From Candidatus Altimarinota bacterium (GTDB lineage Bacteria; Patescibacteriota; Gracilibacteria; BD1-5; UBA6164): a stretch of 64,000 nt of DNA. The position numbers and the translations under genes were made by a program. The stretch spans positions 214,443 to 278,442 of the forward strand of contig JAHDCR010000001.1 of NCBI GenBank assembly GCA_020629795.1. The letters are read 5' to 3'. Positions 1 to 64,000 of the stretch are shown here, in pieces (positions within the stretch are counted from its first letter, which is position 1; each line of letters starts with the position of its first letter). Under the pieces are notes generated by a model. It made no database searches, had not been told where the DNA came from, and saw only the letters and a list, made by a program, of their open reading frames with translations.

Positions 1-1
1 T

Positions 2-2551
2 TATTATTCAAAAAATCTCAGATACTTACAAATCACTCTTCCTAGGGCTGATTCAAAACTCGACAAAGAAAAAGAAACAAAAAAAGATTTCAAAGAAAAA
101 ATAGGGCAAATGTCGATGTTTTATAAGGCTATCCATAAACTTGCTGAGGCCGGACTACGAGATACATTGCTCAATTTCATCTTTGGTCACTCTAAAATAT
201 CTCTCGAGCTGGTATATGAATGATGAGAAGTAACATTTTATATAGTTACGTATGAAAACTATGTAAATCTTGTATCCCAGCATATAACATCTATTTATAA
301 TGATGCTGAAATACTCAGAGTAGAAAAAAAAGACTATATCAATCTGACTCAAGCGTGATACAAAATGAGAGCTGCCTCTCTCGGAAAAGAAAATGATGAT
401 TATTTTCCTATTAAAACCTTTAAGTACCTCGAGGATGATCCTATAAACAACTTTACTAATGTATTTGGTGGTCTGGACAAAGACGATAAAGCCGTATACC
501 AGGTTGTTATAAAACCTATAAGTTCTAAGTGGAATCAAAAAGCTATGAGAGCCGCAAGTATGGTGGCAAAATGAAAATACAAAAAAAATAAAAAATACGG
601 TCTGATTGGAACAATACTCAAACCCCTTACATGGATATGGAATCCTCTCGTTGCTATGATAGAAGGTCCTGAAGATATGGTATGAGGAAATAGCGCTCCT
701 GGAGCGAGTGAATGAGATGCATATAAGATATTCAACCAGGCTGAAACAGAAAGTCAAAAGGTTATGGGTGAGTCAGCAGCTCAACCATGATTTCAAACAT
801 CGATACGTATCATAGTTGCCTCTAAAACTCATAAACAAGCTGAAAATGCAGTGCATGCAATAGTTGCTGCTGCTAGTATATTTACCGATGAGTACAACAA
901 TGCTCTGGATAATCCTCAGATTTATGAAGATTCACTTCCATGGATATTTACTCCTATTCGTCATTTTGCTTTTCGGCATAAACTCGTAGGGTTTTTCCAA
1001 AATAAATCTGTTTTTTCAGCTGATGAGGCTTCAACGCTATATCATATGCCAGACATTAACTACAACAAATCACCTATTATTAATTGGCTTGAGTACAAAA
1101 AACTCCCGGTTCCACATAATCTCAAATATCCGAGCAATCCAACTATGCTCGAAGAAAAAGACCCCACAACAGGAGAGACTAAACTCGTTCATAGACATCT
1201 ATGAGGATTCCCGGTTTATAAAGATGGAGTACTCCTTGGATGGAACGAATATAGAAATAAAAAAACTCCAATTTATTTTGATAGAAAAGATAGAGGACGA
1301 CATCAATATATCATCTGAAAATCTGGTTGAGGTAAGTCAGTATATATCTGATATCTTGCCCGTCAGGATGTTTGGAATGGTGATGGTATCTGTGTTATCG
1401 ATCCGCATGGAGATCTCGTAGAAGACGTACTAGCATTTGTACCAAAAGAACGAGCAAAAGATGTCATCATATTTGATCCATCAGACACAGAAAGACCAAT
1501 GGGGCTCAATATGCTCGATATTATTTCTACTGATCCAGACATTAGAAAGCGTGAGATGGATAGGGCTGCTATGGATGCCACTGAAATATTTATTAAAATA
1601 TTTGGGGATGAAGTATTTGGTCCACGTATACAACACTACTTCCGTAATGGATGTCTGACACTCATGGAAGACGAGGAAGATGGTGGTACACTTATCGATG
1701 TACCAAGACTCTTTGTTGATGAAGCGTTTATGAAATACAAAACTCGAAATCTCAAAAATCCTGTTGTTAAGTCATTCTGGGAACATGAATATGCCAATAC
1801 AGGTGATAGAGAAAAACAAGAAATGATTCCGTATTTTTCTGCAAAATTTGGTCCATTTATTACCAACTCAACCATTCGTAATATTATTGGTCAGCCTAAA
1901 TCCGCATTTAACTTGCGTGACGTGATGGATAACAGAAAGATTCTTCTCGTTAATCTCTCAAAGGGTAAAATCTGAGCCCTCAATGCGCAACTTCTTGGTT
2001 TGATATTTGTATCCAAGATTAATATGGCCGCGATGAGTCGGGCTGATATACCAGAACCTGAACGTAAAGATTTCTTCATGTACGTGGATGAGTTCCAAAA
2101 CTTTGCAACTGAAACATTTGGAGAAATACTCTCTGAGGCCAGAAAATATAAACTTGCCCTCATTATGGCCCATCAATTTATCGCGCAAATTGGATGACAA
2201 GCTAAGTGAGGTGATAAACCATCTATTAAAGATGCGGTATTTGGTAATGCCGGAACAATCCAATCATTTAAAGTTGGTGCGGATGATGCTGAATATATGG
2301 AAAAAGAATATGCTCCTCTCCTCTCTCAGCAAGATATTATTGGGGTAGCCAACTATACAACCTACTGTAAACTCAATATTGATAACTCAACTACCAGGCC
2401 ATTTGATCTCAAAACTATATGGGACAATAACTATAAAAATCAAAAAGCAGCAGATATTATCAAAGAGTATTCTCGAAAAAAATATGGACGTAAAAAGAAA
2501 TATGTTGATATAGAAATCGAAGCAAGACTCGGAATTATGAATGAAAGTTAA
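2..2551 (+). CDS. VirD4/TraD-like T4SS ATPase (5' truncated)
   Basis: Hexameric-type P-loop ATPase resembling conjugative coupling proteins, expected to act at the inner membrane and energise DNA or protein transfer. The reading frame is already open at the window edge, so the N-terminus is missing; about 849 residues are visible. Walker A (IIGKSGGGKS) lies at 1310-1339 and two of its glycines (1316-1318 and 1328-1330) are UGA. A Walker B-like CVIDPHGDLVEDV follows at about 1390. A second conserved stretch (FFMYVDEFQNFATETF), typical of the TraD/TraM-recognition C-terminal half, lies near 2075-2120. The C-terminus is basic (KKYGRKKKYVD). Three pilin-like membrane genes follow on the same strand, which supports a T4SS-like role. 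Substrate is unknown. VirB4-like is the alternative, but the helical insertion and DEFQNFA motif fit VirD4 better. Confidence 0.85.
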
Positions 2552-2559
2552 ACGCATTT

Positions 2560-2592
2560 GAGGCCCAGCTACATATCGCTGGGCCTCTTTTC
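2560..2592 (+). terminator. Rho-independent terminator
   Basis: Perfect 10-bp stem (2560-2569 with 2578-2587), 8-nt loop, then TTTT. It closes the ATPase gene and lies in the gap before the convergent small gene. Confidence 0.9.
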
Positions 2593-2593
2593 G

Positions 2594-2830
2594 TTAGCAG
2601 GGTAAATACACCCACTCACCCGTTTTAGGATGATGATGTGAAGATCCTGACTTGATGAAGCCTCTTGCTTGAAGTCTTTTCTCAGCAGTACGTAATTCAT
2701 GCGCAATCAGAGAAAGACCAAGAACAATGATGCATACTGGAATAAACCAATCCCAAGCCTGGAGTCCTGCATAATAGGAAAAACCTAAAAATACAAGAGT
2801 CATTATTGCCCCTAGAATCCATTTCAACAC
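2594..2830 (-). CDS. small two-TM membrane protein, no UGA codons
   Basis: 78 residues with two predicted membrane segments (about residues 3-22 and 27-46) and a basic/histidine-rich tail (SGSSHHHPKTGEWVYLPC). No function recognised. The GTG start is set by a textbook AGGAGGT 8 nt upstream (2839-2845), which is unlike the leaderless-looking AT-rich starts of neighbouring genes. It has its own consensus promoter (2877-2906). None of its 7 glycines is UGA, the stop is TAA, and base composition looks richer in G+C than its surroundings. It therefore reads identically in tables 11 and 25. This suggests recent acquisition from a standard-code source, or a special expression class. Confidence 0.7.
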   Translation of the reverse strand: MLKWILGAIMTLVFLGFSYYAGLQAWDWFIPVCIIVLGLSLIAHELRTAEKRLQARGFIKSGSSHHHPKTGEWVYLPC

Positions 2831-2838
2831 TTTTCCTC

Positions 2839-2845
2839 ACCTCCT
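2839..2845 (-). promoter_or_regulatory. consensus Shine-Dalgarno AGGAGGT
   Basis: Perfect AGGAGGT on the minus strand, 8 nt from the GTG start at 2830. It stands out because conserved genes here (gatA, fusA, efp, rplS) start after A/T-rich leaders with no such motif. Confidence 0.75.
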
Positions 2846-2876
2846 CTCTGGTTGGTGGTTTCATGGTATTCGTAAT

Positions 2877-2906
2877 TGTATATTACGTTTAACGGTAAAT
2901 AGTCAA
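2877..2906 (-). promoter_or_regulatory. sigma70-type promoter for the small gene at 2594-2830
   Basis: Minus strand TTGACT (2906-2901), 18-nt spacer, TATACA (2882-2877). Predicted transcription start near 2870, giving a leader of about 40 nt that contains the SD. Confidence 0.6.
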
Positions 2907-2917
2907 CTTTCATATAT

Positions 2918-2946
2918 TTGCAGCAATATAAAAAATATAGTACACT
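2918..2946 (+). promoter_or_regulatory. sigma70-type promoter for the pilin-module operon
   Basis: TTGCAG (2918-2923), 17-nt spacer, TACACT (2941-2946), about 30 nt before the ATG at 2975. It diverges from the minus-strand promoter just upstream. Confidence 0.5.
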
Positions 2947-2974
2947 ACTATAAATACAACTAAAATACCTGCGT

Positions 2975-3952
2975 ATGAAGTACATTATATTCCTGATTGT
3001 TTCCCTGTCTGTGTTCTTTTTTACGCAGCAGAGTACTTATGCCGTTAATATAGGAACAATAAACGGATGACAAAGTGTGGACAATCTGCAAATTTGAGCG
3101 AGTAACGGAGCTGAATCAGATAATGCTGATAATAACGAAAAACTTGCTAATTTTGATGATGAAAATTTCATATGAGTAAGTTCGGGTTGAGAAAGAGGTC
3201 TATATAATACGCTCATAGCTATAGCTCAAGCTCTAAAAAATATTTTTTATGTTATAGCTACTATATATTTCCTCATTATATGTATCAAGCTCATTTTTGC
3301 TGGAAATACAGAGGAAGAGCTCGGTAATTTCAAAAAATGAATCATCTGGATTACTATTGGTCTGATAGTCATGCAAATTGCCTTTGTCTATACTCAAATA
3401 CTCTTTGATCAGTGAGTTTCCGCAAGTCTTGGTGCAACCCTCATCCAAAACTTGGTTCTGCCTCTGGTGAATCTTATCCAAACATTGGCTTCAATATTCT
3501 TTATTGCTATTGCTATATTTGCATTTTACCGACTTGTTACTGCTAATGGAAATGAGGAAGCAGTGAAGTCTTGAAAGATGACTATAGTTTATGCTCTTAT
3601 AGGTTTCCTAATTGTAAAACTTGCGCAGACTATAGTAGAAGCATTTTATGGTAAAATCAATTGTGGATCTTGAGCATTGATCGGATCTGGAAGTCAATGT
3701 GTTAATGTATCTGAAATGTCGGAAGGAATCCAAATTATAATTAGGATACTCAACTGGATGAATGGTTTTGTCGCTATAGTTGTGCTCATTATGATTATTT
3801 ATGCAGGAGCGCAAATACTACTATCTGCATGAGATGAAGAAAAAATTAAAAAATGAAAACAAGCTATTCTCTATATCGCAATTGGTTTATTTGTACTCGC
3901 GATTAACTTTTTAATAATTACATTCTTCCTCAGACCGGAAGGAGTTCTCTAA
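2975..3952 (+). CDS. secreted/membrane protein with three fused T4SS-pilin-like modules
   Basis: 325 residues. Signal peptide at about 1-23 (hydrophobic core ending STYA). The rest is about six membrane helices arranged as three units. Each unit carries an acidic-basic hairpin followed by a helix: GNTEEELGNFKKGIIW (about residue 110), GNEEAVKSGKMTIVY (about 192) and GDEEKIKKGKQAILY (about 286). This G-x-EE-x-x-K-x-(A/G)K-x-x-I pattern is characteristic of VirB2/TrbC-like pilins of CPR genomes, which normally have one unit. Two extracytoplasmic Cys (CGSG...SQC) lie between units 2 and 3. First of three tandem genes downstream of the VirD4-like ATPase. A scaffold or pilin-like membrane complex is inferred; exact role unknown. 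Confidence 0.75.
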
Positions 3953-3962
3953 ACATATAAGT

Positions 3963-4859
3963 ATGAAAAAAATTCTAATAACATTATGTATAGCTCTTTG
4001 ATTTTTCTATATTTCAGGAGTAAATGCAGCTATCACGATTCCATGATCAGAGGAGATCCAGGCTGTTTCTCTCGACGTAGCAGGAGGATGAGACACTGTC
4101 GCTAACATCAACTTTGTGGGGATAGAAATCCTCAGAGTCATAAAAAGAATTCTCATGGGAATCATGGTAATATTTATGGTTTATACGGGTGCTATGATGA
4201 TAATGTCTATGTGATCCAATGAAGAGCAGCTCTCATCAGCAAAAAGACAAATCTGGTATGCAGCTGTCGCGCTTGTATTTATTAATATTCCTGAAAGTTT
4301 ATACAGAGTTTTTGTAAAAGATAGTTCCACTACTGTTTGAGGAAATATAAGTACAGATGCCTTTGAAAATGGGAGTAGTGATACAACTTGAAATTTATTA
4401 GTAGATTGGGTTCAGTTATGACTCACTGTAAACAATAGTATTGTATTCTTTTTAGAGATGGTTATTTTCCTTGGAGCTGTATTTATGATAACACTTGCTG
4501 GTATTCAACTTATGACATCTCGTGGAAGAGAAGAAAGTATGAAAGAAGCCAAAAACAAGATACTCTACACAGTGCTTGCTCTGATATTTGTAGGAATAAT
4601 TGAAGCTTGGAAACGTCTTGCTTTTGGATGAGTGATAGATGATGGAGTGGATTTATTTGAATCTCTCGTAAACCTTGCTCTCTTCTTTGCTGTTCCAGTT
4701 GCTGTATTCTTTCTTGTTCTTGCAGCATACTATCTGATCACTTCAAATGGTGATGAGGAGCGTGTGAAAAAAGCAAAAAGTATTATTATCAATACTCTCC
4801 TTGCAACTCTGATTCTTCTTGCGGGATACACCTTCCTCTTGGATTTAGCATCATTCTAA
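3963..4859 (+). CDS. secreted/membrane protein with three fused T4SS-pilin-like modules
   Basis: 298 residues, beginning 10 nt after the preceding stop, so probably in the same operon. Signal peptide at 1-22 (ends GVNA). Three repeats of the two-helix pilin unit are visible: GSNEEQLSSAKRQIWY (about residue 84), GREESMKEAKNKILY (about 187) and GDEERVKKAKSIII (about 263). It is similar in architecture to the upstream gene but diverged in sequence. The last helix ends at the C-terminus (LDLASF). Family assignment is by motif only. It could form the membrane base or a pilus-like fibre of the T4SS-like machine. Confidence 0.75.
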
Positions 4860-4876
4860 TACTTTAAATAACACTT

Positions 4877-5278
4877 ATGAAAAAATTAATAGTAATATCT
4901 GCCATACTCCTCAGTAGTTTTTTTCTCACTGAATATGTATGAGCTGCATACGTAGAAGTTCAAGTTACTGAGCCTGTACCTTGAGCAAATTGTTGAGCTG
5001 CCGATAGTGATTGAGTACATACATGTCAAGTTCAAGCTGGTTTTGGGACTGTTATGGAGCTCTTTGGTGGAATTATTAAGTACTTTACTCTTATTGCAGC
5101 GCTATGAAGTGTACTATTTATAGTCATAAATGGGATCCTCTACTCTATGGCAGGTATTAATGATGGACTAAAAACCTGAGCAAAAGACCGGATAGTAAAA
5201 ACTCTCATGTGACTCATACTCCTTCTGCTTTCTTGAGTTATACTCAACGCTATTGCTCCTTGGATATATACAGTATAA
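4877..5278 (+). CDS. single-module T4SS pilin-like protein
   Basis: 133 residues: signal peptide (1 to about 24, ending GAAYV), a short extracytoplasmic segment with two Cys (NCGAADSDGVHTCQ), then two membrane helices around a GINDGLKTGAKDRIVKTL loop. This is the normal length and topology of a VirB2/TrbC-like pilin, unlike the two preceding fused versions. It lies 17 nt after the preceding gene and closes the operon before a strong terminator. It is the most likely fibre subunit of the set (inference). Confidence 0.75.
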
Positions 5279-5304
5279 AAAACTCTCCCAAGGAGAGTTT
5301 TTTA
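5279..5304. terminator. bidirectional terminator
   Basis: Stem AAAACTCTCC / GGAGAGTTTT with a 3-nt loop, followed by TTTTTAT on the plus strand and by a T-run on the minus strand. It serves the pilin operon and the convergent mutL, whose TAA stop lies in the stem edge. Confidence 0.9.
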
Positions 5305-7140
5305 TCGTTCATATTTATCGAGCAATTCATCTAAACTAATATCATAAACTACTGGTCTCCCATGAGGACAGGTCGCACTATAGTCTATAGCTGCATCATA
5401 CAAGAGCTTATTTATTTCAAAAATACTCAGTTTATCTCAAAACTTAACTGCAGATCTACATGCGGTATAAGCCCATATCTTATGACGTATTTCATCAAGT
5501 CACACAGATCATACTCCAGATACATCGCTGAGTATTTTTTGAAACGATTTTTCTATATTTTGACCCGACATAAAGTCAGGAATACTAGAAATAAGTATAT
5601 TATTATTCGATAATATTTCTATTTCAAAGCCCATATTTTCAAAATCCTCCATATATGTTTCCAAGACTTCAATTTCACTTACAATCAGGTGCATTCAGAT
5701 TCCTCACAAGAGTCATTGCACTTTTGGAGTGTAAGAACTATTTGATAATTTTTCATATATAACTCTCTCAGCAAGTGCATGCTGGTCTAGTATCTGTAGT
5801 CATGTAGAGGTCTCTACTATAATATATGAGTTATGAACTTGTCCTATAATTCGTCATAGTGGAGTTTCTCTCAAATCTTGAGTTTGATGATTGTTTTCTA
5901 CATTTAAAGAGTGAGAAGTACTGTCTCAGCTATGCTGATTTCATCACAGAATTTGCTTATTAAATTCTATTGAAGCTTGTGAAGGGTTAGTAGTCGTATT
6001 TTTATAAGGAGAATAACTTTTAAATTTTGTTCCTGAGCCTGTGTAATACTCTTGTTTTACACCTCAAAAACTATTTTTAGAGCTGTCTTTTAAAGTATGA
6101 GATCAAGTTGAGTAAGTATCCTCAGGAGCCTTAATATCTCATACTAAACTTACTCGTTCAAGTTCATCCTTAATACCATGATAGACACTTCGAAATATAG
6201 TAGCTTCTCAAGCAAATCTCACTTCCATCTTTCTTGGATGCACGTTTACGTCAACCTGTGTAGGATCGACATCTATAGAGAGAATATATCAGGGCTGAGT
6301 CCCATGAGGAATAAACCTGTTATATGCATCAAATACTGCTTTTGCAATCATAGGAGACTGGATGACTCTCTTATTTACATAGAGGAGTTGTCTATTTTTA
6401 TTTTTAAAAGAAACTTTAGGATCGGTGATGTATCATGAAACTCTGACTCATGAAAATTCATGAGAGAGTTCTCTCATATTTTCTGAAAATTCTCATCAAA
6501 ATATTTCATATATACGCTCCCTAATGCTTTGTCCTATTGGAAAATTATAAACACCCTTTTGATCATGAGTGAGTGAGAGTCAAACATGTGGATATATTAA
6601 GGCTACTTTTTGAATAAATTCTTGTATTTTTAGATATTCTGTTCTTGGTTTTTTGAGATATGCGAGTCTTGCTGGAGTATTGAAAAATAGATTTTCAACC
6701 TTTATATGAGTTCCATTTTCTTGCGCTACTTTAGCCTCAGAAGTTATTTCTCAGCCAGAGGTAATTATCTGTTTTGCGCTGATAGAATCTAGTGTCTTTG
6801 AGGATATAGTAAACTCACTCACTGAGGCAATACTGGCAAGCGCTTCTCATCTAAATCCAAAAGTCATCACCTCATATAAATCCTCTATTGTCTGGATTTT
6901 TGAAGTAGAATATTTTTCTAGTGCGAGTGGGAGATCCTCTCATAAAATTCAAGCTCCATTATCTTTCACTACTATCTCATCAATACCTCCATTCTTGAGA
7001 GAAATATCTATTTGAGTTGCACCAGCATCAAGAGAATTTTCTACAAGTTCTTTTACTACTGAAAGTGGACGTTCCACTACTTCACCAGCAGCAATCTGAT
7101 TTGCAAGTTGCTTTGGTAGGGTGATTATTTTTTGAGTCAT
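5302..7140 (-). CDS. mutL: DNA mismatch repair protein MutL
   Basis: 612 residues. The N-terminal GHKL ATPase has all motifs: [30 protein letters not shown] and GFRGEALASI. The G of GFRGEAL (6847-6849) and the last G of DNGAGI are UGA. The C-terminal half keeps the latent endonuclease signature [12 protein letters not shown] (DQHAx2Ex4E) and late motifs [10 protein letters not shown] and CPHGRP, so this is a nicking-type MutL that works downstream of a mismatch sensor. No mutS is in the window. The linker (about residues 330-420) is rich in Ser, Asn and Thr. Transcribed away from the T4SS-like block, converging on its terminator. Confidence 0.97.
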
Positions 7141-7191
7141 AGTTTTGATATTACTTTTACCTGGAGAGTGTATTTATTTTTTAGGGAAAAT

Positions 7192-7217
7192 AAATCCTAC
7201 TTTTCAGTAGGATTTTC
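7192..7217 (-). terminator. hairpin terminator
   Basis: AAATCCTAC / GTAGGATTT with a 6-nt loop, located at the stop of the 85-residue gene. On the minus strand it is followed by TTTATTTTCC, so the T-tract is weak. Confidence 0.6.
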
Positions 7218-7454
7218 AGCTTCTTGTTTTGTATTTCAACTTAATGTCTCAAATATTTTATCTTTTATTACATATGGAACCATAGAATAGTAGACAATAA
7301 GTTGCTTCATATTTTCATAGTATCAAACAAGCTCAACTCAAACTTTCAGTATTTTTAAAACTCTCATAAGTATAAGAGTCAAAAGTGTTCCGACCACTAT
7401 AAGAAAAAATGTTGCTACTAATTGAAGCAGCTGCAATGTGGATAGTTCTATCAT
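7197..7454 (-). CDS. small single-TM protein, unknown
   Basis: 85 residues. One strong membrane helix (about 8-31, LQLLQLVATFFLIVVGTLLT), then a charged cytoplasmic tail ending ENPTEK. Two UGA-Gly codons follow the helix and one lies near the C-terminus. It starts 10 nt downstream of the stop of the 165-residue gene, so the two are likely co-transcribed. No family recognised. Confidence 0.7.
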
Positions 7455-7464
7455 AAAAAGTGTA

Positions 7465-7962
7465 TTAATCTAACTCGTCTATACTCTTATTTATATCTAA
7501 ACTCATAGATTTTACAATTTTTTGTATGTTTTCCTCACCTACTAAAATTTTTGTGACTTTTGTATCTTCATATACTACTAAGCTTTCTATTTTTCAAACA
7601 CCAAATACTTTTTCATCAAGATCTTTCATGGAAATATCAGCAAGCTTCAGAGCAATATTTTGTGAAAATGCCTTCGCTGACAACACAGGAAATTTATAGA
7701 GAAGCTCCTTAAAAAAAGTAGATTTTGTATCAACAAATATAATGATTGCTTGATGTTTGAATTTCTTTTCCTTTCCTGAAGCTGAATCAGTTCATGTTGT
7801 TGTTTTAGATTTTTCTAAAAAAGCTTTTATTTCAGCTATAGACTTGAGGGTAAATTGAGAATCAGCTAGTTTAGCTGCTGAATATTCTACAGCAGATTTA
7901 GAAGCCGTAATAGCAGAGTCTTTGAGCTTTGAGGCTTTATTTTTCAGTTCTAAAAAATCCAT
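7465..7962 (-). CDS. hypothetical protein, 165 aa
   Basis: Soluble protein with an N-terminal helical, Ala/Lys/Ser-rich stretch (about 1-50, KLKDSAITASKSAVEYSAAK), a low-complexity TTTGTDSASG linker, and a mixed alpha/beta C-terminal half (KHQAIIIFVDTKSTFFKEL). No signal peptide or membrane segment. Ends TAA. Probably the first gene of the pair with the 85-residue protein. Function unknown. Confidence 0.7.
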
Positions 7963-8027
7963 AATCACACAATTAATAAGTATTAGGATAATACTAACAC
8001 ATATTTAATAAAAAGTGTAGAAAAAAC

Positions 8028-8055
8028 TTGCCTTTTTATACCTTTTTTATATGAT
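8028..8055 (+). promoter_or_regulatory. promoter of rplS
   Basis: TTGCCT (8028-8033), 16-nt spacer, TATGAT (8050-8055). It overlaps an upstream in-frame ATG at 8051, which argues that translation starts at 8087. Confidence 0.6.
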
Positions 8056-8086
8056 ATGCTCGATTTTAGAAATAATTACAAAAACA

Positions 8087-8557
8087 ATGACAAACGTTGA
8101 TATAGTAAGAAAGGCTCAAAATGAGTTTCTTCAACAAGGAAGACCAGACATGAAAACTGGTATGGAAGTAGAAGTATACCAAATCATTAAAGAAAATGGA
8201 AAAGAAAGAGTACAAAGATTTAAAGGTATTATCATAAAAATTGCTGGAAAATCTGAACTCGAAAAAACAATTACAGTAAGAAGAAAAGTTGGAGCATTTG
8301 GTGTAGAAAAAATCTTCGCTGTACACTCTCCTACTATAGAAAAAATCGACGTACTAAGACAATTCAAGGTAAGAAGAAAATCTATTAAATTTATTAGAGA
8401 ACTTACAGGTAAAGCTGCAAGACTGAAAGAAATTAAAATGGATAAGGAAGTACTGAATTCTCCTAGAACTCTCCCTACATTTGAGGCACCTAAAGTTGAG
8501 ACTCCTAAAGCTCAAGAAGAAGCTCCAGTAGAAGAAACTAAGACTGAAGAAAAATAA
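8087..8557 (+). CDS. rplS: 50S ribosomal protein L19
   Basis: 156 residues. The L19 core is clear: GRPDMKTGMEVEVYQII, RVQRFKGIIIKIAG, TVRRKVGAFGVEKIFAVHSP and a KVRRKSIKFIREL stretch. The last 45 residues (after KAARLKEIK) are an extra acidic Pro/Glu tail not found in standard L19 (about 115 aa). Start chosen at ATG 8087 because the alternative at 8051 lies inside the promoter -10. No UGA codons among about eight glycines, in keeping with high expression. L19 sits at the 30S-50S bridge. Confidence 0.95.
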   Translation: MTNVDIVRKAQNEFLQQGRPDMKTGMEVEVYQIIKENGKERVQRFKGIIIKIAGKSELEKTITVRRKVGAFGVEKIFAVHSPTIEKIDVLRQFKVRRKSIKFIRELTGKAARLKEIKMDKEVLNSPRTLPTFEAPKVETPKAQEEAPVEETKTEEK

Positions 8558-8599
8558 GAAAATAATTATTAAAAATAAGAAAATAATTATTAAAAATAA
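8550..8599 (+). repeat. 21-bp tandem repeat over the rplS stop
   Basis: The unit AAAAATAAGAAAATAATTATT occurs twice in full (8550-8570, 8571-8591) and once in part (8592-8599). The rplS TAA is inside the first copy and the repeat brings a second in-line TAA. Confidence 0.8.
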
Positions 8600-8601
8600 A
8601 G

Positions 8602-8630
8602 CATCTCGACCTTGAGATGTTTTATTTTTT
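8602..8630 (+). terminator. rplS terminator
   Basis: CATCTC / GAGATG stem with a 6-nt loop, followed by TTTTATTTTTTT. Confidence 0.8.
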
Positions 8631-8670
8631 TCCTATACTTCTGCTATAAATTAATTTTCAATACAAAACT

Positions 8671-10128
8671 ATGAGTTTCGCATATAAAAGTGTCCTAGAA
8701 ATACAAGAAATGATTCGCAACGGAGAAGCTACTTCAAAAGAAGTATGGGATTATTTCATGCAAAGAGCAGAGACAGAAGATAAAAATCTTGGAAGTTTTA
8801 ACTCGTTTAACAAAGAATGATTTAATGATTCTGATGCAGAACTCCTCGGAATACCTCTTGGTATAAAAGATATTTTCTGTGAAAAGTGAGTCATCACTTC
8901 AGGAGCTTCTAAAATGCTCTCTGATTATATTCCACCATATGAATCTACAATCACAAAGAGACTTAAAGCAGCCGGAATGAGCTCTCTAGGTAAATGTAAT
9001 ATGGATGAGTTTGCAATGGGAAGTAGCTGAGAAAATTCTCAAATAAAAGTAACTAAAAATCCTCATGGTACTGGAAGAATTCCTGGTGGATCAAGCTCTG
9101 GATCAGCAGCAGCAGTTGCAGCTGGACTTGTGCCAGCAGCTCTTGGAACCGATACTGGGTGATCTATTCGTCAGCCTGCAAGTATGTGCTGAGTAGTATG
9201 ATTTAAACCGAGTTATGGACGAAACTCTCGTTTTTGAGTTATGCCAATGGCATCAAGTCTCGATACTCCTGGAACATTTACACATACAGTAAAAGATGCT
9301 GCATACCTCTATAATCTCATGAACGGTTATGATGAGCTAGAAGGTTCGTCTCTCCCATGAAAAGACACAATAGATATGTCAGTTTTTGATACAAAAGATA
9401 TGTCATGAGTAAAGGTTTGAGTGCCAAAAGAGTATTTTGAGCAGGGACTAGATGCGTGAGTAAAAAATAAAATTCTAGAAACAGTTGAACAGATGAAATC
9501 TCTATGAGCCGAAATAGTAGACATATCTCTTCCTATGACAAAATACGCAGTAGCAGCTTACTACATCATTTGTCCTGCAGAAGTAACAACCAATCTAGCT
9601 CGTCTCGATGGAATACGTTATGGACATAATAGTCAGCTTTCAAATAATGGTGTCGATGAAATATATCTTCACAATAGAGGTGAAGGACTTGGTGATGAAC
9701 CAAAACGTAGATCAATTCTCTGAAGCTATGTACTCTCTGCATGATTTTATGATGCCTATTATAAAAAAGCCGCACAGGTAAGAACGCTTATAATAGAAGA
9801 TTTTAAAAAAGCTTTTGAGCAAGTTGATGTTATAGTTTGACCAGTAGCTCCGTCAGTTGCATGGGAATTATGAAAAAACTGTGATGACCCACTAAAAATG
9901 TATCTCGAGGACGCATATACTATACCAGCATCACTCGCGGGACTTCCAGGAATTTCTATCCCATGTTGATTTACAGAAAGTAATGATGACAAAAGAGAAA
10001 GTCTTCCTGTTTGATTTCAAATCCTCGGACCAAGACTCGGTGAAGAAAAACTTCTTCAAATAGCACACACGCTTGAAACAAGCATGGATGTCAGAGAAAC
10101 TATGATTCCAAAAGCTTACAAAGCCTAA
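8671..10128 (+). CDS. gatA: Glu-tRNA(Gln)/Asp-tRNA(Asn) amidotransferase subunit A
   Basis: 485 residues, normal GatA length. Amidase-signature catalytic elements are present: Lys in [10 protein letters not shown], the cis-Ser loop in GGSIRQP, and the nucleophile loop [12 protein letters not shown]. The second Gly of GGSIRQP (9160-9162) is UGA. GatA hydrolyses glutamine and passes ammonia to GatB for transamidation of mischarged tRNA. gatB and gatC are not in this window. It has its own terminator and the start follows an A/T-rich leader without SD. Many UGA-Gly codons break it up under the standard code. Confidence 0.97.
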
Positions 10129-10151
10129 ATACTCAATATTTGCAATACTTA

Positions 10152-10186
10152 TCCCTTATATGATACAATATAAGGGATTATTTATT
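10152..10186 (+). terminator. gatA terminator
   Basis: Perfect 9-bp stem TCCCTTATA / TATAAGGGA with an 8-nt loop, followed by TTATTTATT. It lies only 12 nt before the next ATG. Confidence 0.75.
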
Positions 10187-10197
10187 AGATTGATATT

Positions 10198-11388
10198 ATG
10201 GTTTTTGATCCAGCAGCTTTTGAAAACTTAGAAGCATTACAAGCAAGAAATGACAGAGAGGCTGATGAGGCTCAAATAAATGCTAAATTAGCTGAAGACT
10301 GAATAGATTTAGAGTGAGCAAAGAATCTTATGTATTGAGATTTACAAGCGAGAACTCCTGAAGAGATTGAGGCAGCAAAAATCGCTGAAGCTAATGAACC
10401 AGATGCAGATGAAGAATTAATGGCTGCGTTAGAATGAGAAGAGGCTTGAGATAAAATACAATTAGAGCATTGAGAAGATACAATTGTTTGATCACAGTGA
10501 AATGACACTATAAAAAATGCAGAACAAGTAGAAATTGATGTTGAACAACAAAAAGCATTAAAAAATTGAATCTTTTCTCCAAGGATTGATAGTTTGGTAC
10601 TCCAATGAGAGCTATGAGATATAACATCTAAAGAAGTAAAAACACTTAAGACAACTCTACTAAGTGGTAATATTGAGGATATAGACAGTATTCCTGAATC
10701 AGAATTATCCAATGACATAAAATGAATAGTAATTGAAAAATTGAGTAAATCAGAAGATCCTGCAAATCAAATAGAATACTCTAAAAATTTCACTCAAGAT
10801 TTTGGAAGTGAACTCAAGGACTTTCAAAATGCTAAGTGAGAATTTAAATCTGACTTAGACCAATCAGCCTTTAAAATGATATCAGCGAGATATATCACCC
10901 CTCTTGAGTGAGAAGTATCAGTAGAAGATAAAAAAATTGCGTTAGACACTGCTTTCAATACAGCTCTTAATACAGAATTATATGGAAAACAAATCAACAG
11001 AGAAACAGAAAGCTTTAAACAAATCTGCAGAGACATAAGAAATGATACTCTCCCAATATGAAAAAAATTTTCTGCGTTCAAAGAACTCTTATCTTTTACG
11101 AGTTTAGAGCAATGAAAGTGATGAAAAAGGCAAGAAACATTGTATAGAAAAAGAGCTGCTGAACAAATGCTTACAGATTCGTGAAGATTAGAAAGATTCA
11201 ATGAGTTACTCGCTTTATTTAATAAACAAGATCAGTGATCAAATAGATCCATTGAAATTGCTCAGGAACTAGAAGCCATAAGGCTAGAATCCGGTGTTTC
11301 ATCTTGAGATGCTAGTTTACTAGCAGGGGGAGAGGCTATAGATATAGTAACAGATGACATATCAGAAAACACTCAAGAATCAGCTTAA
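10198..11388 (+). CDS. acidic hypothetical protein with a short RTX-like motif
   Basis: 396 residues, strongly acidic, predicted mostly helical, no signal peptide and no membrane segment. Residues about 92-105 read GEDTIVGSQGNDTI, resembling one and a half RTX nonapeptides. The same kind of motif appears in the unrelated-looking 932-residue protein at 60849-63647. The middle is Lys/Glu/Ser-rich with regular hydrophobic spacing, and the C-terminus is acidic (DIVTDDISENTQESA). Its TAA overlaps the stop of the convergent comEC by two bases. Many UGA-Gly codons. Function unknown. Confidence 0.75.
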
Positions 11389-11404
11389 AGTTGATTCTTT
11401 TTTT
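11376..11404. terminator. terminator shared by convergent genes
   Basis: AGAATCA / TGATTCT stem spanning both stop codons, with TTTTTTT after it on the plus strand. The minus side has only a weak T-tract. Confidence 0.7.
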
Positions 11405-12887
11405 GCATATGAAATATTGCTAAAATATATGTAAGTATCATAAAATATAGAGCTTGTAAGTAATTTGAATATGCTCAAAAATCAAGCCTGAGAAGAGCTC
11501 ATTCTATGTTTCCAAACAATTCTACCATAGCTATATCATAACGCAGGAGAATCCACGTAAGATATCAAATAAGCTCACCTAAATATGGAGACACAAAATC
11601 AACTATGAGAGTCACAGCTCATAACAGCATTGCAAGTGGGATAGTCCACGTAACAGCAATATTAGCAATTGGGGCTAAGAGTGATATTTGTCCAAATTGA
11701 AACATCATAATAGGGAGAGAAAAACTCAGAGCACTGAGCGTCAAAACAAATGCTTCTCTCATCGCGAATGTACTTGGGATAAAACGAAAAGCATGAGAAA
11801 AAAATTCTTGCGTATAGATAATTCAAATAACTGCAAGAAAGCTTAGATGTAGACTCACATCATAATTAAGAGAAAGAGGTGATACAACACACATCACAAC
11901 AGCAGTAAATGCTACAAGAGTGAGTGTATTAGTTGTATTTCACGATTGTAAAAATACGTATCAGAGTATTCCCATAATAGCAGCTCTCACTACAGGAGCT
12001 CAAAGTCACACAAAAAACGAAAAAGCTATAATACTTAAAATAACAAGTATACTTCTCAAATATACTGGCAGAAAGGCAAAAATATAACTAATAAAAATAA
12101 TACAAAGTGTTATGTTAAATCAACTCACCGCAATAAAATGAGTAAGTCATGAATTATTGAAATCTTCTTTTAATTCAGCAGGGATATTTTCTCTCGCTCA
12201 AAACAATATTCCTCATAGGAATATCGACTCTCGAGTTGGAAATATATCTCATATTCTAGACAGAAGTTTTTCACGAATAAGAAACATTTTATAGGATATA
12301 TTATTAGTTTCGTGTCATAAATGATCAATCGTATTACTAGACGTTGAAAAATATATTCATTGGGCTAACATAAATTTTTTATATGAAAACCCATCAAAAT
12401 CTTCTAACTTATACATCACTCACTGATGAGATATTGATTGTCTAGGTTCTAAAACAAAATTCTTTGGAGTTCTTATTAAATACAGTATTTCTTGTCATAA
12501 TTCTTGTCACCCAACACTGTCTAACATTAGCAAGTACTCATCATAAAAATCAGATCTTTTATATACTTTTATTACCTCTCATTGATAGGTATTATATAGT
12601 CCATAATATCTATCAATACTGTCTATATTTAAAGAAATTTCATGTCCATTATCATATCAAACTCCTATTCAGATAATACAACCAATTAATCCAAGGATAA
12701 ACAATAAAAAAATCTGTCTAAATTGTAGACAGATAGCATATCCTAATATACATGAAAATAAAACAACAATACATGATAAAACTAAATCTTCTAAAACATT
12801 AAACGTTCAAATTCAGATAAGTATTCAAACGAGAAATGATGTAAATAGGTTACTGCGAGATATAGTATTTAAATTGAAATATTTCAT
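11385..12887 (-). CDS. comEC: ComEC/Rec2-type DNA uptake channel
   Basis: 500 residues, polytopic. The N-terminus has several helices, followed by a periplasmic DUF4131-like domain, and then the competence domain with the diagnostic stretch GLTHFIAVSGFNITL. The C-terminal metallo-beta-lactamase-like domain of full ComEC (about 750 aa) is absent: the protein ends soon after the membrane region (FHMQKKNQL). ComEC conducts single-stranded DNA across the inner membrane; with PilB/PilC and ComF in the same window this suggests competence. ATG at 12887 chosen; another in-frame ATG lies 15 nt upstream (12902). The start overlaps the end of lgt. Confidence 0.92.
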
Positions 12888-13657
12888 TGAGCATCCTTTC
12901 ATGAAAAAATCTGAGAAAAATTATATCCAGACCATAAAACTAATATGAGAGCATATATTTGAGGGAGATTAAATACACTTACTACAGAAAGTATATCTTG
13001 TTTTCCACTAAATGATTCAAAAATTATAATACTAGCTCAAAATAACATCAGGCCAATGTATCAAATATATCACCTAATATGTATAAAAAGTGACAACATG
13101 TACATGGTAGAAAATATTACAAAACTTACTAAAGCATAAACAATAGGAAGTGGAAAAACTGGGACTTGATATGGAACTGGAGTGTACGGATTACTATAAA
13201 GTATATCTATAGCCATCATAGTTTCTCTTCCGTATACTTGTCAGCCAAAAAATGCACCTATATATCAAATCACCAGTATAAATAGAAATGAAAGCACGGT
13301 TCCATCTATATACCTAGTTATACTACTCTTTTCGAGACGAGTAAGTACTTTTAAAACTATTAAAAACCCAAATATGGCACCAAAGAGAGAAAAATTAAAA
13401 TCACTCATGATAAAAAATTGAAATGGATCTTTGATAAATTTCATATCATTCCATTTTCCTATCACATAAAAAAGACGTGAAAAAAACAAAGTAGAAAGAA
13501 AGAACCAAATTATATTTTGAGTAAAAAATGAGAAGCTATAACCAAACCTTTTTGCTAATCTGTTTAGATTCCAAAGAAACATAAAAAAACACACAGTGAG
13601 AGCTAAACCAAAAGTGTATACCACAGCTCAAGGAAAGATTTCTATAAATGGAAACAA
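12869..13657 (-). CDS. lgt: prolipoprotein diacylglyceryl transferase (divergent Lgt)
   Basis: 262 residues, about seven membrane helices. The N-terminus (FPFIEIFPGAVVYTFGLAL) and IGAFFGGQVYGRET fit Lgt, the latter matching the IGNFINGELWGR signature. The conserved Asn and Glu of that signature appear replaced by Ala/Gly and Gln. It attaches diacylglycerol to lipobox Cys; two lipoproteins with lipoboxes are encoded at 50748 and 51865. The TTG start at 13657 is chosen because it restores the usual N-terminus; GTG at 13624 is an alternative. Its 3' end overlaps the comEC start, implying translational coupling. Confidence 0.8.
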
Positions 13658-13724
13658 AGCTAAACTTTTATTAAAATATTTTACCAGAAGATTCTACTTT
13701 TTTCATTAAAAAAGTAAAACATAC

Positions 13725-14282
13725 TTACGCTCGGGAGATATAATCTTTTGTTCTTGTATCAACCTTAACTATGTCTCCAACTTTTATAAAAAGCGGTACC
13801 TGAATAACTAATCACGTAGTAAATGTAGCAGGCTTTCTCCCTCATGTAGCCGTATCACCTTTTTCTCCCGGTGGAGTTTCAATTACTTCTAATGCGCAAC
13901 TTGGATCGAGTTCTACATTTATTGGTATACCATTAAATTCTTGAAGTTTCACTTTATCACCATCATTGAGAAACATTTCAGCTCCTCAGAGTGTATCTTT
14001 TGAGAGTTCAACTTGTTCATATGTTTCTTGAGACATAAACATATAGTTTGTACCATCATTATATAAATAGTCGTAGCTTTTCATAGAAATGTCGGCTGGT
14101 GGAAAGTTATCTTTATCTGAAAAGGTTTTTGGAATTGTACCTCAAGAAATAAGGTTTTTACATTTAATAGTAATAATTGAACCTCCTCTTCCGACTACTT
14201 TTTGCGCGTAAGACATAACTTCATATGGTTCATCATCCATAAGGAATTTCTTTCCTACTTTGAGTTCACTTGCATTGTACAT
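13725..14282 (-). CDS. efp: elongation factor P
   Basis: 185 residues with KOW-like domain I and two OB-fold domains. Recognisable stretches: [29 protein letters not shown] and the C-terminal [25 protein letters not shown] relieves ribosome stalling at polyproline. The tip loop reads VVGRGGS, so the residue normally modified is Arg, as in the EarP-rhamnosylated group, rather than Lys. Four UGA-Gly codons are present. Starts after an A/T-rich leader, 64 nt from the rny stop. Confidence 0.95.
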
Positions 14283-14346
14283 TTTTAAAATTTATTAATA
14301 TTATATTTTTTGCTAGTATACTCGATTCTAGCAGCTTTTGAAATTA

Positions 14347-15885
14347 TTATTTTGCGTATTCTACACATCTCATTTCTCGGATCAAGGATACTTTTACTTC
14401 TCAAGGATATTGAAGATTTTCTTCTATATTAGCTGCAATTTCTCATACGAGTTTTTGAGCATCCATATCTGAGACTGTAGCAGCATTTACAAACACACGC
14501 ACTTCTCGTCAGGCAGAGAGTGCATAAGCTTTATCAACTCCTGAAAAGCTTTGAACGAGAGCTTCCATCTCCTGAACTCTTTTAAGATACTGTTCTATTG
14601 CTTCTCTACGTGCCCCAGGACGAACCGAGCTAATTGCATCAGCAACTTGAACTATAGCTGCATATATTGAGATTGAGAATTGTTCCCCATGATGATTTTC
14701 TATCATATCTACAACTTCTTCTGGAAGCCCATATTTTCGACCAATTTTTGCACCAATTTCTGGATGTGTTCCTTCGATATCATGATCCAGGGCTTTTCCA
14801 ATATCATGAAGAAGTCCTCACATTCTTACCAGTTTTTTGTCTACTCAAAGCTCACCAGCTATAGCTTCTGCTATAATAGCTACTTCTTTTGAGTGTTTCA
14901 GCATATTTTGACCATAACTCGTTCTGAATCGTAGTCTCCCTATAATTGGAACTATTTCATCAGGCATATTATGTATGTTGAGTTCTTCTAGAACTTTATT
15001 TCAAAGATCTTTGAGCAGTACTTCTCCTTCAGATTCAGTTTGTTTTACTACTTCCTCAATCCTCGCAGGTTGGATTCTTCCATCTTCTATAAGTTTCTCA
15101 AGGGATTTTTTTGCTATATATCTTCTATAGAGATCAAAAGCAGAAATAAATACGCTGTCAGGAGTATCATCGATAATGAGTGAAACACCTGCATTTTTTT
15201 CAAAAGTAGTAATATTTCTCCCTTCTTTCCCGATAAGCTTCCCTTTGATATCATCACTCGGAATAGGTATAAGAGTGGTAGTAACCTCACTGGTTACATC
15301 TCCTGCGTATTGTTGAATAGATTTAAGTAATATTTCACGAGAAATTTCTGTTTTTTGTTTCTCAATTTTCTTTTTATGTTTCTCTATAAGTCAAATGGCA
15401 TCTTTTTCATATTTTTCCCCAATTTGATTCATATAAAGCTCTTTGGCTTCTTCTTCTGATAGTTTAGATATTTCAGATAGCTTTCCATCTAATTCATGTT
15501 TTTTTTGTAATAACTCACTTTGTTCTCATTTTATTTTCTCTTCTTGAGCTAAAAGGTCATCTTGTTTTTTCCCAATTTGATCTAGCCTTTGTTCAATTTT
15601 TTCTTCTCTTTCTATAATTCTAGCTTCAGTCTTAGCAATTCTATCTTCCGTATTTTGAGCCTTTTTCATGATTTCATGTGCCTCTTGTTTTGCTTCTTGC
15701 ACCATTTCATCAGCTTCTTTTTTTGCATCACTCACTATATGATCTCTTTTTCTATCTGCTTTTGAAAGTATTTTTTCTGATTTTGTTTCTGCATTGTTTG
15801 TTTTTCGATTTTCCCACAGGAAAAACAATACTACAGAAAGTGCCATTCAAAATAATACTCACAAAAATATCATTCAAATATCCAT
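14347..15885 (-). CDS. rny: ribonuclease Y
   Basis: 512 residues. Domain order is standard: N-terminal membrane anchor (about 1-25, with UGA-Gly in MDIGMIFLGVLFGMA), a long coiled coil (about 30-190), a KH domain ([11 protein letters not shown]), then an HD domain ([19 protein letters not shown] and ENHHGE) and the conserved end [20 protein letters not shown]. RNase Y starts mRNA decay at the membrane. ATG 15885 is used because it includes the anchor. Ends with two consecutive TAA codons. Confidence 0.96.
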
Positions 15886-16200
15886 ATTTTTGTTTTTAGT
15901 TTAAGTAAAGATGTTACTTAAAAATCTTGTCGTACTTTATTTTATATGTGTATAGTTATTTTTATATAGACAAATAAATAATATTTATCATAAAATAACC
16001 TTCTAATAGGTAATTAGTATATTTTTTGTAAAATATATGAATTATAAAAATAAAGTAGATGAATTATTTTTAGCTATTTACAGCTAATTATTTAGATTTT
16101 TTTGATAACTTTTATGCTGTTTTTATTACAGCTATTTTATTGTATGAATTTTTGTGAATATTGGAAGCTAATTACAAACAAGTAAAGAATTATATACACA
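15886..16200. other. non-coding AT-rich gap
   Basis: 315 bp between fusA (terminated at 16201-16240) and the rny start. Very A/T-rich, with no open frame that looks coding in table 25. It probably holds the rny promoter and leader. No other element recognised. Confidence 0.6.
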
Positions 16201-16240
16201 AAAAAACACTCTTTTCTGTAATATAGAAAAGAGTGTTTTT
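16201..16240 (-). terminator. fusA terminator
   Basis: Long perfect stem (AACACTCTTTTCT / AGAAAAGAGTGTT plus A/T extension) with a 7-nt loop; T-run on the minus strand. Strong. Confidence 0.93.
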
Positions 16241-16256
16241 GAGATAAACAATAGAA

Positions 16257-18389
16257 CTATTCGTCTTCTGGAAGTTTGAAACCTCTTTCTTCACGAATTT
16301 TAGTAGCAACATTTGTAGGAACTTCTTCGTAATGATCGAATTCCATACCGTATGTAGCACGACCTTGAGAAGCTGATCTTAGCTCAGTAGAGTACCCAAA
16401 CATTTCTGAAAGTGGTACATAACATGAAATAATTTTAGCTTGCCCTCTATCACCCATTTCTTCAATTCTTCCTCTCTTAGAATTAATTTGACCGATAACA
16501 TCACCCATATATTCTTCTGGAGTATTTACCTCTACCTTCATGATAGGCTCTAGGATAACAGCTTGGGCTTTTCTACAAGCATCTTGGAAAGCTTTTGAAG
16601 CTGCAATTTTAAATGCAAGTTCTGATGAATCAACATCATGGAATGAACCAAATGTAAGAGTCGCTTTTACGTCTACCATTGGGTATCCAGCAGAGAAACC
16701 TCTTGCATATGCTTCATTAAGACCTTTTTGTACACCTGGAATATATTCTTTTGGTATAACACCACCTGTAATTTTATTTACAAATTTGTTTACAAGTTTA
16801 ATTCCGTTTTCATCATCTTCATCTGCCTCTTTGTATGGCTCAAAAGTGATTACTACATGACCATATTGACCACGACCACCTGTTTGTTTTGAGAACTTAT
16901 GTTCTACGTCAGTTGCAACTGTTTTTATAGTTTCTCTGTATGCAACTTGAGGAGCACCTACATTACATTCAACCTTAAACTCTCTTTTCATTCTATCAAC
17001 AATGATATCTAGGTGAAGCTCACCCATACCAGAGATAATAGTTTGAGCAGTTTCTTCATCTGTCCTAACTCTGAAAGAAGGATCTTCTTCCGCGAGTTTT
17101 CCAAGAGCAATACCCATTTTTTCTTGATCTGCTTTTGTTTTAGGTTCAACAGAAATTGAGATTACTGGTTCTGGGAATTCCATAGATTCAACAAGGAATT
17201 TTTTACTTACATCACAAAGTGTATCACCAGTTTTTGTAGCTTTTAAACCAATAACTGCACCAATATTACCAGCAGTAATTTCTGGTATTTCTTCTCTTGA
17301 GTTTGAGTGCATTTGAACAAGTCTCCCTACTCTTTCTTTTTGACCAGAAGTAGCGTTGTAAACATATGAACCTGATTTAAGAGTTCCTGAGTATACTCTT
17401 ACAAATGTAAGTCTCCCTACAAAAGGATCTGTAGCAACTTTAAATGCGAGAGCACCAAGAGGTGAAGCAGCATCTACTTTAATTTCTTCTGTTTTTTCAA
17501 TATCATCAACATCACTAACAGTCAGAATACCTTCATTTACATCCATAGGACTTGGAAGATAATCAACAGCAGCATCGATAACCATTTGAACCCCAATGTT
17601 TTGAAGAGCAGAACCACAAGCAACAGCATAAAGATTGTTAGAACAAACACCTTTTCTGAGACCTTGTTTAATTTCAGCTACACTAAGATCTCATTCAGAG
17701 AAATATTTATCCATAAGAGCATCGTCTTGTTCTGCTACTTTTTCAATAAGTTCAAGTCTCATTGCTTCAACTTTATCTTTAAGATCAGCAGGGATTTCGA
17801 TTTCTTTTACATTTTCACCAGAATCACCCTCAAAGTGATACGCTTTCATTTCAATTATATCAACTAATCCTGAAAAATCATCTGCAGCCCCGATTGGGTA
17901 TTGAATTGCTACTACTTTATTACCAGCAAGTCTTTTTTTAATAGTATCAACAGACATATCAAAATCACCCCCCATTTTATCCATTTTATTTACAAAACAG
18001 ATTCTAGGTACATTATACTTATCCGCTTGTTTCCAAACTGTTTCTGATTGAGGTTCAACCCCTTGAGAACCATCAAAAATGGCAACACCTCCGTCAAGTA
18101 CTCGAAGTGATCTCTCTACTTCAATAGTAAAATCAACATGGCCAGGAGTATCGATAATATTAATTTGATGACCTTTCCAGAATGCAGTAGTTGCTGCTGA
18201 AGTAATTGTAATACCTCTTTCTTGTTCTTGTTCCATCCAGTCCATAGTACCCTCACCATCGTGAGTTTCACCAATTTTGTGGATTTTCCCTGTATAGAAT
18301 AGAATTCTTTCTGATACAGTAGTTTTTCCGGCATCAATATGGGCAATAATACCTATATTTCTAACCTTATCTAAAGGAGTAACGCTCAT
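16257..18389 (-). CDS. fusA: elongation factor G
   Basis: 710 residues, full length. GTPase motifs: AHIDAGKTT (G1), DTPGHVDF (G3), NKMDK (G4). Domains II-V are intact, ending GFKLPEDE. Catalyses ribosome translocation and, with RRF, recycling. It contains exactly one in-frame UGA (17691-17693, in YFSEGDLS) in a protein with dozens of glycines; neighbours of similar length carry many. That single UGA would truncate EF-G under the standard code. Monocistronic with its own terminator. Confidence 0.97.
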
Positions 18390-18517
18390 AGTCGTAATAT
18401 ATAAAAAAATTAAATGCCAAAATAAAATACTTTTTTGTGTATCCTACTGGCTTTCTCGCAAGTTGTATTTTAGTTTTTTGCTCGCTGATTCTATATAAAA
18501 GCCCTTTAAAGTCAAAT

Positions 18518-19201
18518 CTATATTTCTAGGCCTTCTCGTGTCCATTTTTCTTGAAGTTCTGGCATATTTTTTTTGAGTGATTTTTCTAATTCTCAAAGTA
18601 TAAACTCACTATAACTCAAGGATTTTGATTCAGTAATAGAAATATTTAATTCTGTAAAAAAGAAAGTAAATACTTTACTCGTAAACACTCTCACTTTTTC
18701 ATCATAAAGTATCAGTCAAAGTGTTCTTTTTGTAATAATCGAGGATACCTCAAGCGCAACGACAGATTCCATATCTTCTATCCACTTATTTACGCGCTCT
18801 CTAATTTGTGGATCCAGCGCATGATCATCAAAACCTATAGGACTTGTTGTAGGTTCATAGTGAAAATCAATTTCTGTTTTTCCATTGGTCTTTCGTATTT
18901 CGTTACTAATGGGAAGATATATAAGTGAAAGTATCCCAAGTAAGAAATTTGTACCATATCCTGCGTCCAAACAAGCAAAAAGCTCATCAAGAAGTTCATC
19001 ATATTTTTTCTTAAGTATCATTTCTACTAAAAACTTAGCCAAAAGGAAATCATACTTTTTAGCTTTCTTTTCATCTTTTTGAGTTCTCTTAATACCAGCA
19101 CCGGCTTTTTTAGCTGCTGCTTTATATTTTTCTGAAATTTCTGATGATTGACTCCCAGATTCAGAGCCCTCATCTATAGCACCATAGTCCTCTATACTCA
19201 T
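18518..19201 (-). CDS. hypothetical protein, 227 aa
   Basis: Soluble. Ser/Glu-rich N-terminus (about 1-25), a Lys/Ala-rich basic helix (about 25-50, KYKAAAKKAGAGIKRTQKDE), then a compact helical domain with hydrophobic stretches (FLLGILSLIYLPIS) and a C-terminal alpha/beta part. ATG starts 3 nt after the prmC stop, so it is translationally linked to prmC. No family recognised. Confidence 0.75.
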
Positions 19202-19204
19202 AAA

Positions 19205-20065
19205 TTAAAAATTCGTGATATATATTACTCTCTCTATATTAGAACTATCTTTGAAATATTCAAACGAAAGTCACATCTCCTGTAAATACCTCTGACTCAC
19301 CTGCTTTTGGTCAAATCAGATTTCTATAAAAAGATGAATTTCTTCTATTTTATGAACCTGTTTCATTTGAAAGCACTGCTTTATAAGCTCCTTATATAGC
19401 TCAAATCATGTTTGAGCTCAACCATACAGAGCCCTATTAGGTTCATTTCTCACAACACTTGCATCCATATTTGCATAGTCACCGTCTTTAATATATGGCA
19501 GATTGGCACTTATACACAGTTTTTTTTCTGAAAAATTATCATGAAATACACCAGATAAGAGATTGGACTCTCGAAGCTCTATTTTTCAAGGAGCGTATTT
19601 TTCTATATTTTCACTTGCAACATCCATAGCATCTTGAGAGATTTCTAGAGCAAATGATTGCTCGAACTTTAGGGGATGCATTTCTAAAATAACTGACACG
19701 GGAATACAAGCACTACCTGTACCTACATCTATATATGACATATTTTTTATATCTATATCTCTCAGAAGCTTTTTAAGCATTATGCTCACTAAAACTTCAG
19801 TATCATTTCTAGGAATAAGTACACGTTGATCCACATAAAAATCTCTCCCATAAAAATTTGCTGTTTCTAAAAGATATTCCTCACTTTCTCAACTAGCAAG
19901 CTTAAAAAACATCTGTTGAGCATCATAGATATGTTTACTCGATATTTCATGCTGCAGAAAAAGTTCCTTTTTTCATATTCCCAAAATACTACATAGTACT
20001 CATTCAATCTGCGCTATAGATAGGCCTGCTCAGATTCAAATATCTATATATTCCTGTTTTTTCAT
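19205..20065 (-). CDS. prmC: peptide chain release factor N5-glutamine methyltransferase
   Basis: 286 residues. Helical N-terminal domain, then a class I SAM-dependent methyltransferase: VLIPRNDTEVLV, motif I DVGTGSACIPVS, and ISANLPYI, where NPPY has become NLPY. PrmC methylates the GGQ glutamine of release factors. In a table-25 organism only RF1 (UAA/UAG) is expected to remain as substrate. Begins 6 nt from the stop of the upstream permease gene and is followed 3 nt later by the 227-residue unknown. Confidence 0.9.
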
Positions 20066-20070
20066 AAATT

Positions 20071-20832
20071 TTAATCTTCAAATGTTTTACGAGAAAAAAT
20101 TTGCACCGTAAAGAAGAGTATAATTAATATATACATAGCAGCATAAAAACTGTTATACATAAAAAATGATAAACTAAAATCACTAAAACTTCCAATAACA
20201 TCTTTTATATTTAATGATTGCATTGGAGGAAAGAGAAGTTGAAAAATACTTCAAATCTTAACGAGTATTTCTTGTCCAGATCTATAAAGCAAATCTAAGA
20301 GCAGTGAAAAATTATGAGATATGAGATATATCATCAAACTCACCATAATAGTCATAATGTTACTCATGAAGGTAGAAAAGAAGAACACTATAGCCAGAAG
20401 TATCTCTAGCTTGAAAAATGTAAACAACAAAGCCCAAAGTATTAATCCTGTAATAGGGATTCAGCTCATAAGTAGTATAGCTACATATAACATAGCTTGT
20501 AATAAAACTATTAAAAATATGGTAGCAGAGAAGCCAAAAAACTTTCCAAGTATAAAATCTTGTCTCTTAATTGGCTTAGAAAGGATGAGAAAAATAGTTT
20601 TTCACTCTATTTCTTTAAATAAAAGCTGGCTCCCTACAAATAAAACTCAGATAAGACCAAATATTTCTATCATACCCAGACCAAAATCTACTATTACTTT
20701 ATCAGCTTCACCAATAGTAAGTTTACCTAATGCAAGGGAAAAAATTATAAACACAAAAGCAAAAAAGAGGATAAGATATAAAAATCTGTTCCTTACAATC
20801 TCCTTAAAGGTGTTCTTAGCAATATTCAGCAT
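20071..20832 (-). CDS. ABC-2-type transporter permease
   Basis: 253 residues, about six membrane helices. The N-terminus (MLNIAKNTFKEIVRNRFLYL) is typical of ABC-2/NosY-like permeases, as is LLFKEIEGKTIFLILSKPI with the following RQDFILGKFFG. No ATPase partner is adjacent, so the substrate is unknown. UGA-Gly codons occur in and next to helices. Confidence 0.8.
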
Positions 20833-20918
20833 ATTATGGGTGGTTGAAAAATAATTCTATTTTCAGCTATTCTAGTAAGATTCTTCCACAATTCAAGCTT
20901 TACAAAGATGATTTATAT

Positions 20919-20947
20919 TTGACTAATACATATATGTGTTGTAGAAT
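20919..20947 (+). promoter_or_regulatory. sigma70 promoter of the small gene at 21017
   Basis: TTGACT (20919-20924), exact 17-nt spacer, TAGAAT (20942-20947). Best promoter match in the window. Predicted transcription start near 20954. Confidence 0.7.
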
Positions 20948-21002
20948 ATTTATGTTCTCACAGGAACGCGTTGATAATCAATCTCGTCTTCTGTGAAGGA
21001 CG

Positions 21003-21010
21003 AGGGAGGA
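21003..21010 (+). promoter_or_regulatory. Shine-Dalgarno AGGGAGGA
   Basis: 6 nt before the ATG at 21017. It fixes the start there rather than at the in-frame GTG at 20993. Comparable only to the SD of the gene at 2594-2830. Confidence 0.7.
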
Positions 21011-21016
21011 ACTCAT

Positions 21017-21223
21017 ATGACATGGGCATCAGAATTTAATAAGGCCTTCAAAAAGTCTTACCCACGCTACAAAGTGACAATTTTATCCATGATGGGAGCG
21101 TTCATAACAATAGTAATTATTAAAACTTTTTGGGGAATTAATACCGAAGAACCTATGAAAAATCTGTTGTTCCTTGTGGCAGGTGGGTTTATTTGGAATG
21201 CCATTCTCAATAGACCTCCTTGA
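21017..21223 (+). CDS. small membrane protein apparently ended by a UGA stop
   Basis: 68 residues (MTWASEFNKAFKKSYPRYK, one or two membrane helices, end LNRPP) if the TGA at 21221-21223 is a stop. If UGA is Gly, 14 more residues follow to TAA at 21263-21265, but a terminator hairpin and T-run (21226-21260) lie before that TAA, so the message would end without a stop codon. Strong promoter, SD and terminator make a compact self-contained unit. No internal UGA, and G+C looks higher than its neighbours. Function unknown. It may come from a standard-code genome. It converges on fmt. Confidence 0.6.
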   Translation: MTWASEFNKAFKKSYPRYKVTILSMMGAFITIVIIKTFWGINTEEPMKNLLFLVAGGFIWNAILNRPP

Positions 21224-21225
21224 TT

Positions 21226-21262
21226 CTCGTTGGCCGTTCAATCGGTCTTCGAGATTTTTATT
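21226..21262 (+). terminator. terminator directly after the TGA at 21221
   Basis: CTCG/CGAG and GGCCG/CGGTC stem (one G-U pair and a U-U internal loop), 6-nt loop, then ATTTTTATTT. No T-run on the minus strand, so it serves the plus-strand small gene rather than fmt. Confidence 0.7.
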
Positions 21263-22208
21263 TAAACTTATATCAAACTACTTCTCTATTTCCATTCACA
21301 AAACTCATAATATCCATAGACTTCTTTCCCTCAAGCTTTACCCTCTGTATCTCGAGGATTTTTTTATCTGCGCAAACTACTCAGTATCTATTTTTTCACA
21401 ATTTCACAAGTTCACAAGGAGTTTCTCACAAAGTTTTTTCTTCATTTTTAAAAATAGACACCTGCTCTAACACTAATCTTTTTCCTTCATACCAAGTATA
21501 AATCCCTGGCCAAGGAGTATAAGCTCTATAAGTATTATAGATTTCTTCACTACTCTGTCTTGAAAAAAATACTTCTCCATCCTCTCTGGAGATTTTACCA
21601 CAATGAGTCGCATCAGCATGGTATTGAGGTATTCAAACGAGAGTTCAAGAAAGAATCTCAGTTAATGTATTTTTCAGTAATTCTGGTCCGATTTCGATAA
21701 ATTTTTTAAAAATTTCTATAGATGTGTCTACTTTGTCGATATCAACTTTAGCTATTTTAAGTATATCTCACTCATCCATACCTGCTGACATATACATTGT
21801 TGTCAATCATGTCTCTCTATCTCAAGCTTTCACTGCAGCTTGAACAGGACTCGCTCATCGATATTGTGGCAAGATACTTCCATGAATATTGATACATCCA
21901 TATTTGGGAATATCTAAAATAGCCTGAGGGATAATTTTACCATATGCTACTACTACTATAAAATCTAGTTCAAGAGAATTGAGATACTTATGAAACTCTG
22001 TATTTTTCTTAATCTTTTCAGGTTGCATCACTTCAATTCCAGCATCCATTGCTATTTGCTTTACCGGTGTTGGATCAAGTATTTTTTTTCGTCATACTGG
22101 CTTATCAGGCTGAGATACTACTAAGCAACAATCTATTTCTGGGAACTCTAAAATTCATGAGAGTATTTCTCATGCAAAATCAGGGGTTCAAAAAAATGCT
22201 ATTTTCAT
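21258..22208 (-). CDS. fmt: methionyl-tRNA formyltransferase
   Basis: 316 residues. N-terminus MKIAFFGTPDFA, folate-site stretch INIHGSILPQYRGASPVQAA (Asn, His and Asp-type active-site region), then GDRETGLTTMYM, and a C-terminal OB-like domain. Formylates Met-tRNAi for initiation. The 3' end overlaps the terminator T-run of the convergent small gene. Many UGA-Gly codons, including those of YRGASP and DEGDI. Confidence 0.96.
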
Positions 22209-22277
22209 ATTTTTAGATTAATTAATATTTCTTCCCATAGGCTTAAGGGAAAGATGTCCGAAAGGCAGATAGGGATA

Positions 22278-23339
22278 TTATTTTTTAAATGATATTTTTT
22301 TTACTCTTTCTCAAATATACGAGAGAAACACTACAAATACAGCAATAATTATAAATACGATTATTTTTCAAGTCTTATCCAAGAATAGAGCTGTAACCCC
22401 AAAAAATAAACTTAGAGAAAATACAAGGGTAAGAATCTGGTTTTTTGAAAATCCTATATCTGAAAGCCTATGATGTAAATGCGTAAAATCTCATGACAGA
22501 GGATTTTTTCGTCGCGCTATTCTTCAAGCTACTACGTATACAGCATCTACTGCATAAATTCAAAATACTGCTAGCACAGTTGCAATCTTTCAGCCTGAAA
22601 TAATAGCAAGTGTTGCAAGCATAAATCCAAGAAACATCGTTCATGAATCTCCCATCAGAATCTTTTCTCTATAATCAAAGTAGAAGAAAGGAATCAGTAT
22701 TCAAACAAGTATGATTGAAATATGCATAATAAACTCAGCGTTTCTCAGTCATCCTGTATAATCGTCAGTTAAATAAAGTTTCAGTCACAGTAAAAAGATA
22801 ACAAAAAAGCATATAAGCGAAAGCCCTGAGGTGTTTCACTGAATCCCATCAGTCCAATTTAAAGCGTTAAACACGAATACATACCAGAGTATTGTGAATA
22901 ATAGTGGAATTATAAAAATCTCTTTTCAGGCAATAACAGCTGAAAGAGTTTCTAACTCTATCACTCCTCCAAATATATTACTGACATATCAAATTTTAAT
23001 AGAGGTTATTCCAATTGTGGCTCCGATAATTATTTGTAACAAGAGTCTAGTTTTAGCGCTCAGAGATATCATATCATCAAGAAAACTCACCAGAGTAATT
23101 ACTCCTCAAAACAGGAGAATAAGTATGAGTTTATAATTAATTTCAACAAATAATAAACTGAGAATAAAGAAGGCTATAAAAAAGACTACTCACAAACTAT
23201 AAGGAATAGGTTTTCTTTTTTTTCAATATTTTTTAGGATTGTCTAGTATATCTAAGTTTCGAAAAGCTCTTGAAATAGAGCAAATCAAAATATATGATAG
23301 ACTAATAGATAAGAAGAAAGAAAGTATATATGTCAACAT
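22278..23339 (-). CDS. MraY/WecA-family undecaprenyl-phosphate sugar-1-P transferase
   Basis: 353 residues, about ten membrane helices. Family signatures in order: SFLDDM (Asp pair), NALNWTDGI, MGDSGTMFLGF and HLHHRL. Transfers a phospho-sugar from a UDP-sugar to undecaprenyl phosphate at the inner membrane, starting teichoic-acid-like, O-glycan or other surface glycan synthesis. The HLHHRL motif and lack of an obvious pentapeptide-binding loop favour WecA/TagO over MraY. Its start is 2 nt from the stop of the next upstream gene. Confidence 0.9.
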
Positions 23340-23341
23340 GT

Positions 23342-24040
23342 CTATGTCAGTTTATAGCGAGATATATAGATAGGTAACAGCTTGAAATAGTATATCAAGG
23401 TAGAGAGTCAAAGCAACATATATGCAACAGTTATTCAAAGAATATTTCAGGAGATATAATTTTCTCATAATAGAAATAAAGTCCCTCCTACAACGAAAAT
23501 ATTTCAAAAAAGAATTATAAAGTATCTATATGTATCATGCTTTAAAGCCAAGCCTAAAGTAATGAGAAATATACCAAGTGATTGAAAAACTACAGGCATA
23601 GTAATTCATACATACTGTATCAAAGCTAAAATAACAAATGTATTAAGTATAAAAATAGTGATAAAATTTATATATTGAATATCTTTATTATAAGTGTAGA
23701 GCATGTATGCCTTGAATCAAGTCAACAGAAATGAAAATTGCCAAAATAAATATTGTAAGTCTCCATTTTGAATCCATGCATACAGAGATAGGAGCGTATA
23801 GAGCATGTTGGCTGTTACTATAAATACAGATCATTCAGCGAATTTTTTATTTTTATATGAACTCATCATGAGCATATTACACATAGCTCATAGTAAATTT
23901 ATTACAAATAATATTATTATTTCAACAAAATTTCACTTTCAAGAATATATTACTACTCCTATAGTGATCGATAATAGTATATAAATCCACCAATTTTCTT
24001 GTGAAAAGCCCCTACATTGTAAAAGTAATTTTTGAAGCAT
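23342..24040 (-). CDS. polytopic membrane protein, unknown
   Basis: 232 residues with about seven or eight hydrophobic helices and short loops, rich in Leu/Ile/Phe. UGA-Gly codons sit within helices. The gene is nearly contiguous with the downstream WecA-like transferase, so a surface-glycan or transport role is possible, but no family motif was recognised. ATG at 24040 gives an amphipathic N-terminus; internal ATGs are alternatives. Confidence 0.7.
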
Positions 24041-24121
24041 CAAAGAAATTTAAAAGTATTCGCTCGAGATTGTATCTAAGCTGGGCAACTACTCAAAAGT
24101 TTCTTAAACATTATTGTAACT

Positions 24122-24688
24122 TTAATCAAAACAGAGATCTGATATCTTTTCTTTTACTTCATACGCATCATCAACATAGGTCATCCCAATAACTGAAGCA
24201 ACCTCATTATCCTCTCATAAGTGCGCATGCTCTGATAAGTCAGAAACTATATCAACATGTCCGTATCCAAACATATTTCAAAGAAAATTAGTTCTACACA
24301 CTTCAATAGAAATAATTCTTCTTGCAGGAATTTCTTTTGAAACACTATTCAGTATTCATTTTTGTTTATAGGTCATAACTCACTTAGGAGTTACAATCGT
24401 GAAGTCGTACTTATATTTTAAAAATTTGTGTACCACTCTAAACCAAACTACTATAAACCAAACTAAAATTCATCATACAATGATAAAATTTGGTACTTTG
24501 ATATAGAGAAAAAAACTATACATTATTGCTAAAAGCAATAGGTAAAGTATTAAATGAAAGATAACAACAAAAAATAAGTGATATTTTGATCTTCGTATGA
24601 GGAGTATCTGATCATCAGAAAAGACATTCTTTTTCTTTGTCAGAACCTTATCTAGAAACTTCGTGTCAAAATTTGAAAGTATCTTCAT
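24122..24688 (-). CDS. membrane-anchored bacterial PH-domain protein
   Basis: 188 residues. Basic N-terminus, two membrane helices (about 45-68 and 74-90), then a bPH2/DUF304-like domain (YDFTIVTPKGVMTYKQKG, ISKEIPARRIISIE-like strands, GYGHVDIVS). A paralogue with the same layout lies at 56269-56877. The role of such proteins is not established; membrane stress and envelope functions have been proposed for relatives. ATG 24688 chosen over an in-frame GTG 30 nt upstream. Confidence 0.75.
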
Positions 24689-24774
24689 CTTATAGCACGT
24701 TAGAAAGTGAAATAACACTACTCCGACTTATAAAAAATATACTTATTTTTACAAATAAATCAACAAAGCTGTTT

Positions 24775-26013
24775 TTATTCTTCTCAATATATTGGGAACT
24801 TTTCACATAAAGCAATGACTCTTTGTCTTTGGGTTTCTAAATAGACTTCATCACTATAGTTTTGAATTGCGTTTGAAAAAATATCAGCTATTTCCTGCAT
24901 TTGCTCTATTCACATTCATCTCGTTGTAGCTGCTGGAGTACCAATTCTAATTCCTGATGGATTCATTGGAGGACGCGTATCATATGGAACCATATTTTTA
25001 TTAGCTGAGAGGCCAACTAGCTCTAGAGCATGTTCTGCATCTTTTCCCGTAACTCCATAACTGACAAACGTATCAACGAGCATAAGATGATTATCTGTTC
25101 CTCATGAAACTATTTTAAATCATTTTTCCTGTAAACAAGTAGCTAAAGTTTGAGCATTTTTCACTACTTGCAGCTGATACTCTTTAAATTCTGGCTTTAA
25201 GGCTTCTCAAAAAGCAACTGCCTTTGCTGCAATAAGATTTTCATGAGGTCCTCCTTGAAGTCCAGGGAATACAGCTCTATCAATGGCCTTTGCGTATTTC
25301 TTTTTACACATAATCATACCTCCTCTTGGTCCTCTGAGTGTTTTATGGGTTGTAGTAGTTACTACATCACAGTATGGAACAGGGTTTTCTATAATGCCGG
25401 CTGCAACCAATCAAGCTATATGAGCTATATCAGCCATAAGAATGGCTCCACATTTATCGGCTATTTCTCTAAATCTCTTCCAGTCTAAATTTCTAGAATA
25501 CGCTGAAAAACCTGCAATTATCATCTTTGGCTTAGTTTCAAGCGCTATTTTTTCCAGTTCATCCATATCCATTTCTTCGGTCTGTTTATCGAGAAAGTAT
25601 GGAATAATTTCGTAAAGGATCCCTGAAAAATTCATAGGATGTCCGTGTGTCAGGTGGCCTCATTGATCAAGAGAAAAACCAAGAACTTTATCTCCTGGCT
25701 GCAGGAGCCCCATATATACAGCCATATTAGCAGGTGATCCAGAAAGTGATTGAACATTTACATGTTCTGCGTCGAAAAGCTGCTTTGCTCTATCTATTGC
25801 AAGAGTTTCAATCTCGTCAATGATATGACAACCTCCATAGTATCTTTTACCCGGATATCATTCTGAATATTTATTAGTCAGGATACTTCCATTTGCTTCA
25901 AGCACATCACGAGAAACATAGTTTTCAGAAGCAATAAGCTCTATTTCTGTATCTTGTCTTTTCGCTTCTCTTGCTATCATATCTGCAAGAATTGGGTCGT
26001 TATTTTGAATCAT
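24775..26013 (-). CDS. glyA: serine hydroxymethyltransferase
   Basis: 412 residues, full length. Motifs: [26 protein letters not shown], and the PLP-lysine stretch [14 protein letters not shown]. Interconverts serine and glycine with tetrahydrofolate, feeding one-carbon units to Fmt. Several conserved glycines (for example in SEGYPG and DQGGHLTHG) are UGA. Own transcription unit: the upstream protease has its terminator at 26043-26088. Confidence 0.97.
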
Positions 26014-26042
26014 TTTTTTAATAGTAAGAAATATAAATTTTA

Positions 26043-26088
26043 TAAAAAAATCTATACCTCTAAAAATATATATTTTAGAAATATAGAT
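26043..26088 (-). terminator. terminator of the S41 protease gene
   Basis: Interrupted stem ATCTATA..TCTAAAA / TTTTAGA..TATAGAT, then TTTTTTT on the minus strand, about 120 nt after the protease stop. Confidence 0.75.
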
Positions 26089-26208
26089 TGTATGTAATTT
26101 TTAGTCTAACAGAACTAACTTTGTTGTGTAAGTATAATTCATATTTTCCTATTAAGAAATATTATAATTCTATAGTATAAATAATACTTATATATGCAAA
26201 TGCGACTC

Positions 26209-27543
26209 TTAATTTTCCTGAGTTCATGAGCCAGTAAGGCTTCAAGATCCAATTACAAGCGTTTCACCAGATCCCGTAACTATAACTACGTCTCTTTCTA
26301 GTTTTTCATTATAATATTCCTCTATAGCCGTACCTATAGTTGGTTTTTCAATAAATTTTTTGAGGAGAATTTTAGCTTCTTCGAGTTGTCTATCATAGGC
26401 ATTATCATAATCTTCATCAAGATATATTATTTCTATATCAGGATCAATTCCATTTTCTTCGATACTTTTTCACTTTGGAGTAAACCATTTTGCAACTGTA
26501 AGTTTTAGTAAACTTCCGTCTTTCATAGCAAATGGCTGTTGAACTGATCATTTTCCATAAGTTTTTTCTCAAATTAATATGGCTTTATCATATTCCCTCA
26601 GTGCCCCGGCAGTTATTTCTGATGCGCTAGCTGAATTTCAATTTATAAGCACCACTATTTCTTTATCAAAAATCTCTCCATCATTTACAGAAAAATAACT
26701 TTGATTAAAAAAACTATCTCTATATCTCGTTTGAACGAGTTTTTCTTTTTCTGGTATAAATTCTGATAGTATCTGTACCGCACTTTGGAGATATCATCCT
26801 CCATTATCACGCACATCAATAATTAGTCCATCTACTCATGATGATTTCACGTTTTCTAGCGCTTGAGAAAACTCACTTGCAGTTTGCTCTCCAAACATAT
26901 TTATTGCAATATATGCAATATTTTCATCTTCATAGTAAATTTCTTCAACCGATGGAATATGGATTTTTTCTCTTATAACTGTGATTTCTAATAATTCTTC
27001 TTCTCCTGTTCTAAGTATTTTTAGATCAACAGAAGTTCAAGCTGGTCACTTAATAACCTCAACTGCATCATATATATCTAGTTCTTGAAGTTCTGTTTCA
27101 TTTGCCTGAATAATTATATCTCCATTTCTTACATCATATTTTTTTGCTGGAGATCATTTTAAAATTCTTTCTACCTTGACTCAAATAGGAGTTTTTTCAA
27201 CCACAGCACCGATTCATTCAAAATCTCATTCAAGTGCTTGATTAAATTTTTCCGTTACTTCAGGATTCATGAATTCTGAATGTTTATCTCAAAGTGATTG
27301 TACTAGTCCAGCAATAGCTCCATCGACTAAATCCTTTTTTTCAATTTCTCCATTCGAAAAATATTCTTTTTCAATAATATTGTATACTTCCCAAAATTCT
27401 GATAAATCTAGACTCCCTCCAGTACTTGTTACTACTTTTTCATAACTTTTTCACAATCCTAAATCTACAAAGTTGGCTATATAGAGGCTACTAAGTATTC
27501 ATAGTGCAAAAGATGTTATAAATGTGATTAAAACTTTGTTCAT
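26209..27543 (-). CDS. S41-family C-terminal processing peptidase
   Basis: 444 residues. Signal anchor at 1-25, helical N-domain, PDZ domain (about 110-195: FEGIGAVVEKTPIGVKVERI), then the S41 catalytic core with VRDNGGG, NSASASEITAGAL (nucleophile Ser) and TYGKGSVQ (general-base Lys). Acts outside the membrane on envelope proteins. The last residues (IGSGSLTGSGTQEN) are Gly/Ser-rich. Many UGA-Gly codons, so no long standard-code frame is visible. Confidence 0.93.
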
Positions 27544-27945
27544 CTTCTAACATTTTTATTACAAATCTAATTTGAGCAAATCATACTTTTAAAATATGTT
27601 CTACAATTTTTATATTACGTTTTATGCATTAAAAGCAAGTCAATATCATAGTAAAACATATGTTAAAAAACTGTATAAAACTTATAATAAAACCTTTACT
27701 CAATCTTAATTTTAATACTTTCAATTTGTTTCTAATGTAAAGAAGTATTTTATAATATTAGCTATTTTAAGGCTTCGTATTTTTTAACATTGGCTATTAC
27801 TATTACTACTATTCTTTTAAATTAATATATATTATTATAATAAGAGACTCACTGTTAAAAATATATAAACAATAATATATCAAGATTTTTGATAAATATA
27901 CAAATATATGTTATTTTATTACAGAGTAATATTTAAAAACTAAAT
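27544..27945. other. long AT-rich intergenic region
   Basis: 402 bp of about 80% A+T between divergent genes. No plausible coding frame in table 25 on either strand. A possible plus-strand promoter (TTGATA at 27889-27894, 17-nt spacer, TATTTT at 27912-27917) would serve the cluster starting at 27946. Nothing else recognised. Confidence 0.5.
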
Positions 27946-28257
27946 ATGTTATTTACATTTTTACAAAAACAGAAAGATACAACAAAACAAAAAAAGCTTA
28001 TCAAAACAATGATTGAAGCTTTAAATGTTTCGTCTGATCAAAAAGACTTGTACATAGAGGCTATTGATATTTTATGAAAACAAGAATTAGAAAATTTATT
28101 TAAAAACCTCACTCTTTTTGTAGAAAAAATAGAAATTAAAGAACTTGAATCTATAAAAAAAGAAGACTTTGCAATAGTTTCGTGAATGAGAAAAAAAGAA
28201 GCCACAGAAAAAATGAAAGAAATGAATAGTTTTTCTTTTTTACTTAATAATTTATAG
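27946..28257 (+). CDS. hypothetical protein, 103 aa
   Basis: Small, Lys/Glu-rich, predicted all-helical soluble protein (QKQKDTTKQKKLIKTMIEAL). No signal peptide or membrane segment. Two UGA-Gly codons. First gene of a tight four-gene cluster: the next ATG is 3 nt after its TAG. Function unknown. Confidence 0.65.
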
Positions 28258-28260
28258 AAA

Positions 28261-28494
28261 ATGCCACAAATTGAAAAAAATCCAATAATTGAAAATAGTG
28301 ATATTATAGGAAAGAATCCTGAAACAGCATTATCAGCTTTAAAAAATAGAGAAGATTTAGTTCTAGCTGAAGCTGAAAAATTTTGAATTGGAGAAATACA
28401 ATGTACAGAGTTTAGTCATAGAAACGAAGAATCTGTTCGCGATTTTTTCAATAGTCAATTTTCAAATTTAGCTGATTTAGTAGTTCCAGAATAA
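28261..28494 (+). CDS. hypothetical protein, 77 aa
   Basis: Small acidic protein (MPQIEKNPIIENSDIIGKNP, ending FSNLADLVVPE). One UGA-Gly. Separated by 3 nt from genes on both sides, so clearly operonic. No family recognised. Confidence 0.65.
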
Positions 28495-28497
28495 AAA

Positions 28498-29862
28498 ATG
28501 CAAAAATATAAAATAGTTGCATCAAAATCTCAGAAAAAATATACTTTAGTACTTTCTGCAGATTCCGAGTCTCACGCAAGAGAAAAGCTTCATAAAGATG
28601 GCTATTCTATTTTATCAATTGAAGAGTTTTCAGGGCATGATATTGTTTGAAATAAATTTATTTTTCAAATTCAAAAAGATTGAGAACTAAAAAAATGAGT
28701 TATTGTTTGAAAAGATATATTTAAAGTATATGTAAAACTCAAAGAAGAGTTATGATATGAGGTCATTTCACTATATCCTGAATGAGATATTGCTGAAACT
28801 GACGCTAGAAAAAAGCAAGAAATCATTCAGGAATTACAAAACTGATATGAGCTACAAAAAAAACAAGTTAAAATAAAACAAGAAAAACAAAAAGCAGAAG
28901 AGAGCTTTTACATGAAGAAAAAATTAGATGAAACAAGTGCCCTTATAAATAGTGCTATAGCCAAATTTGATAATATTTTTAATAATAAAAAAGTATTTAA
29001 TATTGACGAGCAAACACTTTTAAAATTAGAAACAGTATATGAAAAACTTATTCATATTAAATCATCTACAAATATTGTAAAACTCAAAGAAATATGAGAA
29101 TTAGCACTCATTAAAATCGGTCAAATAGAACTCGCTTCGCTGGAAGAAAATAAAAACAAGCAATCTCGTGAACTTGTTTCACAGACAAATAAACTCCTGA
29201 AAAAAATATGATCAAGCAGTCAATTTATCGAAGAAGATAAAGACTTTAAAAAGAAAATTACTAATTTTTTAAAAGATACTTCGAAAAAGCTTTCCCTACA
29301 GCAAATTAAAAAAGATTTTAAAGAAAAAAGAGAAAAGAAAGAGCTTATAGATACAAAATCTTATAGTTTTTTAAAAACTATCCTCCTCCTGGAAAAATAT
29401 AATGAGAAATTAAAAGAGAACTCTTGAGAAATAAAGAAAAATATACTTCTATTTTGTAATCCATTTTCAAAATCAGAAGTAAAAGAAAAAATATTACTTA
29501 AACGAAAGGTAATAAAACAAAATATTCAGATACTGAAAGCAAAAAAAAGTTGATGAATTGGTTCTTATACAGGAATAAAAAAATGATACAGTAAAACTAT
29601 CGAAGGTTTTTTTGATATTTTAAAATTTTTATCAAAGATATTGTTGTTCTGTGTTACACTTTATTTTGTTATGTTTTGTATTTCACTTTTAGCTGAAAAC
29701 TTTAATGTTTTAGATAATCCTATAAATGCTACAGCTATAATTGGAGTGTTGTTAATGATATTCGTATTTTATATTTTTTCAGCTTCTAGAAATTTATTTC
29801 TCCTTGGGATAAATATTGTAATTTTTAGCTTTATCTTTATATTTTCTACTATAAACTTTTAG
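28498..29862 (+). CDS. coiled-coil membrane protein with a GspF/PilC-like N-terminal motif
   Basis: 454 residues. Residues about 3-45 (KYKIVASKSQKKYTLVL followed by ADSESHAREKLHKDGYSI) resemble the N-terminal extension of GspF/PilC platform proteins (substrate-like strands, then A-S-x-x-x-A-x-x-x-L-x-x-x-G-Y/F). A long Lys/Glu-rich coiled-coil region follows (about 100-355), then two membrane helices near the C-terminus (about 382-405 and 415-452). The PilC of this genome (45610) lacks such an extension. Many UGA-Gly codons. Role unknown; a scaffold at the membrane is inferred. Confidence 0.7.
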
Positions 29863-29879
29863 TTTTTTAGTGAAAAAAT

Positions 29880-31136
29880 ATGTACGCGCTATTATTACTC
29901 CTGTGAGTAAGTTTTTTCTTTATATTTTTTCTCTTTTCTAGAGTTCCTGATTTTGAGTGATATTTTGTATGATCTTTGTTTTTAGAGGCAAATATATATA
30001 TACTACTTTCTCTCATTTCATGTCTAATTGTCTACAAAAATTCCATTTCAAAAAGACAAAATCAAGAGATTGATCAAAACGGAGATACAATATCTAAATT
30101 TATCCCTGACAGACTTGAAATTAAAGAATTCTTTGTCGATTTTTTTTCAAATTATGTATATTATATCGCTTGATTATTGTTTTATAGTGCGATATATCTC
30201 ATAGTTCAAGGATTCTACCCAGGACTAGATATAGCCTATATATTTCTAGTATTCAATATAATAGTTATGAGTTTGTATGTTTTTTCTAAGAAATATAATC
30301 TTTGAAAAGACCTCATAATAATTAATTTAGTACTCATTTCTCTCTATTATATTTGAGAGCATGTATTGTATTTATTATGATTTTTACAAGTATTTAGTCT
30401 CATAGACAGCATCAATATTTTTGCGGTGTTTATACTTTTTTGTATTACACTTTTTGATGAGGAATACGCAATCTATAGAAAAATAATAGAGCAATATTTT
30501 ATAGTTTTTTTCTTTCTCGAACTCTCGACTCTCTATAAATGGTTCTTCTCTTCAGATATTGCCTCTCTATGAATTATAGCTGGATTATTGTGAATACTTC
30601 TTTTAGTGTTAACTGATGAGATAAAACAACACTTCAAAGTTTCAAAGTATGCTAGTAGAACTTGGGGCTTACTCTTTTCTAGTATATCAGTACTCATTTA
30701 TTGTGTATCTCTCTGAGCTTGATCTCCCCAATTAAGCATTTATTCTCTGTGAATATTTTGTATTTCACTGTTAATGCTTTTATTTCATCAGCGTTTTTGT
30801 AGTTATTTTTCCTTAAGCGTATGAGCTATATGACTCTGTTGAGTTTCTTATTTTGTCTATTCCCAAATTTTCCAAAGTCTGTATGGAAATACATATCTTT
30901 GCGCTGTGTATTTTATATTAAGTTTTCTATTTATTTACATATTGAGGAAAATACAAACACCTTATGATTTTGATAGGTATTTCTTCCGTATTATATCAGT
31001 TCTTGTCAATCTCATTTGAGTCATAACTTTCTTGTTTTTCGGTGAAATTTCTATACTAGGATTATGACTCTTACTTTTAGGAGAATCAGTCTATCTGTTT
31101 TTTATTTATTATAGTTTACGTAAAAATAATTTTTAA
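29880..31136 (+). CDS. polytopic membrane protein, about 12 TM
   Basis: 418 residues, almost entirely hydrophobic helices with one hydrophilic loop (about 55-80, KRQNQEIDQNGDTISKFIPD). More than fifteen UGA-Gly codons, many inside helices. It begins 17 nt after the coiled-coil gene, and its TAA overlaps the pepA ATG (TAATG), which implies coupling. No transporter signature recognised. Confidence 0.7.
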
Positions 31137-32536
31137 TGCTGACTTATATTACAAAACATTCAGAAATACAATCTGAAAATATTGTCTCTTTTTTAAAGAC
31201 TCAAAAAGAGCTCTCCTGTTTAGATTTTTTAAAATTAGACGCTCACATACTCAAAGACATTAAAAAATCATTAGCCTCAAAGAAATCATCTAAAAAAGAG
31301 TACTTTATATGAAAGACGAAGTATAAAAATCTCATAGTGCTTATTAGTAAGCAGGAAAGTGAGGAAAAAGATGTTTTATTTTTAGGAGAACACCTTCCAA
31401 AACTTGGTGATGAACTCTGTCTTGTTTCTCAGAAAACAAAAAATTTAGAACTACTTATGAAAGTATGTGAACTTTCAAGGTATAGCTTTCAGGAATATAA
31501 ATCAAAAAAGAAAGAGAGAAAGACGCAACTACTATGTGAAAAAGATGATATAAAGAGCTTAAAAGATTGTGAAAAAACTATTGAAAATATAAAACTTGCA
31601 AGAGATTTATGAGAAACTCCAGCTGCTGATCTCACTCCTGAAATATTTGCGGATATTGTAAAAAAGACAAAATTTAAAAATATAAAAGTAAAGGTTCTAA
31701 AATACAAAGATATTCAAAAAAAGTGACTTTGACTCATTGAGTGAGTTTGAAAGTGAAGCGATAACAAGCCATGCATGGTAATACTTGAACATATTGTAGA
31801 TAAGAAAAAACCTGTGCAATGAATTGTTGGAAAAGGTGTTACATTTGATACAGGTGGAAATCAGATTAAGCCAGGGGATTTCATGTACGATATGAAGGGT
31901 GATATGTGATGAGCTGCTGTAACATTTGCTCTCATGAAAGAACTTGATAGACACAATATAGACAAAAATATTGTAGCTTGTCTCTCACTTGCAGAAAATG
32001 TCGTTTCTTCAAATGCATATAAACCATCAGATATACTAACAGCCTACACTGGCCAAACCGTTGAAATAATTCATACTGATGCTGAATGAAGACTCGTTCT
32101 AGCAGATGGTATCGCGTATTTATGAAAAAACTATAAAACAGACTCTATGATGACGATTGCTACTCTAACATGAGCAGTAATGGTGGCTCTATGATTTAGG
32201 TATGCTGGTATTATGTGAACAGATAGACAAATGTTAGACACGCTTCTTAAGTATTCACAAAAAAATACAGAAAAATATGTAGAACTTCCTTTTTGAGATC
32301 ACTTTATAGATAAAACAAAGTCAGAAATAGCAGACTTTAAAAATCTCGATAGGTGAGTATATGCTGGTTCTTCAATGTGAGGAGCATTTCTTTCAAATTT
32401 CTTAGTGAATAATGAAAAATATACTCATATAGACATAGCTTGAGCATATATTAACGAAGGAGATCCGTATGGAAAAATGCCGAAATGAATGACCTGATTC
32501 TGAGTAGAAAGTCTCTGAGAAATATTTAGAAAATAA
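31136..32536 (+). CDS. pepA: leucyl aminopeptidase (M17)
   Basis: 466 residues. Catalytic domain motifs: GKGVTFDTGG, MKGDMGGAA, the family signature HTDAEGRLVLADGIAY (its Gly at 32087-32089 is UGA) and LTGAVMVALG. Di-metal exopeptidase removing N-terminal residues; hexameric in relatives. The N-terminal domain is divergent and Lys-rich. The start codon overlaps the stop of the upstream polytopic protein. Confidence 0.93.
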
Positions 32537-32542
32537 ATCCTT

Positions 32543-33220
32543 ATGATAGAGTTTTTATTATCTCTCTTTACTGAAAAAAAGTGTTTTGGTTGCAGACAGC
32601 CAGGGCACTTTTTTTGTCCAAAATGCAATTTCGATTTAGAGTTATATAAGCCATATTGCTACGTTTGTAAAAAATATTCTGAAAATTTTATTGTCCATAA
32701 AGATTGTCAAAGTCACTTTCCACTTCATCAGGTGATAGTGTTAACTCGATATAGAAATACAGGAATCAAAAAACTTCTCAGACATGGAAAGTACTATAAT
32801 AAATATAAGTGATATCAAGATATAATCCCTACTCATAAAGATTTTTTTGATACTTTTATAACACAAAATAATAGCCTCTTAGCTCCTGTTCCGATGCATT
32901 TTTTGAGAAGATGGAAACGTTGATATAATCAAAGCGAAAAGATTGCTCAAAACCTGTCTAAATTTTGTGAAATACCTGTGAATAATAAATTTTTAAAAAG
33001 AATAAGAAGTACTAAGCAGCAAAGTCATCTCACTCAATCAGAGAGAATTCATAATCTTGATAACGCATTTAAGCTTTGTGAGCAGTGAATAGATAAAAAT
33101 GCAATTATATATTTAGTAGATGATGTAGTTTCTACGGGCTCAACTATTTGAGAAATAGGGAGATATCTACAAAAAAATTGATATAAAAATATTAGAGCAG
33201 TCGTACTAGCAAGTGATTAG
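32543..33220 (+). CDS. comF: ComF-family phosphoribosyltransferase-like protein
   Basis: 225 residues. Zinc-ribbon N-terminus (CFGCRQPGHFFCPKC and CYVC), then RRWKRGYNQSEKIAQNL, KQQSHLTQSERIHNLDNAF and the PRPP-loop IYLVDDVVSTGSTI. Standard length for ComF, which acts with the helicase ComFA on incoming DNA in competence. Six nt after pepA. Confidence 0.92.
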
Positions 33221-33275
33221 TTGATTTTACATTAATAGTTTGTTATAATAAGATTAAAATTAATAGATGTAAATT

Positions 33276-33878
33276 ATGTGAACTCAATTTTGAACTCCTG
33301 ATGTATCCTGACTCCCTCTTTTTGATGCACTCAAAAAAAAAGAAGACAGAGAAAAGAGAAACTTACAAAATGAAAAAGACAGGGACAACGTTGAAATATG
33401 GTTAAATTGAGACTCTGAAGTGAATAATAAAACAAGCCAAATTTTACAAAGCGAGAGTAGCGAATGAATAACACAAGATATTGATTTTGGTTGAAAACTT
33501 TTAATATCTCAATATATAGAAAATAATCAAGATTTTTGAAGTGTTAAAGTTTTAAATGTGAAGCATCATGGGTTTTACAATATTGCCGTGATTGAAATTT
33601 CTCATCAATTTCTTCCTAAGAAATACATAGCGAAATGAAATAAATATAATCCAGTTTCTTGAAAATATAATTGAGAGCCAGTTTCTTACCCTAAAACTTC
33701 ACCTTGAAGAGTAGTGAAGAAAACTTATAGAATTCAGTATACTCCCTGAAAAGAATGAGAGGGTAATTATTGAATATATTGTTATTGAGGAAAGATAAAG
33801 GATTGAAAACGTGTTGAACTAAATGAAAGTATGATTATACCAATATTAAAAGAAATAGAATCACTTGCAGAATCTTAA
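33276..33878 (+). CDS. hypothetical protein, 200 aa
   Basis: Starts ATG-UGA, so Gly is the second residue. Charged, low-complexity N-terminal half (KKKEDREKRNLQNEKDRDN) and a C-terminal globular part with aromatic strands (FYNIAVIEISHQFLPKKYI, GNYGIYCYGGKIKDGKRVEL). About 15 UGA-Gly codons in 200 residues, among the densest in the window. Followed by a strong terminator. No family recognised. Confidence 0.7.
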
Positions 33879-33893
33879 TTCTCATTACAATAG

Positions 33894-33921
33894 AACGTTA
33901 GACTAATACCTAACGTTTTTG
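33894..33921 (+). terminator. Rho-independent terminator before uvrA
   Basis: Perfect 8-bp stem AACGTTAG / CTAACGTT, 8-nt loop, TTTTTG. The uvrA ATG is only 2 nt beyond it. Confidence 0.85.
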
Positions 33922-33922
33922 T

Positions 33923-36763
33923 ATGTCAAAATTTCTTGAAGTTCGCGGTGCGAGAACTCATAATCTGAAAAATGTGGATGTAAAAATCCCAAAAAATACT
34001 CTCACGGTTATAACCTGACTTTCAGGGTCTGGAAAATCATCACTCGCATTTTCGACAATTTACTCTATAGGACAACAAAAATACCTAGAGAGTCTTTCGA
34101 GTTATGCACGTATGTTCGTTGGGTCAGGTAAAGACGAAGCACTCTATGATGAAATTACGGGGCTTTCTCCAACTATTTCAATTGACCAAAAGACGACGAA
34201 TAGAAATCCTAGATCAACGGTAGGAACCATAACAGAAATTTATGATTATTATAAACTCCTTTATCTCAATATTTGAGAGAGACGATGTATAGATTGTGAT
34301 AGTATCATAAAAAAGGATTCAACAAGAGATATAATAGAATACATTTCAAGCTTTCCAGAAGGTACGAAGTATTTTTTAAGCTGCCCTTTTCTTAAAAACA
34401 AGACAGATATTAGCCCAGAACTAATTAAAAAACATGTACTTGATGCAGGTTTTATCAGGTTTATGGTAAATGGAACAGAGTACAATGTAAATACTGATTT
34501 TGAGTTAGTAGACGAAAATGTGAGAGTAGAAATAATTGTAGACAGACTGGTAGTCAAGGATATTTCTGATCCAGAAAGTTCAGATTTAAAACGTCTGAAA
34601 GATAGTATTTCAGTTGCGTATAAAAATGGTGATGGACAGATGTTTGTTACTATGATGTGAGATACAAATGAGACCAGAAGTTTTTCAGAGGTGTTTGTTT
34701 GTAGTAATTGCTGACATGTTCCTGAGAAGCTTAGCATATCTTCTTTTTCATTTAACTCACACCACGGAGCCTGTCCAGATTGTCATGGACTTTGAGAAAA
34801 AATGGTTTTTTTAGAGGAAAAAATTACCAATCCAAATTTAACTCTTTTGGAGTGAGCTATACTTCCCCCATGATTTGGAAATTATTTCCTAGCGCTTATA
34901 CAAGAAGTTTCTAAAAAACATTCTATTCGATTAGATGTACCTTACTCAGAGCTCACAGAGAAAGAGAGAAAAATTATAATGCATGGAACATGAAAGACGA
35001 CATATACTGTCTCTTTTGTGAATGAAAGTGGACGAAAAAACACATATAATTCCAAGTTTGAATGAGCTATAACTACCCTGACACGTAGATACTATGACTG
35101 ATGAGTAGAGAGCGGTCACTATGATGATTATATCACAAATATTGCTTGTCCAGATTGTGATGGATATAGACTATGAAAAGAATCATTAAGTGTATTTTTA
35201 AATGGACTTCATATTGGACAGTTGTGAAACATGAACATAACTGCTTCTCAAGAGTATTTTAGAAACCTATCACTCTACTCAGAGCAACAAAAAGTAGCAG
35301 AAAAAGTAATGAAAAACATTACAGAAAGATTAGAGTTTCTAGAGTGAGTTGGACTATCATATATGACGCTTTCTAGAAAGGCTAATACGCTCTCAGGATG
35401 AGAAGCTCAGAGAATAAGGCTTGCAACTCAGATAGGTGTAAAGTTAGAATGAATAATATATGTACTTGATGAGCCATCAATAGGTTTACATCCTCGGGAT
35501 AATGATATGCTCATTGCAAATCTAAAAAAACTTCGAGATGTGTGAAACACTCTTATAGTTGTGGAACATGATGAAGACATTATGCGTGAAAGTGATCATA
35601 TTATAGACATTTGACCTTGAGCATGAATACATGGATGAGAGGTTATTGCCCAGGGGACATTTGAAGAGATCTGTAAGAATAAAAACTCAGTAACTTGACC
35701 TTACTTAAGTTGAGCAAAAACAGTAATACTTGAAAAAGAAAAACGTAAAAAAGATTCAATGCTCTCTATTATTTGAGCGACACATCATAATCTTCAAAAT
35801 ATCGATGTCCACTTCCCTATATGAAATCTTTCAGTGGTAACTTGAGTTTCAGGATCAGGTAAGTCTTCACTCGTAAATGATATACTCGCTACTTCACTCG
35901 CAAATACTCTTAATCGGGCAAGTAAAACTGTTTGAGCACACAAAGAGATTACTGGAACTGAAAACTTTGATAAAGTGCTTGTGATAGATCAATCTCCAAT
36001 TTGAAAAACTCCTCGCTCAAATCCAGCTACTTATACATGAGTGTTTACTTTTATAAGAGAAGTGTTTGCTCAGAGTTATGATGCTAAGCTCAGAGGGTAT
36101 GCTCCTGGTAGATTTTCTTTTAATACGAGAGAGTGAAGATGTCCAGAGTGTGATGGTGATGGTGTAAAGAAAATTGAAATGCATTTCTTGCCACCAGTAT
36201 ATACAACTTGTGAATCATGTGATGGAAAGAGATTTAATCCTGAAACTTTAGAAATAAAATACAAGGGAAAAACAATTGCAGATATACTTGCTATGACAGT
36301 TGAAGAAGCAAGGGAGTTCTTTCATGCACACCCTCGTATAATGAAAATTATGGACATACTCGACAAGGTGTGATTATGATATATTTGACTCTGACAAGCA
36401 TCTACTACGCTATCTTGATGAGAAGCGCAAAGAATCAAATTAGCCAGCGAATTATCAAAACGATCTAGCTCAAAAACAATTTATATACTTGATGAGCCAA
36501 CTACTTGATTACACTTTCAAGATATTGAAAAACTTCTTCACATTCTTCACTCACTTGTTGATAAATGAAATACAGTAATAGTAATTGAGCATAATATGAA
36601 TATGATTCTCAATGCTGATCATATTATAGACATATGACCAGAATGATGAGATATGTGAGGTACTATGTTAGTTTCTGGATCAGTTGAAGATGTTAAGAAC
36701 TGCAAGGAGAGTTATACTGGACAAGCAATTGAGAAATATCTTGAGCACTTTAAAAAGCAATAG
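33923..36763 (+). CDS. uvrA: excinuclease ABC subunit A
   Basis: 946 residues, full length. Two ABC modules with Walker A ([20 protein letters not shown]), two LSGGEAQRI(R/K)LA signatures and [10 protein letters not shown] / ILDEPTTGLH Walker B. Zn-finger Cys pairs are present (CSNC...CPDC, CPEC...CESC, and CIDC early). Dimeric damage sensor that loads UvrB; works with Mfd, also in the window. The second Gly of the first signature (35399-35401) is UGA. Followed after 2 nt by murB. Confidence 0.97.
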
Positions 36764-36765
36764 CA

Positions 36766-37641
36766 ATGGATTACCTATCATACAATGTAGACATATCATG
36801 ACTATCTAACTATAAAACACCAGCAAAAGCGAGGTATTATTTTGAGCTGTCAGATACTGAAGATATTGATAAAATATTAGAAATAGTTACTTGGGCAAAA
36901 GAAAATAATACAAAAATTTTATGGGTTTCATGAGGTACTAATATGCTCTTTGCATTTGATACTTATGATGGTATTGTAATAAAAAACTCTCTTGCTTGAT
37001 GGACATATAATAGTGACTCTAAAATCCTAGTAAGTTATGGTTCTGAACCAATTTGGAATATAGCAGAATTATTAGAAAAAAATTACTGACAAGCACTGTG
37101 GCATAGATTTATTTGACTACCTGGAAGTGTTGCATGAGCAGTATATGGAAATGCCTGATGTTTTGGACTCGAGACAGAAAATAATTTTGTAAGTTGTGAA
37201 GTATTAGATTTGGAAGATGGAAGCATAAAAACTCTTTATAAAGAAGATATGAAATTTTCATATAGAAGCTCGATTTTAAAGCTTGAAAAAAAATACTTCC
37301 TTATAACTGCTACTTTTGACTTAAGTAAAAAAATAGAGAAATATCATAGCGAGGTAGATAATATAGACTTTAGAGAAAATAAACAACCAAAATGAAATAG
37401 TTGTGGTAGTTTTTTTAAAAATCCAAACAAAGAATGGTCAGCAGGTTATTTGATAGAACAGGTTTGATTGAAATGACATAAAATAGGTTGAGCTTATTTT
37501 TCTCAAAGACATGCTAACTTTTTAATGAATGATGGCACATGATCGTATCGTGATTTATTAGACCTAGTTGCTCATGCTCAAAAGCTAGTATTAGACAAGT
37601 TTGATATAAAGCTAGAAAACGAAGTACAAATTATTTACTAA
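36766..37641 (+). CDS. murB: UDP-N-acetylenolpyruvoylglucosamine reductase
   Basis: 291 residues. FAD-binding stretches VSGGTNMLFAFD and IGLPGSVAGAVYGNAGCFG, active-site Ser in CGSFFKNP, and a C-terminal Glu in ENEVQIIY. Makes UDP-MurNAc, so the cell synthesises its own peptidoglycan precursors. Many glycines here (GLPG, GGTN, GNAG) are UGA. Probably co-transcribed with uvrA. Confidence 0.95.
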
Positions 37642-37653
37642 TTATATATTAAT

Positions 37654-37950
37654 ATGATTCGAATAAATAGCTTTTCAGTTTTTTTTAAGTATATATTGCT
37701 TATATTTTTTATTGTCTACTTTACATTCAAGATATTTAATTATTTTTATATTTGAAACTATTGTGATTATTGGAGTGACATAGTCGAGGAAAATTCTCAA
37801 GAAGATATACAGGAAACAAGAAAATGTGTTAATACTTTGTTATGTGAGGTTTGAAATATCAGATTGTCTCTCTTGAATGATGATAGTAATAAAAAATTAA
37901 AATCTTTTAGTTGTGTAAGAAAATATGAATCATGAGTATGGAATTGGTAA
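37654..37950 (+). CDS. small single-TM protein, unknown
   Basis: 98 residues. One membrane helix (about 7-30) and an extracytoplasmic tail with four Cys, suggesting disulfides. Its 3' end overlaps the start of the following pseudouridine synthase by 13 nt in another frame. Short and unrecognised; accepted because spacing and frame fit the operon. Confidence 0.6.
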
Positions 37951-38648
37951 GACTTCAAAAATATATGAGCCAAGCAGGTATTTGCTCGCGTAGAAAAGCA
38001 GAAGAATACATTGCTGCTGGTCAAGTATTTATAAATGGACAAAAAGCTACGATAGGACAGTCTGTTAATCCTGAAAGTGATATAGTTACGCTCTGAAAAT
38101 GAGCAGAAATGTCTCGACAGGATTTTGTCTATTATAAGTACAATAAACCTAGAGGTGTTGAGACTACTTGTGCTCAAAGGTGATGACAGTCTATAATTGA
38201 CGTGATTAATGTCCCAGAGAGAGTTTTTCCGGTATGACGCTTAGATATGGATTCTACTTGACTCATAATGCTAACAAATGATGGAAGGATGACAAATTAT
38301 CTTACTCATCCAAAATATGAACATGAAAAAGAGTATGTAGTAGAAACTTTTGGTCCAATATCTGACAAGCAGCTGTCTACTATGAGTCAATGAGTTGAAA
38401 TCCTATGAAAAATTACGAAAAAATGTAAGGTAGAGAGACTTGCAGCGTGAAAGTTTTCAATAGTTCTTACAGAGTGAAAAAATAGACAAATCAGGAGGAT
38501 GGTTGAAGAAGTCTGATCTAAGGTAAAAAAACTTAAGAGGGTACGTATTCAAACACTGCTGCTTGAAAAATTAAAAGAATGAGATATAAAAAAATTAGGA
38601 AAACAAGAAAAAGATACATTATTTAAAAGTATAGGACTTTCAAACTAG
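37938..38648 (+). CDS. RsuA/RluB-family rRNA pseudouridine synthase
   Basis: 236 residues. S4 domain at the N-terminus (VRLQKYMSQAGICSRRKAEEYI), catalytic GRLDMDSTGLIMLTNDG (Asp nucleophile), and LTEGKNRQIRRM. Isomerises a uridine in rRNA (16S or 23S). Gly of GRLD and STGL are UGA. The TAG stop shares the CTAG palindrome with the stop of the convergent gene. RluB is the closest type by length; target not decidable. Confidence 0.92.
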
Positions 38649-39325
38649 AGAGTCCTTATTTTTTTGAATTCATTTCTAATAGCTGAAATAACATCTTTTA
38701 GATATTGATTCATCTCGGAGTGTGAAGTAAACTCATAGTTAGAAAATTTTTTCATTTTCATATTTTGTTCTCTGAGAACTACGAGACTTTCTACTAGTTT
38801 TTTTTCTTTTGTAGATAAGTTGTTTTTTGTAATCAGCTGGTTGCTCACTGATAGCAATAAATCATCAAGAGTATCTGATATTTGCTTTCAAATTCATGAT
38901 AGTACTTGTTGTTTTTGTCTTACTGAGTCGAGATATATTATTTTTTCCTGTTCTAAAAAGACCTTCATCCGAGTGTTAATAATCTTTAAATCTGAGACTA
39001 TTTTAGACATTATTTTACTGGATGTTTTAGTGTCGTATTTATTTTTTTGAATATCGATCAGACTTGCCTGCATATTTCATGTTTGAAAGTTGAAGTTTGA
39101 CATAGCTACTGAGTTTGGTCATTCATATGTGTTGTGAAGTTGATTTATTTTGTTTCTGTAAGTCTCTATATAATTTTGTAATAATTTAGCTGCAGAGAGT
39201 TGTGATTCTGTAATATCTCAATTTTGAGCTGAATTAACAAAGTCCTCTTGGTAATTTAATGCCAAAACTGGATTTGCGCTCATAGATATTGCACATATGA
39301 TAATGTATAAGAGTCAAAGCTTCAT
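38645..39325 (-). CDS. secreted coiled-coil protein, unknown
   Basis: 226 residues. Signal peptide (about 1-22, ending SANPVLA), then a helical, Gln/Lys/Asn-rich region predicted to form coiled coils. No Cys after the signal region and no lipobox. Possibly a periplasmic or surface structural protein. Converges on the pseudouridine synthase with overlapping stops. Confidence 0.75.
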
Positions 39326-39396
39326 ATATCGATTTAAGTTAATGTATATTAAGTATAGCTGCGCAAAAGACTACAGCAAAGTTTTTTTAATCTTTG

Positions 39397-42054
39397 ATGT
39401 GTAAAAATATTTTTAAAGCCAAGTATATGTTTATAGTATTAGATTTAGAAACTACAGGATTATCTGCAAAAGATGATGCAATTATTGAAATTGCCCTGAT
39501 AAAAATAAATCGTGAAGATTTTAGTGAAGTAGATAGATTTCACTGTTTTGTAAACCCTGGTAGAGAGATACCACCCCTTATTTCACAAATCACTAACATA
39601 TTTGACGAAGATGTACAAGATGCAAAAAGATTTGATCAAATAGCCGATGAGGTTCAGGACTTTATCGAGTGATTACCACTTATAGGTCATAATATCCCTT
39701 TTGATGTTCGTTTTCTCGAATCTCATGATATCGACACATCAAAAAATCCATATATTGATACGTTTTTTCTTGCTAATATACTTTGCTACACTGAAAAGTC
39801 ACTTAATTTATGATATTTGTGTGAGGTATTTTGAATACAGCTAGAAAGTGCTCATAGGGCAATTGATGATACAGTTGCAACGGTAAAATTATTTGAAGCA
39901 TTGATTATAAAACTTCAAGAAGTTTTTAAGTTACAAGCTCAACTTATATGGTATTATTTTACTTCGTGTCAGGATTCTTGAGTAAAGATTCTCAGAGATG
40001 AATATTTACAAAAGCCGGAAAAAGTAGAAACTTTTGATGAAATTTTATCTTCATTTGAAAAGATATTACAAAAAAATACTATCGTCAAAAGTGACAAATC
40101 TACGAGTGAAGAGATGGTTGATTTAGAACTATTCCTCAGTGAAATACCAGATTTTGAGTTGAGAAATAGCCAAAAAATAATGTTGGACAAAGTTGACAAA
40201 AACTTGAGCCTAGGAGGTAAAATACTAATCGAGGCTCCTACATGAATTGGTAAGACATTTGCGTATCTCCTTCCTGCTATTAAGCACGCATTAGCTTTTA
40301 AAGAGCCTGTTCATATTTCTACAAGCACAAAAGCCTTACAGGATCAAATTTATTATAAAGACCTCTTTTTTCTTAGTGAACATTTTCCTAGAGCCTTTAG
40401 CTATACTAAACTAAAATGAAAAAGAAATTATCTTTGAATCTCCAGTTTTTTAGAGTTTCTTCACTCTTGACATATCAGTTCCACTAGTCAGGTTTCATTT
40501 GTCTTAAAAATATTTTTATGGAGTATGGAAACAGAATTTTGAGAATTAGATGAATTGCAGTTTTATGGTGAAGAGTTTTGATTTTTAAGTGATGTTCATG
40601 CCTGAAACAGCTTTATATTTGATGACTCAAACCCATATAAAGATATTGAATTTGCCCTCAAGGCGAGGAAAAGAGCCAAAAATTCTGATATCATTATCAC
40701 AAATAATCACATTCTGTTCCAGGATTTAGTTTCAGATGGATCACTCTTGTGATGAGTAAAGAACTTAGTCTTGGATGAGGCTCACTCTCTCGAGGATATA
40801 GTCACTCAATCACTTAAAAAAGTTATATCTTTTGATAAGCTTCAAAAGCTTCTTGAAAAAATAGAAAAAAAACTCCTCAAGTATGATATAAAGCTAGAAA
40901 AATCATCTATTTATAAACAATCAATATTATTTGATAGTGCAGAATTATTTTCTGTTGTTGAATGAGAAATATTTTCAAACTTTAAACTTGATACGAAATA
41001 TAAAAACTTATTGTTGAGTGAAGATTTCTTCACATCTCATAGTGAAGTTCCACTCCTAGCTCAAAAAGTATCTGAAAATCTCGAATCATTTCGTTTGGAT
41101 ATAATCTGACAAGGTGAGAAAAAAGCTATTCATTTCTCCTCAGAGATGCAAGAAATAACATTTTTTAGACAATTTTTATCAGAGGTATTATTGAATCCAG
41201 ATTTCGAAAAAAATATTTATTATATGAGTCATGATGATAATTATGGAACTCAAATACACACTACCCTGCTGCGTCCCTGAGAGTTTTTAAAGACCCATCT
41301 ATGGTCAAAGGTAGAAAGTGTTACTTTAACAAGTGCTACACTACAAATGGAATGAAATTTTGAATATATTGATGCAACGCTTCAAACTCAAGATTTTGAG
41401 AAAACAGTTCTCCCCTCAGATTTTGATTATGCTCAGCAAGCCCTGCTTTGTATTCCTACTGACTTATGAAGTGTTAAAAATAATATGCAGAAACTTACAG
41501 AGTTTTTAGGGAAATTTTTTCATATTGTTTCCGGAAGAACTCTTGTTTTATTTACTGCATTTTTCTCTATAAAAGAAGTATATAGTAATCTGAAGATAGA
41601 GCTCGAGAGAGAAAAAATTCATTTACTGGCACAATGAATTAGTGGTAGCAAGCATAAGCAAATAGAATTTTTTAAAGCAAATCCTGCTAATTCTATAATG
41701 TTATGAACAGATACATTTTGGGAATGAATTGATATTCCTGGACAAGATCTGCAATACTTACTTATACATAAAATTCCCTTTGCCGTTCCAAGTGATCCTA
41801 TTTTTATGGCACGTAGCAAGCTCTATAAAGATAGCTTTGCCCAGTATGCTATTCCCAAGTCTATTTTAAAATTAAAACAATGATTTTGAAGACTGATTCG
41901 TACTAAAAAAGATACTTGAATCGTAGTGTTTTTAGACGATAGAATCTATAATACAAAGTGGTGAGAACGATTTTTATCAAGTTTTCCAAATGATATCAAA
42001 ATTAGGTACACCACAAGTGATAAACTTCTCGATTTGCTATCTCAAAATAAATAA
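39397..42054 (+). CDS. dinG: DinG-type exonuclease-helicase fusion
   Basis: 885 residues (ATG 39397; ATG 39427 gives a cleaner MFIVLDLETTGL start). N-terminal DEDDh 3'-5' exonuclease (VLDLETTGL, GHNIPFDVRF, HRAIDDT), then an SF2 XPD/DinG helicase: APTGIGKTFAYLLP, VLDEAHSLED, TSATLQM, GTDTFWEGIDIPG and QGFGRLIRT. The four Fe-S Cys of E. coli DinG are missing; the first position in KGKRNYLG is UGA (40435-40437), read here as Gly. The exonuclease fusion without cluster resembles Bacillus DinG. Repairs DNA or clears recombination and R-loop structures in relatives. Confidence 0.92.
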
Positions 42055-42147
42055 AGTAAAATATACCCAGATTGTAAAGTGGAATACATTGTTTAATTAT
42101 GCTCATTATGTTACTATAAAAGTAATTATAAATTCAATATTTAAATT

Positions 42148-43005
42148 ATGCCCCTAGAAACTTCATGAGACAATAGCACAAATATAAATTCAGAAAATAT
42201 ATTTGATGAGTTTACTGACTCACAAGAGATTAAAAATGAGCTAGAAAAGAAAGACAAAGATAGTGAAAAAGATATATACTACTATCTAAAAAAGATTTGA
42301 TGAATTTTACTCACAGTTAATATTGTATTTTTTTTGCTTATCATAGGTTGTTTTGCTTATATATATATTCAAAATAACGAAGTAAAAACGCAGTATAGCT
42401 TTTTGACACCTATATGTAGCTTGTTTCTGTGAAGCGAGAATATCTATCCATGAACGTGTTATTGAGTTACACCAGCCCTTGCTGAACATTCAAAGAAGCT
42501 AGATGATTTGTTGGTGACTCAAAGCAAAAATATACTCCCATTATTATGAGACAAATACAGTCTAGAAAATTATAATCTATCTAAAAAAGTGAGCTTTTTA
42601 TTAGAAAAATGAGAAACTAGGCTTCGTCCATTGAAGATTCTGAGTGAATTTGATGCTATGAAAGATAAGTTTTCATCAGTAGATAAATCAGAGATTACAT
42701 GTTATAATATTACTATAGAGAATGATATAATTTCAATGAGCTGTGATAGTTTCTCTTCTGATTGGAATGGTGATATCTTAAATGTAGACAATACATTTCT
42801 TAAAACTATGCCTGGATGAGGTACATCTATATCTAAAGCAAGTAGTTTTATCAATTTCTTTGAGCAGTATTGAGACAGTCCATTTACTGTAGTTGACAAG
42901 CCTGAATACTATACTTCAGAGGCTACTACTGGACCATATACACGTAAAACTATTTTCCAATTTAGTTTGCGCTATGCTGAAATAACTGAACTTGAAATTA
43001 ATTAA
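42148..43005 (+). CDS. inner-membrane protein of the pilus operon, 285 aa
   Basis: Acidic cytoplasmic N-terminus (about 1-45), one membrane helix (about 50-75), then an extracytoplasmic domain with four or more Cys (PICSLF, GTCYG, EITCYN, MSCDS). Ends LEIN. Located 8 nt before the next gene and upstream of pilB/pilC, where PilN/PilO-like alignment proteins are expected. Topology fits that role but no sequence motif proves it. Confidence 0.7.
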
Positions 43006-43013
43006 TATATATT

Positions 43014-44315
43014 ATGAAAACTACAAAAAGAATAAAAAAGTGAATTATACAATCAGCGATTTTTTGATGAGTATTCTTTCTTATATTACTCTTAACCCTT
43101 GCTATTTTTGTATATCCAAAGCTTGTTGAGATACAAGAAAAAAAACAAGAGTTAGCGCAGGTATATGAAAAATATAACACGACACTTGTTACTTGAATTT
43201 CATTTTCAGAGTTTAAAACTAGGGTTTGAGAAATTGATGATTCAAATTATACAAAGGAGCTATTACGAAATGTATCAGAAGATTTTTACAACTCTTATTT
43301 TATCAGTAATTGAGAAGAGAGACATGATGCTCTACTAGAGAGTCTCAAGGCTGGTATTGCCGAAAGTAAATCTTCAGAAGATTATATACAAAAGGATAGA
43401 AACCTTAACACGATTCTCCCAACCTATAACAGCAATAATAACTCTTGAAATTCTGTGTTTTGAGATAGTTCCTTAGAAAGTGAGTCATATGAAAATGAAG
43501 CTTTAACAGATTTTTATTTTATTAATTATATCGAAAACTTACTTCATAGTTTTAATTTGAGCTATGAGTGAGATATCGGTGTATGAAATCTGATTAATAT
43601 AGATGCTAGTCAAAATACATCTCAAGAAGTGAGAAAAAACCTACTCCAGGAAAATATATATGCAATTCCTCTAGCATTCAACTTAGTGTGAAGAAAATCT
43701 GATATAGTAGATTTTCTCCACTATTTTGAAAATGTAGCTTCTATAGAAATTTGAGATGATTGATTTAAGGTTCTCAATGATTGATTTATTACAAAGCGTA
43801 TCGAAGGGGCAGATACACAGTGAGAGTACAACATATATGAGAATCAGCTAGCTGATATAACTTCTCTATCTGTAAGTGAATACCCAAACTCATCGGTTAA
43901 AACAACTGATTCACTTGTTTATGCTATGAAAACGCTTCAGTGAAAGGAAAAATATGAGTTAGAAGTAGAGTTGCAATTTTATGTTGCCTGAGTTCCTGGT
44001 TATAAAATGCAATCTTATATCAATACACTTTTTGAACAATATACGAAATTTTCTGCAGAATTGAAAAAACAGACGCAAAAATTTGTTGCTCAAAAGTATA
44101 AATATACTACATCAGCAGAGTTAACAGCTATTCAAGGCTTACAAAATCTTGAAACTTTGATTTTGGAATTAGAAAAAGATATGACTTTACTGAAAAAAGA
44201 AAGTGTACAAGGAAAAGATATTGAAAAGACTTACAACACGGCAACAGAGTATAATAAACAACTTGAAAAGATGAAAAGCTCATATGATGAGCAGATGGAA
44301 ATACTATTAAAATAA
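43014..44315 (+). CDS. inner-membrane coiled-coil protein of the pilus operon, 433 aa
   Basis: One N-terminal membrane helix (about 12-38), then a coiled coil and an extracytoplasmic domain; the C-terminal third is Lys/Glu/Gln-rich coiled coil (ENLETLILELEKDM-like). Architecture resembles PilO/GspM-type assembly proteins but is longer. Begins 8 nt after the 285-residue gene and ends 3 nt before pilB, so one operon. Named by context only. Confidence 0.7.
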
Positions 44316-44318
44316 TTT

Positions 44319-45590
44319 ATGGATTACAACTCAACATTAGAAGAACTGAAGACACTAGTCTACAAATGAGATAATATACAGAAAATCTGTGATATGATTA
44401 TTTTGGCGGCAGTTCTTTGAGATGCATCAGATATACATGTTGAACCACTGAGTTCTTTTGTGAGGCTACGTTATAGAATTGATGGAGAATTGAGTGAAAT
44501 ACTTGAGTATCAATCATTTCTTCACTCTGGTATTATTGCGAGATTTAAAATTCTTTCAGAGCTCAAGATTGATGAATCAAGGGTTCCTCAAGATGGACGT
44601 ATAAGTCAGACCATTTTAAATAAGCCACTTGATCTACGTGTCTCGACACTTCCAACCGTTCATGGAGAAAAGATTGTTATGCGTATCGTGGACAAAAGTA
44701 AAAAGATTCCTGAGCTATGAAAATTAGGTATAGAGTGAAAAAATAAAGTACTATTAGAAAAGGCTATTGGACTACCTAATGGGGTAATTTTGACAAGTGG
44801 ACCTACCGGTTCTGGTAAATCTACTACGCTCTACTCAATCCTCACTATGCTCAATGACCCGGATGTGAATATTATGACGCTTGAAGATCCTGTCGAAAAC
44901 CAAGTAGACGGTATTAGTCAGAGTCAGGTAAAGCCGTGAATCTGATATACCTTTGCTTATGGACTGAGAACTGCTTTGAGACAAGATCCGGACATCATTA
45001 TGGTGTGAGAGATGCGTGATAAGGAAACTGTTGATATTGCTATTGAAGCATCTTTGACATGACATTTGGTATTGTCGACAATACATACAAACAATGCAGC
45101 AGAAACCATTACCAGAATATTAAACATGTGAGTACAGCCATTTCTTATCCCAGCTTCACTCAATATAATAATTGCCCAAAGACTTGTGAAACGTGTTTGT
45201 GATGATTGTAAACAGGTGATGCCACTGAGTGAGATAGACAAAATTACACTTCAAAATATTAAACATGCCTTGTCTGTAACTCCAAAAGAAGAGCTTTTAT
45301 CTCGAGTTGGAGCTGATAAGATGAAATCTCCAGTATTTTATAGGGCTGTAGGTTGTGATACCTGTGGATGAAACGGATATAAGTGACGAGTTGGTATGTA
45401 TGAAATGCTAGAAATAAGCCCATGAGTTAAAGATATGATCCTTAGATGAGACTCTGCATTCAATATTAATAGACAAGCCATAAAAGATGGAATGATATCT
45501 CTAGAGCAAGATGGTATCATCAAAGCGCTTCAATGACAGACAACACTTGAAGAAGTATACAGAGTGTCTAAAACACAAAATGAAGAATAA
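44319..45590 (+). CDS. pilB: type IV pilus assembly ATPase PilB/GspE
   Basis: 423 residues, shorter than typical PilB (about 560) because the N1E domain is missing. N2E/CTE motifs are intact: ASDIHVEP, RLRYRIDGEL, Walker A SGPTGSGKSTT, Asp box and Walker B LRQDPDIIMVGEMRD, His box SLTGHLVLSTIHTN. Zn-binding tetracysteine (CDDC ... CDTCGGNG). Powers pilus extension or pseudopilus-based DNA uptake. No PilT retraction ATPase is nearby. GEMRD and TGHL glycines are UGA. Confidence 0.95.
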
Positions 45591-45609
45591 TTTATAGTTA
45601 ACCAGTATT

Positions 45610-46788
45610 ATGGAAGATATAATAATATTATGAGAAGAGGAAATAAAACCTCAGGTTGTTTCAGATGATGCAATACTTGAGGGTGATAAAAAAAAGCCTG
45701 AGAGTAGAGATATTATGACTCGTCTAAATGATGTTTTTGCTTCTTTTCAAAAGATAAAAGTAAAAGAAAAAATTATCTTTTATAGACTGATGTCTACTAT
45801 GCTCAACGCTGGTATGTCACTGATTAAGTGAGTAGCAGTTCTCGAAAAACAAGAAAAGAATCCTGCTTTTAAAAAAGTACTTGGAGAGATGGTAGTCTCT
45901 CTTAAAGAATGAAAAAATCTATCTGAATGTATGGATAAATATCCTAACTCATTTGATGAGTCAGAAATAGGGGTTATAAGAGCTGGGGAAAAAACCTGAA
46001 AACTCAATGAGGTTATGACATCACTTGCTGATCAAGTAGAAAAAATGGCATCTGTTTCCTGAAAAATGAAATCAGCTCTTATATATCCAGCTATGATTAT
46101 GGTGGTGGTAGTATGAGTAATCATGGTTATGATGATTATAGTGGTTCCAAAGCTCTTAGAAATCTTTGATGATAAATCAGCTCTTCCAGGAAGTACAAAA
46201 GCACTTATATTCATTTCTGATATGTTTGTTAACTACTGGTATTTAATCATATTTGCTCTGTTTGCAGGATATATATCAATATTGCTGTGGAAAAAAACAC
46301 CAGCATGAAAATATAACTTTGATAAATATGTCCTAAAAATACCAATTTTTGGTGCTATTACTCAAAAGGTGGTGCTTTCAAAATTTTCTCGTGTATTTTC
46401 TGGGCTCATGGAGTCATGAGTTTCAGTAGTAGAGTCACTTAAAATTGTTTCTGACGCTGTGTGAAATGAGGTTTATAGACAAAGAATACTACTTCTCTTA
46501 GAAGATGTAAGACAAGGTATGAAGATGTGGGAATCACTTGAGGGGGATCCTCTCTTTCCAGATATTATGGTGCAAATGATTCAGGTTTGAGAGCAGTCAG
46601 CAAAACTTGATAGTGTCATCATTAAAGTAGCAGACTTTTATGATGAGCAAGTAGATAATATGGCAGCGACTATCAATAAGCTTTTAGAACCATTTATCAT
46701 CGTATTTCTTGCTGTGGTAGTTTGATTTATAGCGATTGCAATAATGCAACCTATTATGAACTTAGCTGATACTGTATCACAAAGTTAA
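45610..46788 (+). CDS. pilC: type IV pilus platform protein PilC/GspF
   Basis: 392 residues with two T2SSF repeats, each with a cytoplasmic helical bundle (FYRLMSTMLNAGMSLIKGV, GVIRAGEKTGKLNEVM; FSGLMESGVSVVESLKIV, VGEQSAKLDSVI) and membrane helices, ending PIMNLADTVSQS. Inner-membrane platform on which PilB acts. The N-terminus is a short acidic leader and lacks the usual GspF N-terminal extension, which is found instead on the protein at 28498. Confidence 0.94.
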
Positions 46789-46806
46789 TACTCAATAATT
46801 TTATAT

Positions 46807-46840
46807 AAATAGCTATTTTCCTTATAAATAGCTATTTTTT
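46807..46840 (+). terminator. terminator of the pilus operon
   Basis: Two copies of the self-complementary AAATAGCTATTT (46807-46818, 46826-46837) form a 12-bp stem, followed by TTT. Confidence 0.8.
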
Positions 46841-46904
46841 ATGTGAAGAAATCTGAAGATACCGTGAATAGTGTGAAGAAATGGTGAAACGAGCTGTCAG
46901 GAGT

Positions 46905-46932
46905 TTGCGTTAGAAGATAAATAGTATATTAT
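46905..46932 (+). promoter_or_regulatory. candidate promoter of the SLH surface protein
   Basis: TTGCGT (46905-46910), 16-nt spacer, TATTAT (46927-46932). Predicts a start near 46940 and a leader of about 200 nt. Confidence 0.5.
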
Positions 46933-46939
46933 TTACCGC

Positions 46940-47137
46940 GTAATTTCGGTCCTTAATATGACCCGAGACTTTTAAGTCATTAATTTGTTATTCGATTAGC
47001 CACGAGTAGGGAGTTTAGTATTTTACTATATATAGGTAAAATATTGTACTCCCTAGTTGTGCGCATTACGACTACGGGTTAAGGCTTTAACCGTGCATTG
47101 TGAGAACATTGATTTTATTTTGTAACTCGTAATATTT
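46940..47137 (+). promoter_or_regulatory. structured 5' leader of the SLH protein gene
   Basis: About 200 nt without an ORF but with four consecutive inverted repeats: TCGGTC/GACcCGA (46946-46966), GACTTTTAAGTC (46967-46978), a long hairpin with TAGGGAGT/ACTCCCTA at its base (47007-47055), and GGTTAA/TTAACC (47077-47092). The last 45 nt before the ATG look unstructured. Long folded leaders stabilise S-layer mRNAs in other bacteria; that role is inferred here. No known riboswitch class recognised. Confidence 0.6.
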
Positions 47138-50100
47138 ATGAGTACTTTTGTTAAAAAAGCTACTTCTGCTGTTGCTGGTCTTGCTGTAGTGTTTTCTATG
47201 GTATCACCAATAGCTGGAGTTTCTGCTGCACTCTCTGGAGTGGAAGCAGCAAATCAGCTTGCTACTCTTGGAGTAGTTGTAGACCAATCTGCTAATCCTG
47301 CTGATTACAGACTTGGAGACAATCTTCCTAGAAAAGAAGCTGTTAAAGTAATGATGAATCTTTCATCTGTTGCTGTTGTTGATAACTGTTCAGGTCAATT
47401 TTCTGACCTAACTTCTGCTGATTGGGCATGTAAATATGCTGAAACTGCATTAGCTAACGGTCTTGTTGCTGCTAACGCATCATTCAGACCAGATGACCTT
47501 GTGTCAAAAATCGAAGCTCTTAAGATGGTATTCCAAGGAATGGATCTAGAAAGAGATGATAACGCTGACTGGAGAGCTGGTTACGTAGAAGCTGCTGTTT
47601 CTATGGGAATCGCTACTTCATTCTCAGACTACGATACTCCTGCTACTAGAGCTGAAATGTTTGTATGGGCTGCTGAAGCTATCAACATGGATGACGAAGT
47701 TGCTACAGAAGATCCACTATGTGACCTTCTAGGTATCTGTGAAGAAGAAGGTACTGATGAAGGTACTGAAGAAGCTGAAGGTGAAACAGAAACTCCTGTA
47801 GTTCCTGCTGGATCTTCTCTTCAAGTAAGTCTTTCTCCTAGCACTCCTGCTTCTACTACTATTCCTGGTGGAGTAAATGGTCTTGCAGTTGTTGCTTACG
47901 ACTTTACTGCTGGTTCTTCTGATGTTACTGTAAGTCAAGTTTCTGTTAAAAGAACAGGTCTTTCAGATGAAGATACATTAGAAAATCTCGCTATATTTAC
48001 TATGGCTGGTAGAGTTTCTAACGCTAAATCAGATAACCAAGACAACGATACTACTGCTCAAATCAATCTTGATAACGGTGGAATCGTAATTGAAGCTGGT
48101 GAAACAGAAACACTTATGGTTGTTGTAGATGTTGCTCCTGTCTTATTGGCAGAAAGTGATGAATTTGCTCTTGAAATAGTTGACGTAGTTGCTAACTCAG
48201 AGGTTTCTGGTCTTGGTGCTAGAGGTGCTACTATGAGAGTAGGTTCTGTAAATGCTCCATCATTAGAATTCACAGTTGGAGGTTCAGTTTCTAATCCAAA
48301 TCTTGGAGAAGTTGCTGCTGATATCTTTGAATTTGAAATTGAAAATGATTCAGACGAAGATGTAGAACTTATTTCTGTAACTTTTGAAGGATCTTCAGAT
48401 GCTGAAGATGATCTAATGAACTTTGAACTTGTAATGGGTAATAAAGTAGTAGCTACTACTTCTATGATGTCAGGTGACTACCTTACATTTAACCTTGGAG
48501 GACTTCTTATAGAAGAAGATAGAACAGAAGATTTCACTGTAAGAGCTGACGTTGTAGACGGAGCTGGAGATAAAATCTCATTTAATATCGATGAAAAACT
48601 CGACGTTACTGCTAACTCTACTAAGTTTGATTTCGGTGCTTCAGTAGATATTTCTACTGTTACTGGATCAGGAAACTTTGGTGAAATTACTATCGAAGCA
48701 GGTGAATTAACTTTCGTTGAAGTTGATGCTGAAAACGATGAAATTAGAGAAGATAAAGATAATGTAATACTTGGTGGTGTAAAAATCACTAACATATCTG
48801 GACAACAACTAGAAATGGAATCATTTGGAGTTGAAATTGAGATAGATAACGGAGGTACAGCTAATCTTACTGGATCTGCTACTGGTTCTCTTACAGTAAT
48901 TGAACTGTTTGATGACGTAGAGCTTTATAACGAAGAAACAGGTTCTTCATACGAACTAAGAGCTGGTACTGTTACTACTTCAGGTGATGTTACTTCTGCT
49001 GTTTACTCTGATAACAATATTGATGTAATTCTTCCAGAAGGAACTACTTCATGGTCTATTAGAGCTGATACTGCTGAGGATATTGATAACTTCGCTGATG
49101 TATCTATCGACCTTACAGTTGATGTTGCTAACGACGTTGTAGTTGTTGAAACTGCTGACGACGAAGAAGTTACTGATAAAACACCTTCTACTCTTTCTTT
49201 CAATACTATTGATGGATCTGAGTCAGGTGCACAAATCTCACTTATTCCACTTTCTGACACTGATGTTGTTAGAGGTGCTGATGATGTAGTTGCTCTTCAA
49301 TTCGAAGTAGAAGCTGAAGAAGTTTCTGAAATTATTGTTGATGAAATTACTGTACAGATTGATGCTAATGGATCAGCTGCTACGAATCAACAAATTTCTG
49401 AAGTAAAACTTTTCAAAGGTTCTGTTTCTGATGCTAACCTTCTCGATAGAGAATCAGGTTCTGATATCGGAACAGGAGGTGATGTAACATTTGATAGAAT
49501 GGAAGATGTTATTATTGCTGCTAATGGTGAAACTGAATTTGTTGTTACTGTTTCATTTGTTGATGGTGTTGATGCTGTTAACGGATCAGACTATACTGTA
49601 AGTGTTACTGATATTAGTATTGATGATGATGAAAATGACGAAGTTGATGTTTCTGCATCTCTTCCACTTGCTTCTGCAAGACAACTTACTGTTAATGAAG
49701 CGGGGCTTATCGTAACTGTTAACCTTGATGCTGCTAACGAAGATAATGAATTTGATAAACTAGCTCTTGCTGGTGATTCAGCTATCATTGCTTCATTTGA
49801 TGTAAGAGCTGATAATGAAGAGATTGATGTAGAAACTGCTACATTTACTATCGCTGGTTTTGCTGGTGTTGGAGCATTGAGAGATACTGTTACTTCTGCT
49901 ACAATCCTATTAAACGGAGTTGCAATTGAAACAAACTCTAACTCTGATATCACAGATACTACGATTACTTTTGAAAATCTTGACGGCCTTATTATACCAG
50001 AACAAACTGCAGAGCTTGCTCTACAATTCAACACTGCTAATATCGGTGATGATGAAACTGGTGAAAACCTTACAGGTTTATCTGTTACTCAATTAGTTCT

Positions 50101-50602
50101 TTCTGATGCTGAAGGTGTTGAATCAGGTAAAGATACAGCTGACGGTGATTCAGGAGTTGTTGTAAGTAGAACTATGGATATAGTTGCTGCTGTAGTTACT
50201 CCATCTGTTGTTAGTACTTTTGGTACTGATGATCAAACTGCTGAGCTAAGACTCGTAGTTGATGGTGGAAATAATACTAATGTTGCTGGTGATGCTGTAC
50301 AAGCTGAGCTAGAAGTTCTTACTCTTGTAGTATCTTCTGGTACAGCTGCTGATGGAGACATTACTGTATTTAACGGTAACGGTGTTTCAATCGGTACAAA
50401 TGTTGGTTCAGTTATCACTGTTACTGCTGATTCAATCGGTAATGACAACGAAATATATAGAATAGAAGTTGCTAGTGCAGCAGAAGCTATATATAGACTT
50501 GCTACTAACGGTGTAACTTACGATATTAATAACGCTGGAACACCTGTTTCTACTAAACTTGAAAATACTCTTGATCTTGGACAATACGCTAATTCTAACT
50601 AG
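47138..50602 (+). CDS. large SLH-domain surface (S-layer-like) protein
   Basis: 1154 residues. Signal peptide (1 to about 30, ending GVSAA). SLH-like repeats at about 35-190 (NLPRKEAVKVMMNL, FRPDDLVSKIEALKMVF, ATRAEMFVWAAEAI). An acidic Glu/Thr linker (about 195-225) leads into a long run of beta-rich Ig-like repeats, very acidic and rich in Val, Thr, Ser, Asp. Probably the main cell-surface layer or a giant adhesin. Remarkably it contains no UGA codon at all despite several dozen glycines, all GGN, and regular GCT/GTT/TCT codons, consistent with very high expression. No sortase motif or C-terminal membrane segment. Confidence 0.88.
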   Translation: MSTFVKKATSAVAGLAVVFSMVSPIAGVSAALSGVEAANQLATLGVVVDQSANPADYRLGDNLPRKEAVKVMMNLSSVAVVDNCSGQFSDLTSADWACKYAETALANGLVAANASFRPDDLVSKIEALKMVFQGMDLERDDNADWRAGYVEAAVSMGIATSFSDYDTPATRAEMFVWAAEAINMDDEVATEDPLCDLLGICEEEGTDEGTEEAEGETETPVVPAGSSLQVSLSPSTPASTTIPGGVNGLAVVAYDFTAGSSDVTVSQVSVKRTGLSDEDTLENLAIFTMAGRVSNAKSDNQDNDTTAQINLDNGGIVIEAGETETLMVVVDVAPVLLAESDEFALEIVDVVANSEVSGLGARGATMRVGSVNAPSLEFTVGGSVSNPNLGEVAADIFEFEIENDSDEDVELISVTFEGSSDAEDDLMNFELVMGNKVVATTSMMSGDYLTFNLGGLLIEEDRTEDFTVRADVVDGAGDKISFNIDEKLDVTANSTKFDFGASVDISTVTGSGNFGEITIEAGELTFVEVDAENDEIREDKDNVILGGVKITNISGQQLEMESFGVEIEIDNGGTANLTGSATGSLTVIELFDDVELYNEETGSSYELRAGTVTTSGDVTSAVYSDNNIDVILPEGTTSWSIRADTAEDIDNFADVSIDLTVDVANDVVVVETADDEEVTDKTPSTLSFNTIDGSESGAQISLIPLSDTDVVRGADDVVALQFEVEAEEVSEIIVDEITVQIDANGSAATNQQISEVKLFKGSVSDANLLDRESGSDIGTGGDVTFDRMEDVIIAANGETEFVVTVSFVDGVDAVNGSDYTVSVTDISIDDDENDEVDVSASLPLASARQLTVNEAGLIVTVNLDAANEDNEFDKLALAGDSAIIASFDVRADNEEIDVETATFTIAGFAGVGALRDTVTSATILLNGVAIETNSNSDITDTTITFENLDGLIIPEQTAELALQFNTANIGDDETGENLTGLSVTQLVLSDAEGVESGKDTADGDSGVVVSRTMDIVAAVVTPSVVSTFGTDDQTAELRLVVDGGNNTNVAGDAVQAELEVLTLVVSSGTAADGDITVFNGNGVSIGTNVGSVITVTADSIGNDNEIYRIEVASAAEAIYRLATNGVTYDINNAGTPVSTKLENTLDLGQYANSN

Positions 50603-50645
50603 TTAGAGTCTTGTATACTCAAAGTTAATACTATTTATATAGTTT

Positions 50646-50681
50646 AAAAACACCCACATATTTATATGTGGGTGTTTTTTT
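50646..50681 (+). terminator. terminator of the SLH gene
   Basis: Near-perfect 15-bp stem AAAACACCCACATA / TATGTGGGTGTTTT and TTTTTT; among the strongest in the window. Confidence 0.95.
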
Positions 50682-50747
50682 GTGCTTATTTTTTGTACTG
50701 AAAAATATTTCTATATAATCTGAACAATACAATTTTTTAAATATAAA

Positions 50748-51326
50748 ATGAAAAAAATATTACTTGCTATACTCTGTGTTTTCTTGCTTATTTGATGTTC
50801 AAAAGGCTCTTCTGATGAGCAATCAGAGCTTACGAGTGAAGTTTTTATGACAAAATACACAAGCGATAAGAGGGTAGTAGATCTCTCTAGTATGTGACTG
50901 AGTGACTTTGTGAGTCTCAATTGACTCAACTGAGATACAGAGATTGTGAACATGAATGTATCAAACAATGATATAGATGTTTTAAATATTACAGACTATC
51001 CAAATTTAACCCGTTTGGTTGCGAATAATAATAGCTTTACCTATTTCAATGATATAAAGTTTCCCTCTCAGATTAAGCATATTAATCTTGCTAATAATGA
51101 CTTAGAGTCACTAGAAGCAATTGATAACTTAATTTGATTAGTATCAATAGATGTTTCGAATAATATGCTTGATGAAGAAGACTTTAATATTTTGAATAAC
51201 ATGGAAAATTTAAAAGTCATCTATGCAAGTTGAAACAATGTTTCCAATGAATTTTTAATTAAGTTGTTTAATTTTAATGCTCGCTATCTACAAGAAATTA
51301 AAGGAGCAAATCCTACAGAATACTAA
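50748..51326 (+). CDS. leucine-rich-repeat lipoprotein
   Basis: 192 residues. Signal peptide with lipobox LLIGC (Cys at 17); the Gly before Cys is UGA (50793-50795), so processing depends on recoding. Then four or five LRR units: VNMNVSNNDIDVLN, LTRLVANNNSFTYFN, IKHINLANNDLESLE, LVSIDVSNNMLDEED, LKVIYASGNNVSNE. Membrane-anchored, outward-facing binding protein; partner unknown. Own terminator downstream. Confidence 0.88.
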
Positions 51327-51332
51327 CATACT

Positions 51333-51362
51333 AAAAAGACCACTACAAATAGTGGTCTTTTT
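51333..51362. terminator. bidirectional terminator
   Basis: Perfect 12-bp stem AAAAAGACCACT / AGTGGTCTTTTT with a 6-nt loop between convergent genes. Confidence 0.93.
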
Positions 51363-51377
51363 AAGTTATGTGATGTC

Positions 51378-51839
51378 TTAGTCTATCACTTCTACGATAG
51401 TAAACTCTCCATATTGAGTTGGAAGTTTTTCACCTACTTCAAGTTTTATTCCTGCTGCTGTAAAGCTGGCTAGATCTTTTTTAGGAATTGTTTGCATTTT
51501 TGAGTCATCTCTTTCTCCATAGGCATCTTTTGGTTCTAGAGTCAGTACTTTTGCTTCTCACTCTTGCATTCCTACTACACCTTTATCAAACCCTGGAATC
51601 ATTTGCCCAGCTCCTACAGTAAATGGAAGAGTTTCACCTCTATCTCGTGAGCTATCAAATTTTTCACCATTTTCAAGAGTTCCAGTATAGTGTACCTCTA
51701 TAGCATCACCATTTTCTACTGTTTTAGCATCTGTTCCACTACCTTTTTTTATTTTAACTACTTCCATATCAAATATGAGAGTTTTTCATGCAAGAGCATG
51801 ATTTACGTCTATTACAACGCTTCCTGTTAGTTCAGCCAT
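51378..51839 (-). CDS. FKBP-type peptidyl-prolyl isomerase
   Basis: 153 residues. Short N-terminal beta segment (GSVVIDVNHALAGKTLIFD) then an FKBP domain: GDAIEVHYTGTLENGEKFDS, LPFTVGAGQMIPGFDKGVVG, AYGERDDS. No signal peptide, so probably cytosolic. It shares this unusual N-terminal segment with the lipoprotein FKBP encoded just upstream, which suggests a tandem duplication. Catalyses proline isomerisation. Confidence 0.9.
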
Positions 51840-51864
51840 GTATATGTCTTGTTTTAAATAATTA

Positions 51865-52461
51865 TTAGTCTTGTAGTTCAACGATAGTAGCATCTCCTCC
51901 AGCTGTTGGAATAACTGCTCCAACACCGATTTCAAACTCTGGACCTACAAATTCTCTGAGTTCTGCGATAGTTACTGATTCTCTAATAGTGGCTGGACCG
52001 TATGCTTCTTCAGGAGCTAATACGAGAGTTTTTTCTTCACCAAGTTTCATTCCTACTACACCAGCATCAAATCATGTAATCATTTGACCAATACCTACAG
52101 TAAATGGAAGTGTTTGTTCTCTAGTATACGAGCTATCAAACTCTTCTCCATCATCAAGAGTACCTACATAGTTTACTTCTATGTCATCATTTACTTCTAC
52201 AGTATCTTCTTGAGTATTTCCTTCTGCTTTAGTTATTTTTTCGATTTTTACATCAAAATTGAGTGTTTCACCAGCAAGTGGAGATGGATTTTGGAGTTCG
52301 AGTACGACGCTACCAGTTTCATCACTGAGGGCTTCATTATTTGTTTCTTCAACAGCAGTATCGTTATTAACTTCTGTTGGCTGAGTATCAGCTCCAGGAG
52401 TACAGCTCACAAGCGCTGCAAGAGCTAAGAGGCAAAGAATATTAAGTGTATATTTCATCAT
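51865..52461 (-). CDS. FKBP-type isomerase lipoprotein
   Basis: 198 residues from ATG 52461. Lipoprotein signal (LCLLALAALVSC, Cys about 19), an acidic Thr/Asn/Glu linker (about 22-50), a segment like that of the cytosolic paralogue (VVLELQNPSPLAGETLNFDV), then an FKBP domain (IEVNYVGTLDDGEEFDS, LPFTVGIGQMITGFDAGVVG). Likely folds extracytoplasmic proteins. UGA encodes the Gly in MITGFD. Starts 21 nt after the mfd stop. Confidence 0.9.
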
Positions 52462-52481
52462 ATTATATTTATGAATTAAAT

Positions 52482-55400
52482 TTATTTTCTTACTAACTTT
52501 ATTTTTGGATTTCATATCTTTCCAGCAAAAAGCCGCAAGACATATTTTATGAATATTCCATCGTTTGCAAAACCTTTTACGGGTGTTCTTATACGATGTG
52601 CATCTGTAACTGCAAATTTTACTTCACTGTCAAGCTTCAGGAAGTTTTTAAGTACCTCTATATCAGCTCTCGGATCAAATGTGATTTGATAGTTTACTCA
52701 GATTCTTTTGATACTGTTAATGAGATGCTTTTGGCAATAAATCTGACACTCTAGCAGCTCAAATAAATGTTGCGTTTGTTCAGGGATTTCACTATTTTTA
52801 CTGTTTTCAAAGAAGCTTTCTTTGAGGTAGTCTAGATCTTCTTTGTTTTGTATTAGCTCTATCTCTCTGTAAAAGTTGAGTTTGTCAGTTTCTGAGAGAA
52901 AATATTCATCTGGAACTCCAGCTGATATCATGAGATCTATTTTTGTATCTACCTGAATAAGTTTCTTTGCAGTAGATTTTGTTGTTTGAGTTTCTTGCTC
53001 TAATTTTTGCTGCTTTAGATCTGATATTTTTTCCTCTAGCATTTTCAAAAAGAGAGATACTCAAATTTCTTTTGCCTGTCCACTTTGTCTGATACCAAGT
53101 ATATCTCATCCTCAACGAATTTCTAAGTCTTTCATCGCGAGTTCAAACCCAGCTCAAAGATAACTATAGTCTACTATGGTCTGTATTCTCTTTGCAGCTT
53201 CTCCATCTAATTGTTCTCGCTTATAGAGAAGATAACAGTATCACTGTTTGTCACTTCTTCAGACTCTTCATCTAAGTTGATGAATCTGTGATATACCAAA
53301 TTGTTGACACTCATTTATAAAAATTGTATTTACGTTAGAGAAATCAATTCCATTTTCAATAACAGTAGTAGAGAGGAGTATGTCATATTTCTTGTGTTTA
53401 AAGTCGAGAATTCTATTTTCAAGCTCTTCACCAGGGAGTTGTCCATGGGTGATAATGACTTTTTTCTTTGGAAATAGGGATTCAAGTTTTTTACGCATGA
53501 CTTCTATAGTTGCCACTCTATTATGGACAAAAAATATTTGACCATTCCTTTCAAATTCACGTTTTCCAGCATCCTGTATAAGTTTTTCATTAAAGCGAAG
53601 GACAGATGTCTCAATTGATTTTCTTCCTCCTGGAGGAGTCTTGAGTAGTGAGATACTTCTCACTCATGAAAGGGCTAAGTTTAAACTTCGAGGTATTGGG
53701 GTAGCGCTGAGAGAGAGTATATCGATATCAGACTTTATGTTTTTAATCTTTTCTTTATCTGCTACTCAAAACTTGTGCTCTTCGTCTACTATCATGAGTC
53801 AGAGTCTTTTACAAATCAGTTTGTCAGAGAGGAGTCTATGTGTTCCAACTACCATATCAACAGATCCATCTGCGAGTCACTTGAGTACGCGAGTCGCATG
53901 TTTTTGACTTTGTAGTCTTGTGAGTACTTCTATGTTGTAGGGGAGTTCCAGAAACCTCTCGATAGTTTTATCATAGTGTTCATGAGCGAGTACTACGAGT
54001 GGAGAAATAAATAATACTTGTTTATTATTAGATAGCGCTGCAAAAGCCGCGTTGAATGCTACTTCTGTTTTTCAAAAACCTACATCACCTACCAGGAGTC
54101 TGTCCATGTTTTTGTCGCTTTTCATGTCTTCAAATATTTCATGAATGGCTGCGTCTTGGTCTGGAGTATAGCTGTAAGGAAACTCTGATTGAAATTTTTC
54201 AAGCTTACCACTGTCTATAATGCTCGCATTTCAAACTCTGAGTTTTCTCTCTGCAAAGTTTTGGAGTATTCACTCTGCAATTTCTCTAATGTCTTCATGA
54301 ACCTTTTGGATTTTTCGTTCCCAAACTTTTCCAGAGAGTGGAGTGAGGCTTGGATTTTCACTTCAAATATATTTTGAAACTCTATGAACCTCAGTTATTG
54401 GAACAAAGAGCTTATCATTTTCCTTGTAAGAAATTTCTAGGTATTCCTTTTCTATATTGCCAAGTTTTTTCTTTATAATCCCTTCAAATACTCATATTCC
54501 ATGATCAATATGGACAATGTAGTCACCATTTTGTATCTTGAGTAATAGGTCTATTTCTGCAGATAAATTTTTCTTAGCTCGTCTTTTTATAAATATTTTT
54601 TGAAGTATATCGTCACATATATAAACATATGTATTTTTTTTCTCACTGTAGCTAAAACTTGTTAATAGGTGAGTTCCTACTTCTACGAGCTCTATATGTC
54701 AAAAATTATTATCCTTGAGAAATTCTTTAAGTGTTTTTCCATGCCTGGTAAATATTTTCGATATGTTTGATTTATTTCCGAGAATATCTTTTAAATCCTC
54801 TATGTTTTCAATGAAAGGTTTTTTTATTCATAGATTTATAGATTTTACTCCCTCCTCCATATTTGAGAGTATATTGATACTTGTCCATGAAATAGGTGAA
54901 GAGATAAGTGTCTCATAGAGATGATGAAATTGTAGAGAATCTAAAACGCAGTGAAGTCAGGCTTGCTCAATTATTTCTAAAAGTGTTATATTGTTTTTAA
55001 CATCTGGTGTAAATTCTCATATACTTGACAGTTTAACATTGTCATATACTTGTCAGTCAGAGTCACTTATACTTTCTATTTCATCTCACCAATAGCTGAG
55101 AGTCAGGGATTCTCCATTTGGATAATAAATATGTATACTATCTCATGATCTCATATAACTCCCAGGCTTTTTGTATTCGTGAAATTCATATCCGATATTT
55201 TGAAGTGATTTCATAAGTTCTTGCATGTCAAAATCGATACCAGTTTCTATATGTATTTGCTCCTTTACTAAGCTTTTAGATACTTCTTGGGTGATATGGT
55301 CTACTACTAGCACATAGATTCCATATCAATTATTTTCTAAAGTTTTTATGTCATGGAGACTCTCAAGCTTAAAATACGGAATCGTAAATTCATCAGCTAT

Positions 55401-55544
55401 TTTTTTGTATTTTTTGTATTCACTTTCTCCGGAAATTATATGTATAAAACCTCAAGAGTTTTGCAAGGTAGTATGTAAAAGCATACATTTTGAAAAATAC
55501 TCTCAACCGTGTGAGTAGTGATGATGTTTTTTGAGAATTTGCAT
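52482..55544 (-). CDS. mfd: transcription-repair coupling factor
   Basis: 1020 residues. UvrB-like N-terminal half (degenerate), RNA-polymerase-interaction domain ([17 protein letters not shown]), translocase motifs [69 protein letters not shown] and QLRGRVGRS, and a C-terminal D7-like domain. Removes stalled RNA polymerase and recruits UvrA, which is also in the window. Ends overlapping nothing; the FKBP lipoprotein follows. Confidence 0.95.
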
Positions 55545-55592
55545 TTAAGGATATTACGCGCTAAAGCCCCTTTTATAGAAAAAAGGGGGGAG

Positions 55593-55671
55593 ATACATAA
55601 ATTATACTTTTGCTCTTTAAATATACAATTTCTTCTTTACTCTAAATAAGCAAGAGATATAATTTATGTAT
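55593..55671. repeat. perfect 14-bp inverted repeat upstream of tsaB
   Basis: ATACATAAATTATA (55593-55606) and its exact complement (55658-55671) flank a 51-nt spacer, between mfd and tsaB. A CCCCTTTT/AAAAGGGG hairpin lies just to the left (55567-55587). Could be an operator pair, a leader stem or a relic of insertion; no evidence decides. Confidence 0.7.
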
Positions 55672-55688
55672 ATTTCTAACTTAAATAC

Positions 55689-56255
55689 ATGTATCTTTTT
55701 TTTAACTGAGTTTCATCACAGTGATATGTTGCGCTGCTTGATAATAACAAAAATATCATAGCCTCAGATGAGTTTCAGATTTCATGAAATGAATCAACTC
55801 AAACAATTCCTATCATAGATATTTTTTTAGCTTCTCAATGAGTAGATTATAAAGATATAGAAAATATTATATGTGTTGCGGGGCCATGAAGCTTTACATG
55901 AATACGTACTATTTCATTAGTAGTTAATACCTTAGCTTATACCTATAAAAATATTAAATTGACCAGTGTTAATTTTTTTGACCTATTTAATAACTATCCA
56001 ATTGTAAAATCGAGCTCAAAACGTGACCTATTTGTAAAATTTAGTAAATCTGATATAATTAGTGTGATGAGTAATAGTGATTTTGAAGGAAGCTGTGAAT
56101 CAAAACAAATATATTGAGACACAAGCACCGATCGGTTTTCAAAAGAAATATCACTAGCTAGTGATATAGACTATAAAACAGTTCTAAAAAATATTACTCT
56201 TGATGATGCCATAAGAATCGCACCACTCTATATAAAAAAACCAAATATTAGTTAA
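55689..56255 (+). CDS. tsaB: tRNA t6A biosynthesis protein TsaB
   Basis: 188 residues. Diagnostic VAGPGSFTGIRTISLVVNTLA plus ASK/HSP70-like N-terminal strands. TsaB partners TsaD and TsaE to make t6A37 in ANN-decoding tRNAs. UGA encodes glycines in GPGSFTGI. Followed 13 nt later by the PH-domain gene. Short for TsaB (about 230), with a trimmed C-terminus. Confidence 0.9.
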
Positions 56256-56268
56256 TATTATACCTAGC

Positions 56269-56877
56269 ATGGCTGTAAAACTAGAAAATCTTCGAACAGG
56301 TGAAAAGGTCGATATAGTACTGAGAAGACACTGGATAGCGTTTGTGTTTTTAGCTGTTTATGCATTATGAGGATTACTCCTATCATTGATACTTTTAGCC
56401 ACTTTAGGTTTAATTGCAACGAGTATTTTGATACTTTCAATTTTTTGGATGTATTATTTACTCTTTCTTTATGTAAGTTGGATAAATTATGAGCTGGATG
56501 TATTTATCTTTACTAATAACAGAATTGTCTGTGTAGAGCAAAAAACGTTTCTTAACAGAGCTGTAGGTGAAACAACACTTGATAAAGTCCAAGAAGTATC
56601 AATTGAAACAAAATGACTCCTTGCAAATCTGTTTGATTTTGGGACACTGAGAATTATGACTTCTGGATCATCTCCGAGCTTTGATATGACTTACTCTCCT
56701 CATCCAATGAAGAGCTCAAGATATATCAATAACTTAGTAGATAGATATAGGGATTCACTCTATGGTTGAGGCTCAAAAGAACAAAAGCAAGCAAAACTCT
56801 GAGAGGTAGAGCAAGGACAGCTTGCTGAGAGAGCAAGGATAATGTGAACAGTAAAAAATGACCAAGGACATAGTTAA
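56269..56877 (+). CDS. membrane-anchored bacterial PH-domain protein (paralogue)
   Basis: 202 residues. N-terminal helix, two membrane helices (about 24-48, 52-75), then a bPH2-like domain (VFIFTNNRIVCVEQKTFL, ETTLDKVQEVSIETKG, NLFDFGTLRIMTSG). C-terminal charged tail. Same layout as the protein at 24122-24688. Stops directly against the queA stop (TAATTA). Function unknown. Confidence 0.8.
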
Positions 56878-57909
56878 TTACTCAAGAAACATCGCATCTC
56901 AAAAACTAAAAAATCTATACTTGGAGTCTACTGCATGCTGGTAGACTCTTTTTCTATTATCATCTCAGATAAAGCTTGATACAAGCATAAGTAAGGTAGA
57001 TTTTGGAAGGTGAAAGTTTGTAATAATACTTTCTACAAATCTCCACTGATAACCAGGATAGATAAAAATATTTGTATCACGACTTCCTGACTCTAAGATT
57101 CACTGCTCATTAGTAAAACTCTCAAGAGTTCGCACGCTCGTAGTACCTACGGCAATTATTCTTTTTCACTCTGTTTTATAGGCATTGAGTCTATCAGAAA
57201 CTTCTGAAGAAATATATATTTGCTCGGAGTGCATATCATGATCCTCTATATTTTCTACTTCGACATTCATAAATGTCCCGAGTCCTACATGGAGACATAC
57301 TTTTTCAATTTTTACTCATTTTTCCTCTAGTTTTTGCATAAGTTCTGGAGTGAAGTGGAGCCCAGCTGTAGGAGCTGCAACACTTCAAGATTTTTGGGTA
57401 TCACTGTAGACTGTTTGGTATCTCTCATCTGGGGAATTAGAGTCCTTTATATATGGAGGAAGAGGAGTTTCTCATACGGAATCTATTGCATCTAAAAATT
57501 CACTTCCAGCAAGATTAAACTTTACTATTCGTCACTTGCTAGAGGTTTGAATTATTTCTCACTCAAGAGTTGAGTTTTTAAAATTAACTTTTGTTCATGG
57601 CTTGAGCTTTTTTCCTGGATATACGAGGCAATCCCAAGAGTTTTCGGAAATTTGAGTATGGAGAAATATTTCACAATCTTTGTCACTTCAGACTATTTGT
57701 CATTTGAGACGAGCTTTTATGACTCTCGTTTCATTGACTACTAAGACATCATTTTTTCAGAGCATATCAGCAATATCAGAGAATATTTTATCTTCTAGTA
57801 CTTCACTGGTTTTTTTAAAATGAAGTAACCTTGCTGAGTCGCGAGGCTCTGCAGGTGACTGCGCTATGAGCTCCTGTGGAAGGTGATAATCGAAATCTGT
57901 AAGTAACAT
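56878..57909 (-). CDS. queA: tRNA preQ1-34 S-adenosylmethionine ribosyltransferase-isomerase
   Basis: 343 residues. Motifs: [14 protein letters not shown] (N-terminus), [53 protein letters not shown] and the end FGDAMF. Forms epoxyqueuosine in tRNA. The upstream queuosine genes are not in the window; CPR bacteria often salvage precursors. The C-terminal coding region contains a hairpin (56924-56948) followed by T5 on the plus strand that may also stop transcription from tsaB/PH. Confidence 0.95.
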
Positions 57910-57913
57910 ATAA

Positions 57914-57941
57914 AAATAGCTAGAAATTATTTCTAGCTATT
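57914..57941 (-). terminator. terminator upstream of queA
   Basis: Perfect 13-bp stem AATAGCTAGAAAT / ATTTCTAGCTATT, followed by TTTTTAT on the minus strand and then the queA ATG, so queA depends on a promoter within a very short space or on read-through. Confidence 0.85.
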
Positions 57942-57967
57942 GTAGTGATATTTGAGAAGTGGCAAGG

Positions 57968-59365
57968 TTAATTTTGAGTCCAATCATGTTGTTGTGACCA
58001 AGCATGCCAAGTCGGCCTATCGTCTGTTTTTCCTGCAACATCAGGGTCATTTCTGTATGTATTATATGTTTTCAAAATAGTCATAAATCTATCTGCATGA
58101 CTTAAGTCATTAGGAAAAGCTTCATTGTTGTTTTGAAAGATTGTTGAAATTTGAGAAAATCTATTATCTGCTCAAAATAATCATTCAAATTCTTGTTGAG
58201 CTGTTGTTCTAGGATCGAGATCTTCTAAAATAGATTGAATTTGGATTATATTATCTGGATTTGACAATAATGGTCAAAGATCAAAATTAGGAATTCTAAT
58301 TTCTTGTAGTTGAGAAGATAAATCTGGATTTTGTTCCTGTGAGCTTTCGACTAGTGATGAGATTTCTGGATTCTCTACACTATCTCAGTCACTGTTTTCT
58401 GATGAAATGCTACTAATAGCATCAAATATTCCTTTTAATAGATCATGTATAAATTTAGCAATTCCTGTTAATTCTTCACCAGATGAATCTTCCTGAAGTT
58501 GTTCTCTAATATTTCTAACTTGCTCAGGTGGTGCATTTAAAACAGCATTTTGGACAGACCGAGATATATCTGAAATATTATCATTTGCTGTAATTTGAAA
58601 TCATGAAAGATTATTTACTATTCATTCGGGCATAGTTTCCGATTCATCTATATTCTCAGACTCAATTTTAGATTCAATATCATTAGGTTTTAATTCTTCA
58701 GAGAAGAGACTATTAAAGAATTCAACTCATTTTTCTGTTTGCATAAATAAATAATTTCTCTCTCCGTTTCCAGCGATATCTAAAGAGTTGGCATGCATGT
58801 CATCTTCTTGATTTACAATTCAAGATACAAGTTCTCTAAGACCTAATATTTTTTCTTCCAGTTTTCATATTAGCTCTTCATTTTCTCCTGAGAGCATGGA
58901 GAGAATATCTTCTACAGAAATATCAGGATTACTAGAAATTTGTTGTATAATACTAAGACTAAGAGCAACCGACATGTGATCTTGAGCAACTGGGGAAATA
59001 TTCATGCCTTCAAAAACACCTCACTCTGAAAATAAAATAACTTGCGACTGAGCATCAAGTTTATCCATATTTTCTGAGCTCAATACCTCGTTTTCAGAGA
59101 GTATATCAGAAGAGCTGAGTCATTCTAACATTTGTTCCTGAGTAAAATCTTGTAACTCAGCAGACACTATTTCAGGAAGTTCTGACTTTAAAATATCCTT
59201 AAAATCTTGGAGCTCTTGTTGCGTGAAGTATATTATTCCTTGAGTTTCTTCGCTAAATTGTTGTGCTAGTAGCTCTTTTTCTTGAGAGCTTAGTTGGCTG
59301 TCATCTAATGAATCCCAGCCATTATCCTGAGATAAATCAATTTGAATTGGTGCATCTAGTGACAT
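57968..59365 (-). CDS. large acidic protein A, unknown (paralogue of 59426-60832)
   Basis: 465 residues, acidic, predicted helical, with no signal peptide. N-terminal domain (about 1-150) is homologous to the next gene: LSSSDI, MDKLDAQSQVILF, VAQDHMSVALSLS, then EFFNSLFSEEL. One amphipathic/hydrophobic helix lies at about 300 (KFIHDLLKGIFDAISSISS). The C-terminal part is Gln/Asn/Asp-rich and ends HAWSQQHDWTQN. Last of three such genes. Function unknown. Confidence 0.75.
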
Positions 59366-59425
59366 ATCTTGCAATAAAAAAATATATACTTTAAGTGTAG
59401 CATATATTTTTTTGGAGGGCAATTA

Positions 59426-60832
59426 TTAAGCGATTGCAAAATATGTTTGAAAGAGTAACGCTTCATCTGTTTCCTCTTTATCTATTTTCCAAATCGTAAA
59501 ATTCTGATACTGATTTATGAGTAACTGTAAATGTACTGTATTTATACTTCCATCAGGATTAGAAATTGAAAAATCTGGACTCATCTCTTGCATGAATCTT
59601 TGAATTTTCGGAACTTGAATGGCATTATCATGTTTATCAGGCATAGTTTCAATAAATATAGATCAAAGATTTACAGATATATCTCCCTGATCACTCATGA
59701 GTGGTATATGCTCTACAATACTTTTAGCATCTTCTGAGATTGTAGTAGGATTTGAAAATAATTCTTGAAATGCACTTGCAGGAATTCAATCAACGACTAT
59801 TGTATTATGTGCTCGAAAGAAATTTCAAGCTTCATTTATATCTTCTTCTGGGACTTCTATGACTGTAGTAGATTGTTGTTGAAAATCTGTTGCAGCTGAT
59901 TGGACATGAGACTCCTCTCACTTTGAAAATATAGACGCAATATATTTAAATAGTTTAGCAATACTGTCTAATAATCCCCCAATTTTATTACCTACTCCAC
60001 TGATTAAATCATTTACAAATCAGCCCTCTTCTTGAGAATTTTGAGCTATAAAAGTATCTGCATCAGTCACATTTTTCGCAGTTGAAGAGTCTTGTACTAC
60101 TCTTTGAAATAGAGTTTCAATTTGTGGCAATATATTTGAATCTAAACTAGTAAAATCAACTTCAATAGCATCACTTGTATTAGCTGATTCCAACTCGGCT
60201 TGTATTTCTTGCTGCGTTGTAAAATCTCAAGCAAATAATCAGTTAAAAAACTTTCTGCCTCTTGCTACGTCCATACAAATAATATTTTGTCTTCCTCCTG
60301 CTTCAATTGTGGCAGGAGTATTTTGCAGGAGTCATAGATTAGTTACTAAATGAGCTGTAAAATCAGGACTTTCATTATTCACAATTCTCTCAAACTCTTG
60401 ACTATCTATAGCTTGATTCGATGCTAATTGACCTATTAAGCTACTAGCAAATGCAACAGCCAAATGGTCTTGTGCTCTAGAATCCGTTACGCTTTGTAAT
60501 ACTCCATTTCTCCCAAAAAGTATATCTTGAGCATACGCATCTAATCTATTTAATTGCTGATTATATTCAGCCGTTTCTCACGCGATATCTGAACTAGCAA
60601 GTCACTCATCTAGCTGAGTTCTAAGAAAGTTTTCAAACTCAGTAGAAGTCTCTCACGAATCAATAAAAGCTTTGAGTTCAGTGAGCTCTGCTGCTGTAAA
60701 ATAAGCAGTAGCATCTCGATTAGCAGAAACCCTGCGTATAGCTTCTTGTTGGGCCGGAGTTATATTTCCTAAATCTACTTCTGCTGGGAGAGTATCTTGA
60801 GAAAAATCTATTTTGTGTAGTGTTTCTGACAT
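59426..60832 (-). CDS. large acidic protein B, unknown (paralogue of 57968-59365)
   Basis: 468 residues. Shares the N-terminal pattern with its neighbour: LASSDI, LNRLDAYAQDILFG, RAQDHLAVAFASS, then KFFNGLFAGDF. Amphipathic helix at about 285-305 (NKIGGLLDSIAKLFKYIASIF). The C-terminal part has alpha/beta character and ends FQTYFAIA. No signal peptide. Many UGA-Gly codons. Function unknown; tandem paralogy is directly visible. Confidence 0.75.
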
Positions 60833-60848
60833 GGGTTTGTTGTTAAAA

Positions 60849-63647
60849 TTAAACTATATGAGATATAAATCTTGTTTCTAGACCAAGCTGTGCAAAATAA
60901 GATCTTACTTCTGGAGAAAGTGCCCACTCTCCAGTAAGGTTATTCTCAGCATTAACAATCACGGTGTTGTCGTCTACAGAAATATCAAGATTTCATTCAA
61001 TTGGAATTATACCATCTAGACTTGAAGAAACTATTATTTCAGCAAGAGCTGTTTTCTCTCTTCTTGAGAGTTCGGAAATCATTGTTTTTACTTCTTCAGG
61101 GTTTATGATATTTCCTTCAGTATCAATAACTCAAGCATCTATCATTGCTTGATACTCTTCAGATATATCTGGAGATAGGAGCTCGCTTCCTAAATAGTAT
61201 CAACCGACTACTGCGGCTGCTAAAGCAGCAAGTTTTCATCTCTTTGGTATTTTTGCAGTTCTAATACTTCTTGAAATCGATGCCCAATCTATAGTTCCAG
61301 TTCCAAGGGCTACTCTTCAAATTCATCTTCAGAATTTTCAAATATGTGCCCCTGCATTTACAACATTAGATATAGGTCTTAAGACTACCTCTTTTCAGAT
61401 TCTAGTAGTAATATTTGCCGCTCATCAACCTTGCGAAGCTATTCTTCAAACATTTATTGCATCCATAGCAAATAATACAGTTCCTGCACCAGCTGCTGCA
61501 AAATTATACCATTGTAATTCTCATTCTTTCAATTGTGCACCACCACTAAAAACGAGTTTAATTGGTCATATTATTCCTGTCATATAAATAAGAGAATCTC
61601 TAATTGATTCAAGAATACTAGTATCATCGTCTCGCATTGTAATATCCAATCATAAAAATGCTATTTCAGGGAAAACCCCTAGGGTATGTCTAAATACGTC
61701 TGGAAATTCTGTTGCAAGTTTTTTTAGTTGTTGCATTTTATTGAGCGCTCCAGCTTGGTCTAGTCCTTCAAATACTAGTCGCTCACCTCTTTGAGCAACA
61801 CGTAATTCGTCTAACAAACCAGAAGGATAGTTCCATATTTGAGCAATAGTGTTTCTACCAACTCGTGCTTTTTGATACTGAGCAATATTCTGCATGCTTT
61901 GAGTAAGTGTATCCTCGGCTTGAGTAATCCCAGGTAAATATCCACTTAAATGTCTTGAAAGATCAAATACTTCTTCGCTGGGAATAAGGATTTTTTGTTT
62001 CACTATTGATCGTAAATCATCAATAGTTGTTGCTACGTTGTTACCAAGTATATCGGGGTCTAATGCATTAAGCTGTGCAGTGAGATTTTGGATATCTTCT
62101 CCTGATTCCATAATGGCTTGAATCTGGTAGTTTTTTCTTAAGACTTCGACTCCATTACTAACAGCATCACCAATTTTAGCTCACTCAACTCAAGACACTG
62201 CTTGTGATAATTTTGTGAAATTCGCAAGTTTAGAATCAGCATTTCAAAATGCTAAATCCCATTTATTTATATCAAGAGAATTAGTATTTAATCAATCTAT
62301 TATTGTTCTTGTGAGTCATCACATCACATTTGAAATAAGACGTACAAATGGTCCAGATTGTCTATACATAACGGCTAAAAATACTCACCTTTCTACATTT
62401 TCCATTTCTTCTAATTTTTCGGTAAAATCATTCACCGGAATAGATATACCAGGAATGATTAATCCTGTAGCAGTAAAGGTAAAATTTACAACATCCTCTC
62501 AAATATCTAATGCAATATCTGAAATTGATATTACTCATGAGGCTACTAGAGATATCATTAGTCATGTAGCATCCAGAGCATATCTTGGTGCGCTAGCTAA
62601 TAGTTCTCAAAATCCTACTTTTTCTCAAGAAAGAAAATCACTCGCGAGTTGCTGAGCCGAATTATCTCCAAGATGCTCTCTGAGTATTATTTGTAACTGA
62701 TCTCTTGATTCTGGTCGTAGGTTTATATGAGGATATGCATCCATAACACTTTCAGATACCTCAGAGATGATTATTTCTTTTATTATTAGGCTCATTTCTG
62801 AATCCTCCAATATACCGGATATAAGACGTTCGTATGTTTCTACTGAAAGTGCTCATTTAATAACAGAAATATCTATTTCTCCTCAGTTTGCAGCTTCATG
62901 AATAGCCTGAAGTTCCTCAGCTGTTATAATATTTGGGTCTTGTAATAATGAATTTAACTTTTCTTGAAGAGCTGGGTGTGTTCTCAAGCGTTCAGGTATT
63001 TCTCAAGCAGTTTGTAAAGCTTCACCTACTTCATCTCTCATAATAGAATCGTCTACTATCGTATCTGCAGCCTCAACTATTTCATCTTTTATATCAAATG
63101 GATTATTGAACCCAAGCCAGCCTAGTACAGCAAAAAAACCCTTTAAAAGGGCTCACAAAAGCTTATGTTCTTCTGCAAAATTTATTATATCAAAACCAGA
63201 ATCTATATCTTCTCGTATTTCTGTTACCACATCTGTGGAAATTCATGATCCAGAAGCTATTCTTGCAATCGTATCATTCCCATTATTTCATACGAGAGTA
63301 TCATCTCACTCATCAATTGCTAATATGAGATCGGCAGCTTCAGCCTGTGCTGTCATAGATTCAGCATCTGATGCTGATATTGCTTCTCAAAGAGTTGCTT
63401 GAGATGCTGCTACTTCGCTGAGCTCCGATGCTAAAGCATCTCTCTGAGCTGTTTGTACTTCATAGAGTTCTGCAAGTTTAGCTTCTGGGAGTGTTCCTTC
63501 TCTGAGTGCCTCAGCTTCTGCCTGTGAAAGGATTACTTCTCAGTATAAGTTTACAAGACTTTCTCGAACTCATGGTATGTCTTTTACAAGTGTTTCTATG
63601 CTTTCAGCTGAGTTTGGAAGAATTTCAGCTCACGTCCTAGGTATCAT
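60849..63647 (-). CDS. large acidic protein C with several hydrophobic segments, unknown
   Basis: 932 residues. N-terminal Ala/Glu-rich helical part (about 1-110), RTX-like GDDTLVGNNGNDTI at about 111-125, a hydrophobic segment (LLGALLKGFFAVLGWLGF, about 165), long helical regions, further hydrophobic stretches in the second half (LMISLVASGVISISD, YMTGIIGPIKLVF, AAGAGTVLFAMDAI, KLAALAAAVVGYYLG), and a short beta C-terminus. No signal peptide. First of three consecutive minus-strand genes with 16- and 60-nt gaps. Possible membrane-inserting or cell-contact protein; inference only. Confidence 0.75.
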
Positions 63648-63702
63648 ATGTATTGAGTCAAAAATATATATTTATAGACTATCATATGTTCTAGCTTTAC
63701 GC

Positions 63703-63733
63703 AAAAAAAGAAGGATTTTACTCCTTCTTTTTT
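63703..63733 (-). terminator. terminator of the gene at 63732
   Basis: Perfect 12-bp stem AAAAAAGAAGGA / TCCTTCTTTTTT, 6-nt loop; T-run on both strands. Confidence 0.88.
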
Positions 63734-64000
63734 ATACAGCTATTTCTTCTTTCTGTCTATCTGTATCATTATCGTTAGTTAAACTCTCTTTATTTTCATC
63801 TACAGAAGTCTCTGTAATTTCTTTTCCTGGGAGAAAGGTATTTCTCCAGCTTGGAAATCATATTCACCAAATACCAGATGTTGAGATAGTTGTTTTTTCA
63901 CCAGGAATAGTGATTTCTTCACCAGGGTGAATAGTTGTTATATCAGGGAGTTTATCCATAAATACTTCAAGCATTGGTTTCGCTCAACCTGCTGCATTTC
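63732..64000 (-). CDS. C-terminal end of a possible penicillin-binding protein (truncated)
   Basis: The last 89 residues of a gene continuing past the window edge. The visible beginning NAAGGAKPMLEVFMDKLPD resembles the end of class A PBP transpeptidase domains (GG-x-x-P-x-x-x-x-FM), followed by a hydrophilic tail (PGEEITIPGEKTTIS ... ETSVDENKESLTNDN). Assignment rests on this short match only; other envelope proteins are possible. Confidence 0.45.

Follow-up and report, generated by a model that had tools for sequence, protein, structure and literature searches.

Abundant proteins of this Candidatus Altimarinota bacterium avoid UGA, a reassigned stop codon that is the commonest glycine codon in its ordinary genes (41%). 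The share of UGA among glycine codons is graded with expression proxies, both gene class and codon adaptation, as translational selection predicts. We regard the avoidance as established and as general across the order. Translational selection against UGA-Gly that grows with expression is the probable explanation, and its likely cause is inefficient decoding by tRNA-Gly(UCA).

Genome, sample and genetic code

The window, by which we mean the whole 64-kb stretch of DNA analysed, lies inside a 1.108-Mb assembly of 22 contigs that is 95% complete. Wider counts were made on 455 kb including the window, about 41% of the genome, taken as 20 stretches and one short locus. Genes were called with a scoring scheme blind to glycine codons, and ribosomal and related genes were named through homology to E. 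coli. Gene identity or class and codon adaptation served as expression proxies, with an adaptation index that excludes glycine. Relatives were represented by 24 genomes of the order, 23 of them in the EF-Tu comparison; owing to their mutual kinship they are not independent samples.

The host genome reads UGA as glycine. In-frame UGA is present at glycine positions of conserved proteins, some species having UGA where others have GGN, and there is one tRNA-Gly(UCA) gene. The 95% complete assembly holds one RF-1-domain gene, with an RF1-type motif; no RF2 was found in it, and that sole RF-1-domain gene carries no SPF motif. Code 25, in which UGA means glycine, is established for Gracilibacteria and Absconditabacteria (PMC4032931, PMC8629427). 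The published code-25 genomes have in common with the host the in-frame UGA at glycine sites, the tRNA-Gly(UCA) and the lack of a detected RF2.

UGA in the genes of the window

The contrast between genes of the window is large (Table 1). The three genes for the S-layer homology (SLH) protein, EF-G and L19 use UGA at 1 of 165 glycines, compared with 507 of 1080 in the remaining called genes of the window (Fisher p = 1e-39). The SLH gene alone gives p = 2e-25, and p = 8e-16 when only UGA and GGA are compared. Its glycines are encoded by GGU (58), GGA (35), GGC (1) and GGG (1), and its adaptation index ranks 4th among 363 sampled genes. These counts bear out an earlier note, which had described several dozen glycines without UGA in the SLH protein, about eight in L19, a single UGA in EF-G, about 15 in the unknown protein at 33276, and many in uvrA, mfd and pilB (here the T2SSE gene). 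We notice that another gene of the window (38645-39325) has UGA at 6 of its 6 glycines.

Table 1. Genes discussed in the text, with UGA codons over all glycine codons. Positions are those of the window unless stated otherwise.
Feature	Position	Strand	UGA/Gly	Remarks
SLH-domain surface protein	47138..50602	+	0/95	1154 aa; PF00395, 8.8e-08
EF-G (fusA)	16257..18389	-	1/62
Ribosomal protein L19 (rplS)	8087..8557	+	0/8	PF01245
FKBP-type prolyl isomerase	51378..51839	-	2/18	PF00254
Exported FKBP-type prolyl isomerase	51865..52461	-	1/18	PF00254
Unknown function	33276..33878	+	16/20	contrast gene; 80%; without Pfam match
uvrA	33923..36763	+	42/82	contrast gene
mfd	52482..55544	-	28/67	contrast gene
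T2SSE (PilB/PilT-like ATPase)	44319..45590	+	14/33	contrast gene
Unknown function	10198..11388	+	21/27	contrast gene; 78%; without Pfam match
tRNA-Gly(UCA)	contig 13 (C13), about 28328-28406, outside the window; 1501-1579 of locus L181	complement (on L181)		one copy in the host genome; GCG...CGCU-CCA

Expression gradient within the genome

The earlier note had named a general UGA rate in ribosomal proteins as the outcome that would speak against its proposal; in the 455-kb sample, ribosomal proteins do not share that rate. UGA occupies 36 of 408 glycines (8.8%) in 36 ribosomal proteins and 2 of 122 in EF-Tu, EF-G and EF-Ts (EF-Tu alone, 1 of 41), as against 3119 of 7622 in all other called genes (p = 6e-66). 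Low UGA is also found in the genes for trigger factor, an S1-domain protein and BipA, and in the two FKBP genes.

Non-ribosomal genes ranked by the glycine-free adaptation index follow the same trend. The highest octile has a UGA share of 13% and the one below it 34%; the middle octiles have about 44-51% and the bottom one 43%, so that the negative relation to codon-adaptation rank anticipated by the earlier note is observed in this sample. In one quasi-binomial model that also contains gene length, the index (z = -11), GC content (z = -10) and homology (z = -5.8) each contribute. The pattern is replicated in the same-genus genome G044, with 21% UGA in the top octile and 45-53% in the others. 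Genes without homologs in the sampled relatives carry more UGA at an equal adaptation index.

Conservation of the avoidance across the order

The background share of UGA in the 24 genomes runs from 7% to over 70% and tracks GC content (rho -0.90), as expected if mutation sets the background. Ribosomal proteins, with elongation factors included in one count, lie below this background in 24 of 24 genomes. In the comparison of 23 genomes, ribosomal proteins have less UGA than other genes in all 23 (Wilcoxon 2e-7), and EF-Tu has less than ribosomal proteins in 22 (Wilcoxon 4e-5), the remaining genome being tied at zero. The ribosomal-protein depletion is not significant in G015, G022 and G010 (p = 0.09-0.22).

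Two genomes show a weak effect in ribosomal proteins, namely G001 (31% UGA against a background of 41%) and G030 (49% against 56%), yet their EF-Tu genes have no UGA at all (0/42 and 0/40). This argues that the selective threshold lies higher in these two genomes and is not lost. Within one genus, ribosomal proteins have 31% UGA in G001 and 9-13% in the host genome G000, G044 and G034, although the backgrounds are similar; such a several-fold difference between sister species suggests that the threshold evolves fast.

SLH homologs avoid UGA as well, with 0 of 85 glycines in G034, 1 of 79 in G056 and 11 of 97 in G009, where the backgrounds are 38%, 66% and 77%, respectively. We also compared four genomes of one genus at 169 invariant glycine sites in 15 ribosomal proteins. 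Codons have been reshuffled at these sites, UGA is low in three of the four genomes, and only 3 sites have UGA in all four. Since species of one genus differ so widely in the codons of invariant glycines, each lineage must actively keep UGA low. As a cross-genome predictor of UGA avoidance, Sharp-type S, a measure of general codon-selection strength, proved weak (rho -0.36, p = 0.08).

Alternative explanations

We considered whether accuracy is what selection protects. UGA might sometimes be misread, as Trp by tRNA-Trp(CCA) or through other near-cognates, and faulty protein would cost more the more a gene is expressed. In a proteomic study of a related BD1-5 population, 97 peptides are unique to UGA-Gly and 3 to UGA-Trp (PMC4032931). 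Ordinary genes have UGA at 38.0% of conserved glycines versus 43.1% otherwise (MH OR 0.84, z -1.9), and genes with homologs carry less UGA at an equal adaptation index (z -5.8). Against this, the site effect is tiny compared with the effect of expression, and in ribosomal proteins and elongation factors UGA stands at 6.7% of conserved and 8.2% of variable glycines (MH OR 0.93). Both kinds of site avoid UGA equally, which leaves site-specific accuracy unsupported as the main driver, and we consider the accuracy explanation unlikely.

Premature termination or ribosome drop-off at UGA through residual release-factor action would also scale in cost with expression, and UGA is a former stop codon. 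However, the single release factor of the genome has RF1 features and lacks the SPF motif, which makes competition with RF2 unlikely. Further, genes show no trend in UGA share from start to end, with 45.1% in their first decile and 47.5% in their last (p = 0.27), the share does not depend on how long a gene is (rho -0.08, p = 0.26), and a U following UGA is not avoided relative to GGA (17.6% and 17.2%). The flat profile and the length test led us to rule out a processivity or termination cost, and we hold this explanation to be very unlikely.

Could UGA drop only because GGU rises? GGU is indeed raised in the ribosomal proteins of 24 of 24 genomes, and many other codons shift in the host genome. 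The lowered ratio of UGA to GGA in abundant host genes (OR 0.15, p = 9e-33) already refutes GGU preference as the whole story. UGA is lowered relative to GGG too (OR 0.13), and across the order it falls relative to GGA and GGG in the ribosomal proteins of 22 of 24 genomes (pooled lnOR -0.91 +/- 0.05). Among codons with a large family share, UGA is the most strongly depleted. G030 strongly prefers GGU, AGA and CAA, and its ribosomal-protein ratio of UGA to GGR is not lowered. Plain GGU optimisation is thus extremely improbable.

The chance is very small, in our judgement, that genes poor in UGA simply have a higher GC content, came lately from code-11 donors or kept old GGN codons through conservation: the UGA share does fall with GC within the genome (rho -0.43) and, as noted above, between genomes, but the adaptation-index effect persists after GC, which contributes, is accounted for (partial r -0.39), while the reshuffling at invariant sites rules out inertia of conserved genes that never gained UGA, and conserved glycines of ordinary genes reach 38% UGA. 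As for the SLH gene, its codon usage is that of native highly expressed genes and same-family homologs avoid UGA too, so we rejected its recent acquisition from a code-11 source.

With termination, drop-off and site accuracy disfavoured, a cost per decoding event is left over.

The tRNA that decodes UGA

tRNA-Gly(UCA) has the acceptor pairs G1:C72, C2:G71 and G3:C70, followed by U73. Its anticodon arm (UAAGG-CUUCAAC-CCUUG) forms a 5-pair stem with U-G at the outer end. By pattern search, one gene was found in each of 50 of 59 genomes, with a nearly invariant sequence; an extra match in G025 is not a tRNA. The D-loop GG is absent from all 20 distinct tRNA-Gly(UCA) sequences and present in 201 of 202 other tRNAs. 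Its loss should weaken the usual elbow contact between D-loop and T-loop. Against a general tRNA model the gene scores 44.5 bits, under all 26 tRNAs listed for the host genome.

In the complete relative G030 nearly all tRNA genes are single-copy, so copy number does not mark out tRNA-Gly(UCA). The only glycine tRNAs of G030 are tRNA-Gly(UCC) and tRNA-Gly(UCA); tRNA-Gly(GCC) was found neither there nor, by pattern, in family f1. Two single-copy tRNAs therefore carry all glycine in G030, and judging from the gene sets, the four GGN codons all seem to be served by tRNA-Gly(UCC) in G030 and f1. GGU is favoured in abundant proteins there although no tRNA-Gly(GCC) was found. The pattern for tRNA-Gly(UCC), which is present in most relatives, had no match in the host assembly, probably because of an assembly gap.

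UGA and UGG (Trp) form a wobble pair of codons, like AUA and AUG (Met), and among the common codons of these genomes AUA comes second to UGA in depletion. A potential ambiguity at U34 is pointed out in an earlier paper (PMC8629427). In ordinary genes of the 24 genomes, UGA-UGA pairs show a deficit at distance 1 (z -6.6) and distance 2 (z -3.9), and none at distances 3 and 4. These two distances correspond to the span of the ribosomal A, P and E sites. In the all-codon control, a similar deficit is shown by CUU at distance 2 and, at distance 1, by AUA (strongly) and other codons. As other codons share parts of the pattern, we downgraded pair avoidance from proof of tRNA exhaustion to a suggestive observation.

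A proposed model for the cost of UGA

Taken together, we propose that AT-biased mutation largely determines how much UGA most genes contain, one G-to-T change being all that turns GGA into UGA, and this would make UGA the commonest glycine codon. In heavily translated genes, each UGA would be so costly that selection eliminates new mutations to it. The cost probably lies in inefficient decoding by the single tRNA-Gly(UCA) with its unusual body, lacking the D-loop GG. This tRNA may stay scarce or restrained because its U34 has to recognise UGA and leave the neighbouring UGG alone. The odd D-loop, the wobble conflict with UGG, the parallel with AUA and the deficit of close UGA pairs all hint at slow or scarce decoding. 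Of the two parts of the earlier note's proposal, the purging of UGA from abundant proteins by selection is strongly supported, being graded, order-wide and kept despite codon turnover; a slow codon or a scarce tRNA as the cost is a plausible reading of the tRNA and codon patterns.

More speculatively, a built-in wobble conflict might keep tRNA-Gly(UCA) weak, by a D-arm without the elbow GG, by low dosage or by both, so that UGA would remain slow long after reassignment. tRNA-Gly(UCA) would have to spare UGG as the AUA-reading tRNA-Ile must spare AUG. We offer this extension as a doubtful but possible one.

Comparison with known systems

Abundant bacterial proteins classically use a restricted codon set under translational selection, and avoidance of AUA is a familiar case. 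The host conforms in restricting the codons of its abundant proteins, and differs in that the codon it strongly avoids is a reassigned stop that outnumbers every other member of its family.

In Blastocrithidia, in-frame reassigned stop codons are avoided in highly expressed genes (PMC12153298). Both systems show depletion in ribosomal proteins (the cytosolic ones in Blastocrithidia) and a negative correlation with an adaptation index. In Blastocrithidia, reassigned-codon use is also negatively correlated with protein abundance, whereas the host gradient rests on expression proxies. Blastocrithidia is a eukaryote, whereas the host is a bacterium with UGA as glycine, a dedicated tRNA-Gly(UCA), no RF2 found and UGA as the commonest codon of its family. 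The 4-bp anticodon stem of the Blastocrithidia type is absent in the host, where the stem has 5 pairs and the amino acid is glycine, not tryptophan.

The consulted portions of the code-25 papers (PMC4032931, PMC8629427) contain no statement on expression-dependent UGA avoidance, and in the open-licence literature we found no report of UGA avoidance in highly expressed genes of UGA-Gly bacteria. A phage paper suggests that heavy use of UGA may entail high expression of the alternative-code tRNAs (PMC10746230); our reading of a weak or scarce tRNA-Gly(UCA) runs opposite to that suggestion.

Biological meaning

Codon reassignments are often seen as complete as soon as a new tRNA has arisen and the release factor has disappeared. 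The gradient in the host and in 24 related genomes indicates that a codon reassigned long ago is still costly: selection still strips UGA from abundant proteins in one species after another and in step with inferred demand, and this in a clade where UGA can hold the majority within its codon family. What a genetic-code change continues to cost can thus be measured from sequence alone. The analysis singles out one unusual tRNA as the likely cause and speaks against a plentiful alternative-code tRNA. If the wobble-conflict reading is true, UGA content would govern how much protein is translated throughout a bacterial clade, and close UGAs would be costly because two such tRNAs share one ribosome. 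For uncultured Gracilibacteria, the UGA share offers a practical predictor of expression, and the finding bears on why phages without in-frame UGA could thrive in these hosts.
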